The notes beneath the pieces were generated by a model that made no database searches, had not been told where the DNA came from, and saw only the letters and a list, made by a program, of their open reading frames with translations. This document shows positions 1-44,064 of a stretch of 44,064 nucleotides of DNA, one piece after another. The stretch's first letter is position 1. The number at the start of each line of letters is the position of its first letter. Origin of the DNA: an uncultured Clostridia bacterium (lineage in GTDB: Bacteria > Bacillota > Clostridia > Oscillospirales > Oscillospiraceae); contig CAMHEN010000007.1 in NCBI GenBank assembly GCA_946184165.1, positions 1 through 44,064 on the forward strand, in the 5' to 3' direction. Made by a program: the position numbers and the translations under genes.

Positions 1-1282
1 CGCGCACGGAGAAGGGGGGATCGTCGCAGATGGCGCGGTCGATCTCATAGCGCAGGTCCTCGAGCGCGTCCATGGCGGCGATGTCCTTGAGTTCCAGGGA
101 TCGGGCATCCTGCAGGAGCTCCTTCAGCCGCGGCAGGGCGGCGGCGCAGAGACTCAGGGATCTGAGATCACGCCCGCCCGCGGTACCGTAAACGGCCCTG
201 CCCACGAGGCGCTGCATGTCCCCGATGGAGCGCAGCGTCTCCATCAGCTCGCCCCGGCGCACGTTGTCGGACACCAGCTCCGACACGGCGTTGAGCCTGC
301 GGCGGATGGCCACGGCGGAGAGGAGGGGCCGCTCCACCCAGGCGCGCAGAAGCCTGCCGCCCATGGGGGTGCGGGTGCGGTCCAGCACCCAGAGGAGCGA
401 GCCCTTCTTTTCCCCGCTGCGGAGCGATTCGGTGAGCTCCAGATTCCGCCGGGTCACGTAATCAAGCTCCATGAAGCGCCCGCCGAAGAAGACGTCGAGC
501 CTGCGGATATGGCCGAGGTCGCACTTCTGCGTGCGGCGCAGGTACTCCAAAAGCGCACCTGCCGCACACACGGCCCCGGGCTGGTCGCCGATGCCGGCCT
601 TGTCGATGTCGGAGAAGCCGAACTGCTCGCACACCAGAGCCGAGGCGGGCATGTACTCAAAGCTGTCCGCCCCCTCCTCGGGCATGGCGGAGAGCTTTTT
701 GATGATAAAATCCCAGATCGCCGTCTGCTCCTTCGCGCCCGGGGAGAGCAGCACCTCCCGCGGGGAGAAGCGGCCCAGCTCGTTTACGAGGTGGGAGACG
801 GCGTCGTTTTCAAAGGCGGCGCAACAGAACTCGCCCGTGGACACATCGCAGAAGGCGACGCCCCCCTCGCGCCCCGCGAGATACACGGCGGCGATGTAGT
901 TGGAGCGGCCCTCTTCCAGCATGGAGCTCTCGGTCACGGTGCCGGGGGTGATGATGCGGATGACGTCCCGCTTCACGAGTCCCTTGGCGAGCGCCGGGTC
1001 CTCGGTCTGCTCGCAGATGGCGACCTTGTAGCCCTTGGCGATGAGGCGCGCGATATACGCCTCGGCGCTGTGGTAGGGCACGCCGCACATGGGGGTGCGC
1101 TCCTCCGGGTCCTCGACGGAGCGGTCGCGGGTCGTGAGCGTCAGGTCCAGCTCCCGGGAGGCGGTCTTCGCGTCCTCGTCGAACATCTCATAAAAATCCC
1201 CGAGGCGAAAGAAGAGCAGGCAATCGCTGTACTGCTGCTTGATCTCCTGATACTGCCGCTTCATGGGGGTGAGCTCTGCCAT
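1..1282 (-). CDS. mutS: DNA mismatch repair protein MutS (N-terminal part; cut by window edge)
   Basis: The reading frame runs leftwards off the window, so only about the first 427 residues are visible. The product begins MAELTPMKRQYQEIKQQYSD and carries the MutS domain I mismatch-reading motif (LFFRLGDFYEMFDEDA: the Phe-x-Glu inserted at the mispair), then the connector domain and the start of the lever/core region (SLLWVLDRTRTPMGGRLLR). The ATPase domain lies outside the window. MutS scans DNA for mispairs and recruits MutL, whose gene lies 1.8 kb away on the other strand. The start is supported by GAGGAAA a few bases upstream. miaB lies 124 nt upstream in the same direction, with a hairpin repeat between them, so co-transcription is possible but not certain. 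Family identity is clear; completeness cannot be judged. Confidence 0.96.
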   Translation of the reverse strand, partial: MAELTPMKRQYQEIKQQYSDCLLFFRLGDFYEMFDEDAKTASRELDLTLTTRDRSVEDPEERTPMCGVPYHSAEAYIARLIAKGYKVAICEQTEDPALAKGLVKRDVIRIITPGTVTESSMLEEGRSNYIAAVYLAGREGGVAFCDVSTGEFCCAAFENDAVSHLVNELGRFSPREVLLSPGAKEQTAIWDFIIKKLSAMPEEGADSFEYMPASALVCEQFGFSDIDKAGIGDQPGAVCAAGALLEYLRRTQKCDLGHIRRLDVFFGGRFMELDYVTRRNLELTESLRSGEKKGSLLWVLDRTRTPMGGRLLRAWVERPLLSAVAIRRRLNAVSELVSDNVRRGELMETLRSIGDMQRLVGRAVYGTAGGRDLRSLSLCAAALPRLKELLQDARSLELKDIAAMDALEDLRYEIDRAICDDPPFSVR

Positions 1283-1309
1283 GGTGGTTTCCTCTTTCTG
1301 TCTTTAATA

Positions 1310-1383
1310 TGGCCCCCCTGCCTGAAGGGGGCTCCCGCGAAGCGGGTGGGGGATATGCCCCCCCTTTAGGCAAGGGGGCATAT
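1310..1383. repeat. GC-rich hairpin repeat between miaB and mutS
   Basis: Two related palindromic units (left core CCCCCTGCCTGAAGGGGG, right core CCCCCTTTAGGCAAGGGGG) face each other around a CCCGCGAAGCGGG hairpin. The right unit extends to ATATGC/GCATAT. The layout resembles small non-coding palindromic repeats between genes in Clostridia. It could act as a weak terminator or RNA-stabilising hairpin after miaB; there is no clear T-run. Confidence 0.6.
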
Positions 1384-1406
1384 GCTGCGCTGTCACAAGA
1401 CACCGT

Positions 1407-2828
1407 TTAGGCAAGGAGGGCTTTTACCTCTCCGTACAGGGCCCAGGTGTTGCTCGCCGTGATCTTCACGTCGATAAACTGACCGATGAGGCTCTTGTCA
1501 CCGTGGAGGTGGACGAGACGGCCGCCGTTTGTGCGGGCCGAGAGATTGTAGGGCTCCCTGCCCGTCTCCCCGTCCACAAGGACGCGGAGGGTTTTGCCCT
1601 CGTACTCCCGGTGCTTCTCGCCGGAGATGCGGTTCGAGAGCTCCGTGAGCTGATCAAAATGCACCTGCTTCTGCTCTCTCGTATAGGGATCGGGCATGGT
1701 GGCTGCCGGGGTACCCACACGCTTGGAGTAGATGAAGGTGAACATGGCGTCAAAGCGCACTTCCTCACAGAGGGAGAGGGTGGCCTGAAAATCTTCCTCC
1801 GTCTCGTCGGGAAAGCCCACGATGATGTCGGTCGTGATGACGAGATCGGGCATATAGCGCCGCGCGGTCTCGATCTCCTCCAGATATTTCGCCCGGTCAT
1901 AGTGGCGGTTCATGCGCTTCAGGACCCGGTCAGACCCGGACTGGACGGGCAGGTGGATATGGTGGGCGCACTTCTCGCACTCGGCCATGGTGCGGAAGAG
2001 TTTTTCCGTCGCGTCGCGCGGGTGGCTCGTCATGAAGCGGATGATAAAGTCCCCGGGGATGGCGTTGATCTCCCGGATGAGATCGGCGAAATCCACCCCG
2101 CAGTCGAGATCCTTGCCGTAGGAATTGACGTTCTGGCCGAGGAGGGTGATGTCCTTGTACCCGGCCGCGACAAGGGCCCTCGCCTCCGCCACCACGTCCT
2201 CCGGCCTACGTGAGCGCTCGCGCCCTCTCACGTAGGGGACGATGCAGTAGGTGCAGAAGTTGTTGCAGCCGTACATGATGGAGAGCCACGCCTTGACCTG
2301 CCCGTCGCGCCGGAGGGGGATCCCCTCGGCCACGGATTCGCGCCTGTCGGTGGCGAAGACGCGCTTGTGCTTTTCCATCACCTGACTCAGAAGCTCCGGA
2401 AAGCGCCAGAGCTCGTGCGGGCCGAAGACCAGATCCACGATGGGGTAGGAGCGCTTCAGCTTTTCCGCCATGTGCTCCTGCTGCACCATGCAGCCGCAGA
2501 CCGCGATGATCTGCCCCGGGCGGGCCTTTTTGGTGTGGTTCAGCGCGCCCACGTTTCCGAGCACGCGCATCTCCGCGTGCTCGCGCACGGCGCAGGTGTT
2601 GACCACAATGACGTCCGCCTGAAACTCGTCCTGCGTAAAGCCGTAGCCCATCTCGGCAAGATATCCGCGGATCTTCTCACTGTCGGCCTCGTTCTGCTGG
2701 CAGCCGTAGGTATCCACCATGGCAAGGGGGCGCCGCCCGTCTCCGGCAACGCGCTCAAAGATTTTGGCGCAGATCTCCCGCTGGGCCTCGATCGCCTCGG
2801 GTGCAATGACTTTTCTCTCAATCGGCAT
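1407..2828 (-). CDS. miaB: tRNA-2-methylthio-N6-dimethylallyladenosine synthase MiaB
   Basis: Radical-SAM methylthiotransferase that turns i6A37 of tRNAs into ms2i6A37, the step after MiaA, whose gene lies nearby. The 473-residue product has the full order: N-terminal MTTase domain with TYGCQQNEADSE (Cys43) and further cysteines for the auxiliary cluster, the radical-SAM CxxxCxxC loop YGCNNFCTYCIVPYVRGRER, and a C-terminal TRAM domain (EGKTLRVLVDGE...). An in-frame ATG eight codons upstream exists, but AAGGAG lies inside that stretch, 8 nt before the chosen ATG, so the shorter start is used. A good promoter lies upstream (2867-2896). No missing catalytic residues are seen. Confidence 0.97.
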   Translation of the reverse strand: MPIERKVIAPEAIEAQREICAKIFERVAGDGRRPLAMVDTYGCQQNEADSEKIRGYLAEMGYGFTQDEFQADVIVVNTCAVREHAEMRVLGNVGALNHTKKARPGQIIAVCGCMVQQEHMAEKLKRSYPIVDLVFGPHELWRFPELLSQVMEKHKRVFATDRRESVAEGIPLRRDGQVKAWLSIMYGCNNFCTYCIVPYVRGRERSRRPEDVVAEARALVAAGYKDITLLGQNVNSYGKDLDCGVDFADLIREINAIPGDFIIRFMTSHPRDATEKLFRTMAECEKCAHHIHLPVQSGSDRVLKRMNRHYDRAKYLEEIETARRYMPDLVITTDIIVGFPDETEEDFQATLSLCEEVRFDAMFTFIYSKRVGTPAATMPDPYTREQKQVHFDQLTELSNRISGEKHREYEGKTLRVLVDGETGREPYNLSARTNGGRLVHLHGDKSLIGQFIDVKITASNTWALYGEVKALLA

Positions 2829-2866
2829 GGGTGATTCTCCTTGTTTTTCCATTGCTGAGTCTTTAT

Positions 2867-2896
2867 ATTTTAGCATAAAGACTATGGAAGTTTCAA
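2867..2896 (-). promoter_or_regulatory. sigma-A-type promoter of miaB
   Basis: On the minus strand TTGAAA (2891-2896), an 18-nt spacer and TAAAAT (2867-2872), with TGC directly before the -10, i.e. an extended -10. It points at miaB, about 40 nt from its start codon. Confidence 0.7.
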
Positions 2897-2907
2897 CTGA
2901 AAACATG

Positions 2908-2913
2908 TATAAT
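2908..2913 (+). promoter_or_regulatory. candidate -10 box for the mutL-miaA-hfq operon
   Basis: A perfect TATAAT on the plus strand, but only a weak -35 (TGGAAG, 2885-2890, 17-nt spacing). It would overlap the miaB promoter, so the two directions could compete. Confidence 0.4.
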
Positions 2914-2929
2914 AAAGAAACTGAAAACT

Positions 2930-3057
2930 GGCTCCCTCCCCTGACAGGGGAGCTGGACTTGCCCCGATCTCTCGAAAAGGGTGAGATGGAAGGGTTAACC
3001 CCCTCAGTCATGGTCTCGCGTGAGACCGGCCATGACAGCTCCCCTTTCAGGGGAGCC
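2930..3057. repeat. MITE-like intergenic repeat with GGCTCCC-type inverted ends
   Basis: Both ends are hairpins and also terminal inverted repeats of one another: the left end reads GGCTCCCTCCCCTGACAGGG and the right end CCCTTTCAGGGGAGCC. The inside holds TGGTCTCGCGTGAGACCGGCCA-like dyads. There is no coding capacity. It lies in the leader of mutL, immediately before its Shine-Dalgarno. The layout resembles small repeats I associate with Oscillospiraceae genomes; that is recollection, not a search. Confidence 0.65.
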
Positions 3058-3075
3058 TGCAAGGAAGGTGATTGC

Positions 3076-4968
3076 ATGTCCGAAATCAACATACTATCCC
3101 CCCATGTGGCGGATATGATCGCTGCGGGCGAAGTCGTGGAGCGGCCCGCCTCTGTGGTCAAGGAGCTCATGGAAAACTCCTTCGACGCCGGGGCCCACGC
3201 CGTCACCGTCGAGATCCGCGACGGCGGCGCGACTTTCCTGCGCGTGCAGGACGACGGCAACGGCATGGCCCCGGAGGACGCGGGCATTGCCTTTCTGCGC
3301 CACGCCACCTCCAAGCTCCATGACGAAACGGGGCTGGAGGCCATCGGCACCATGGGCTTCCGCGGTGAGGCGCTGGCCGCCATCTCCGCCGTGAGCGAAG
3401 TGGAGCTCACCACCCGCCGCCGCGGAGATGAAAACGGCACCCACATGACCCTCTCCGCCGGGGACATCCAGGATATGCGCGAGACCGGCTGCCCCGCGGG
3501 AACGGTCATGCAGGTGCGCTCCCTGTTTTTCAACACCCCGGCGCGCCTCAAGTTCCTGAAATCCGACCGGGCCGAGGCCGCCGCCTGCGTGCAGGCGGCG
3601 CTGCGCTGCGCCCTGGGCAGACCCGAGGTTTCGGTAAGACTCCTGCGCGACGGAAAGGAGGAGTTCTTTACACCCGGCGATGGGAAGGCCGCCTCCTGCG
3701 TCTACGCCCTCCTGGGAAGGGACACGGCAAAGGATCTGCTGCCGGTGGCTTTGAGCGACGAGGACATGGAGGTCACGGGCTTCACCTCTTCTCCCTCGGC
3801 GGGCAGGGGCAACCGGACTCTGCAGTTTTTCTTCTGCAACGGCCGTTATATCCGCTCGGCCCTGCTGCAGTCCGCGGTGGAGCAGGCCTATAAAAATACG
3901 CTTCTCACCGGGCGTTTCCCGGCCTGCGTCCTGTATCTCAAGCTCTCCAACGCCGCCGTGGATGTGAACGTCCATCCCGCGAAGACGGAGGTCAAGTTCT
4001 CCCAGGAAAAGCGGGTGTTCGACCTCGTGTACCATGCGGTGCTCGCAGCGCTGAGCGAAGAGAACCGCCGGGGCACCGTGACGGAGAGGCCGCCCGTCCC
4101 CCAGCCGACGGGCACACCGGCCGCCCGGCCCGCGGCAAGGCCCGACTTCTACCGCAGCATGAGCGCCGAGGCCTTCCGCGCACAGAATTACACCGTAAAA
4201 AACGCCCCGGCTCCGAAGCGGATGGAGAGCGCTCCGGTACTGCGGAGCTATGAACAGACCTACCAGACCCGCATGGACTTCTCCGCGGCGCAGACGGTTT
4301 CCGTCCGCCCCCCGGAACCGCCGAAAAATTCAGCGATTCGACAGGAACCGGACCGGAAAGTTGTGGAAAACTCTGTTCAAAGTGTTGAAAATACCGGGCT
4401 TCCGCCCTATCGTCTCATCGGGGAGGCGCTGAAGCTGTACATCCTCGTCGAGGTCGGGGAGGAGCTGCTGCTCATCGACAAGCACGCCGCTCACGAGCGC
4501 ATGATTTTCGATCGCCTCAAATCGCAGGAGCGGCAGATCATGTCTCAGACCCTGCTTGAGAGCGTGACGCTGCGCCTTTCGGAGGAAGAGCGGGAGCTTC
4601 TGGAGCAGAACGGGGAACTCCTTTCCGAGCTGGGCTTCGAGATCGAAGCATACGGCGAGGAGGACTATATCCTGCGGGCACTGCCTGCGGACATGGATCC
4701 CGCCGACGCGAGAGCCGCCCTGGAGGAAATTATTGAAAAGCTCAAGGGCGGCAAGACCCCCGATCCCCAGAACGCCCGGGATGAGATCCTGCACACGGTC
4801 GCCTGCAAGGCGGCCATCAAGGCGGGCTGGAACACGACGCCCGAGGAGCTCCGGCGCATCGCCGAGGCCGTCCTCTCCGGCAGGGTCAAATACTGCCCCC
4901 ACGGCAGACCCGTCTCCGTCGTCATGACACGGCGGGATCTGGATAAACTGTTTAAAAGAATCGTTTAA
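3076..4968 (+). CDS. mutL: DNA mismatch repair protein MutL
   Basis: ATPase and nicking endonuclease that acts after MutS. The 630-residue product has the GHKL ATPase motifs in order: ENSFDAGA (33-40), QDDGNGM, RHATSK and GFRGEAL. A Pro/Ala-rich linker of roughly 130 residues follows, then a C-terminal endonuclease domain with the metal site DKHAAHERMIFD (468-479), ACKAAIKAG and CPHGRP. This makes it the nicking kind of MutL found in bacteria without MutH. The usual DQHA(x2)E(x4)E motif ends here in Asp479 instead of Glu. GGAAGG lies shortly before the ATG. It heads a rightward run with miaA and hfq. Confidence 0.96.
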   Translation: MSEINILSPHVADMIAAGEVVERPASVVKELMENSFDAGAHAVTVEIRDGGATFLRVQDDGNGMAPEDAGIAFLRHATSKLHDETGLEAIGTMGFRGEALAAISAVSEVELTTRRRGDENGTHMTLSAGDIQDMRETGCPAGTVMQVRSLFFNTPARLKFLKSDRAEAAACVQAALRCALGRPEVSVRLLRDGKEEFFTPGDGKAASCVYALLGRDTAKDLLPVALSDEDMEVTGFTSSPSAGRGNRTLQFFFCNGRYIRSALLQSAVEQAYKNTLLTGRFPACVLYLKLSNAAVDVNVHPAKTEVKFSQEKRVFDLVYHAVLAALSEENRRGTVTERPPVPQPTGTPAARPAARPDFYRSMSAEAFRAQNYTVKNAPAPKRMESAPVLRSYEQTYQTRMDFSAAQTVSVRPPEPPKNSAIRQEPDRKVVENSVQSVENTGLPPYRLIGEALKLYILVEVGEELLLIDKHAAHERMIFDRLKSQERQIMSQTLLESVTLRLSEEERELLEQNGELLSELGFEIEAYGEEDYILRALPADMDPADARAALEEIIEKLKGGKTPDPQNARDEILHTVACKAAIKAGWNTTPEELRRIAEAVLSGRVKYCPHGRPVSVVMTRRDLDKLFKRIV

Positions 4969-4983
4969 GTAGGCCTTTTGCCT

Positions 4984-5054
4984 GTAGGGGGCGGCGTCCT
5001 CGACGCCCCGCTGTGCATTGACCGACACGGGACGTCCGGGAGGCCGTCCCCTAC
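4984..5054. repeat. GTAGGGG...CCCCTAC inverted-repeat element, copy 1
   Basis: A 71-nt element starting GTAGGGG and ending CCCCTAC. Each half forms a hairpin: GGGGCG/CGCCCC around loop GCGTCCTCGA, and GGGACG/CGTCCC around loop TCCGGGAGGC. It fills the mutL-miaA gap. Related copies are at 6923-6993, 14128-14168 and 29642-29781. Confidence 0.7.
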
Positions 5055-5080
5055 ACGCAGGAGCAAAGGAGGCGCGGCCC

Positions 5081-6028
5081 ATGTCCAACAAGATCATCGT
5101 CGTCGCGGGGCCTACCGCCTCCGGGAAGACGCGCCTCGGCATCGCGCTCGCCCGGGCTTTTCGCGGGGAGATCGTCTCGGCCGACTCCATGCAGCTCTAC
5201 CGGGGCATGGACGTGGGCACTGCCAAGGCGACGCGCGAGGAGCAGGCCGCCGCGCCCCACCACATGCTCGACGTGGCGGATCCCCGGGAGAGCTGGTCCG
5301 TTGCCCGCTATGTGGAGGAGGCCTCAAGGGTCTGCGATGAGATACTCGCCCGGGGCTGCGTCCCCATCGTGGTGGGCGGCACGGGCCTCTATATCGACTC
5401 GCTCGTTGCGGGGCGGGACTTCGCCGCCTGCGAGGAGGACAAGTCGCTCAGAGGGGAGCTGGAGGCGGAATATGACCGCGTCGGCGGAGAGAAGATGCTC
5501 AAAGCCCTCGCTGTCTTTGACCCGGAGCGGGCCGCAAAGCTGGGCGCCGGGGACAGGCGGCGCATCGTGCGGGCAATTGAGATCTACCGTCTCACCGGCA
5601 TGACCGCCACCGAACACGACGCCGAAACCCGCCGCCGCCCCCCGCGTTATGAGGCGGCGCGCATCGTGCTCAATTACAAAAACCGCGCCGACCTCTATAA
5701 GAGGATCGACCGGCGCGTGACCAGGATGGCCGAAGACGGGCTCTTCCGGGAGGTGGAGGCGCTGCTTCAGGCGGGCCTTCCCCCGGACTGTACCGCCATG
5801 CAGGCCATCGGCTATAAGGAGACCGTGCTCGCCCTCCGGGGGGAGCTCACGGATGAAGAGGCTCTCGACCTCATCCGACAGAGCAGCCGCCGCTATGCCA
5901 AGCGGCAGATCACCTGGTTCGGCCGCTGGGAGGACGCCCTGCGCATCCTCTGGGACAGCGAGCCGGATTTTCAGGCTGCGCTCCAGATTTCGACAGCGTT
6001 TTTAAAGAGCCGCGGGTATCATGGGTAA
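5081..6028 (+). CDS. miaA: tRNA dimethylallyltransferase MiaA
   Basis: Transfers the dimethylallyl group to A37 of tRNAs reading UNN codons and so provides the MiaB substrate. The product is 315 residues, the usual length. It has the P-loop GPTASGKT (10-17), the SADSMQLYRGMDVGTAK substrate motif, the DVADPRE segment, VVGGTGLYI and QAIGYKE. The start follows a strong AAAGGAGG 8 nt upstream; an in-frame upstream ATG lies inside the intergenic repeat and lacks a comparable signal. hfq starts 75 nt downstream in the same direction, the widespread miaA-hfq arrangement. Confidence 0.97.
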   Translation: MSNKIIVVAGPTASGKTRLGIALARAFRGEIVSADSMQLYRGMDVGTAKATREEQAAAPHHMLDVADPRESWSVARYVEEASRVCDEILARGCVPIVVGGTGLYIDSLVAGRDFAACEEDKSLRGELEAEYDRVGGEKMLKALAVFDPERAAKLGAGDRRRIVRAIEIYRLTGMTATEHDAETRRRPPRYEAARIVLNYKNRADLYKRIDRRVTRMAEDGLFREVEALLQAGLPPDCTAMQAIGYKETVLALRGELTDEEALDLIRQSSRRYAKRQITWFGRWEDALRILWDSEPDFQAALQISTAFLKSRGYHG

Positions 6029-6103
6029 TACGTGAGTCTTCACGAATTACTTATGATGGAGCGGCAGAGATCGGGCCGCTCCGCAAAAAAAGGAGTGGCT
6101 GAA

Positions 6104-6331
6104 ATGCAGAAAACGCAAAATCTCCAGGATCAATTCCTCAACCAGTTACGGAAGGAGCGGGCCGTCGTCACCATGTTCCTGATGAACGGCTTCCAGCTCC
6201 ACGGCGTGGTGCGTGGTTTCGACGGCTTCACGGTTGTGCTCGATTCCGACGGACGCCAGCAGCTCATCTATAAACACGCGATCTCTACAGTTGTGCCGCC
6301 GCGCCCCATCTCCTTCGAGAGTGAGGACTGA
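6104..6331 (+). CDS. hfq: RNA-binding protein Hfq
   Basis: Small Sm-fold RNA chaperone that forms a hexameric ring. The 75-residue product has the Sm1 region ([21 protein letters not shown] then [18 protein letters not shown]) and the Sm2 signature [18 protein letters not shown] lies 8 nt before this ATG. An in-frame GTG 72 nt upstream would add an unusual N-terminal tail and has no such signal, so the short form is chosen. Hfq in Firmicutes often has milder effects than in Enterobacteria; its role here is not shown by the sequence. Its last codons overlap the next reading frame by 11 nt. Confidence 0.96.
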
Positions 6332-6926
6332 GCGCATCTTTTACCACGCGCTGGCGGCGATGCTGTTTGCGGCGGTCTGCGCCTGGTGCGCGGCCGCCCT
6401 CTACGGGCGGCTTGAGCGCCCGCCCGCCCCGTCCGACCCGGCGGAGAGCACCCCGGGCGCCGCCCGCGGGAGCTTTCGCGGCGTCCTCGCACGGGAGGAA
6501 GAGCGGCTTGAGGACGGCGCCTTTTCCGGGCATGATCCCGGCACGCGTCTCGCGGCCGCTGAGACCGGCGGAGAGAGCGCACTCTGGTTTCCAAGCTCCG
6601 ACGGGTGGGAGAGTCTCACCCCGCTCGACCTGGAAAAGCTCACGCCGGAGGCGCTGGAGGCGCTGCTGGATTCCCCGGCTCCGGAGGAGACGGACAGGCC
6701 CCGCCTGGTCTACGGCTTCACGCTCTGCTGTGCCGCCCTCTGCGAAGGGGAGGCATCCCCCTCGCCCGGCCCCTGCCGGGTGCTGATCGGAGGAGCGGAG
6801 GCGAAGGGGCGGCTTCTTTCCGTCACAACGGACGCCCTGGGCCGACGCCTGCTCCTGCTTCGCCTCACGGAATTTCCCCAGGAGCTGTATTCCATGCGAT
6901 TCGTGGAGGGGGAAATTTTGCCGTAG
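6321..6926 (+). CDS. membrane-anchored hypothetical protein after hfq
   Basis: Not recognised with confidence. From the GTG overlapping the end of hfq the product is about 201 residues: a short basic N-terminus (VRTER), one membrane helix ([19 protein letters not shown]), then an Ala/Glu/Pro-rich extracytoplasmic part with [20 protein letters not shown] and a C-terminal beta-rich segment ([15 protein letters not shown] ... [17 protein letters not shown]). This layout recalls the HlyD-like single-helix proteins found between hfq and sepF in related Clostridia, in a reduced form; that is inference. The start is uncertain, because the Shine-Dalgarno is weak and an internal ATG at 6360 would cut into the helix. 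The stop codon is part of the following GTAGGGG repeat. Confidence 0.6.
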
Positions 6927-6993
6927 GGGCGGACAGCATCCGCCCGCGCTTGCCGTCCCTGAAAAACAGCGGGCGGCTGATAGCCGCCCCTGC
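6923..6993. repeat. GTAGGGG-type inverted-repeat element, variant copy 2
   Basis: It starts GTAGGGGCGGAC and ends CCGCCCCTGC, with two hairpins (GGGCGG/CCGCCC stems with loops ACAGCAT and CTGATAG). It has the same architecture as the element at 4984 but different loops. Its first bases form the stop codon of the preceding gene. Confidence 0.6.
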
Positions 6994-7035
6994 GGTGTAA
7001 CAATAGAATCCAAAAGAGAAAAAGAAGGTCAAAAA

Positions 7036-7743
7036 ATGAGTATTGCGGAAAATCTTGCACAGGTACAGGCAAACATCGCCCGGGCCGCCGAGGCTGCCGG
7101 GCGCGATCCGAAGGAGATTCTGCTGGTGGGCGCCACGAAGATGAACGATGCCGCCCGCGTGCGTGAGGCCATCGCGGCGGGGCTTCCCTGCTGCGGGGAA
7201 AACCGGGTGCAGGAGCTGCTGGAAAAAAACACAGCCGGGGCCTATGAGGGCGCAGAGCTCCACTTTATCGGCACGCTGCAGAAAAACAAGGCCAAGTACC
7301 TGGTGGGCCTCGTGTCCCTCATCCACAGCGTGGACAGCGAGGGACTCATGCGGGAGATCGGCCGCCAGGCTTCAAGGCGCGGCATCCGGCAGGATATCCT
7401 GCTGGAGGTCAACACGGGCGGAGAGGTCTCCAAATCCGGCTTTGCCCCCGGAGAAGTGGCCGCAGCGCTGGAAAAAGCGTCCGAAATTTCTGGAATTCGG
7501 GTCCGGGGACTCATGACCATCCCGCCGATCTGCCGTGCGCCGGAGGAGAATATCCCATATTTCCGCCTTTTGCGACAGCTTTTTATTGACAATGGCGAAA
7601 AAAAATACGATAATATACGTATGGATTTTATGTCTATGGGCATGAGCGGCGATTACGAGGCCGCCATCGCCTGCGGGGCAAATATTGTGCGCGTCGGTAC
7701 CGCCATCTTCGGGCAGCGGAGCTACCCCGCCGGGCAGACCTGA
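7036..7743 (+). CDS. yggS: YggS/PLPBP-family pyridoxal phosphate homeostasis protein
   Basis: Alanine-racemase-fold, one-domain PLP-binding protein (235 residues) that buffers cellular pyridoxal 5'-phosphate and affects amino-acid and keto-acid pools; no catalytic activity is established for the family. The PLP lysine lies in LLVGATKMN (Lys35). Other family marks are GENRVQEL, LHFIGTLQKNK, IHSVDSEGL, GLMTIPP and the C-terminal SMGMSGDYEAAIACGANIVRVGTAIFG. It stands directly before sepF, a conserved neighbourhood in Firmicutes (ylmE-ylmF in Bacillus). The leader before its ATG is A/G-rich (AAAAGAGAAAAAGAAGGTC). Confidence 0.96.
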   Translation: MSIAENLAQVQANIARAAEAAGRDPKEILLVGATKMNDAARVREAIAAGLPCCGENRVQELLEKNTAGAYEGAELHFIGTLQKNKAKYLVGLVSLIHSVDSEGLMREIGRQASRRGIRQDILLEVNTGGEVSKSGFAPGEVAAALEKASEISGIRVRGLMTIPPICRAPEENIPYFRLLRQLFIDNGEKKYDNIRMDFMSMGMSGDYEAAIACGANIVRVGTAIFGQRSYPAGQT

Positions 7744-7767
7744 CCGGACGCATATTGGAGGATTGCC

Positions 7768-8355
7768 ATGGGTTTCATGGATGGATTGAAAAAACTGACG
7801 CAGCCTTACGATGACGACGAGGATTTCTTCGAGGGGGCGGATCAGTCGCTGCGGCCCCAGCCGAAGGCGGAGCAGAAGGCCCCCGTCAGCGCGGCCCAGA
7901 TGGCCTTTGAGAGCGCCTTCGCCGATCCCGGCGGTGTGAATCTGCCCGCGGAAGAGGCGGCGCCGAAGAAACCGGCGGAGAGCTCCGGCGGCATCTTCGG
8001 CGGCTTCAAGAAGGCCGCCCAGTCCGGTGCAAAGCCGAGGCGCGAGCGCACAATGAACTTCGGCGGGAAGGACACCTCCGTCATCCTCTTCAGCCCCAAG
8101 ACCTTTGACGAGGCCGGGGAGCTGGTAAGCTACCTGCAGCAGGACATGACCTGCGTCATGACGCTCGAGAGCGTCCCGGCGGAGACAGCGCGGAGGCTTC
8201 TGGATTTCCTGTCCGGCATTGCCTTCGCCCTCGGCGGGAAGATCACCCCCGTATCCGCAAAGACCTATTTCATCACCCCGCAGAACGTGGACATTCTGGG
8301 GACCCAGCCCCAGCAGACAGAACAGCAGCCCGAAAATTCCGGACACTATTTTTGA
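7768..8355 (+). CDS. sepF: cell division protein SepF
   Basis: Membrane-associated FtsZ anchor of the divisome. The 195-residue product starts with an amphipathic membrane-targeting helix (MGFMDGLKKLTQPYDDDEDF), then has an Ala/Pro-rich linker and the conserved SepF core from about residue 98 (TSVILFSPKTFDEAGELVSY, RRLLDFLSGIAFALGG, ITPVSAKTYFITPQNVDI). GGAGG stands upstream of the ATG. It is 24 nt after yggS and 47 nt before divIVA, consistent with the Bacillus ylmEF-divIVA order. The spacer to divIVA holds a short tandem repeat (AGATCAGAA twice). Confidence 0.95.
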   Translation: MGFMDGLKKLTQPYDDDEDFFEGADQSLRPQPKAEQKAPVSAAQMAFESAFADPGGVNLPAEEAAPKKPAESSGGIFGGFKKAAQSGAKPRRERTMNFGGKDTSVILFSPKTFDEAGELVSYLQQDMTCVMTLESVPAETARRLLDFLSGIAFALGGKITPVSAKTYFITPQNVDILGTQPQQTEQQPENSGHYF

Positions 8356-8402
8356 CCTGACCAGGGTTAAAAGATCAGAAAGATCAGAAAGGTGGATAAG
8401 TT

Positions 8403-9080
8403 ATGATTACTGCACAGGATATTCGTGAGAAGGGTTTCGAGAGAGCGCGCATCAACGGCTATGACATGGCTTCTGTGGACGATTTTCTGGAGGAGCTGGC
8501 GGACGACGTCGCCGCCACCCAGAAGGAGAATGCCGTCCTCAAGAGCAAGATGAAGGTCCTCGTCGACAAGATTGAGGAGTACCGTGCCAATGAAGAGGCG
8601 CTCAACGCCGCGATCCTCTCCGCCCAGAAGCTCGCCGTCCAGATCGAGAGCGACGCCCGTCAGCGTGCCGCCGATACGATCGCCGAGGCGGAAGCCAAGG
8701 CCAGGGAGACCATCGGTTCCATCTCCGACCGGGCCGACGCCGAGGAGAAGCGTCTGGCCGACGCGAAGGCCGCCGTCGCCAAGTATATCGACGCCGCCAA
8801 AGCCCTGTGCAACACCCAGCTTGGCAAGCTCCAGGCCGTGGCCGGGGAGATGGGCGTCGCAAAAGCGGAGGAGCCCGAGGCTGAGCCTGAGGTCGAGGCC
8901 GCGGCTGAGGCCGTGGTCGAGAGCGCCCAGGCGGACGTGGACGAGACCGTCCGCGCCATCGAGAGCAGCGCCGCGCGCATGCAGGCCGAGCCGATGAAGA
9001 TTGACATCCCCGAGGATGCCGCGGACTACCGGCCCAAGAAGCAGCGCAAGCTCGAAAACACCCAGCCTTTCACCTTCTGA
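8403..9080 (+). CDS. divIVA: DivIVA domain-containing cell division/polarity protein
   Basis: The 225-residue product begins MITAQDIREKGFERARINGYDMASVDDFLEEL, close to the DivIVA membrane-binding N-terminus. A long coiled coil follows (about 35-155, ATQKENAVLKSKMKVLVDKI ... AEAEAKARETIG), then an acidic, Ala/Glu-rich tail ending KLENTQPFTF. DivIVA proteins gather at negatively curved membrane at septa and poles and organise division or sporulation partners. AAAGGTGG precedes the start. A GC-rich hairpin separates it from ileS. Confidence 0.93.
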   Translation: MITAQDIREKGFERARINGYDMASVDDFLEELADDVAATQKENAVLKSKMKVLVDKIEEYRANEEALNAAILSAQKLAVQIESDARQRAADTIAEAEAKARETIGSISDRADAEEKRLADAKAAVAKYIDAAKALCNTQLGKLQAVAGEMGVAKAEEPEAEPEVEAAAEAVVESAQADVDETVRAIESSAARMQAEPMKIDIPEDAADYRPKKQRKLENTQPFTF

Positions 9081-9105
9081 GAAGGGCGGTAAAAGCTGAA
9101 CAATC

Positions 9106-9130
9106 CGGGGCGCGCGTACCACGCGCCCCG
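9106..9130 (+). terminator. GC-rich hairpin between divIVA and ileS
   Basis: A 9-bp stem CGGGGCGCG/CGCGCCCCG with loop CGTACCA, followed by TTATCCCTT. There is no strong T-run, so it may be a partial terminator or processing hairpin. The leader to ileS is too short for a T-box. Confidence 0.45.
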
Positions 9131-9170
9131 TTATCCCTTAAAGAGAGAAAGAAACAGGAGCCATACACAC

Positions 9171-11969
9171 ATGTCACAGGACTTTAACGCCACACTCAAT
9201 CTTCCGAAAACCGACTTTCCCATGCGCGCCGGCTTGCCCAAGCGGGAGCCGGAGATGCTCAGGAGCTGGGTCGATATGGACCTCTACAACGAGGCGCTGA
9301 AAAAGAACGAGGGCGGCCCCCTCTTCTCCCTGCACGACGGGCCTCCCTTCTCCAACGGCGATATCCACATGGGCCACGCCCTCAACAAGGCCCTCAAGGA
9401 TTTCATCAACCGCTCCTACATCATGCGCGGATACTATACCCCCTATATCCCCGGCTGGGATAACCACGGCATGCCCATCGAATCTGCCATCATCAAGGAG
9501 CAGAAGCTCAACCACAAGGCGATGAGCGTGGCGGATTTCCGCTCCGCCTGCCACGCCTACGCCGAAAAGTACGTCAACCGGCAGATGGAGGGCTTCAAGC
9601 GCCTGGGCGTAGTGGCCGACTGGGACCACCCCTACCTCACCATGAACAAGGGCTTCGAGGCGGACGAGGTGCGAATCTTCGGCAAAATGTACCGCAACGG
9701 CCACATCTACAAGGGCTTTAAGCCCGTCTACTGGTGCGCCCATGACGAGACCGCTCTCGCCGAGGCAGAGATCGAGTATAAAGACGACCCCGTCACCACC
9801 GTGTATGTCAAGTTCCCCATGCACGACGACAAGGGCAAGCTCGGCCATCTGGATAAAACAAAGCTCTTCTTCCTCATCTGGACCACCACCACCTGGACCC
9901 TGCCCGGAAATCTCGGCATCACCCTCTCCCCGGAGGACAGCTACGCCATCGTCAAGGTCCCGAACGGCGAGATGTACATCATGGCCGAGGCCCTGGTGGA
10001 GAAGGTCATGCAGGCCGGCAAGGTCGAGAGCTGGGAGATCGTCGAGACCCACGAGGGGCGCTTCTTCGAGTATATGCTGGCGGATCACCCCTTCCTCCCG
10101 AAGCAGAGCCTGCTTATGCTGGCGGACTACGTCACGATGGATTCCGGCACCGGCTGCGTGCACACCGCTCCCGGCTTCGGCGCCGACGACTATAACACCT
10201 GCACCCGCTACGGCCTCGAGATGGTCGTCCCCGTGGACGATCAGGGCCGCCACACCGAGTACGCCGGCAAGTACGCGGGCCTCGGGACCGAGGAGTCAAA
10301 CCCCGTCATCTATGCCGACATGGAGGCCTCCGGCGCCCTCTTTGCCAGCGAAAAGATCATCCACAGCTACCCCCACTGCTGGCGCTGCAAGAACCCCATT
10401 ATCTTCCGCGCCACTCCCCAGTGGTTCTGCTCGGTCGACTCCTTCAAGGAGGAGGCCATCGCCGCGTGCGAGAATGTGCGCTGGCTTCCCGCGTGGGGCA
10501 AGGAGCGCATGGGCGCCATGATCCGCGAGCGCGCCGACTGGTGCATCTCCCGTCAGCGCCGCTGGGGTCTGCCCATCCCCGTGTTCTACTGCGAGGACTG
10601 CAAGAAGCCCGTCTGCACCGAGGAGAGCATCGAGGCCGTTGCGAAGCTCTTTGAAAAAGAGGGCTCCAACGCCTGGTTTGACCGCCCGGCGTCCGAGATC
10701 CTGCCCGAGGGCTTCACCTGCCCCCACTGCGGCGGGAAGCACTTCATCCAGGAGACCAACACCCTGGACGGCTGGTTCGACTCCGGCTCCACCCACTTCG
10801 CCGCCATGAAGCGTGATCAGGGCTTCTGGCCCGCCACCATGTATATCGAGGGCGGCGACCAGTACAGGGGCTGGTTCCAGTCCTCCCTGCTCACCGCTGT
10901 CGGTGCGCTGAACATGGGCGCCCCCTATAAGGAGTGCCTGACCCACGGCTGGACCGTGGACGGCGAGGGCAAGGTCATGCACAAGTCCCTCGGCAACGGC
11001 GTGGACCCGGCCGACATGATCAAGGAATACGGCGCGGACATCGTCCGCCTCTGGGCCGGCTCCGCCGACTACCATGTGGACGTGCGCTGCTCCAAGGAGA
11101 TCTTCAAGCAGCTCAGCCAGAGCTATCTGAAGTTCCGCAATACCGCCCGCTACTGTCTCGGCAATCTGGAGGGCTTCGACGCGGACAGGCTCGTCGCTCC
11201 CGCGGACATGCTGCCCCTGGACCGCTGGGCCGTCACCAAGCTCAACGAGCTCATTGAGAAGGTCGCAAAGGCCTATGACGACTATGAGTTCCACACGGTC
11301 TCCCATGCCGTGAACGACTTCTGCGTGGTGGAACTCTCGAGCTTCTACCTCGACATCATCAAAGACCGCCTCTACTGCGAAGCCCGCGACGGGCTTGAGC
11401 GCCGCAGCGCCCAAACCGCCCTGTTCCTGATCCTTGACAGCCTTACCAAAATGTTCGCCCCGATCCTCGCTTTCACCTGCGATGAGATCTGGCTCGCCAT
11501 GCCGCACCGCGCGGACGACGACAAGCGCAACGTCCTCTTCAACCGCATGAACGCCCCCTTCGCGGACTATGCCCTCGCGGAGGATGAGATGGCAAAGTGG
11601 GACAAGCTCATCGCCCTGCGCGACGATGTGAACGGCGTTCTGGAGGCCGCCCGTGCCGCCAAGCGCATCGGCAAGCCCCTGGAAGCCGCCGTGGTCCTGC
11701 GCGCGAGAGACCAGGATGCCAAGGCCGCCCTCGAGTCCGTGTCCTCCATGGATCTTGCGGATCTCTTCATCGTGTCCCGGTGCCTCATCGCCGAGGATGA
11801 GCCGCAGGAGGATCACGTCACAGGCCGCGGCGCGAAGAATCCCGGCCTGGAAATCTCCGCCTTTGAGGCCCCGGGCGTCAAGTGCCCGCGCTGCTGGAAG
11901 CACTCCGTCGAGGCTGATCCCGAAACCGGCCTCTGCCCCCGCTGCGCTTGCGTCATTGCAAAGCAGTAA
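9171..11969 (+). CDS. ileS: isoleucyl-tRNA synthetase
   Basis: Class I aminoacyl-tRNA synthetase of 932 residues, the normal bacterial length. The HIGH motif appears as HMGH (66-69) and the KMSKS loop as KVMHKSLGNG (about 600). The CP1 editing domain includes FFLIWTTTTWTLPGNLG and GTGCVHTAPGFGADDY. The C-terminal zinc finger CPRCWKHS...CPRC has Cys905, 908, 922 and 925. Gln and Ser at the usual places support Ile rather than Val specificity, as does the W-T-T-T-T-W editing signature. GGAG lies before the ATG. It is followed, after a 159-nt spacer with a repeat, by lspA, a common neighbour. Confidence 0.97.
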   Translation: MSQDFNATLNLPKTDFPMRAGLPKREPEMLRSWVDMDLYNEALKKNEGGPLFSLHDGPPFSNGDIHMGHALNKALKDFINRSYIMRGYYTPYIPGWDNHGMPIESAIIKEQKLNHKAMSVADFRSACHAYAEKYVNRQMEGFKRLGVVADWDHPYLTMNKGFEADEVRIFGKMYRNGHIYKGFKPVYWCAHDETALAEAEIEYKDDPVTTVYVKFPMHDDKGKLGHLDKTKLFFLIWTTTTWTLPGNLGITLSPEDSYAIVKVPNGEMYIMAEALVEKVMQAGKVESWEIVETHEGRFFEYMLADHPFLPKQSLLMLADYVTMDSGTGCVHTAPGFGADDYNTCTRYGLEMVVPVDDQGRHTEYAGKYAGLGTEESNPVIYADMEASGALFASEKIIHSYPHCWRCKNPIIFRATPQWFCSVDSFKEEAIAACENVRWLPAWGKERMGAMIRERADWCISRQRRWGLPIPVFYCEDCKKPVCTEESIEAVAKLFEKEGSNAWFDRPASEILPEGFTCPHCGGKHFIQETNTLDGWFDSGSTHFAAMKRDQGFWPATMYIEGGDQYRGWFQSSLLTAVGALNMGAPYKECLTHGWTVDGEGKVMHKSLGNGVDPADMIKEYGADIVRLWAGSADYHVDVRCSKEIFKQLSQSYLKFRNTARYCLGNLEGFDADRLVAPADMLPLDRWAVTKLNELIEKVAKAYDDYEFHTVSHAVNDFCVVELSSFYLDIIKDRLYCEARDGLERRSAQTALFLILDSLTKMFAPILAFTCDEIWLAMPHRADDDKRNVLFNRMNAPFADYALAEDEMAKWDKLIALRDDVNGVLEAARAAKRIGKPLEAAVVLRARDQDAKAALESVSSMDLADLFIVSRCLIAEDEPQEDHVTGRGAKNPGLEISAFEAPGVKCPRCWKHSVEADPETGLCPRCACVIAKQ

Positions 11970-11980
11970 CGGAAAAAGTT

Positions 11981-12057
11981 GAGAGTGAAGTTATGGAGTG
12001 CCTGCGGCACAAGTATAAAACTGCCTGCGGAGCAGACCCCTTTACTCCACTCTTCAC
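11981..12057. repeat. GAGAGTGAAG-type imperfect inverted repeat
   Basis: The outer arms GTGAAGTTATGGAGT and ACTCCACTCTTCAC pair imperfectly around two small hairpins (TGCC/GGCA; CTGC/GCAG). There is no coding capacity. The AGAGTGAAG arms recall small non-coding repeats I associate with Clostridia. Confidence 0.5.
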
Positions 12058-12096
12058 ACGCCGCGCTTTTCCCCGCACTCCCTTCCCATTTCGCAG

Positions 12097-12114
12097 GCCG
12101 GAAAAACTTCCGGC
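12097..12114 (+). promoter_or_regulatory. perfect 7-bp hairpin just before the lspA ribosome-binding site
   Basis: GCCGGAA-AAAC-TTCCGGC lies directly upstream of ATAGGAG and the lspA ATG. It could influence ribosome loading or mark a processed 5' end. Its function is unknown. Confidence 0.4.
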
Positions 12115-12128
12115 AGATAGGAGTTACC

Positions 12129-13205
12129 ATGCTGTATTCAATCGTCGGCATCCTGGTTATCATCCTTGACCAGGCCACAAAGTTCTGGGTCTCGAACACC
12201 CTCTTCGGCTCGGACGTGGTGCGCTTTATTCCCGGGGTCATCAGCCTCGTGAACGTCCATAACGACGGCGCCGCCTTCAGTTTCCTCTCGGGCAGCGATG
12301 CGCGCATCTACTTCATCATTGCCACCGGCGTGTTCACGCTGCTGGTGGTGATCGCCCTTGCCACCAATTTCATCCGCGGCAAATTCTCCCGCTGGTGCCT
12401 GGTGCTCGTCGCGGCCGGCGGTCTCGGCAACATGATCGACCGCATCATCTATGGCTATGTGCAGGACATGTTCAAGGTGGAGCTCTTCAACTTTGCCATC
12501 TTCAATGTCGCGGACGTGTTCATCACCGTCTTCGCGATCCTCTTTGCCCTGGCCATGATCTTCGAGCGGCCCGAGAACGACCTCAACGACGTGCTCTATG
12601 AGGACGACGAGGAGGAGGAAGCGGAGAGAGCCCGGAAGAAGCAGGAGAAGCTGGAAAAGAAACAGGCGAAGAAAGCCAGAAAAGCGGAGAAGGAGGAGAC
12701 TGCCGCCGCAGAGGAGGAAACTGCCCCCGCGCCCGCCAGGCGCTCCGCCCGCAAGGCCCGCCAGGAGAAGTACGAGCAGGAGTATGAGGAGTATAAGGCC
12801 CAGCAGCGCGCCGCCATGAGCAAGAAGGAGACGCAGCGGAGCGAGCCTGCTCCCGCGCCCGCCCCTGCGCCGGAGCCGGAGACTAAGCAGAGCGCCTATG
12901 ACCAGCTCAAGGCCAAGTCTGCCGCCCCGGCCGATCCCTTTGACGCTTGGGATCAGGCACAGGTCAAGGCCGAAAACAGCGAGGCGAGCTCCTACGCCGG
13001 CCGCCTGATGAACGCGCCGAAGACGGTCCCCGCGGCAAAGCCCGCACCGGCCCCGAAGACGCCGCCCGCCCCGGTGAGCGCGGCAAAGCCCGCACCGGCT
13101 CCCGCCCCCGGGCCCGCAGCGCCGAAGCCGGCGCCCGCGCCGAAAAAGGCGGAGCCCGTCGAGGAGGAGTTCAGCCTCGAGGATATCCTGGCCGAATTCA
13201 AGTAA
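12129..13205 (+). CDS. lspA: signal peptidase II (LspA) with a long disordered C-terminal tail
   Basis: Membrane aspartyl protease that removes signal peptides from prolipoproteins. The catalytic core (residues 1-147) has four hydrophobic helices and the family motifs DQATKFWV (Asp14), VNVHNDGAAFSFL, GGLGNMIDRIIYGYVQD (Asp104) and FNVADVFI (Asp129); Asp104 and Asp129 are the expected catalytic pair. Typical LspA is about 150-170 residues; this one is 358. The extra ~210 residues are cytoplasmic by topology: an acidic DEEEEEAERARKK run, a Lys/Glu-rich helix-like segment, an Ala/Pro/Lys repeat region and a final short motif EEFSLEDILAEFK. A longer upstream in-frame start exists, but AGGAG precedes this ATG. 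The stop overlaps the next start (TAATG). Confidence 0.93.
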   Translation: MLYSIVGILVIILDQATKFWVSNTLFGSDVVRFIPGVISLVNVHNDGAAFSFLSGSDARIYFIIATGVFTLLVVIALATNFIRGKFSRWCLVLVAAGGLGNMIDRIIYGYVQDMFKVELFNFAIFNVADVFITVFAILFALAMIFERPENDLNDVLYEDDEEEEAERARKKQEKLEKKQAKKARKAEKEETAAAEEETAPAPARRSARKARQEKYEQEYEEYKAQQRAAMSKKETQRSEPAPAPAPAPEPETKQSAYDQLKAKSAAPADPFDAWDQAQVKAENSEASSYAGRLMNAPKTVPAAKPAPAPKTPPAPVSAAKPAPAPAPGPAAPKPAPAPKKAEPVEEEFSLEDILAEFK

Positions 13206-14125
13206 TGGACGAAGAACGGATACAGTTATCAGCCGAGGAGAGCGGAGAACGGATCGACGCTCTCCTCGCGCGCGCTTTTCCGGCGCTCTCGCGCAGCCTC
13301 ATCCAGAAATGCATGGAGGCGGGCGCGGTGACGCTGAACGGAAAGCCAGTGAAAAAGAACGCCCGGGGAGCCGCAGGGGACGAGATCCTCTTTTCCTTCC
13401 CGGAGACGGAAGCTCTGCCCATCGAGGCCCAGGAGCTGCCGATCGACGCGGTGTATGAGGACGCCGACATCATCGTGGTCAACAAGCCGCGGGGCATGGT
13501 GGTCCACCCCGCGCCGGGGCATCCGGACGGCACCCTGGTCAACGCACTCCTCTGGCACTGCGGGGACAGCCTCTCCGGCATCGGCGGCGTGCAGCGCCCC
13601 GGCATCGTCCACCGCATCGACAAGGACACCTCGGGTCTGCTGGTGGCGGCGAAGAACGACTTTGCCCACCAGAGCCTCTCCGCCCAGCTCTCGGACCACA
13701 GCCTTTTTCGGGAATATGAGGCGGTGGCCTGCGGCAGCTTCCGGGAGAGGAGCGGGACCATAGACCGCCCTGTCGGGAGGCACCCCGTGGACCGCAAGCG
13801 CATGGCGGTGACGGAGAAAAACAGCAAGCGCGCCGTTACCCACTGGGAACTGCAGGCTGCCTACCGGGGATATGCCCTGGTGCTCTGCCGCCTGGAGACC
13901 GGGCGCACCCATCAGATCCGCGTCCATATGGCGAGCATCGGGCACCCTCTGCTGGGGGACGGACTCTACGGCGCAAAATGCCCCGACAAGGGACTGGAGG
14001 GCCAGTGCCTGCACGCAAGGCGCCTCACGCTCATCCACCCCCGGACGGGGGAGACCATGCACTTCGAGGCCCCGCGCCCCGCGTATTTCACCGGGGTCCT
14101 GGAAAAGCTGGGCCCGGAGCTGTGA
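13205..14125 (+). CDS. RluD-family 23S rRNA pseudouridine synthase
   Basis: The 306-residue product has an N-terminal S4 RNA-binding domain (GERIDALLARAFPALSRS ... VTLNGKPVKKNARG) and an RluA/RluD catalytic domain with VVNKPRGMVVHPAPG and GIVHRIDKDTSGLLVAAK, where Asp139 is the catalytic aspartate, then GRTHQIRVHM. RluD-type enzymes isomerise uridines in helix 69 of 23S rRNA; the exact target site cannot be told here (RluC and RluD paralogues share this layout). The start overlaps the lspA stop by one base and has no obvious Shine-Dalgarno, so translation is probably coupled to lspA, a common genomic neighbour. Confidence 0.94.
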   Translation: MDEERIQLSAEESGERIDALLARAFPALSRSLIQKCMEAGAVTLNGKPVKKNARGAAGDEILFSFPETEALPIEAQELPIDAVYEDADIIVVNKPRGMVVHPAPGHPDGTLVNALLWHCGDSLSGIGGVQRPGIVHRIDKDTSGLLVAAKNDFAHQSLSAQLSDHSLFREYEAVACGSFRERSGTIDRPVGRHPVDRKRMAVTEKNSKRAVTHWELQAAYRGYALVLCRLETGRTHQIRVHMASIGHPLLGDGLYGAKCPDKGLEGQCLHARRLTLIHPRTGETMHFEAPRPAYFTGVLEKLGPEL

Positions 14126-14127
14126 AC

Positions 14128-14168
14128 AGGGGCGGCTGCCAGCCGCCCGAAAACGGGCCCGCGCCCCT
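14128..14168. repeat. short GGGGCGGC-type hairpin repeat, copy 3 (truncated)
   Basis: AGGGGCGGCTGCCAGCCGCCC followed by CGGGCCCGCGCCCCT. It matches the outer ends and the first hairpin of the 6923 element with most of the second half missing. It begins right after the stop of the pseudouridine synthase gene. Confidence 0.5.
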
Positions 14169-14196
14169 ATGCTCTTAAACAGAAAGGAAGGATTCC

Positions 14197-14388
14197 GTGA
14201 ACAAAAAGCTCATCTACGCCATCCTCACGGCGATCATAGCCGTGGCGCTGATCGTCCTGCTCATCAAGGTGATCGGCGGCGCCTTCAGCCTTTTGAGCGG
14301 CGCTGTCAACACGGTGCTCGGCATCGTGGTGGTCCTCGCGCTGGTTGTCATCGTAGTCTGGATGTTCCGCTACGCGAGCAGAAAATAG
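14197..14388 (+). CDS. small two-helix membrane protein
   Basis: Function not recognised. A 63-residue product from a GTG preceded by AGAAAGGAAGG. It starts with a basic MNKK, has two hydrophobic helices (about 5-27 and 36-57) joined by a Gly/Ser-rich turn (GGAFSLLSGAVNT), and ends RYASRK, so both ends are probably cytoplasmic. It closes the rightward gene run and is followed at once by a strong hairpin. Coding bias matches its neighbours. The short length lowers certainty, but the ribosome-binding site and clean hydrophobic pattern argue for a real gene. Confidence 0.65.
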   Translation: MNKKLIYAILTAIIAVALIVLLIKVIGGAFSLLSGAVNTVLGIVVVLALVVIVVWMFRYASRK

Positions 14389-14404
14389 TCTTCCGCAAGA
14401 CAGA

Positions 14405-14450
14405 AGAAATCTCCCGTCCGACGCCGCTTCGCATCGGACGGGAGATTTCT
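14405..14450. terminator. strong bidirectional hairpin between convergent genes
   Basis: A perfect 17-bp stem (AGAAATCTCCCGTCCGA and its complement) with a 12-nt loop, placed between two converging genes. The flanks are moderately T-rich on both strands (GTATTTG; TCTGTCTT). Confidence 0.8.
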
Positions 14451-14496
14451 GTATTTGCTGAAAAAACCGGTCGGGCAGGTGACTCAGGGGATAGTA

Positions 14497-16452
14497 TTAC
14501 TCCGCGGTAAAGGGAATGTTGTTATTCTGGCACCAGGTTTCCGTTGTGCCGCCGGCGGGGGCAAAGATGCAGGACAGGGCGCTGCAGCCGCTGAAGGCGG
14601 TGCTGTCAATGGTGCAGTTTTTCGGCAGGCGGATCTGCGTGAGATTTGTGCAGTTGCGGAAAGCCTGAGCACCGATGGAGCTGCAGGTGTCCGGAACATA
14701 TACGACGCTCATTTTCAGCCCCTCAAAGGCGTTGTTCCCGACGGTCCTGGTTTTCGCGGGCAGCCGGAAGTCCGGCTCGCCGTAGACAAAGCCGCCGGAG
14801 AGGCCGTCGTCGGTGAAGAGGCGGACAAGGCTGTCTGCGTCCGTATTGAAAGTATAGTTAGAGCTGGTGATCATCATGCCGCCGCTGGCGCAGTTGGCGT
14901 TGAAGTCGGCGTTTCCGCCGGTGGCGCTGGTTTCAAAGGGAATTATGATCTCGCTGCTGCCGGAATGGGTGATCTGCACCGTCGCGGTGGAGGCGGCGGC
15001 CACCGGGATCGTCTCATTGAGCGGAATAAGATAATAGCCGGGATAGGTGGTGTGGCGGGTCTGGGTCACAGTCTTTCCGGCGCAGCTCACCGTAATGGTG
15101 AGATCCAGCTCCGCTGTTTTGGTTTGGACGCCGAGCGCCGTGATCGTCTCTCCTTTGCTGACATTATAGGTCTGTGTGGTCATGACGCCGTCGTCCATCG
15201 TGTAGTATGCCCAGAACGGCGAGCCGCAGTAGGCGTAGCAGTGATCGTACTGGGTCGTAACGGCGTCATATGCGACGGCAACCTCGTCCAGACTCTTGTC
15301 ATAATACGATATCCAGAAATAGGAGAAATGGCTGTAGCCGCTTCCGCCCCAGCTGTTTCTCACAAGCCAGGCGCCGTTGCCTTCGGGCTTGCTGTCACCG
15401 GCAAAATTGCTTTTAGGGAAACTGTCGTCCCAGCCCACCAGCATGACAGAGTGGTTCACACCGGAAGCCTCGGGGTAGTAGTAGGAGTTGTAGGCATAGC
15501 TGTAGTACGAATCATAGTCGTAATAGGACGCATCCACGCCGCCGTGCGCCATGATGTTGTACTTGATGGCTTCACGGTCGGCGGTGTTGATGCTGTAGGC
15601 GCCGGAGATCTGGATTGAGCAGCCGTCGTTCCGCCCCGCGCTCGCGCTGGGGCTGTAGCTCGTGTTCAGAGAATAGGGGACGGCAGACTCCCACGCGGGG
15701 CCCACCAGGTTCGCCATCCGGTTCGTCGCCTGCCAATCGTTGCCGCCCACCAGGAAGGAACTGGCGTTGAGCTGAACCGTATCTCCCTCGTTGCAGCCCT
15801 TTTCGTCCGCATAATCATGGTAGACAAAATAAGCCAGATGCAGCTCGGACAGATCGACGCTTGTGCCGGCGGCTCCGTCATGGATGAGGTCCGCCTCCAC
15901 GCTGCCGATGGCGGCGTGGGCCCAGCAGGTGCCGTAGGGGTTCTGATTGCGGATCGCCGGCAGGAGCCCGCGCTCATAGGCGTTGTAGGAGGAGGGCAGC
16001 GCGGCCGCCGCATATACGTATCCGTCTTCCGTCAGGGCGCCGAGGATGGGGACGTCGACGCGGGGCGAGTCCGGAACAACGGTCATGACCGACTGCTGCA
16101 GCGCCCCTTCAAAGGTCACCGTGATCTCGGGCAGCGCGAGGCCTTCGGCTGTCGGACGGTCGAGGACCGGCACAAAGTGAAAGACGTCCAGCGCCTCGTC
16201 ATAGTTTTCGATGCAGCGCCAGGAGGCGGGGACATTCTCCGTGCGCCCGATGTCGAGCGTGACGCGCAGCTCGGAGGGAAAGAGCTTCTCAAGCTCTACC
16301 AGGGAAAATTTATAGGGTGTGACGATCGCCGATGCATCGCCGAGCGGCGCAAAGGCGACGATGGTGCCGCCCTCGGCCGCAGCCGTGCCGGACAGGAGCG
16401 ACAGGCACAGGGCCAAAATCAGGAACAGCGCGGAAAAGCGCCGATGCTTCAT
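14497..16452 (-). CDS. secreted papain-family (C1A) cysteine protease with C-terminal leucine-rich repeats
   Basis: The 651-residue product has a Sec signal peptide (basic MKHRR, hydrophobic core, TAAA-E cleavage near residue 26), an N-terminal region of unknown fold, then a peptidase C1A domain: oxyanion Gln170 and nucleophile Cys176 in RNQNPYGTCWAHAAIGSVEA, His334 in GVNHSVMLVGWDD and Asn366 in LVRNSWGG. A lectin-like beta region follows (about 420-560), and the last ~80 residues match BspA-type LRR_5 repeats (VGNNAFEGLKMSVVYVPDTC, IGAQAFRNCTNL). It is probably secreted and may degrade host or dietary protein; no lipobox or sortase motif is seen. GGAGG lies 9 nt before the chosen ATG; an upstream in-frame start has no such signal and would overlap the promoter. 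All catalytic residues are present. Confidence 0.9.
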   Translation of the reverse strand: MKHRRFSALFLILALCLSLLSGTAAAEGGTIVAFAPLGDASAIVTPYKFSLVELEKLFPSELRVTLDIGRTENVPASWRCIENYDEALDVFHFVPVLDRPTAEGLALPEITVTFEGALQQSVMTVVPDSPRVDVPILGALTEDGYVYAAAALPSSYNAYERGLLPAIRNQNPYGTCWAHAAIGSVEADLIHDGAAGTSVDLSELHLAYFVYHDYADEKGCNEGDTVQLNASSFLVGGNDWQATNRMANLVGPAWESAVPYSLNTSYSPSASAGRNDGCSIQISGAYSINTADREAIKYNIMAHGGVDASYYDYDSYYSYAYNSYYYPEASGVNHSVMLVGWDDSFPKSNFAGDSKPEGNGAWLVRNSWGGSGYSHFSYFWISYYDKSLDEVAVAYDAVTTQYDHCYAYCGSPFWAYYTMDDGVMTTQTYNVSKGETITALGVQTKTAELDLTITVSCAGKTVTQTRHTTYPGYYLIPLNETIPVAAASTATVQITHSGSSEIIIPFETSATGGNADFNANCASGGMMITSSNYTFNTDADSLVRLFTDDGLSGGFVYGEPDFRLPAKTRTVGNNAFEGLKMSVVYVPDTCSSIGAQAFRNCTNLTQIRLPKNCTIDSTAFSGCSALSCIFAPAGGTTETWCQNNNIPFTAE

Positions 16453-16507
16453 AGGGTAAGACCTCCAATCAATAATCGCGATTGTAACCGAAAATTTCCA
16501 TGTTTGT

Positions 16508-16536
16508 ATCTTAGCATAGCAAGTATGCAATTGCAA
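16508..16536 (-). promoter_or_regulatory. promoter of the papain-like protease gene
   Basis: On the minus strand TTGCAA (16531-16536), a 17-nt spacer and TAAGAT (16508-16513), with TGC before the -10 (extended -10). It stands just behind the gltX terminator. Confidence 0.65.
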
Positions 16537-16539
16537 CGG

Positions 16540-16584
16540 AAAAGAGCGCTTTCTTGTCAAAAAATGATAAGAAAGCGCTCTTTT
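16540..16584 (-). terminator. intrinsic terminator of gltX
   Basis: 16-nt complementary arms (AAAAGAGCGCTTTCTT) around a 13-nt loop, 18 nt after the gltX stop. The minus-strand 3' arm ends in TTTT. Strong. Confidence 0.85.
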
Positions 16585-16601
16585 ATCAGACATTCAGCAG
16601 C

Positions 16602-18077
16602 TCAGCCCAGCTTCTCCAGACCGATGCGAAGCCTGCGCAGGCACTCGTCCTTCCCGAGGATGCGGCAGATCTCCACCGCGCCGCCGGGGGTGACGGCCTT
16701 GCCCGCCGCCGCGATGCGCACGGGCCACATGACCTTGGCGTTCTTCACGCCCTCCGCCTCCGCGAGCTTCACCATCACGTCCATGATGCCCTCGTCGTCC
16801 CAGACGGGCAGGGCCTCAAAGGCGGGGATGACCTTCTCGAGCACGGACCTGGAGGAATCCAGATCGGACTTGGACTTCTTGTGGACAAAGAGCTCGGGCT
16901 CGTATTCCGGCAGAGTATCGAAGAAGTCCAGCTTCTCGGGGATCTCGGTCAGAACCTCGGTGCGCTGCTGCAGGAGGGCTGCGATGGCGGCGGCGTCATA
17001 GGCGGGGTTCTTCACGGCCTTGCGGATATAGGGCTCGGCCACTCCGGCAAAAGCCTCCGGGCTCATGGCGCGGATGTACTCTGCGTTGAAGTAGCGCAGC
17101 TTCTCAATGTCAAAGATCGCCGGGGACTTGGAGATGCCGGAGATGTCGAAGATCTCCTTGAGCTCGTCCAGGGAGAAGATCTCCTGCTCGCCGCGGGGGC
17201 TCCAGCCCAGGAGCGTCACATAGTTGATGACGGCCTCGGTGAGAAAGCCCTGGGCGATCAGATCCTCATAGGAGGGGTCGCCGTGGCGCTTGGACATCTT
17301 GTTGTGAGCGTCCCGCATGACGGGGGAGCAGTGGACGTACTTGGGAATGTCCCAGCCGAAGCCCTCGTACAGCAGGTTGTACTTGGGGGCGGAGGAGAGA
17401 TACTCGCTGCCGCGCACCACGTGGGTGATGCCCATGAGATGGTCGTCCACCACGTTTGCAAAGTTGTAGGTGGGCAGCCCGTCGCGCTTTAAGAGGACCT
17501 GGTCGTCCAGGCTCTTGTTCTCCACGGTGATGTCGCCGTAGATTTCGTCGTGGAAGGTGGTTGTACCCTCGTGGGGGATGCGCTGGCGGATGACGTAGGG
17601 CTCTCCCGCCTCGGCGCGGCGGTCGGACTCCTCCCGGCTCATGCTGCGGCAGGGATCGTCGGGCCGGTCAAATTCGCCGCTGTCCTCCTCAGACTCGGTC
17701 TTCTCGCAGAAGCAGCGGTAGGCGTGGCCGCGCTCCACCAAAAGCTCGGCGTACTCCTTGTAGAGGGGCCGCCGCTCGGTCTGCACATAGGGGGCGACGG
17801 GGCCGCCCACATCGGGACCCTCGTCATGCTCCAGGCGGCACTCGGCCATGGTCTTGTAGATCACGTCCACCGCGCCCTCCACGAGACGCCCCTGGTCGGT
17901 GTCCTCGATGCGCAGAATGAACTTGCCCTTGGCATGGCGCGCGATGAGGTAGGTATAGAGCGCTGTGCGCAGGTTGCCCACATGCATGTAGCCCGTGGGG
18001 GACGGGGCAAAGCGGGTGCGCACCTCGCCGGTGGGGATGCGCGCCTCCATGTCGTTGAACCAGCTTATATCCTTCAT
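16602..18077 (-). CDS. gltX: glutamyl-tRNA synthetase
   Basis: Class Ic aminoacyl-tRNA synthetase of 491 residues that charges tRNA-Glu (and often tRNA-Gln, later amidated by GatCAB, in bacteria without GlnRS). The HIGH-type motif is in RFAPSPTGYMHVGNLR and the KMSKS-type loop is KMSKR (260-264). The C-terminal part has the helical anticodon-binding layout. The chosen ATG follows GGAGG; a longer in-frame start would run into the promoter. It diverges from trpS, and the two promoters overlap. A second, shorter GluRS-like gene (gluQ) is in the same window. Confidence 0.96.
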   Translation of the reverse strand: MKDISWFNDMEARIPTGEVRTRFAPSPTGYMHVGNLRTALYTYLIARHAKGKFILRIEDTDQGRLVEGAVDVIYKTMAECRLEHDEGPDVGGPVAPYVQTERRPLYKEYAELLVERGHAYRCFCEKTESEEDSGEFDRPDDPCRSMSREESDRRAEAGEPYVIRQRIPHEGTTTFHDEIYGDITVENKSLDDQVLLKRDGLPTYNFANVVDDHLMGITHVVRGSEYLSSAPKYNLLYEGFGWDIPKYVHCSPVMRDAHNKMSKRHGDPSYEDLIAQGFLTEAVINYVTLLGWSPRGEQEIFSLDELKEIFDISGISKSPAIFDIEKLRYFNAEYIRAMSPEAFAGVAEPYIRKAVKNPAYDAAAIAALLQQRTEVLTEIPEKLDFFDTLPEYEPELFVHKKSKSDLDSSRSVLEKVIPAFEALPVWDDEGIMDVMVKLAEAEGVKNAKVMWPVRIAAAGKAVTPGGAVEICRILGKDECLRRLRIGLEKLG

Positions 18078-18108
18078 GATGTTCCTCCGTATTATATTGT
18101 ACTCTGTT

Positions 18109-18137
18109 ATATTATTTTGCAAATTGGCAGTTGTCAA
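18109..18137 (-). promoter_or_regulatory. gltX promoter
   Basis: Consensus TTGACA (18132-18137 on the minus strand), a 17-nt spacer and TAATAT (18109-18114). Its -35 overlaps the -35 of trpS on the other strand. Confidence 0.75.
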
Positions 18138-18159
18138 GTACAAGTTCTTTTGTTAAAAT
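18131..18159 (+). promoter_or_regulatory. trpS promoter
   Basis: TTGTCA (18131-18136), a 17-nt spacer and TAAAAT (18154-18159), preceded by TGT (extended -10). It shares the heptamer TTGTCAA with the gltX promoter. Confidence 0.75.
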
Positions 18160-18202
18160 AAATAGAAGTGTGGAAAATTGTCTATATGAACAGGAGACGA
18201 CA

Positions 18203-19219
18203 ATGGATAACAACAATACTGCAAAAAAGGTCATGCTCTCGGGCATTCAGCCCTCGGGAGACCTGCATCTCGGCAACTATCTCGGCGCGGTGAAAAACTG
18301 GGCGGAGCTGCCGGATCAGTTTGACTGCTTTTACTTTATGGCGGATCTGCATACCCTCACTGTGCGCCAGGATCCGAAGGAGCTGCGGCGCCGCTCCACC
18401 GCGCAGCTTGCCCAGTACATCGCCTGCGGCCTCGATCCGGAGCGCAACACCCTTTTCCTGCAGAGCCATGTGCATGAGCATGCGGAGCTCGGCTGGATCC
18501 TCAACTGCTACACCATGTTCGGCGAGCTTTCCCGCATGACCCAGTTCAAGGACAAGAGCGCCAAAAACGCCGACAATATAAACGGCGGCCTCTTCACTTA
18601 CCCCGCCCTCATGGCGGCGGACATCCTCCTGTACCAGACGGATTTCGTCCCCGTGGGAGAGGATCAGAAGCAGCACTGCGAGCTGACGCGCGATGTGGCC
18701 ATTCGCTTCAACAACCTCTACGGAGAGACCTTCAAGGTGCCTGAGCCCTATATCCCCAAGGTGGGCGCCCGCATCATGTCCCTCTCAAACCCCGTGTCCA
18801 AGATGTCCAAGTCCGATCCCCAGGGCTGCGTCTTCCTCATGGACAAGCCCGAGGACCTCGCCCGCAAATTCAAACGCGCCGTCACCGATTCCGATACCGA
18901 ACATTGCGTCCGCTTCGATCCCGAGCAGAAGCCGGGTGTTGCAAACCTTATGCAGATCTATTCCTCCGTTACCGGCAAGAGCTTCGACGAAATCGAGCGG
19001 GAGTTCGACGGCCGGGGCTACGGCGCCTTCAAGCCCGCCGTGGGCGAGGCGGTCATCGAGACCCTGCGCCCCATCCGCGAGGAGGCTGAGCGCATCATCG
19101 CCGACAAGGCCTATCTCCAGCAGGTCTATACCGAGGGCGCGCAGAAGGCTTCCTGTGTCGCGCGCAGGACCCTCCGCAAGGTCTGCAAAAAGATCGGTCT
19201 GGTCGAAAAGCCGTTCTGA
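18203..19219 (+). CDS. trpS: tryptophanyl-tRNA synthetase
   Basis: Class Ic synthetase of 338 residues that charges tRNA-Trp. It has GIQPSGDLHLGNYLGAV (HIGH-type HLGN at 22-25) and SKMSKSDP (KMSKS 200-204), plus the DQKQHCELTRDVA substrate segment. CAGGAG precedes the ATG; the leader of about 35 nt excludes a T-box. A 24-nt palindromic terminator follows. The gene stands alone between the shared gltX/trpS promoter region and tagO. Confidence 0.97.
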   Translation: MDNNNTAKKVMLSGIQPSGDLHLGNYLGAVKNWAELPDQFDCFYFMADLHTLTVRQDPKELRRRSTAQLAQYIACGLDPERNTLFLQSHVHEHAELGWILNCYTMFGELSRMTQFKDKSAKNADNINGGLFTYPALMAADILLYQTDFVPVGEDQKQHCELTRDVAIRFNNLYGETFKVPEPYIPKVGARIMSLSNPVSKMSKSDPQGCVFLMDKPEDLARKFKRAVTDSDTEHCVRFDPEQKPGVANLMQIYSSVTGKSFDEIEREFDGRGYGAFKPAVGEAVIETLRPIREEAERIIADKAYLQQVYTEGAQKASCVARRTLRKVCKKIGLVEKPF

Positions 19220-19225
19220 TCCTGG

Positions 19226-19286
19226 TTTTCCATAGAATGCTTCATTTTATGGAAAAGACATCGCGCCCGGGCGCGATGTCCGTTTT
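19226..19286 (+). terminator. double-hairpin terminator after trpS
   Basis: The first stem is TTTTCCATA/TATGGAAAA. The second is a perfect 24-nt palindrome (19257-19280, GACATCGCGCCC and its complement), followed by CGTTTT. Confidence 0.75.
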
Positions 19287-19396
19287 GCGCCTGATGGCAC
19301 AAAACACGTCTCATACGGTCTCCGACGTGCCTTTGGCGCTGTAAAACGCTTTCACAGCGTTTTGGGAGACCGGTATAAGAGCACCCTTTTGAAGGG
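19282..19396 (+). promoter_or_regulatory. strongly structured leader of the tagO-like gene
   Basis: Several stems can be read here: GTTTTG-c-GCC/GGC-a-CAAAAC (19282-19305); CACGTC/GACGTG (19305-19310 with 19324-19329); CGGTCTCC (19316-19323, in the loop of the previous stem) with GGAGACCG (19365-19372); AAAACGCT/AGCGTTTT (19343-19363); and CCCTT/AAGGG (19384-19396), which covers the Shine-Dalgarno AAGGGAG. The loop-to-downstream pairing makes a pseudoknot or two exclusive folds. No known riboswitch class is recognised. Its ATACGGTCTCC...GGAGACCGGTAT ends would also fit a small repeat element. No promoter was found between the trpS terminator and this region. Confidence 0.45.
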
Positions 19397-19405
19397 AGTT
19401 GAAAC

Positions 19406-20479
19406 ATGTTTCCCAATATCAATTCCTGGCTCGCGCTTGGGCTGTCGTTTATTCTGGCGCTGGCGGTCTGCAACCGCATGACCCCGCCGGTCAAACGCTT
19501 TGCCGAGCGGATCGGCGCCATGGATATCCCCAAGGACGACCGCCGCGTCCATGACCACCCCATCCCCCGGATGGGCGGCCTTGCGATCATCGTGGCCTTC
19601 TTCCTTTCGGCGCTGCTGTTCGTGCCCGTATCCGAACAGGTGTACGGCGTGGTCGTCGGGGCATTTATTATCGCCGGCATGGGCTTTGTCGATGACATCG
19701 TCTCCCTGCGGCCGATGCTCAAATTCCTGCTGCAGATTTTTGCGGCTCTGGTTTGTGTACGCTTCGGCCTCGTCATCGACGCGATCTCCTGGCCGGTGAC
19801 CAAGACCTATCTGGATCTCGGATGGCTCTCCGCTCCGCTGACCGTCCTGTGGATCGTCCTGTGCACCAACGCCTTCAATCTCATCGACGGTCTGGACGGG
19901 CTGGCCGCGGGCGTGACGGCGATCTGCTCCTTCTTCCTGCTGGCGGCCTCCGTGCTCTTCGCCGCGGCGGACCCTGCGGCAGCCCTCATTCTGGCAGCGC
20001 TTATCGGCGCCTGCCTCGGGTTTATCCCCTTTAACTTCAATCCGGCCAAGATATTTATGGGCGATGTGGGGTCCCAGTTTTTGGGCTTCATCCTGGCTAC
20101 GACAGCCATCTTCGGCCACTTCAAGCTCCAGGCGGTGCTGACCTTCGCCCTGCCGCTGGCCGATACGGGCTTCGCGGTCATCCGGCGCCTGGCCCATGGG
20201 CAGAGTCCCTTCCATGCCGACAAGGGGCATTTCCACCACCGGCTGATGGCCATGGGACTGAGCCAGAAGCAGACCGTGCTGGTACTTTACGGCGTGTCTG
20301 CGATCGACGGTGTGATCAGTCTCTGGATCGCGGGCCGCGGGCCGACTGTCCGCATCCTGTGCATCGCCGCTATTCTGGTGACGCTGCTGGGTATCGCCGT
20401 CCTGGTCTTCATCCGCAATCCCCGCCGCGCAAGGTTGCGCGAGGAGCGCAGAAAGCAGCGGCAGCAGAAAAAAACCTGA
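19406..20479 (+). CDS. undecaprenyl-phosphate N-acetylhexosamine-1-phosphate transferase (TagO/WecA family)
   Basis: Polytopic membrane enzyme of 357 residues that starts cell-surface polymer synthesis by moving a HexNAc-1-phosphate from a UDP-sugar to undecaprenyl phosphate. It has about ten hydrophobic helices and the family motifs HDHPIPRMGG, GFVDDI (metal/catalytic Asp pair), NAFNLIDGLDGLA, NFNPAKIFMGDVGS and the cytoplasmic loop HADKGHFHHRL that marks TagO/WecA rather than MraY. The C-terminus is a basic cytoplasmic tail (RRARLREERRKQRQQKK). AAGGGAG precedes the ATG but can be hidden in a small hairpin. No other wall-polymer genes are adjacent, so the polymer made is unknown. Confidence 0.93.
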   Translation: MFPNINSWLALGLSFILALAVCNRMTPPVKRFAERIGAMDIPKDDRRVHDHPIPRMGGLAIIVAFFLSALLFVPVSEQVYGVVVGAFIIAGMGFVDDIVSLRPMLKFLLQIFAALVCVRFGLVIDAISWPVTKTYLDLGWLSAPLTVLWIVLCTNAFNLIDGLDGLAAGVTAICSFFLLAASVLFAAADPAAALILAALIGACLGFIPFNFNPAKIFMGDVGSQFLGFILATTAIFGHFKLQAVLTFALPLADTGFAVIRRLAHGQSPFHADKGHFHHRLMAMGLSQKQTVLVLYGVSAIDGVISLWIAGRGPTVRILCIAAILVTLLGIAVLVFIRNPRRARLREERRKQRQQKKT

Positions 20480-20490
20480 AAAGAGACAGA

Positions 20491-20524
20491 AAATCCCCGG
20501 CGATGGTTCGCCGGGGATTTTTGC
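20491..20524. terminator. intrinsic terminator after the tagO-like gene
   Basis: 13-bp stem AAATCCCCGGCGA/TCGCCGGGGATTT with loop TGGT and a TTTTT tail. It also faces the end of the convergent deacetylase gene. Confidence 0.9.
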
Positions 20525-20548
20525 TCTTTTCTTTAAGCGCGCGGCAGC

Positions 20549-21514
20549 TCACTCCAGCAGATGGATCTCCGGGAAGCTCTCGTCCAGAGCGGCAAAGGTG
20601 TAGCCCTCCTCCAGTGCCCACTGGATCATCCGCTCCAGCGCCTTGACGCTGAAACGGCGCACGTCATGCTGGAGGACGACGGCGTATTCATAGGGCGCGC
20701 GGGGGTGGGTGAAGGCAATGATGGTGCCCTCAACAGTCTTCTCGCCGGATTCCGGCTGCACATTCCAGTCGTATTCGCGCATGCCCAGATCCGCCAGCAT
20801 GGCATAGAGCTCCTCATAGCCGCCCGGGAGAGTCCCGGCCAGAAAGCCAGCCGTGAGGCTGCCGCCGGGAAAGCGCACCACGTGGGCGCTCTGTCCGGTA
20901 TACTCCCGCACGATCTCCTGGGCATGCATGAGATCGGAGAAGTAGTGCTCCGCGTCCCGGTAGAGCATGCCGTAGGAGCGGTGGTCGTAGCAGTGGATGC
21001 CGATGGTGTGGCCCTCCGCCGCGATGCGCGGCAGGATATCGAGATACTTCGTCTGGTTCCCGACAATGAAAAAACAGGCCTTCACATCGTATTTGGCCAG
21101 AATGTCCAGAACCTCGGCGGTGTCCTCACAGGGACCGTCATCAAAGCTCAGACAGATGGTTCCCTTGGGCGGCTGCACAATTTCGGGCAGGGACTGCGGC
21201 ACGATGCGGACAGTTCGCTCCGCTGAGGCGATCACAGCCTCTCCGTCTGTAAGCTCATAGCGCAGTGTGTAATCCCCGGCACGCCAGACGGTGATATCTC
21301 CCACGACGCGAAGCTCCGCATCCTTCCGTATTCCGGCTTCGTCCCAGACCTGAAAGCCCGGCTCCTCAAAGGGGACGCCGCAGGGCCAGCAGAAGGGATC
21401 GGGGCCGAGAAGGGCAATGACGGGGGCACCCTCCTCCGCCGCGGCGCCGGGCGCGAGGACCCCGAGCAGAAGCGCGGCGGCAAGCAAAAGGGAAAGACGC
21501 TTGAAGAGCTTCAT
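20549..21514 (-). CDS. secreted polysaccharide deacetylase (NodB/CE4) with N-terminal Ig-like domain
   Basis: The 321-residue product has a signal peptide (MKLFKRL..., AAA cleavage near residue 26), a beta-sandwich domain of the DUF5011/Ig-like kind (about 30-107, ending TVRIVP), then a NodB deacetylase domain: SFDDGP (Asp125/126), HCYDH (metal His174 and His178), RFPGGS, YDWNV and the late histidine in VVLQHDV. These enzymes remove N-acetyl groups from peptidoglycan or other polysaccharides outside the cell. GGAGG lies 8 nt before the ATG. It converges with the tagO-like gene and is divergent from the M14 peptidase gene. Peptidoglycan is the likely substrate, but the sequence does not settle it. 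Confidence 0.93.
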   Translation of the reverse strand: MKLFKRLSLLLAAALLLGVLAPGAAAEEGAPVIALLGPDPFCWPCGVPFEEPGFQVWDEAGIRKDAELRVVGDITVWRAGDYTLRYELTDGEAVIASAERTVRIVPQSLPEIVQPPKGTICLSFDDGPCEDTAEVLDILAKYDVKACFFIVGNQTKYLDILPRIAAEGHTIGIHCYDHRSYGMLYRDAEHYFSDLMHAQEIVREYTGQSAHVVRFPGGSLTAGFLAGTLPGGYEELYAMLADLGMREYDWNVQPESGEKTVEGTIIAFTHPRAPYEYAVVLQHDVRRFSVKALERMIQWALEEGYTFAALDESFPEIHLLE

Positions 21515-21669
21515 CGGAAATCCCTCCAGAATCAGGATGATATTGACGATATTCCGAGGCAGATAACGCGGCAAACCCGGGGAGACCCTGCATATCGGGG
21601 GCTTCCGGGACATAGACTTTCTTGCAAATCCCGCCTGCTTGCGGGCGGAGGAAATCAGGAGGGGATGCT

Positions 21670-22947
21670 ATGCGTATTCTGCGGACGGGGAGCATGGGGC
21701 CGGCGGTGGAGCTTCTGCAGCTCGCCCTGAACCGTGCGGGCTTCGGTGAGCTCAAAACCGACGGGATCTTCGGCCCAAAAACGGACGGGGCCCTGCGCCG
21801 CTTTCAGACGAGCCGGGGCCTTGTGAGCGATGGAATCGCCGGGCGGGAGACCCACCGGGCGCTGCTGCCCTGGTACACCGGATATCTGCTGCACCGCATC
21901 GAGCGGGGCGATACCTTCTGGAAGCTGGCGGAGCGCTACGGCACGACGGCGGAGAATATTGCCCTTGCCAACCCCGGCGCCCAGGCGGAGAATCTGCAGA
22001 TCGGGGAGAGCCTGGTCATCCCGCTCCCCTTCCCGGTGGTGCCCACAAAGATCAATTGGAACGCCGCCCTGGTGGAGTATGTGATGCGGGGCCTCTCGGC
22101 GCGCTATCCCTTCCTCCGGACCGGAGAGATCGGCCGCAGCGTCATGGGAAAGCCCCTTTGGTCTCTAACGCTCGGCGAGGGGGAGCGAGAGCTGCTCTAC
22201 AATGCCGGGCATCACGCGAACGAGTGGATCACGACGCCGCTGCTGCTGACCTTCGCCGAGGAGCTGGCTGCGGCTTTCGCCTCCGGCGGGACCGTCGATG
22301 GGCAGAGTGCGGCGGAGCTTCTTGCGGGCGCGCGCCTCACCCTTATCCCGGCTGTGAACCCGGACGGCCTGGATCTCGTCACCGGGGAGCTGCAGCAGGG
22401 GGAGTTTTACCGCGGCGCGCAGAACATCGCAAACAACTACCCCGACATTCCCTTCCCGGACGGCTGGAAGGCAAACATCCGCGGTACGGACCTGAACCTC
22501 CAGTACCCGGCGGAGTGGGAGAGGGCAAAGGAGATCAAGTGCGGCCAGGGGGTGTGCTCCCCGGCCCCGGCGGACTACGTGGGACCCGCTCCGCTCTCCG
22601 CTCCGGAGAGCCGGGCCATGTACGATTACACCCTCGCCCTCTCGCCGGCACTCACGATCAGCCTCCACACCCAGGGGGAGGTCATCTACTGGCGCTACGG
22701 CGAGTGCGAACCGGAAGGCGCCCGGGAGATCGGGGAGGAGTTTGCCAGGCGCTCCGGCTACGCCCTCGCCGATGTGCCGGGGGAGTCGAGCTTCGCGGGC
22801 TACCGCGACTGGTTCATCGAGCGCTGGGAGCGGCCGGGCTACACCGTGGAGGCGGGTCTCGGCAAAAATCCGCTGCCGATCACGGACTTTGACGACATCT
22901 ATGAGAAGCTCCGGCCGATTTTGGCCTACGGCTTAGCGGCGACTTAA
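21670..22947 (+). CDS. M14-family peptidoglycan-type metallopeptidase with PG-binding and LysM domains
   Basis: The 425-residue product has an N-terminal peptidoglycan-binding_1 domain (about 5-66, ILRTGSMGPAVELLQ ... DGIFGPKT), a LysM domain (about 72-118, HRIERGDTFWKLAERYG) and an M14 zinc peptidase domain with His182 and Glu185 (GHHANEW), NPDG, His333 (SLHTQGE) and the general base Glu394 (EAGLGKNPLP). This order matches gamma-D-glutamyl-meso-diaminopimelate endopeptidase I of Lysinibacillus sphaericus. There is no signal peptide, so it probably acts inside the cell or in the forespore. AGGAGG stands before the ATG. Its stop codon overlaps that of trxB on the other strand. Confidence 0.92.
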   Translation: MRILRTGSMGPAVELLQLALNRAGFGELKTDGIFGPKTDGALRRFQTSRGLVSDGIAGRETHRALLPWYTGYLLHRIERGDTFWKLAERYGTTAENIALANPGAQAENLQIGESLVIPLPFPVVPTKINWNAALVEYVMRGLSARYPFLRTGEIGRSVMGKPLWSLTLGEGERELLYNAGHHANEWITTPLLLTFAEELAAAFASGGTVDGQSAAELLAGARLTLIPAVNPDGLDLVTGELQQGEFYRGAQNIANNYPDIPFPDGWKANIRGTDLNLQYPAEWERAKEIKCGQGVCSPAPADYVGPAPLSAPESRAMYDYTLALSPALTISLHTQGEVIYWRYGECEPEGAREIGEEFARRSGYALADVPGESSFAGYRDWFIERWERPGYTVEAGLGKNPLPITDFDDIYEKLRPILAYGLAAT

Positions 22948-23888
22948 CGGTGCTTTGACACGTACTTCTCGCACTGCATGGCGGCGACGGCCCCGTCGGC
23001 GCAGGCGGTGACCACCTGCCTGAGCGGCGTGACGCGCACGTCGCCCGCGGCGTAGACGCCGGGGATGTTGGTCTCCATCTTCTCGTTTGTCTTGATGTAG
23101 CCGTTTTCCATGTCGAGGATGCCCTCAAACATGCCGGTGGTCTTCCTGCCGGTGAAGCCGAAGAGGCCGAACATCCCGTCCGCGGGGTCTGCTGTGCGGG
23201 TGGAGAGCTCCCCGCTCACGGTGTCGCGCAGGACGATCTCGCTGAGGATGCCGTCCCCGCCGAGATCGGCTACCTCCGTGTTCAGGAGAATGTCGATCTT
23301 CGGGTTCTCCTCCAGCTCCTTTTTCACATCGGCCGGCACCGTGAGGGCGGGGCCCTTGTGCAGGACCGTGAGCTTCTTGGCAAACTTCGAGAGGTACAGT
23401 GCCTCCTCCGCCGCGATAGCGTTGCCGCCCACGGTGTAGATCTCAAGGCCGTTGAAGAAGTTCGCGTCGCAGACGGCGCAGTAGCTCACGCCCCGGCCCA
23501 CAAAGTCCGCCTCGTGCTCGCAGCCGATGAAGCGCGTCATGGCCCCGGTGCAGAGGATGACCGTGCGGCCCAGGTACTCGCCCCGGTTGCCGACGAGCTT
23601 TTTGACCTCGCCCTCGAGCTCGCAGGACTGGATGGTGTCGCCCACGCGCTTGCAGCCAAATTTCATGCACTGCTCGCTCATGGGCGCGATGAGCTCCTGC
23701 CCGCTCATGCCCTCGACCTTGGGCTGGCCGGGGTAGTTCTCGATCTCGTGGGTGAGGATGATCTGCCCGCCGTCCGCGCCCTTTTCGATGATGAGCACGG
23801 AGAGCTTCGCGCGCCCCGCGTAGATGCCCGCCGCAAGTCCCGCGGGCCCGCCGCCGAGAATGATGACGTCGTAAATTCTGTTTTCCAT
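22944..23888 (-). CDS. trxB: thioredoxin reductase (NADPH)-type flavoprotein
   Basis: The 314-residue product has the FAD GxGxxG-type fingerprint (IILGGGPAGLAAGIYAGRA), the redox-active pair Cys137/Cys140 (SYCAVCD), the NADPH-site segment TVGGNAIAAEEALYLSKF and the C-terminal FAD motif GVYAAGDVR. It reduces thioredoxin or a related disulfide partner; no thioredoxin gene is adjacent. AAGGGGGA lies upstream of the start. A promoter is found about 200 nt upstream, leaving a long, hairpin-rich leader. It converges on the M14 gene with overlapping stops and no terminator between. Confidence 0.95.
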   Translation of the reverse strand: MENRIYDVIILGGGPAGLAAGIYAGRAKLSVLIIEKGADGGQIILTHEIENYPGQPKVEGMSGQELIAPMSEQCMKFGCKRVGDTIQSCELEGEVKKLVGNRGEYLGRTVILCTGAMTRFIGCEHEADFVGRGVSYCAVCDANFFNGLEIYTVGGNAIAAEEALYLSKFAKKLTVLHKGPALTVPADVKKELEENPKIDILLNTEVADLGGDGILSEIVLRDTVSGELSTRTADPADGMFGLFGFTGRKTTGMFEGILDMENGYIKTNEKMETNIPGVYAAGDVRVTPLRQVVTACADGAVAAMQCEKYVSKHR

Positions 23889-23930
23889 GGGAGGTCCCCC
23901 TTTTGGCTGATTTTTCTTTTATTGCTCTCT

Positions 23931-24010
23931 CGTCATTCAATTCTTGAATGACGGGGGAGTAATTTTGCCATGTTTCGCGGTTGCCCCGTCAAGGGGCGAG
24001 TGAAACGGCA
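23931..24010 (-). promoter_or_regulatory. hairpin-rich 5' leader of trxB
   Basis: Two hairpins lie between the trxB promoter and start: CGTCATTCAA/TTGAATGACG (23931-23953, 3-nt loop), and a nested stem TGCC..GTTTC..GCCCC / GGGGC..GAAAC-GGCA (23966-24010). No known leader class is recognised. Confidence 0.45.
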
Positions 24011-24019
24011 ATCAAATTG

Positions 24020-24104
24020 ATATTGATGTGCCAGAGTAAAGCTGAGTCTTGATTTAAGATGAAATGCACATCAATATTATACAAGAAATATGTCCCGCTT
24101 GCAA
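24020..24104 (-). promoter_or_regulatory. trxB promoter with a flanking dyad
   Basis: On the minus strand TTGCAA (24099-24104), a 17-nt spacer and TATAAT (24076-24081). A 12-bp inverted repeat ATATTGATGTGC (24020-24031) / GCACATCAATAT (24066-24077) has one arm touching the -10, as an operator might. Confidence 0.55.
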
Positions 24105-24177
24105 CAGAACTTTGCGGCGGCAACATTTGCGCTTCGCCGTAGGGACTTCTATTAGCGCGCTTTTTCCGCGCGCAATC

Positions 24178-24206
24178 TTGCATCGGGTGCGCGTGTGCGG
24201 TATAAT
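24178..24206 (+). promoter_or_regulatory. folT promoter
   Basis: TTGCAT (24178-24183), a 17-nt spacer and TATAAT (24201-24206). The predicted leader is only about 25 nt, too short for a THF riboswitch. Confidence 0.7.
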
Positions 24207-24237
24207 CGGGCATACGAATGAAAAGGGGGCGGAGGCC

Positions 24238-24753
24238 ATGAAGAACCGGACGAAAAAACTGGCTGTGTCGGCGCTGCTCATTACGGCGGACGTGGTGCTG
24301 ACACGGCTGCTTGCTTTGAACACCCCGGTGATGAAGATCGGCCTCGGCTTTGCCGCCGTGGCCCTCTGCGCGATGCTCTACGGGCCCTGGTGGGCCGCGC
24401 TGACGGCGGCGCTGGGGGATCTGCTCGGCTCACTCCTGTTTCCAACCGGGGCGTACTTCCCCGGCTTCACGCTCACGGCGGCGTGCACGGGGCTCCTCTT
24501 CGGCCTCTGCCTCTACCGCCGCCCGGCCCGCTGGACCTGGGCCGCGGCCGCCGCCGGGGCGAACACCCTGCTTGTAAGCTATCTTGCCAACACCGCCATG
24601 ATCTGCTTCATCACGGGAAACAGCTTCCGCGCCATGCTTACGGCGCGGGCGGTGCAGCTTGCGGTGACGCTCCCGGTGCAGCTTCTGGTGCTCACCTGGC
24701 TCAAAAAATCCCCGGCGGTCCAAAAGCTCCTGCACCGCGCGGGGGATTCGTAA
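24238..24753 (+). CDS. folT: folate ECF transporter S component (FolT)
   Basis: The 171-residue hydrophobic product has about six membrane helices. It has the FolT-type signatures: LITADVVLTRLL near the N-terminus, MKIGLGFAAVALCAMLYGP, a GDLLGSLLFPTGAYFPGFTLTAA segment (helix 2-3 region) and LFGLCLY. S components bind the vitamin and join a shared energising module (EcfT plus two EcfA ATPases) that is not in this window, so this is a stand-alone group II S component. AAGGGGGCGGAGG precedes the ATG. Folate is inferred from the motif pattern; a related vitamin is possible. Confidence 0.87.
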   Translation: MKNRTKKLAVSALLITADVVLTRLLALNTPVMKIGLGFAAVALCAMLYGPWWAALTAALGDLLGSLLFPTGAYFPGFTLTAACTGLLFGLCLYRRPARWTWAAAAAGANTLLVSYLANTAMICFITGNSFRAMLTARAVQLAVTLPVQLLVLTWLKKSPAVQKLLHRAGDS

Positions 24754-24767
24754 GCGCCCAATTCAAT

Positions 24768-24882
24768 CCGTTTTTGAGGGAGCTTTGCTTCCTCAAAAAC
24801 ACCCTGATCCGAACAACGTGAGGCCTCACGCCGACCAAACGCGGCATATACGCATTGCCGCGTGCGATAAGCGTGAGTCCTC
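24768..24882 (+). repeat. three-hairpin interspersed element, copy A
   Basis: Three stems: TTTTTGAGG.../...CCTCAAAAA (24771-24799), GTGAG/CTCAC (palindrome GTGAGGCCTCAC) and ACGCGGCA/TGCCGCGT. An inverted, roughly four-fifths identical copy is at 28640-28755. Several differences keep the base pairing. It sits between folT and the GH13 gene. Confidence 0.7.
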
Positions 24883-24910
24883 GATTGCGAAACCGGAGTT
24901 TCGCAATCGA
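24881..24910. repeat. 12-bp hairpin before the GH13 gene
   Basis: TCGATTGCGAAA/TTTCGCAATCGA with loop CCGGAG. The arm TTTCGCAATCGA recurs exactly in the leader of the DAACS gene (28510-28521). Confidence 0.6.
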
Positions 24911-24934
24911 ATTTATACAAAGGAGGCCGCCGCT

Positions 24935-26224
24935 ATGGCCCGCGATACCGACCGCAGTCTGCAAACCCAGCTCATCTACTCCGTCTATGTCCGCAGCCAC
25001 ACGCCCGAGGGGACCTTTGCCGCCATCATCCCGGACCTGGACCGCATCCGCTCCCTCGGGACGGATATCATCTGGTTCATGCCCATCCACCCCATCGGGG
25101 TCGAGGGAAAGAAGGGCAGCCTCGGCTGCCCCTACGCAAACCGCGACTACCGCAGCGTAAATCCCGCCTACGGCACGCTGGATGACTTCCGGCTCCTGGT
25201 GGACGAGATCCACAAAAGAGGCATGAAGGCAATGATCGACGTGGTGTATAACCACACCTCGCCCGACTCCACCCTCTACCGGGAGCACCCGGAGTTTTTC
25301 TACCACGGCCCCGATGGAAAGCCCGGCAACCGCTACGGCGACTGGGCCGACGTCATTGACCTGGACTATACCGTGCCTGCCCTCTGGGACTATCAGATCG
25401 AATCCCTGTGCTTCTGGGCCGGGATCGTGGACGGCTTCCGCTGCGACGTGGCAAGCCTCGTGCCGCTGGCGTTCTGGAAAAAGGCGCGCACGGCGGTGAA
25501 GCAGGTCAACCCCGCCTGCATCTGGCTGGCCGAGACCGTGCACATGAGCTTCGGCTGCAAAGCGCGCCGCCTGGGCTTTGACGCCATGCGCGACACGGAT
25601 GCCTTCGAGGCTTTTGATATGGAATACGACTACGACATCCGCGAGGTCTTTGATGAGGTCCTGCGGGGCAGGGCCCCCCTGTCCCACTGGACGGATATGC
25701 TCAACATGCAGGAGGGGCTCTACCCCGCAAACTACAACAAGATGCGCTGCCTGGAAAACCATGACCAGCCCCGCATCGCCTCTCTCGTCCCGGATATGGA
25801 GGCGCTCGTGAACTGGACGGCCATGCTCTACTTCCTCAAGGGCACGACGCTGATCTACGCCGGACAGGAGTGGGCCGATGCGCACCTGCCGAGTCTCTTC
25901 GAGAAGGAGACCGTCAACCTGGAGACGGGCTATAACCTCATGCCGCTGATGAAAAAGCTCAAAGCCGCGCGCGCGGAGCTCTTTACCGGAGAGGACAGCT
26001 TCTGGGCCCGGGCCGACGACGGGCGCTGTGTCGCCGTGATGGAGCGCTTCGGTAAGGCGCGCCACTGTGTCGGCGTCTTCTCCCTGCGCGGGGAGACCGG
26101 CGCTGTCGCGGTGTCGCTTCCGGACGGGACGTATGAAAACCGCATCGGCGGAAACCGCGCGTGCGTGGAGGGCGGCAAGGTCTTCTGCGACGGGACGCCC
26201 CTGCTGCTGGTCGAAGAGCGATGA
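24935..26224 (+). CDS. GH13 (alpha-amylase family) glycoside hydrolase
   Basis: The 429-residue product is a compact GH13 enzyme with all four conserved regions: DVVYNHT (Asp102, His107), GFRCDVASL (nucleophile Asp171), LAETVH (acid/base Glu200) and ENHDQPR (transition-state Asp277). There is no signal peptide, so it acts in the cytoplasm on alpha-glucans or short malto-oligosaccharides; the precise specificity (hydrolase or transferase) cannot be told. AAGGAGG lies 8 nt before the ATG. Its stop overlaps the gluQ start in ATGA, so the two are translationally coupled although no metabolic link is obvious. Single-domain architecture, no carbohydrate-binding module. Confidence 0.9.
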   Translation: MARDTDRSLQTQLIYSVYVRSHTPEGTFAAIIPDLDRIRSLGTDIIWFMPIHPIGVEGKKGSLGCPYANRDYRSVNPAYGTLDDFRLLVDEIHKRGMKAMIDVVYNHTSPDSTLYREHPEFFYHGPDGKPGNRYGDWADVIDLDYTVPALWDYQIESLCFWAGIVDGFRCDVASLVPLAFWKKARTAVKQVNPACIWLAETVHMSFGCKARRLGFDAMRDTDAFEAFDMEYDYDIREVFDEVLRGRAPLSHWTDMLNMQEGLYPANYNKMRCLENHDQPRIASLVPDMEALVNWTAMLYFLKGTTLIYAGQEWADAHLPSLFEKETVNLETGYNLMPLMKKLKAARAELFTGEDSFWARADDGRCVAVMERFGKARHCVGVFSLRGETGAVAVSLPDGTYENRIGGNRACVEGGKVFCDGTPLLLVEER

Positions 26225-27153
26225 GCGGGCCAGTTGTCGGCCGCTTCGCGCCGAGCCCCTCGGGCTATATGCACCTGGGAAACCTCCTGGCGATGCTGCT
26301 GGCCTGGCTGGACTGCCGCGCCCTCGGCGGGGAGATGGTCTTTCGCATGGAGGACCTGGACCCCGCACGCTCCAAAACGGCCTATCGGGAGGCCATGGCG
26401 GCGGATCTGCGCTGGCTTGGTCTCGACTGGGACCGGGGATGGCCGGAGGACGCAGGCTATGCCCAGTCAAAGCGGACGGCCCTCTATGAGGCGGCCTTTC
26501 AAAGACTCGCGGCGCGGGAGCTTGTTTATCCCTGTTTCTGCCGCCGTAGCGAGCGCCTGGCCGCCGCCTCCGCACCCCATCCCGGGGAGCGGGAGCACGA
26601 CGGGGGCTGCCGCTGCGCGCGCCTGACGAAAGGGGAGCGCGCGGCCTTGGAGGCCTCCGGCAGAAGACCCGCCTGGAAGCTCCGGAGCCCGGACGAGACG
26701 ATCACGGTCCACGACGGGCACTATGGCTCCTTTACGCAGAATCCCGCCCGCGACGTCGGAGACTTTATCATCCGCCGGGCGGACGGGGTCTATGCCTATC
26801 AGCTCGCGGTGAGCGTGGACGACATGCTGATGGGCGTGACACGTGTGGTGCGGGGGCGGGACCTTCTCTCCTCCGCGCCGCGGCAGAAATGGCTCATCGA
26901 GACGCTGGGCGGCACGGCGCCCGCCTATTGCCACTGCCCGCTCCTGACCGGCGGGGAGGGCAAGCTCTCCAAGCGCATCGGCAGTCTCAGTACCGAGACG
27001 CTCCGAAAGGAGTACCGGGGAGAGGAGATCGTGGGCCGCCTCGCCTGGCTCTGCGGCCTTCTGGATCGGGAGGAGCCCGTCTCCGCCCGGGAGCTTGTCC
27101 CGGCCTTCTCCTGGGACAGGATCTGCCGGGGGGACGTCAATATGATTCTATAA
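26221..27153 (+). CDS. gluQ: glutamyl-queuosine tRNA(Asp) synthetase (GluQRS)
   Basis: A truncated GluRS paralogue that attaches glutamate to the queuosine base at position 34 of tRNA-Asp. The 310-residue product has only the catalytic core: RFAPSPSGYMHLGNL (HIGH-type), a cysteine-rich zinc segment (YPCFCRR ... GGCRCARL) and a KLSKR loop in place of KMSKS. It lacks the anticodon-binding domain of the full GltX at 16602-18077. The start overlaps the GH13 stop by four bases. An upstream in-frame start would lie inside the GH13 gene and is less likely. A strong hairpin follows. Confidence 0.93.
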   Translation: MSGPVVGRFAPSPSGYMHLGNLLAMLLAWLDCRALGGEMVFRMEDLDPARSKTAYREAMAADLRWLGLDWDRGWPEDAGYAQSKRTALYEAAFQRLAARELVYPCFCRRSERLAAASAPHPGEREHDGGCRCARLTKGERAALEASGRRPAWKLRSPDETITVHDGHYGSFTQNPARDVGDFIIRRADGVYAYQLAVSVDDMLMGVTRVVRGRDLLSSAPRQKWLIETLGGTAPAYCHCPLLTGGEGKLSKRIGSLSTETLRKEYRGEEIVGRLAWLCGLLDREEPVSARELVPAFSWDRICRGDVNMIL

Positions 27154-27157
27154 AAAT

Positions 27158-27193
27158 CCGGGAGGATTCGCAGATCCCTGCGAATCCTCCCGG
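27158..27193. terminator. bidirectional terminator between gluQ and the DAACS gene
   Basis: A perfect 16-bp stem CCGGGAGGATTCGCAG and its complement with loop ATCC. The minus-strand side ends in ATTTTTATAG, so it suits the leftward transporter gene; the plus side has a weak GGTTTAT tail. Confidence 0.85.
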
Positions 27194-27220
27194 GGTTTAT
27201 ATGCGTATGTTTTGTTTCCG

Positions 27221-28456
27221 TCAGCGCTTCCTGGCCATGGCCTTCTGGAGCCAATCCTTGCCGTCGTTGTAGCGGGAGACGATGTAGGAGGCCACATAGT
27301 CGCCGGCCGCGTTGACCATGGTGGCGGGGGGATCGACGAGATCGCCGATGGCCTGGGCAATGGGGAAGGCGACCGCAAGCTGCTCGGGGAAGAACAGGGA
27401 GCAGAGCACCAGCTCGCCCGTGCCGCCGCCGCCGGGGATGCCGGACATGGCGACCGAGGAGACCGTCGCCACGATGATGGCAAGCAGCGCGTCGGTAGTG
27501 GCGAAGTCCTTGCCGAACATGCCGAAGAGGAAGGCCACCTTGATGATGGCGCTCATGCCGGAGCCGTCCATGTTCATCGTCGCGCCCATGGGCAGGACGA
27601 TGTCGGTCACGTCCTTGGAGATGCCGGTGTCCTCGGAGACCTCCATGTTGGTGGGGATGGTGGCGACGGAGGAGCAGGTGCCGAAGGCCACAGCCGCCGG
27701 ACGGAACAGATGCTGGAACATGACCTTGACGGCGCCCTTGCCGCCGCCGAAGCGGGCGTAGAGCGGGAAGATCAGGAACATGTAGGCAAAGGAGACCACG
27801 TAGTAGAGGATGATGGCACGGGCGTAGTTGGTGACGAAGTCAGCGCCGTGGGCGGCCACCAGGGCGGCGAAGAAGCCGAAGAAGCCGATGGGGGCGTAGT
27901 AGCTGATGAGCTTGATGACCTTCATGAGGACCTGGGTGATCTCATTGAGAAGACCTGCGACCTTCGTCTCAGGTCCGCCGCACATCTGCACGCCGAAGCC
28001 GAAGAAGATGCCCGCGATGATGAGCTGGAGGATGGAACGGCGGCTCCAGAGATCGGGGAAGTCGGGCTTGGTGAAGAAGCCGACGATCATGGCCCCGGCG
28101 GACATGGGCTCGGAAGCGCCCGGCTCAAAGGCGGGCTCGCCGGTGTAGACGGGGATAAAGCGCACCAGCACATACATGATGACGGAGGCGATGATGGTGG
28201 TGCACATGAAGGTGATCACGGTGGTGCCCATCAGCTTGCCTGCGCGCTTCGCGCTTTTCATGTTGGCGATGGAGGAGGAGATGGAGAAAAACACCATCGG
28301 CACGACGACGCAGAACATCATGTTGATGAAGAGCGTCCCGAGAGGCTCCAGAACGCCGGCGTTGGGCCACGCGAAACCGACGATGATGCCGAGCACGATG
28401 CCCAGAATCATGGAGAAGAAGAACCAGTTGTTCTTCAGAAAGCTGTTGGACTTCAT
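27221..28456 (-). CDS. dicarboxylate/amino acid:cation symporter (DAACS/SLC1 family)
   Basis: The 411-residue polytopic protein follows the GltPh fold: HP1 serine motif (GTCSSVATIPTNME), the TM7 sodium motif NMDGSG (295-300; canonical NMDGT), HP2 IPGGGGTGE and TM8 with VDPPATMVNAAGD. In TM8 the arginine that holds acidic substrates in GltPh (R397 of DMGRTMVN) is replaced by Ala378, and the GltPh D390 position is Gly371, while the D394 and N401 positions are kept (Asp375, Asn382). This argues against glutamate/aspartate and for a neutral or other substrate. AAGGAG precedes the ATG. It is divergent from an AraC-type regulator, a likely controller. Confidence 0.9.
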   Translation of the reverse strand: MKSNSFLKNNWFFFSMILGIVLGIIVGFAWPNAGVLEPLGTLFINMMFCVVVPMVFFSISSSIANMKSAKRAGKLMGTTVITFMCTTIIASVIMYVLVRFIPVYTGEPAFEPGASEPMSAGAMIVGFFTKPDFPDLWSRRSILQLIIAGIFFGFGVQMCGGPETKVAGLLNEITQVLMKVIKLISYYAPIGFFGFFAALVAAHGADFVTNYARAIILYYVVSFAYMFLIFPLYARFGGGKGAVKVMFQHLFRPAAVAFGTCSSVATIPTNMEVSEDTGISKDVTDIVLPMGATMNMDGSGMSAIIKVAFLFGMFGKDFATTDALLAIIVATVSSVAMSGIPGGGGTGELVLCSLFFPEQLAVAFPIAQAIGDLVDPPATMVNAAGDYVASYIVSRYNDGKDWLQKAMARKR

Positions 28457-28488
28457 AAGAGGATCTCCTTTCGGGGTTTGAGTTCATT

Positions 28489-28522
28489 TAGTCGATCGTC
28501 AAACCCTAATTTCGCAATCGAC
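28489..28522 (-). repeat. imperfect hairpin in the DAACS gene leader
   Basis: AGTCGAT...AAA / TTTCGCAATCGACT around CCCTAA. It shares the arm TTTCGCAATCGA with the hairpin before the GH13 gene. It lies between the promoter and start of the transporter gene. Confidence 0.45.
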
Positions 28523-28539
28523 TGTTTAAGATCATTGCC

Positions 28540-28568
28540 ATTATATTTTCGAAGATTTGCAAAGTAAA
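28540..28568 (-). promoter_or_regulatory. DAACS transporter promoter
   Basis: On the minus strand TTTACT (28563-28568), a 17-nt spacer and a perfect TATAAT (28540-28545). Confidence 0.6.
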
Positions 28569-28596
28569 TTGCAAAATATGCTTGAAACATTGCAAA
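28557..28596. promoter_or_regulatory. three TTGCAAA repeats between divergent promoters (possible AraC operator)
   Basis: TTGCAAA occurs at 28557-28563, 28569-28575 and 28590-28596. The last two are 21 nt apart, two helical turns, a usual spacing for AraC-family half-sites. They lie over the DAACS -35 region and inside the araC promoter spacer. Confidence 0.45.
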
Positions 28597-28610
28597 ACCT
28601 GCTATATACT
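28582..28610 (+). promoter_or_regulatory. promoter of the AraC-family regulator gene
   Basis: TTGAAA (28582-28587), a 17-nt spacer and TATACT (28605-28610). The leader of about 165 nt contains element copy B. Confidence 0.6.
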
Positions 28611-28639
28611 TCAGTCAACTGTGCGCATGACTTGCAGCT

Positions 28640-28755
28640 GAGGACTTGCGCTTATCGCATGCGGCGGAGCGTGACACGCCGCATTTGATCGGCGCGAGAG
28701 TTCACGATGTTCGTTTCAAGGTGTTTTTGAGGCGGCAAAGCTGCCTCAAAAACGG
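28640..28755 (-). repeat. three-hairpin interspersed element, copy B
   Basis: The reverse complement aligns with copy A along its full length. The stems are kept: TTTTTGAGG/CCTCAAAAA, CGTGA/TCGCG (with one G-U type pair) and ATGCGGCG/CGCCGCAT. It lies in the leader of the AraC gene, opposite in orientation to that gene. Confidence 0.7.
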
Positions 28756-28781
28756 TTGTAACAGGAAAGGGCGGGAGATAT

Positions 28782-29627
28782 ATGGCGGAGCGGACGGGCG
28801 TCAACCGCGCGGGATATCTGCGGGAGAGCTTTCACTATTTTCATCTGAAGGACAGCGCGGGACAGGAGCTGGACTTTCATTTTCACGAATTTGACAAGTT
28901 GGTCATCCTGCTCTCGGGCAGCGTGAGCTATCTTGTGGAGGAGCAGCGTTACAGCCTGGAGCCCTGGTCTGTCCTGCTGGTGCGGCACCACACCATTCAC
29001 AAGGCGCTCATCGACCGGACCCGCCCCTACGAGCGCATCATCCTCTACCTCGACCGGCGGTATTTCGAGCGCGCCTTCCCCGGGGCGGGGCTGATGGACT
29101 GCTTCGACCAGGCGGACCGGCACCGCCGCCATCTGCTCACCGCGGGCGCAAACCAGCTTGAGGAGCTGAAGGCCGCCGTCGCCGCCTATGAAAAAGCGGC
29201 GGGGGACGACCGCCTCGGCGCCCAGACCATGCGGGAGACCATGATCATCCAGCTTCTCATCCACATCAACCGCCTGCGGGAGGCCGTCCCGGGGCACGGG
29301 GAGAACCGGGGCGACCCCAAGCTGCAGCCTGTCCTGTCCTATATCAACGAGCACCTGCGCGAGCCCCTGACAGTGGAGGGGCTTGCGGAGCAGTTTTATA
29401 TGAGCCCCTATCATTTTATGCGGCTTTTCAAGGTGCAGACCGGTACCACGGTGCACGCCTATGTGCGACAGAAGCGACTCATGAACGCCGCCCGCCTCAT
29501 CCGCGAGGGGGTCCCCGCCGCGAAGGCCGCCGCCGAGAGCGGCTATGGGGACTACTCCGCCTTCCACCGGGCCTTCCGCGAGAGCTTCGGCGTGAGCCCG
29601 GGCAGGCTCACCGGAAAAGGCGGATAG
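28782..29627 (+). CDS. AraC-family transcriptional regulator (cupin sensor domain)
   Basis: The 281-residue product has an N-terminal cupin-type sensor domain (about 25-90, LDFHFHEFDKLVILLSGSVSY ... HHTIHKALID) and a C-terminal double helix-turn-helix AraC domain (about 180-278, LTVEGLAEQFYMSPYHFMRLF, TVHAYVRQKRLMNAARLI, YGDYSAFHRAFRESFGVSP). Such proteins usually activate genes when a small ligand binds the cupin. It is divergent from the DAACS transporter, its probable target, and TTGCAAA repeats between the promoters are candidate sites. GGGAG precedes the ATG. The ligand is unknown. Confidence 0.93.
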   Translation: MAERTGVNRAGYLRESFHYFHLKDSAGQELDFHFHEFDKLVILLSGSVSYLVEEQRYSLEPWSVLLVRHHTIHKALIDRTRPYERIILYLDRRYFERAFPGAGLMDCFDQADRHRRHLLTAGANQLEELKAAVAAYEKAAGDDRLGAQTMRETMIIQLLIHINRLREAVPGHGENRGDPKLQPVLSYINEHLREPLTVEGLAEQFYMSPYHFMRLFKVQTGTTVHAYVRQKRLMNAARLIREGVPAAKAAAESGYGDYSAFHRAFRESFGVSPGRLTGKGG

Positions 29628-29641
29628 GCATGTTTTGCCCC

Positions 29642-29781
29642 GTAGGGGTCGGCGTCCTCGACGACCCGGCGGAGAAACGTAACAATATACAAAACGCTCC
29701 GGCAAATCCGTACCATGTACGTTTTCGCCGGAGCGTCAATTTTTTTCAACCGCGCGGGGCGTCCGGGAGGCCGCCCCCTAC
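29642..29781. repeat. GTAGGGG...CCCCTAC element, copy 4, split by a terminator hairpin
   Basis: The left half GTAGGGGTCGGCGTCC..CGACCC and the right half GGGGCGTCCGGGAGGCCGCC..CCCCTAC match the element at 4984-5054, but about 70 nt holding a terminator hairpin lies between them. Stem changes relative to copy 1 preserve pairing. Confidence 0.65.
29694..29746. terminator. terminator hairpin between araC and the aminotransferase gene
   Basis: ACGCTCCGGC (29694-29703) and GCCGGAGCGT (29727-29736) with an inner GTAC dyad, then a T7 tract on the plus strand. The minus strand has TTTTGTATATTG, so it may serve both converging genes. Confidence 0.85.
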
Positions 29782-29807
29782 GGGGACAACGGACAGTTTT
29801 GCGCTCT

Positions 29808-30998
29808 TTATCTGTTGTTGTATTTCTCGATGGCGATTTTAAGGATGTCGATGGCGCGGGCGATATCGGGGGCGTTGATGGTGTAGGCCAGGCGCACCTC
29901 GTTGACGCCGCGGCCGGGGGTGGCGTAGAAGGGCTCTCCGCAGGCGAAGAGCACGGTCTCGCCGTGGTCGTCAAATTCATTCAGAAGCCACATCTGGAAC
30001 TTGTCCGCGTCGTCCACGGGCAGGGCGCACATGACATAGAAGGCGCCCTTCGGCATCCGGCAGACAACGCCCGGGATCTCCTGGAGCTTTCTGACCATGG
30101 TGTCGCGGCGCAGGCGATACTCGTCCCGCACGGCGTCAAAGTAGGAGGGGTCCATCCCGTAGAGGGCGGCGGAGGCGATCTGGTCCACCGTGGCGGAGGC
30201 GAGACGACACTGGCACCACTTCATGACCTGGCCCATGAACTCTTTGTTCTTGGAGATCACGCAGCCCACGCGGGCTCCGCAGGCGGAAAAGCGCTTGGAG
30301 ACGGAGTCGATGACGATGACGTTCTCCTCATATCCCGGAAACTGCAGCGCGCTCAAAAGCGGCTCCCCGGCGTAGACGAATTCGCGGTACACCTCGTCGC
30401 AGATGAGGAAGAGCTCGTGCTCCTTCGCGATGTCCAGCATGAGCTTCAGCTCCTCCGGACTCAGGATGGAGCCGGTGGGGTTGCCGGGGTTCGTAATGAA
30501 GATGGCGCGGGTATGCTCGTTGATGCAGGCCTCGACGCGCGCCCGGTCCGCGTAGAAGTAGCCCTCCTCCACCGAGGTGGGGATGGGCCGGATGGACGCG
30601 CCCGCGAGCTTGACGGAGGTAGCGTAGTTGGGATAGAAGGGCTCGGGAATGACAATCTCGGCCCCGTCGTCCAGAATGGTGGCGAGGACCATCTGCAGCG
30701 CCTCGCTGCCGCCGCTGGTGGCGACGAGCTCGCTCCTTTCGAGCTCCACGCCGATGCGGTGATAATAGCCGCGCACCGCGTCCAGATACACGGGCACGCC
30801 GGCGGAGGGCGCGTAGGAGACCACCTTGTCCGCGTAATTCCGCAGCGCCTGATAGAAGGGCGCGGGGGTCTCCACGTCCGGCTGGCCGATATTCAGGTGA
30901 TAAATCCTGATGCCGCGCGCCTTGACTTTGTCCGCGTAAGGATTGAACTTGCGCATCGGGGACAGGCCGCAGCGCTCCATTTTGGAAGAAAGTTTCAT
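29808..30998 (-). CDS. class I pyridoxal-phosphate-dependent aminotransferase
   Basis: Fold-type I aminotransferase of 396 residues, close in layout to aspartate/aromatic aminotransferases. It has HLNIGQPDVETP, YAPSAGVPVYLDAV, TSGGSEALQM, the Asn-Pro-x-Asn-Pro-Thr-Gly stretch ITNPGNPTGS, ICDEVYREF (Asp-x-x-Tyr) and the PLP lysine in SVSKRFSACGARVG, with a late Arg in NEVRLAYT. The substrate cannot be fixed from the sequence. The ATG is chosen over a TTG two codons upstream because AAGGGAG lies at the right distance. A good promoter lies upstream. The gene converges with araC across a terminator. Confidence 0.93.
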   Translation of the reverse strand: MKLSSKMERCGLSPMRKFNPYADKVKARGIRIYHLNIGQPDVETPAPFYQALRNYADKVVSYAPSAGVPVYLDAVRGYYHRIGVELERSELVATSGGSEALQMVLATILDDGAEIVIPEPFYPNYATSVKLAGASIRPIPTSVEEGYFYADRARVEACINEHTRAIFITNPGNPTGSILSPEELKLMLDIAKEHELFLICDEVYREFVYAGEPLLSALQFPGYEENVIVIDSVSKRFSACGARVGCVISKNKEFMGQVMKWCQCRLASATVDQIASAALYGMDPSYFDAVRDEYRLRRDTMVRKLQEIPGVVCRMPKGAFYVMCALPVDDADKFQMWLLNEFDDHGETVLFACGEPFYATPGRGVNEVRLAYTINAPDIARAIDILKIAIEKYNNR

Positions 30999-31028
30999 AA
31001 TCAACGCTCCCTTGCGTGTTTTTCATGC

Positions 31029-31057
31029 ATTGTAGCATTTCTTGTCTGTTTGTGCAA
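31029..31057 (-). promoter_or_regulatory. aminotransferase promoter
   Basis: On the minus strand TTGCAC (31052-31057), a 17-nt spacer and TACAAT (31029-31034), with TGC before the -10 (extended -10). Confidence 0.7.
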
Positions 31058-31109
31058 GTATTGATATCGGGAAGGTGTTAAATTTGTTTTTGCCCGCGCT
31101 GCCTCCGGC

Positions 31110-31138
31110 TTGTGTTCATTTTCGGAATTTGATAGAAT
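31110..31138 (+). promoter_or_regulatory. addBA promoter
   Basis: TTGTGT (31110-31115), a 17-nt spacer and TAGAAT (31133-31138), preceded by TGA (extended -10); about 35 nt before the addB start. Confidence 0.6.
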
Positions 31139-31172
31139 AGAGAAAAAGACAAACAAGTGAGGTCAAATTGAA

Positions 31173-34100
31173 ATGCTCTCATTTCTGATCGGCCGGGCGG
31201 GCGCGGGCAAGACTGCGGCGCTCATGCGTGAGATCAAAGAGAATATGGACCGGGGCGAGGGGGGCAGCATCCTCCTTGTCCCCGAGCAGTACAGCCATGA
31301 GGCCGAGCGCGAGCTCTGCCGCGTCTGCGGGGACAGGCTCTCCCTCTATGCCGAGGTGCTGAGCTTCTCGGGTCTCGCCCGCAGTGTGGAGACCCGGCAC
31401 GGCGGCGCGGCGGCCCCCTGGCTCGACAAGGGGGGCAGGATGCTCTGCATGGCCCTCGCCATACAGGGCGTGGGGCCAAGGCTTCAGGTCTATTCCGAGG
31501 CCCAGCGGCGCAGCGAGATGCAGGATCTGCTGCTCAGAACGGTGGATGAACTCAAGGCCGCCCGCGTCGACGCAGACCGGCTCGCAGCCGCGGCGTATGC
31601 CTGCCCGGAGGGGCTGGGGGAAAAGCTCTCCGATCTGGCGCTGGTGCTGGAGGCCTACGACAGCGTGGTCTCAAACGGCAGGGCAGACCCCGCCGACCGT
31701 CTCACCCGTCTCGCGGAGGCCATCGACGCCGGTGCGCTGCCGCGTGAAACAAGGGTTTACGTGGACGGCTTTATCGACTTTACCGGCCAGGAGCGGGAGG
31801 TCCTCTGCGCCATGCTGCGGCAGGGGATCGCGCTCACGGTCTGCCTGACGCTGGATGATCTCAGCGGGGACAACGAGATATTCGCCCTCTCCCGCAGAGC
31901 AGCCGCCGCCCTCTCCAAGGCGGCGGAGGAGCTGGGGCAAAAGGCAAAGGTGCATACCCTTGAGAGCGGGGAAGAAGAGGAAAGCGCCCTGCACTTTTTC
32001 GCGGGACATCTCTTTGACTTCAGCCCCGCACACTGGGAGGGCCCGGCCCCGCTGCGCCTTCTGCTTGCGGGGAGCATGACGGCCGAGTGTGAGCAGGCGG
32101 CCGCCCTCTGCCTCTCCCTTGTGCGGGACGGGGGCTGCCGCTGGCGGGATATCGCCGTTGTAGCCAGGGGCTTTGAGGATTACCGCGGCACATTGGAGAG
32201 CGTGTTCCGCCTCTATGGGGTGCCGCTCTACACCGCGGCTCGCTCCGACCTCGCGGCAAAGCCGCTGCCCGCCCTGATCGCCTGCGCCTATGAGATCATC
32301 CGGGGCGGCTGGGCTCTGGACGACATGATCAGCTATCTGCGCACGGGCCTTGCGGGGCTCGGAGAAGCGGAGTGCGACGAGCTTGAAGACTATCTTTTTA
32401 AATGGCAGCTTCGCGGCAGCGCCTGGACGCGCACCCGGGACTGGCGCCAGCATCCGGAGGGCTACGGCGGGGAATATACCCCGGAGGTCGAGGAGAAGCT
32501 CCGGCGCATCAACGCCCTGCGCCGCCGGGTGGCGGGGCCGCTGCGCGCCTTTGAGAAAGCCGCAAAAGAGGCGGAGACCGCGACAGACCAGGCCAGAGCC
32601 CTCGCAGGACTCCTTGAGGATCTGCACCTGCCCGAGACGCTGAGCCGCCGTGCGGACGCCCTCCAGGCCATGGGCCGGGAGAAGAGCGCCGCCGAGACCC
32701 GCCAGCTCTGGGAGCTCATCGTGAACGCCCTCGAGCAGTGCGACAGCATCCTCGGCGAGAGCGCCATGGATTGTGAGCGCTTCGGCAGGCTTTTCACGCT
32801 CGTGCTCTCAAAATACGACATCGGCACCATCCCGGTGTCCCTCGACCGGGTCACCGCCGGGGACTTTGACCGCAACCGCCGCCGGGATATCCGGCACCTG
32901 ATCGTCCTGGGCGCGTCGGAAAACCGCCTGCCCATGGCGGAGGAGGGGGGCGGCCTCTTCTCCCCGGAGGAGCGGCAGCGCCTGCTGGAGCTGGATATCG
33001 AGCTCGGCCCTGGCGGAGACAGCGAGCTCTGGCGCGAGTTCGCCCTTCTGTATTATACCCTGACGCTGCCCTCTGAGAGCCTCACCATGCTCTGCCCTCT
33101 CGCGGGGAGTGATGGAGAGCTGCTGCGCCCCGCCTTCGTCTTCCGCCGGGCAAGGGCACTTTTCGGACTGGAAGCGGAGAGCGCCGATCTCACGGACGCG
33201 CGCATGTCCGCTCCGGCCCCGGCCCTGGGCCTTGCGGCCCAGGCACTCCACGGCGGCGGCGGACGGGAGCAGGCGGCGGCCCGGTACTTTGCCGAGACCG
33301 CCCCGGCGCGCAGCGCCTCTCTGCGGGCGGCGGCCTCCCTCCTGCGGGGCAGCCTGTCCAGAGAGGGGGCGGCCCGGCTCTACGGGAAGAAGCTGCGGCT
33401 CAGCGCCTCCCGGGTGGAAAAATTCTCCTCCTGCCGCTTCGCGTTCTTCTGCCAATACGGGCTCAGAGCCAGGCCCTACGCCCCGGCGGGTTTTGAGCCG
33501 CCGGAGATGGGAACCTTCATGCACTATGTGCTGGAAAACGTCGCCCGGGAGGCGGGAAAACTCGGCGGCTTCCGCCGGGTGGACGACGAGGCGCTGCAGG
33601 CGCTCATCGACCGCTTTGTGGAGACCTATATCCACGAACAGCTCAACGATTTTCAGGAGAAGTCCAGCCGCTTTGTCTATCTCTTCCGCAGACTCCGGGA
33701 AGATGTGCGGCGCGTGGTGCTGGACACGGCGCAGGAGCTGCGCCTTTCGGATTTTGAGCCGCTGGATTTTGAGCTGGACTTTTCCAAGGCGACCGACATC
33801 CTCCCCATCGAGCTGGGGGAGGATGCGGAGGCGCTCTCTCTCATCGGCGTTGCAGACCGGGTGGACGGCTGGGTCCACGACGGGAAGCTCTATCTGCGCG
33901 TGGTGGACTACAAGACCGGGCGCAAGGAATTCTCCCTGCTTGATGTCTGGCACGGGATGAATCTGCAGATGCTCCTCTATCTCTTCACTCTCTCCGACGG
34001 AGGCGCGGCGCGCTACGGCCGGGAGATCGTGCCGGCGGGCATCATGTATATCCCGGCACGAAGCCCCATGCTCTCCGCGGACGCCCGCATGGAGGAGACG

Positions 34101-34508
34101 GATGTCCTCTCCGAGCGGGGGAAAAAGCTCCGCCGCAGCGGGCTTCTGCTGGATGACGCGGCGGTGCAGGAGGCCTGGGAGCACGGGGACGAAAAGCGCT
34201 ATATCCCCGTCAAGCTGGGCCGCGGCGGAAAGCCGGCCGGCGAGAGCCTTGCCGATCTGGAGAAGCTGGGCCTTCTGGACCGCCACATCCGCCGGACGCT
34301 GCGCGGCATGGCGCACGAGCTCCGGGCCGGGAGCATCGCCGCCGATCCCTATTTTCGCAGCCAGAGCGACAACGCCTGCCTGCACTGCGACTATCGGGAC
34401 GCCTGCCGTTTCGTGGAAGGACACGGCGGCGAGAAGAGCCGCTATCTTGCCAAGTACAGCCCGGAGGAGGTCTGGGCCATGATGGAGGAGGGGGAGACCC
34501 ATGCCTGA
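31173..34508 (+). CDS. addB: ATP-dependent helicase/nuclease subunit B (AddB)
   Basis: The 1111-residue subunit of the AddAB helicase-nuclease, which resects double-strand breaks to Chi-like sites for RecA loading. It has an N-terminal P-loop GRAGAGKT (7-14), a UvrD-like scaffold lacking most helicase motifs, and a C-terminal PD-(D/E)xK nuclease (DRVDGWVHDGKLYLRVVDYKTGRK, then Gln in MNLQMLLYL). The iron-sulfur cysteines are visible: one in KFSSCRFAFFCQYG and three in ACLHCDYRDAC. This matches the Cys + CxxCx5C layout of Bacillus AddB. GAGG lies 10 nt upstream of the ATG. The end overlaps addA by 8 nt. Confidence 0.96.
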   Translation: MLSFLIGRAGAGKTAALMREIKENMDRGEGGSILLVPEQYSHEAERELCRVCGDRLSLYAEVLSFSGLARSVETRHGGAAAPWLDKGGRMLCMALAIQGVGPRLQVYSEAQRRSEMQDLLLRTVDELKAARVDADRLAAAAYACPEGLGEKLSDLALVLEAYDSVVSNGRADPADRLTRLAEAIDAGALPRETRVYVDGFIDFTGQEREVLCAMLRQGIALTVCLTLDDLSGDNEIFALSRRAAAALSKAAEELGQKAKVHTLESGEEEESALHFFAGHLFDFSPAHWEGPAPLRLLLAGSMTAECEQAAALCLSLVRDGGCRWRDIAVVARGFEDYRGTLESVFRLYGVPLYTAARSDLAAKPLPALIACAYEIIRGGWALDDMISYLRTGLAGLGEAECDELEDYLFKWQLRGSAWTRTRDWRQHPEGYGGEYTPEVEEKLRRINALRRRVAGPLRAFEKAAKEAETATDQARALAGLLEDLHLPETLSRRADALQAMGREKSAAETRQLWELIVNALEQCDSILGESAMDCERFGRLFTLVLSKYDIGTIPVSLDRVTAGDFDRNRRRDIRHLIVLGASENRLPMAEEGGGLFSPEERQRLLELDIELGPGGDSELWREFALLYYTLTLPSESLTMLCPLAGSDGELLRPAFVFRRARALFGLEAESADLTDARMSAPAPALGLAAQALHGGGGREQAAARYFAETAPARSASLRAAASLLRGSLSREGAARLYGKKLRLSASRVEKFSSCRFAFFCQYGLRARPYAPAGFEPPEMGTFMHYVLENVAREAGKLGGFRRVDDEALQALIDRFVETYIHEQLNDFQEKSSRFVYLFRRLREDVRRVVLDTAQELRLSDFEPLDFELDFSKATDILPIELGEDAEALSLIGVADRVDGWVHDGKLYLRVVDYKTGRKEFSLLDVWHGMNLQMLLYLFTLSDGGAARYGREIVPAGIMYIPARSPMLSADARMEETDVLSERGKKLRRSGLLLDDAAVQEAWEHGDEKRYIPVKLGRGGKPAGESLADLEKLGLLDRHIRRTLRGMAHELRAGSIAADPYFRSQSDNACLHCDYRDACRFVEGHGGEKSRYLAKYSPEEVWAMMEEGETHA

Positions 34509-37500
34509 ATTCAAGCCCACCGCTTCCCAGCAGCGGGCCATTGAAACACGGGACCGCCCCGTTCTGGTGTCCGCCGGCGCGGGCAGCGGCAAGACCCGTG
34601 TGCTGACCGAACGGCTCATGGCCCGCATCACCGATTCCGGGGATCCCTGCGACCTCGACCGCTTTCTCATCATCACCTATACCCGCGCCGCCGCGGGGGA
34701 GCTGCGCGGCCGGATCACGGAGGAGCTCTCGCGCCTTCTCGCGGCGGACCCCGGAAACGCCCGCCTGCGCCGCCAAAGCGCTCTGCTGCGCCGGGCCCGG
34801 ATCGGGACCATCCACAGCTTCTGCGCGGATCTGCTGCGCGAAAACTGCCAGACGGCGGGCCTGCCGCCGGATTTCAAGATCCTGGACGAGGAGCGCAGCG
34901 ACGCCATGCAGAGCGCCTGCCTCGACCGGGTGCTGGACGCCTGCTATGAAAACATCGAGTCGGACCCGGACTTTCGCCTGTTGGCGGATACCGTGGGCGC
35001 CGGTCGGGACGACCGGGTGCTCGCCGAGCTCGTGCTGGAGCTCTATCAGAAGATGCAGTGCCACGCCTTCCCTGCCGCCTGGGCGGAGGAGCAGACGGCG
35101 CTCCTCTCCGCACCTGCCGCCGACGCGGGCGAGACCCCCTGGGGGGCGGAGCTTTTACAGTGGGCCAAGGGCCTCGCCGATTTCTGGAGCGGGGAGATCG
35201 AGGCTCTCATCGCCAGGATCAAGCCGGAGCCGCGCATCTTCGGCGCCTATGCGGACTATCTCTCCCTGCTTGCATCCTCCCTGCGGGAGCTCTCGCGCAG
35301 GCTCGCGATCGGCTGGGACAGCGCGCGGGAAGTCCTGCCCCCGGAGCTTCCGAAATTTCCGACGCTGCGCAAATCCCCGGACGAGGCGCTGTCCGACTAT
35401 GTAAAGGCGCGGCGCAAGGCGTGCCTTGATGAAATCAAAAAGATCGCTGCGGTCTTTGCCATGCCGTCGGAGGAGGTGCTGCGGGATCTCGGATCAACAG
35501 CCCCCGCCATGCGGAGGCTCCTCCGCCTCGTGCTGGATTTCGATGCCGCCTTCCGGCGGGAAAAACAGAGCCGGGGCTTTGCGGATTATTCGGACCTGGA
35601 GCACAAGGCGGCCGCCCTTCTTCTCAGCGCGGACGGCGCCCCTACGGAGCTTGCCCGCCGCCTGTCCAAACGCTTCGCAGAGGTCATGGTGGATGAGTAT
35701 CAGGATGTGAGCCGTGTGCAGGACGCCATCTTCTCCGCCGTGTCCGACGGGGGACGGCGGCTCTTTCTCGTGGGTGACGTGAAGCAGTCCATCTACCGCT
35801 TCCGCCTTGCGGACCCCGAGATCTTCAACGAAAAATACCGCGCCTGGGGAGACCCAGCTTCCGGCGCCGCGCGCATCCTTCTGCGGGAGAACTTCCGCTC
35901 CCGCCGGGAGATCCTGGACGCCGCGAACGCGGTCTTCTCCTGCTGCATGTCGGAGACTCTGGGCGATGTGGACTATAACGAAGACGCCGCTCTCGTCTTC
36001 GGCGCGAAGAATTACGCGGGCTCCGTCCCCGCGCCGGAGCTGCTGCTGTACGAGCTGCCCTCCGGGGAAGATGAGGAGAGCCCCGACAAGACCGCGCTCG
36101 AGGCGGAGTTCACCGCGCGCCAGATCAAGAGCCTGGTGGAGTCCGGCGCGGCGGTCACGGAGGGGGACGGCACGCGGCCCATGCACTACGGCGACGTGGC
36201 GATCCTGCTGCGCTCGCCGAACAGGACCGGCGGCGTCTACCGTGAGGCGCTCATGCGCCACGGCATCCCCGTGGGCAGCGCCCAGGGCAGCGGCTTCTTT
36301 ACCGCGCCGGAGGTGTCGCTGGTCCTCATGATGCTCTCCGTCATGGATAACCCCCACAAGGATATCCCCCTCATCGCCGTGCTGCGCTCTGCCGCCTTCG
36401 GCTTTACGCCGGACGAGCTCGCGGCCATCCGCGCCGCGGACCGGAACGCGGATTTCTATACCGCGCTGGAGAGCGCCGGGGAGACGGATGAGAAGTGCCG
36501 CGCCTTTCTGGAGAAACTCTCCGCCCTCCGCGCGGAGGCTGCGGACCTGTGCGCGTATGAGATCGTCTGGCGTGTCATGGAGGCGCTGGACCTGCTGGCC
36601 CTCTGCAGCGCGATGGACGACGGGGCGCGCCGCCGCGCCAATCTCATGGCCCTGGTGGAGCTCTCCGAGAGCTTTGAGGGCGCCGGCTACCGCGGCCTGC
36701 ACCGCCTGTCTCTCTGGCTGCAGACTCTGGCCGCCAAAGGGCAGGAGCCCGGCGTCACGGCGGCGGTAGGCCCGGCGGTGCAGATCGTGTCCATCCACCG
36801 CTCCAAGGGCCTGGAATACCCCGTGGTCTTCCTCTGTGACGCCTCCCGCCGCTTCAACACCCGCGAGCAGCGCGGCAGCGTGCTCATCCATCCGGACCTG
36901 GGCCTCGGCCCGAAGGTGACGGATCTGACGCTGCGCGTACAGTATCCCAGCGTTGCCCACCGCGCCATCTCCCGGCGGCAGAAGCGCGAGGATCTGAGCG
37001 AGGAGATGCGCCTTTTGTATGTAGCGCTCACCCGGGCAAAGGAGCGGCTGTTCGTCGTGGCTTCCTGCAAAAAGGCTGAAAAGGCCCTCGCCGACGCCGC
37101 CGTCATGGCGGAGCTCCCCGTTGCGCCCGAGACGCTGATGCGGGCGGGAAATTTCACCGCCTGGCTTTTGTGCGCCTGCCTTGCGGACGGGGAGCGCCAT
37201 TTCAAAATCCGCCTCTGCCGGGATGAGGCTGCAGCCGAAACAGAGACCGAGGTCGAACAGGAGAGGGCCGAGGCCGACCCGGACGCCCTCGCGGAGCTGC
37301 GGCGCAGGCTTGCCTTCCGCTATGCCCATGAGGCCGCGGTGGACCTGCCCTCCAAGGTGACGGCCACAGAGCTCAAGGGCCGCTTCGAGCGGGATGAGGA
37401 TGCGGAGATGCTGGCGGCGCCCCGGTCCTTCCCCTTCCGGATGCCGGTCCTGAGGGAGGGAGAGCGCGCGCTCACCGCGACCGAGCGCGGCATCGCCACC

Positions 37501-37986
37501 CATCTGCTGCTGCAGTATATGGATTTTGCCGCCGCCGGAGATCGCGAGCATCTCAAGCGCGAGATCGAGCGCCTCTGCGCCCGGGGCTTCCTCTCCCCGC
37601 GGGAGGCGCGGGCCGTGAATCTCAGCGCGGTGGAGCGGCTCTTTCGTTCGGAACTCGGAGGGCGCATGCTCCGCTGCCCCAAGCCCCTGCGGGAATTTCG
37701 CTTCTCCCTGCTGCTGGACGCCGCGCGCCTCTATCCCGGCGCCGAGGGGGAGGACATTCTGCTCCAGGGCGTGGTGGACTGCTGCCTGGAGGAGGACGGA
37801 GAGCTCGTGCTCATCGACTACAAGACCGACAGCGTCCGCACCGAGGAGGAGATCGCCGCCCGGGCGGAGCATTACCGCGGCCAGCTTCTGGCCTACCGGG
37901 ACGCCCTGCAGCGCATCTTCCAAAAGCCGGTGAAGGAGGGCGTCCTGTTTTTCCTCACCCCGGGGAGAGAAGTGAGACTCTTCTAA
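34501..37986 (+). CDS. addA: ATP-dependent helicase/nuclease subunit A (AddA)
   Basis: UvrD-like SF1 helicase with a C-terminal RecB-type nuclease, partner of AddB. The 1161-residue product (Bacillus AddA is about 1230) has Q-motif and Walker A SAGAGSGKTRVLTERL (Lys31), motif Ia TYTRAAAGELRGRI, HSFCADLL, motif II VDEYQDVSRVQ, motif III GDVKQSIYRFR, RENFRSR, IHRSKGLEYPVVF, LLYVALTRAKERL and the nuclease site GVVDCCLEEDGELVLIDYKTD near the end. The start overlaps addB, so the two are made together. The stop overlaps the ypeB stop on the other strand, with no terminator visible. Confidence 0.97.
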   Translation: MPEFKPTASQQRAIETRDRPVLVSAGAGSGKTRVLTERLMARITDSGDPCDLDRFLIITYTRAAAGELRGRITEELSRLLAADPGNARLRRQSALLRRARIGTIHSFCADLLRENCQTAGLPPDFKILDEERSDAMQSACLDRVLDACYENIESDPDFRLLADTVGAGRDDRVLAELVLELYQKMQCHAFPAAWAEEQTALLSAPAADAGETPWGAELLQWAKGLADFWSGEIEALIARIKPEPRIFGAYADYLSLLASSLRELSRRLAIGWDSAREVLPPELPKFPTLRKSPDEALSDYVKARRKACLDEIKKIAAVFAMPSEEVLRDLGSTAPAMRRLLRLVLDFDAAFRREKQSRGFADYSDLEHKAAALLLSADGAPTELARRLSKRFAEVMVDEYQDVSRVQDAIFSAVSDGGRRLFLVGDVKQSIYRFRLADPEIFNEKYRAWGDPASGAARILLRENFRSRREILDAANAVFSCCMSETLGDVDYNEDAALVFGAKNYAGSVPAPELLLYELPSGEDEESPDKTALEAEFTARQIKSLVESGAAVTEGDGTRPMHYGDVAILLRSPNRTGGVYREALMRHGIPVGSAQGSGFFTAPEVSLVLMMLSVMDNPHKDIPLIAVLRSAAFGFTPDELAAIRAADRNADFYTALESAGETDEKCRAFLEKLSALRAEAADLCAYEIVWRVMEALDLLALCSAMDDGARRRANLMALVELSESFEGAGYRGLHRLSLWLQTLAAKGQEPGVTAAVGPAVQIVSIHRSKGLEYPVVFLCDASRRFNTREQRGSVLIHPDLGLGPKVTDLTLRVQYPSVAHRAISRRQKREDLSEEMRLLYVALTRAKERLFVVASCKKAEKALADAAVMAELPVAPETLMRAGNFTAWLLCACLADGERHFKIRLCRDEAAAETETEVEQERAEADPDALAELRRRLAFRYAHEAAVDLPSKVTATELKGRFERDEDAEMLAAPRSFPFRMPVLREGERALTATERGIATHLLLQYMDFAAAGDREHLKREIERLCARGFLSPREARAVNLSAVERLFRSELGGRMLRCPKPLREFRFSLLLDAARLYPGAEGEDILLQGVVDCCLEEDGELVLIDYKTDSVRTEEEIAARAEHYRGQLLAYRDALQRIFQKPVKEGVLFFLTPGREVRLF

Positions 37987-39245
37987 TCCAGCTCAATTTT
38001 CCACTGGCGGCCTGTCTCCGCGTCCACGTAAACCCGCGCGCCCTCCTCGGAGGGACCGGTGCATCGTATCTCCCAGCAGGGCAGATACTGCCCGCCCGGG
38101 GCTTTGCAGATGAGCTGCCGGACAGACTCCGCCTGCACACCTTCAGAGAGCGTAGAGAGGGCCTCCTCCTCGTCCACACGCCAGTCAAGCTCGACGGCTC
38201 TGTCCCGGTATTTTGTCGCGTCAAAGGCATAGACGCTCCCGTCGTCGAGAGCGATGGAGATCGAGAGCGCGTCGTCCGGGCGCATGATCCCCTCCTGCGT
38301 GGGGGCATAGCGGAAGGCGGTCACATAGTCGCTGCCGCCCTCCTCATAGAGCGCGAGCGGCCCGTAGCCCATGCCCGCAAGGAAGGCCTCCGCCCGCTCT
38401 CTCGCCTGGTCCCGGGAAAGAGACGCCGTGCTCACAAGACGGGACCGGCCCATGAACTCGAGCCCCCGGCTGCTCACGCCCAGCAGCAGCCCGCCCGCAC
38501 TGTAGCAGCGGCGCCCGTCGGGACCTGCGTAGTCGAACTCCTCCCGCAGCTCTCTCGGCTCCACGCCCGCCGCCTTCGCCGCAAGAGCCACCGCCTCCTC
38601 CGGGGTGAGGGTACCGCCTGCCTCCTCCTGCACGGGGCTGTAGCGCCCCTCGTAGGCAAATTCCGCGGGCGGTGCAAAGCCTCCCTCATAGTCCAAAAGC
38701 AGCGCGGAGAGCATCTGCCCGTCCCGCCGCTCAATGTTCACAAGGCGCCGTTCCCGTGTATCCATGGTGATGCTCCCCTCGTGGAGTTTCACCTGGATGT
38801 CGAGAAGCCGGCGGGAAAAATCTGCCGCGGCCTCCCCGCAGGCTGTGAGATGCTCCCGATGCTCTTTCGAAAGCTCCTTGTCCGTCAGCGCACAGAGACT
38901 CCCTGCGTAATCCCCGGCCCGGCCGAGAAAGCCCTGCAGCTTTTCGAGCTCCTGTGTCGGGAAGGGCAGCACCGAGAGGGCCGTCTCCGCCGCCAATGCG
39001 TCGGCACAAGCCTGGGCGCACAGGCGCTTGCCGAGGGCCTCGTCGTTTGCGTAAGCGAGTTTTTTAAAGCTGAGGCTCAGATCCTCCACCGCTGTTACGG
39101 CCTCCTCAAAGGCGCGGGCGGACTCATACCCCATCGTGAGACGCAGCTGCCGAAGCTGCCGCGCCGCGGCAAAGGAATAGCCGCCCAGGGCCACAAGCGC
39201 CGCAAGCACATAGATCACAGCCAGACGCCGGAGCTTTGAAGACAT
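37983..39245 (-). CDS. ypeB: spore germination protein YpeB
   Basis: The 420-residue product begins with one membrane anchor (LRRLAVIYVLAALVALGGYSF), then a helical region (about 35-175) and two or more PepSY-like repeats in the C-terminal half (TPEEAVALAAKAAGV..., SRDQARERAEAFLAGMGYG, YRDRAVELDWRVDEEEALS, ending VYVDAETGRQWKIELD). This matches YpeB, the inner-membrane partner that stabilises the cortex-lytic enzyme SleB in spores. sleB, its usual neighbour, is not in the window. The start fits AAGGGGG 7 nt upstream, but that site lies inside a 15-bp hairpin. Its presence argues that the organism forms spores. Confidence 0.9.
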   Translation of the reverse strand: MSSKLRRLAVIYVLAALVALGGYSFAAARQLRQLRLTMGYESARAFEEAVTAVEDLSLSFKKLAYANDEALGKRLCAQACADALAAETALSVLPFPTQELEKLQGFLGRAGDYAGSLCALTDKELSKEHREHLTACGEAAADFSRRLLDIQVKLHEGSITMDTRERRLVNIERRDGQMLSALLLDYEGGFAPPAEFAYEGRYSPVQEEAGGTLTPEEAVALAAKAAGVEPRELREEFDYAGPDGRRCYSAGGLLLGVSSRGLEFMGRSRLVSTASLSRDQARERAEAFLAGMGYGPLALYEEGGSDYVTAFRYAPTQEGIMRPDDALSISIALDDGSVYAFDATKYRDRAVELDWRVDEEEALSTLSEGVQAESVRQLICKAPGGQYLPCWEIRCTGPSEEGARVYVDAETGRQWKIELD

Positions 39246-39246
39246 A

Positions 39247-39292
39247 AAAATACCCCCTTTTCGCAATAGTCTGCGCAAAAAGGGGGTATTTT
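39247..39292 (-). promoter_or_regulatory. terminator-like hairpin enclosing the ypeB ribosome-binding site
   Basis: A perfect 15-bp stem (AAAATACCCCCTTTT with AAAAGGGGGTATTTT, 39278-39292 and 39247-39261) lies between the LUD gene stop and the ypeB start. The 3' arm holds the Shine-Dalgarno AAGGGGG and ends in TTTTT just before the ATG. Confidence 0.65.
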
Positions 39293-39293
39293 A

Positions 39294-39884
39294 TTACATG
39301 CCGAGCTCCGCGTCGATGAGCACGACCTCGGTTTCCATGCCGCTCATGGGGCCCCACAGAACCGTGAGGGCCCTGCAGATGCGCTCCGGACTGCGGCAGT
39401 CATGGCACTTGCCGTCCACCTGGCAGGGGGTCTTCTTGCCAAAGCGGGCGCAGTTCTGCACCGCCGCCACATTCCGCGCCCGCCGGAGGGCGCTGTCAAA
39501 ATCCGGACACAGCTTGTTCGTGCCTGCCACGATGTAGACCTTTCGGTGGCCGAAGAGCGTGCCCGCAAGGCGGTTGCCGCTGCCGTCGATGTTCAGGATC
39601 TCGCCGTCCTCACTGATGGCGTTTGCGCTCGAGAGGTAGACGTCCGCCTGCATTGCATCAGACCGGGCATTCTGGGGGTCCGTCTTCCAGTGCCAGAAGA
39701 CCCGGTTGTGCGCAGAGAGGGTCTCGTATATACCGAGAGCCTCCAGCGTTTTGCTGCCGCCGAAGCCCACCGTGCACCCGTCGATCTCCCGATCGAGATA
39801 GGCCGCTGCCTCCTCGGGCCCGGCAAAATGCGTCACGCGAAACCCGCGGAGCGTAAGATTCTCTATCGTTTTTTCAAGATTCAT
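39294..39884 (-). CDS. LUD-domain (LutC/YkgG-type) protein
   Basis: The 196-residue product has the LUD (DUF162) fold marks GCTVGFGGSKTLEALGI, QADVYLSSANAISEDGEILNIDGSGNR, VYIVAGTNKL and a Cys-rich segment CQVDGKCHDCRSPERIC. Related LutC proteins work in lactate oxidation with LutA and LutB, but many stand-alone LUD proteins in Clostridia have unknown roles and no lut genes are nearby. GGAGGGA precedes the ATG. It lies 48 nt upstream of ypeB in the same direction, so readthrough into ypeB is possible. The cysteine cluster could bind metal; this is inference. Confidence 0.88.
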   Translation of the reverse strand: MNLEKTIENLTLRGFRVTHFAGPEEAAAYLDREIDGCTVGFGGSKTLEALGIYETLSAHNRVFWHWKTDPQNARSDAMQADVYLSSANAISEDGEILNIDGSGNRLAGTLFGHRKVYIVAGTNKLCPDFDSALRRARNVAAVQNCARFGKKTPCQVDGKCHDCRSPERICRALTVLWGPMSGMETEVVLIDAELGM

Positions 39885-39914
39885 GGGGATCCCTCCGATT
39901 TATAGGATACAGTT

Positions 39915-39943
39915 ATTATACCCGCCCCCTCTTCCTGTGTAAA
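39915..39943 (-). promoter_or_regulatory. promoter of the LUD gene
   Basis: On the minus strand TTTACA (39938-39943), a 17-nt spacer and a perfect TATAAT (39915-39920), about 30 nt before the start. Confidence 0.7.
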
Positions 39944-39948
39944 GAGAA

Positions 39949-40216
39949 GCGGCGGAGGCGCATATGCGCCTCCGCCGGGAGACTGTCAAAAAACCTTGCG
40001 GCAGTGTACGATCATAGAGCCGCAGGGGAGCTCGAGGGGGCAAGGCCCGCCTCGAATACGATAAACCGCCGTCTGAAAAGACTTGAATTTCAAGGCTTTT
40101 CAGATATCAGCATTTTGCCTCAGGCAAAATGCTCGGCGGCAAAGCGCAGTCAAAAAAGCCCCCAAAAGGACTTTTTTGACAAGCTGGCGGCGGAGGCGCA
40201 TATGCGCCTCCGCCGG
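39949..40216. repeat. structured intergenic element bounded by two identical 30-nt palindromic repeats
   Basis: The same 30-nt sequence (GCGGCGGAGGCGC... with a 26-nt perfect palindrome centred on CATATG) occurs at 39949-39978 and 40187-40216 in direct orientation. The 208 nt between start with TGTCAAAAAA and end with TTTTTTGACA. They contain a chain of hairpins: CGAGGGGGC/GCCCGCCTCG (40033-40054), CTGAAAAG/CTTTTCAG, AGCATTTTGCC/GGCAAAATGCT (40109-40133) and GTCAAAAAAG/CTTTTTTGAC (40149-40180). There is no open frame of note. It looks like a MITE or an embedded non-coding RNA. Confidence 0.65.
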
Positions 40217-40217
40217 A

Positions 40218-40421
40218 TCAAAGAATTATGCAGCCTTGCTCCGCGCCCAGCGCGGCACTGACAGCCTTGATGGCAAAGGCCATGGTGCGGCCCATGGCGA
40301 TGCCGGCCATGAGGCAGGGGTAGTAGAAGCCGCCGGAGCAGTCGCCGGTCGCGAAGAGGCCGGGGATGAGCTTGCGGCTCTCATCGATGGCCCGGGCCTT
40401 CTCGTTGTGAAGCCTCCGGCA
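40218..40421 (-). pseudogene. C-terminal remnant of an FAD-dependent (fumarate-reductase-like) oxidoreductase
   Basis: About 65 residues match the C-terminal FAD-binding end of flavoprotein oxidoreductases of the fumarate reductase/succinate dehydrogenase type: RLHNEKARAIDESRKLIPGL then FATGDCSGGFYYP, AGIAMGRTMAFA, followed by a stop. The upstream ~400 residues expected of such a protein are missing. The frame upstream of 40421 has no recognisable similarity, and the next intact gene is only about 200 nt away on the other strand. It lies against one of the 30-nt palindromic repeats. It is probably a decayed gene; a very small functional peptide is unlikely. Confidence 0.7.
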
Positions 40422-40545
40422 GAACGAGACGCTGGCTCTCCCGCCTGAAAGCAGGGCCAGAAAGAAATCGTGCTGTCCTGGTGCGTTCTCCAAACCCGTG
40501 GGTACCCCGGAGTTTGCGGCGCTCTGCATCCGCGGAAAAACACTA

Positions 40546-40574
40546 TTGACAGCATCGCTTTAGTGTGCTAATAT
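40546..40574 (+). promoter_or_regulatory. promoter of the amino-acid ABC operon
   Basis: Consensus TTGACA (40546-40551), a 17-nt spacer and TAATAT (40569-40574), preceded by TGC (extended -10). Among the strongest in the window, fitting an abundant binding protein. Confidence 0.8.
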
Positions 40575-40626
40575 GCTAAATCGTTAAGAGACAACACGCG
40601 CAATCAGCTATAAAGGAGAATCGACT

Positions 40627-41436
40627 ATGAAAAAAACACTTGCTCTTCTGTTGGCCCTCGTCATGGTGGCCGCGCTGTTCGCCCCCTCCGCCTTTGCCGA
40701 CGGCAAGAAGACCTTCGTCATGGGCATCGACCCGGAGTATCCCCCCTTCAGCTACCTGGGGAATGACGGCAACTACACCGGCTTTGACGTGGAGGTCTGC
40801 AAGGCTGTCTGCGATTACCTGGGCTGGGATATGCAGATCTTCGGCGTCAACTGGGATGAGAAGCTCGTGCAGCTCGACTCCTTTGAGTGCGACTGCGTCT
40901 GGTCCGGCATGACCATTCTCGACAGCATGAAGGAAGCGGGCTATGTGATTTCCGAGCCCTACTATGACAATACCCAGGTCCTGGTCGTGAAGAAGGCCGA
41001 CGGCTTCGCCAAGTCCTCTGACCTTGCGGGGAAGATCGTGGCGGTCCAGCTCGGCACCTCCGGCGAGTCCCTGCTCAACGGCGATCTCGAGGATCTGGCC
41101 AAGAGCTTTGAATCCGTCCTGACCTGCGACAGCTTCCTCAAGTGCTTCACCGAACTCCAGGGCGGCGCGGTCGACGCCGTGTTCGTAGACATGCCCGTCG
41201 CGGCGAGCTATGTGGCAAAGCACGACGATCTCGCCATCATCGACGAGAACCTTGGCGCCGAGCAGTACGGCATCGCTTTCCGCTCCGGCGACGCGGAGCT
41301 CTGCAAGGCGGTGGATGAGGCCGTGCAGGCCCTGGTCGAGAACGGCACCTATGCCGAGATCGCGGCCAAACCCGAGTACGCCGACATCGTCAACAACCTC
41401 CTCTTCCTGAACGTGGAGACGGAGGCCGCCGCGTAA
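40627..41436 (+). CDS. polar amino-acid ABC transporter substrate-binding protein
   Basis: SBP_bac_3 family protein of 269 residues. The signal peptide (MKKTLALLLALVMVAALFA, PSAFA-D) ends in a type-I signal peptidase site near residue 24. There is no lipobox cysteine, unlike most Gram-positive binding proteins. The mature part shows FVMGIDPEYPPFSYLG, GFDVEVCKAVCDYLG, WDEKLVQLDSFECDCVWSGM (the family usually has Asn/Asp-Asp-x-x...G-M-T) and GKIVAVQLGTSGE, PVAASYV. It starts the operon and is followed by a hairpin that could lower downstream expression. AAAGGAG lies upstream of the ATG. The ligand is probably a polar amino acid such as cystine, glutamine or histidine; not resolved. Confidence 0.92.
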   Translation: MKKTLALLLALVMVAALFAPSAFADGKKTFVMGIDPEYPPFSYLGNDGNYTGFDVEVCKAVCDYLGWDMQIFGVNWDEKLVQLDSFECDCVWSGMTILDSMKEAGYVISEPYYDNTQVLVVKKADGFAKSSDLAGKIVAVQLGTSGESLLNGDLEDLAKSFESVLTCDSFLKCFTELQGGAVDAVFVDMPVAASYVAKHDDLAIIDENLGAEQYGIAFRSGDAELCKAVDEAVQALVENGTYAEIAAKPEYADIVNNLLFLNVETEAAA

Positions 41437-41464
41437 ATATAACCGGAACAGCGTTTATCCTTCA

Positions 41465-41494
41465 CCCGAAAGCGCAGGTTTCTGCGCTTTCGGG
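41465..41494 (+). terminator. hairpin between binding protein and permease genes
   Basis: A perfect 13-bp stem CCCGAAAGCGCAG/CTGCGCTTTCGGG with loop GTTT, followed by CTATTCTGTATTTTAT. Probably a partial terminator or mRNA-stabilising hairpin that favours the binding protein. Confidence 0.7.
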
Positions 41495-41533
41495 CTATTC
41501 TGTATTTTATATAATTGTTAGAGGGTTTTCCAT

Positions 41534-42181
41534 ATGTCACTGTTGACAATGATCGTCAAGATGAGCGAGGGCCTTGGCAAGACCTGTGCCATCTTTTTTC
41601 TGACGCTGATCTTCTCGCTCCCCCTGGGCATGATCGTGGCGCTGCTGCGCATGAGCAAGATCAAGCCCGTCGCCTTTGTCACGCGCTTCATCATCACCGT
41701 GCTGCGCGGTACGCCCCTGATGCTCCAGCTTCTGGCTGTCACATACGGACCCTACTATCTCTTCGGGGCGACGGTGGCGCGCAACAAGCTCATTCCGGTG
41801 GTCATCGCCTTCGCCATCAACTACGCCGCTTACTTCGCGGAGATATATCGCGGCGGCATCGAGTCTATCCCCGTCGGCCAGTACGAGGCGGCGGAGGTCC
41901 TGGGCTACACGAGGGTCCAGACCTTCATGCGCATCATCCTCCCGCAGGTCATCAAGCGCATCATGCCGAGCGTCACGAACGAGGTGGTCACCCTGGTGAA
42001 GGACACCTCCATGGCCTTCACGGTCTCCTATCAGGAGATGTTCACCATCGGCAAACAGATCGCAAATTCCCAGACCAGCTTCACGCCCTTTCTGGTGGCC
42101 GGCGTGTTCTATTATATCTTCAATGTGATCGTCGACTACGTGATGGGCCGCGTCGAGAAGCGGCTGGATTACTATAAATGA
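41534..42181 (+). CDS. amino-acid ABC transporter permease (HisM/GlnP family)
   Basis: The 215-residue membrane protein has about five helices, the HEQRGG-like TVLRGTPLMLQL segment and the ATPase-contact EAA loop EAAEVLGYTRVQTFMRIILPQ. It is of normal length for this family, whose members work as a homodimer when there is one permease gene, as here. GAGGG lies upstream of the ATG. The ATPase gene starts 12 nt after the stop. Confidence 0.94.
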   Translation: MSLLTMIVKMSEGLGKTCAIFFLTLIFSLPLGMIVALLRMSKIKPVAFVTRFIITVLRGTPLMLQLLAVTYGPYYLFGATVARNKLIPVVIAFAINYAAYFAEIYRGGIESIPVGQYEAAEVLGYTRVQTFMRIILPQVIKRIMPSVTNEVVTLVKDTSMAFTVSYQEMFTIGKQIANSQTSFTPFLVAGVFYYIFNVIVDYVMGRVEKRLDYYK

Positions 42182-42193
42182 GGGGAGGACAGA

Positions 42194-42967
42194 ATGATGG
42201 CTGATATAATCAATGAAACCGCGCCCAGCATTCTGAGCATCCGCCGCCTGCAGAAATCCTTCGGCTCCCTCTCTGTGCTCAAGGACATCTCCCTCTCGGT
42301 GGACCGGGGCAACGTGGTCTCCATCATCGGGCCCTCCGGTTCCGGCAAGTCCACCCTGCTGCGCTGCGCCTCCTTCCTCGAACACGCGGACGACGGGGAC
42401 ATCCTCTATGACGGGCAGTACGCCCTCAAGGGCGGGGTCTATGCCTCCAAGGCGGAGCTGAACCGCTTCCGCACCCGCTTCGGTCTGGTGTTTCAGAACT
42501 TCCAGCTCTTCCCCCACTATTCCGTCCTGCGGAATGTCTCCGAGGCGCCCATCCTTCACGGCGAGAACAGGGAAGAGGTGCGCGAGCGGGCTATGTCCCT
42601 CCTGCGCAAGATGGGGCTGGAGGGGAAGGAGACGGCCTATCCCTATCAGCTCTCCGGCGGCCAGCAGCAGCGTGTCGCCATTGCCCGGGCCCTCTGCATG
42701 CGGCCCGAGATCCTGTTCTTTGACGAGCCCACCTCCGCCCTGGACCCGGAGCTCACGGGGGAGGTTTTGAAGGTCATCCGCCAGCTCGCCGAGGAGAAGA
42801 TGACCATGGTGGTCGTCACGCACGAGATGCCATTCGCCAAGGCCGTCAGCAACCGCGTGATCTTCATGGCGGACGGCGTGATCGTGGAGCAGGGCGACCC
42901 GCGCGAGGTTTTCGAGAATCCCCGCGAGGAGCGTACCCGGCAGTTCCTGCGCGTCTTCGAGCGCTGA
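42194..42967 (+). CDS. amino-acid ABC transporter ATP-binding protein (GlnQ/HisP family)
   Basis: The 257-residue ATPase has Walker [11 protein letters not shown]-loop [20 protein letters not shown], signature [15 protein letters not shown], Walker [15 protein letters not shown] and the H-loop VVTHEM. It powers import by the permease gene immediately upstream. GGGGAGG precedes two adjacent ATG codons; either (42194 or 42197) could be used. The next gene starts 3 nt after the stop. Confidence 0.96.
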
Positions 42968-42970
42968 GCC

Positions 42971-43771
42971 ATGCTGCGCTACAGCATCTTTGACCCCACC
43001 GGGAACATCACCGCCCTGGTGGAGAGCCCGGTTCCCGCCGCAGATCAAGCTGCCGTCGCCGCGGAAATCATGCGCCTGCACCCGGAGACGGAGCAGGTGG
43101 GCTTTGTCCGGGGTAACGACCTGCGCATGGCGGGGGGCGAGTTCTGCGGCAACGCCTCCATGTGCGCCGCCGCTCTGCGGCTTCTAAACGGAAAGGCTGT
43201 GGGTATGGGCTGGACCGCAGTCAGCCTGCATGTCTCCGGCGCGTCCGAACCGGTGGAGACGCGCCTGCGCGCGGAGGGCGGAGAACGCTTTACCGCCGAG
43301 ATCCGCATGCCGGCCGCCCTCGGGATCGGGACGCGGGAGTTCGCGTTTGAAGGCCTGCGCGCTGCGCTGCCTCTGGTGCGCCTGGAGGGGATCTCCCACC
43401 TTGTGATCCGGGAGGAGAGCGTGCTCTTTGCCCTGCTGCAGGACCGTCCCCGTGCGGAGCGCGCCGTGTGCGCCTTCTGCGCGGAGCTTGGGGCGGAGGG
43501 CCTTGGTCTTCTGTTCCTGGAAGAGGACGCGGACGCGATGCGCCTGACGCCTCTCGTGTACATCCCCGGCAGCGGCACGGTCTTCTGGGAAAAGTCCTGC
43601 GCCAGCGGCAGCGCGGCGGCGGGCATGGTCCTGGCCGCTGACAGGGGCGCGCCCGTTGAGTTTGCGCTTACAGAACCCGGCGGCGTGCTCTTTGTGCGCT
43701 GCGATCCCCGGGGCGATACCCGGCTGCGCGGCACGGTGCGGCGTTTGTCAAAGCACGTGCTGAATCGCTGA
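42971..43771 (+). CDS. DapF/CntK-fold amino-acid epimerase or racemase-like protein
   Basis: The 266-residue product has the two-cysteine signature of the diaminopimelate epimerase fold: [11 protein letters not shown] (Cys59, corresponding to the CGNG cysteine of DapF) and [13 protein letters not shown] (Cys210, corresponding to the ACGTG cysteine). The loops differ from true DapF (GNAS for GNG, ASGS for GTG), more like histidine racemases of the CntK type. It therefore probably inverts the alpha carbon of an amino acid other than LL-diaminopimelate. It follows the ABC ATPase gene by 3 nt without its own Shine-Dalgarno, so it is coupled to an amino-acid uptake operon. Substrate unknown. Confidence 0.75.
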
Positions 43772-43810
43772 CCATATTGGAAAAACCGCAAAAATTTTTT
43801 CAGAAAATTG

Positions 43811-43840
43811 TTGACACACCCCCGCCGTATATGGTATTAT
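43811..43840 (+). promoter_or_regulatory. tRNA promoter
   Basis: Consensus TTGACA (43811-43816), an 18-nt spacer and TATTAT (43835-43840), preceded by TGG (extended -10), about 24 nt before tRNA-Gly. Confidence 0.8.
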
Positions 43841-43863
43841 CTCATGGCTGAATGGGACGACGT

Positions 43864-43937
43864 GCGGGTGTAGTTCAATGGTAGAACACCAGCCTTCCAA
43901 GCTGGATACGTGGGTTCGATTCCCATCACCCGCTCCA
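43864..43937 (+). tRNA. tRNA-Gly (anticodon TCC)
   Basis: Full cloverleaf: acceptor GCGGGTG/CACCCGC, anticodon stem CCAGC/GCTGG with loop CTTCCAA, T-arm GTGGG-TTCGATT-CCCAT and encoded CCA. The TCC anticodon reads GGA/GGG. Confidence 0.97.
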
Positions 43938-44013
43938 GCGTTAAAGGAAGCTCGCAGCGTTCCGTTTCGGCGGGTTGCGAAAGCCGGGAGAGCTGCTGGG
44001 CGGCAGCATATAT

Positions 44014-44064
44014 GCGCCAATAGCTCAGCAGGATAGAGCAACTGCCTTCTAAGCAGTAGGTCGG
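44014..44064 (+). tRNA. tRNA-Arg (anticodon TCT), cut by window end
   Basis: Acceptor 5' strand GCGCCAA, D-arm AGCTCAGCAGGATAGAGCA, anticodon stem ACTGC/GCAGT with loop CTTCTAA. The T-arm and 3' end lie beyond the window. It lies 76 nt after tRNA-Gly, probably in the same transcript. Confidence 0.9.

Follow-up and report, generated by a model that had tools for sequence, protein, structure and literature searches.

The 44,064-nucleotide stretch of DNA from an uncultured Clostridia bacterium that we analysed (the window) carries two inverted copies of a short, non-coding, multicopy element with a 145-nt core. This element is probably a non-autonomous, MITE-like mobile repeat of the Oscillospiraceae and related families, with selection acting on its hairpin core. 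Recognition of small mobile repeats usually relies on their ends; in this element, conservation falls on the interior fold with its fixed loop letters, and more than one type of end is found. The unusual part is an order-wide interior core with exchangeable ends.

The two window copies and their hairpins

The copies in the window and their parts are as follows.

24765-24911, + strand: copy 1, full model match with hairpins A, B, C and D (149.6 bits, model positions 1-145)
24770-24802, + strand: hairpin A of copy 1, loop TTT
24809-24826, + strand: hairpin B of copy 1, weak in this copy, bounds approximate
24827-24877, + strand: hairpin C of copy 1, with outer and inner helices and CGACCAA / GCGATAA as its internal loop, bounds approximate
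24880-24910, + strand: hairpin D of copy 1, bearing the 3' inverted end
28614-28758, - strand: copy 2, full model match with D degenerate (128.3 bits)
28492-28524, strand not assigned: D-like palindrome standing apart (a solo end hairpin), close to where the symporter gene starts

Copy 1 lies between genes for an ECF transporter component (24064-24753) and an alpha-amylase (24935-26224), and copy 2 between genes for an SDF symporter (27221-28456, - strand) and an AraC-type regulator (28782-29627, + strand). The initial annotation had aligned 24768-24882 (+) with 28640-28755 (-) at roughly 80% identity, and this inverted pair is real, with 81% identity over 116 aligned positions. Its arms pair 24768-24845 with 28678-28755 (78 nt, 83% complementary) and 24850-24882 with 28640-28672 (33 nt, 82%). 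A direct reading of the sequence confirms the two double compensatory changes described for stem 3 and, for stem 1, the replacement of G-T by C-G; the changes given for stem 2 were incomplete, since CTCACGC/GCGTGAG becomes CTCGCGC/GCGCAAG, which includes an unlisted double change (A-T to G-C) and an unlisted C-A mismatch. The three stems first proposed also hold, but the element is longer than they are, with the further hairpin D that is degenerate in copy 2. Two linkers had been taken as single-stranded. One of them, CGAACA, is instead part of the 5' arm of the small hairpin B, which covaries on its own, and the other, GCGATAAGCG, is single-stranded for GCGATAA but not for its remainder. Compared with dinucleotide shuffles, the folds of the two window copies had z values of -7.24 and -4.85, and 0/200 shuffles were as good. 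Both copies are without the 5' inverted end and without a target duplication.

Distribution and covariation of the core

A blastn search with copy 1 listed 45 places in its own genome, which is 67% complete, several of them partial or on the opposite strand. We built a covariance model (R1) from 30 own-genome copies. Searched against 44 own-genome loci, it found 42 copies at ≥80 bits, and at E 1e-3 it matched 65 places in this genome; here, as in all our counts of own-genome loci and of places per genome, weak opposite-strand echoes are included. At E 1e-4, with a ceiling on the matches counted in each genome, R1 had a match in 55 of the 102 genomes of the genus, and seven of these 55, searched deeper, contained 31-65 places each, again with echoes. 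At E 1e-6, matches extended to 19 of 394 genomes of the order, in 13 of its 169 genera. A covariance-model search for further copies, which the initial annotation had suggested, found them in the own genome, in the genus and in other families of the order.

We read 21 of the order-wide loci outside the own genus, and 17 carry the loop pattern C-GA / G(C or G)GAT; these 17 come from families f7, f13, f15, f16 and f19. The pattern was not found in the other four (L434, L435, L437 and L447), which include all three loci from the own family's other genera. With these four left out of the count, and one genome (G039) dropped after re-search, we accept six families of the order as carrying the core formed by A, B and outer C, namely the own family f1 and the five above. 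An exact core pattern occurs in at least 116 stretches of named genomes. Among the 80 matches listed, the names are those of uncultured Oscillospiraceae, Ruminococcaceae, Clostridiales, Clostridia or Eubacteriales, many of them from rumen or animal gut sets. The covariance model explains many intergenic gaps in a broad set of uncultured bacteria from gut and rumen. The viral contigs, plasmids and phages searched gave no match. An Rfam search of the window returned tRNA only, with no family above gathering for the element, and a permissive search of 301 bases gave two chance hits only. In the openly accessible literature covered, we found no description of the element family.

The fold comprises five helices (A, B, outer C, inner C and D). 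The initial annotation had proposed selection on an RNA or cruciform structure, and this is supported by the many more copies and by covariation above shuffles in three alignments. The own-genome alignment A2 was made from 30 of the 41 copies that score ≥97 bits. Pairing is kept in 94.5% of its 1345 cells, and double-sided changes are seen in 33 of 45 pairs; 0/500 shuffles reach any of five measures, and sliding of the partners drops pairing to 31-49%. Alignment A4, restricted to helices A, B and outer C in 29 hand-picked sequences from 11 genomes and two families, has 95.5% of 752 cells paired and double changes in 20 of 26 pairs, with 0/500 shuffles on every measure. Alignment A5, of 22 hand-picked sequences from six families (helix A is displaced by a single column in rows L425 and L439; rows L394, L396 and L424 are incomplete), has 93.1% of 551 cells paired and double changes in 17 of 26 pairs, and one of the five measures was matched by 1/500 shuffles.

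Particular letters are held within this fold. CGA and GCGAT, opposed within hairpin C, are invariant in 29/29 rows of A4, and two rows of A5 have GGGAT instead of GCGAT. Among 118 copies, hairpin A has the loop TTT in 90 and hairpin B has a 3-nt loop in 108. The stem of hairpin B has its letters rewritten with pairing kept in L419, L420, L428 and L440. The GA/GA opposition in hairpin B gives way to ordinary pairs in the same four loci; where present, it is a hint that points to the + strand. As a guide to the strand, wobble cells were counted in 105 copies (those of A2 and 75 of 77 others, copies longer than 165 nt being left out). G-T exceeds A-C by 105 to 41 without pair 17-25, which at first seemed to point to the + strand, and the count is 106 to 108 with that pair, which is A-C in 14/30 own and 53/75 other copies; the single pair 16-27 supplies 22 cells of the G-T excess.

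The inner hairpin of C varies in length, being reduced to a two-pair stem in some copies of genome G124 and bearing an insert of ~180 nt in L351, L353, L354, L356, L357 and L358; inserts in C that resemble these are also found in L034 and L036. The ~180-nt insert has inverted ends (GTCAGAAGAAGCTC) and occurs at different loci in three genomes. Insert and element seem to form a composite that moves as a unit.

Ends, turnover and the search for a partner

Although the initial annotation was right in seeing a structured family, it missed the mobility of the unit. As read from the sequences, turnover at orthologous sites, inverted copies and target duplications indicate that the unit is mobile. 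Copies that retain their ends have the inverted end TAGYCRATTGCGAAA at both termini, with the consensus TAG(C/T)C(G/A)ATTGCGAAA, inverted. With three substitutions allowed, 34 of the 118 copies have a recognisable 5' end, and a few of these may be chance matches. Exact target duplications of 10-12 bp flank five of these 34 (L009, L104, L110, L112 and L117) and were not seen at that score in the other 29, and 20 random re-pairings of the 34 gave 2/680 exact duplications. By a looser duplication score, the numbers were 8/34 copies versus 15 in the 20 re-pairings. A search with the end pattern returned paired ends ~194 nt apart and a 34-nt solo hairpin.

Other surroundings of the core were found in G124, where 10 of the 17 copies examined carry CTGTAGACAAA on the 5' side (at most one mismatch, by our own count); on the 3' side, GTGTCGAC hairpins occur in several copies. 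The TAGYCRATTGCGAAA pattern was not found in this genome at ≤1 mismatch; by eye, the end seen in L392 is of the first, TAGYCRATTGCGAAA-like type. In L393, a 29-nt terminator-hairpin repeat stands on both sides of the element, and similar flanking repeats measure 29 nt with 4 mismatches in L395 and 17 nt in L399, all longer than the 10-12 bp duplications of other copies. In G054, from another family, the core lies in yet other surroundings. Because G124 has a different 5' sequence and terminator-flanked copies, one end type cannot explain all copies. This, together with the small share of copies that keep the 5' end (34/118) and the five of these with a clean duplication, counts against the MITE-like reading, as do the window copies, which show neither feature, and the negative search for an autonomous partner described below.

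We compared copies at corresponding sites. In eight cases, two copies from different genomes have both flanking genes in common, and the orientation of the element is kept in six of these pairs and inverted in two (L021/L076 and L136/L099). Of 30 loci with an rpmA-obgE gap, three contain the core (L150, L151 and, inverted, L169) and 27 have no element match; in the gaps of L152, L173 and L174 a short D-like hairpin is visible by eye. For the closely related genomes G007 and G034, we compared 14 flank segments, of which 13 matched (L096 did not), and one additional site in the same loci; the matched flanks are 91-100% identical. At the 14 G007 sites checked in G034, the core is present at five (L093, L095, L097, L099 and L102), there is no core at five (L090, L094, L098, L101 and the site of the second of the copies on L100), three (L091, L092 and L103) have short hairpins but not the core, and one site falls at a contig end. 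L093 and L364, like L095 and L385, share one site with near-identical flanks and hold clearly different element copies, and sites would therefore be refilled or overwritten; refilling or gene conversion is the reading we offer. At the site of L091, the A-B-C core is replaced in L374 of G034 by another repeat (CTGTAGACAAAG..CTTTGTCTACA) with a D-like hairpin on either side, which could be read as a module swap.

In its fullest form the element is ~190-200 bp long. It starts with the inverted end TAGYCRATTGCGAAA and a short module on the 5' side, continues with the A-B-C core, and closes with D and the 3' inverted end. We hypothesize that a transposase encoded elsewhere would act in trans on these ends. 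Copies that fold correctly, whether as RNA or as extruded or single-stranded DNA, would spread or survive better, and the core would be kept for this reason. Deletion between the direct repeats that lie in the 5' end and in D may give rise to the solo end hairpins.

A partner with a transposase and matching ends was not found in 392 loci, in five PF01609 loci or in seven genomes searched for widely spaced ends. DDE_Tnp_1 (PF01609) was rejected as a partner, as its five matches in eight genomes have ends that match only weakly (4 mismatches). Around open reading frames in the 392 loci, four pairs of inverted ends were flagged, and we read these as arms of separate copies. The survey of association with transposase, integrase, nuclease and helicase genes covered Y1 and PF01609 only.

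Alternative readings and known systems

The cross-family conservation of the interior loop letters exceeds what a MITE needs. It would suit a functional RNA kept by the host, trans-acting or protein-binding, that mobile ends have incidentally spread. A protein would then be bound by its core, which has the GA/GA-flanked B and the loop CGA / GCGATAA. The invariant CGA and GCGAT of A4, the loop pattern in most of the order-wide loci read, and the joining of this core to different ends in G124 and G054 all argue for this possibility. However, 47 of 102 genomes of the genus are without a match at the threshold used and turnover is high between close relatives, and the element is therefore not essential; furthermore, both the gene neighbour and the orientation vary. 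We consider a host-kept RNA unlikely. It is also conceivable, though rather unlikely, that the A-B-C core is an independent structured module, found in at least six families, carried in mobile repeats with unrelated ends and read by a putative protein. The core would then be a passenger or a guide-like RNA (or DNA) fold, and not the interior of one transposon family. The fixed interior fold, its more than one type of end and its turnover between two genomes with 91-100% identical flanks together make the reader protein and the RNA or DNA form testable.

Gene context was taken from our own hexamer gene caller, trained on this window only. The orientations of the flanking genes of 118 copies from 15 genomes are (-,-) in 54, (+,+) in 36, (-,+) in 20, (+,-) in 4 and incomplete in 4, and the co-directional classes show no clear bias (54 versus 36, p 0.07). 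Because the orientation to flanking genes varies, cis control of one gene class is unlikely, and a cis-regulatory leader is disfavoured by the occurrence of copies in both orientations. In 37 of the 116 copies with a downstream gene, D stops -1 to +8 nt from a facing gene's stop codon, and in 40 of the 116 the element ends 12-34 nt upstream of a same-strand start codon; these distances indicate that the element occupies the free part of short gaps. The ends near stop codons, and some D ends just downstream of terminators, could be expected of a transcription terminator or a repeat that stabilises mRNA ends, but the ends before own-strand start codons, the lack of a T-run after D in the copies displayed, and conserved internal-loop letters that termination does not need make such a role very improbable. 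Mobilisation of the element, as a REP-like repeat, by the Y1 transposases of a RAYT/REP system is likewise highly doubtful: weak Y1_Tnp matches occur in many element-bearing genomes, but the element was present in the fetched stretch of 1/20 RAYT loci (L344, ~700 nt off) and of 0/30 other Y1 loci, and several RAYT genes of the genus adjoin GTAGGGGC repeats of their own, so that RAYT/Y1 mobilisation was set aside on adjacency.

In the way it works, the element resembles a MITE (PMC10969869) or a mobile/repeat sequence candidate, MRSC (PMC11109978). The passages on prokaryotic MITEs describe units of <500 bp with no open reading frame, with terminal inverted repeats, an intergenic location and stem-loop folding, and with direct repeats in younger copies (PMC10969869). 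The element resembles these in size, the lack of a known open reading frame, inverted repeats, direct repeats in some copies, location and stem-loops. The difference is that conservation falls on an interior multi-hairpin core whose loop letters are fixed; this core occurs in six families and is combined with more than one type of end. Among the MRSCs of the GC-IGR pipeline, MRSC-65-2 is an example with many copies per genome and covariation, whose RNA or DNA form is open; in the passages concerned, MRSCs often lie near transposase, integrase, nuclease or helicase genes (PMC11109978). Like them, the element is multicopy, covaries and has an inconsistent orientation to genes. MRSC-65-2 is a single long stem whereas the element has five helices, and the element may equal another candidate listed there (PMC11109978).

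Pneumococcal BOX elements have A, B and C modules with a variable number of boxB (PMC3049150), and BOX, RUP and SPRITE are, like our element, abundant, modular intergenic repeats with a predicted RNA-like structure; in this comparison, by description only, compensatory changes are absent from the passages on them (PMC3049150). The Bacillus cereus repeats bcr1-bcr18 are 100-400 bp long, with a mean of 39 copies of bcr1 per strain, and share short length and mobile features with the element (PMC6542083). However, in the passages of that source bcr mobility is tied to TTTAT motifs, whereas the element has inverted ends and 10-12 bp duplications (PMC6542083).

Other repeats were seen in the window. 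A second repeat (GTAGGGG..CGGCGTCCTCGACG) forms facing pairs at 4984-5054 and 29642-29781, with four matches where none was expected. It resembles GTAG repeats beside the RAYT genes of relatives and probably belongs to a REP/RAYT system. Furthermore, two identical 30-nt palindromes (GCGGCGGAGGCGCATATGCGCCTCCGCCGG) at 39949-39993 and 40172-40216 lie within a 44-nt inverted repeat that is 91% complementary, and these paired palindromes may be the ends of another small element.
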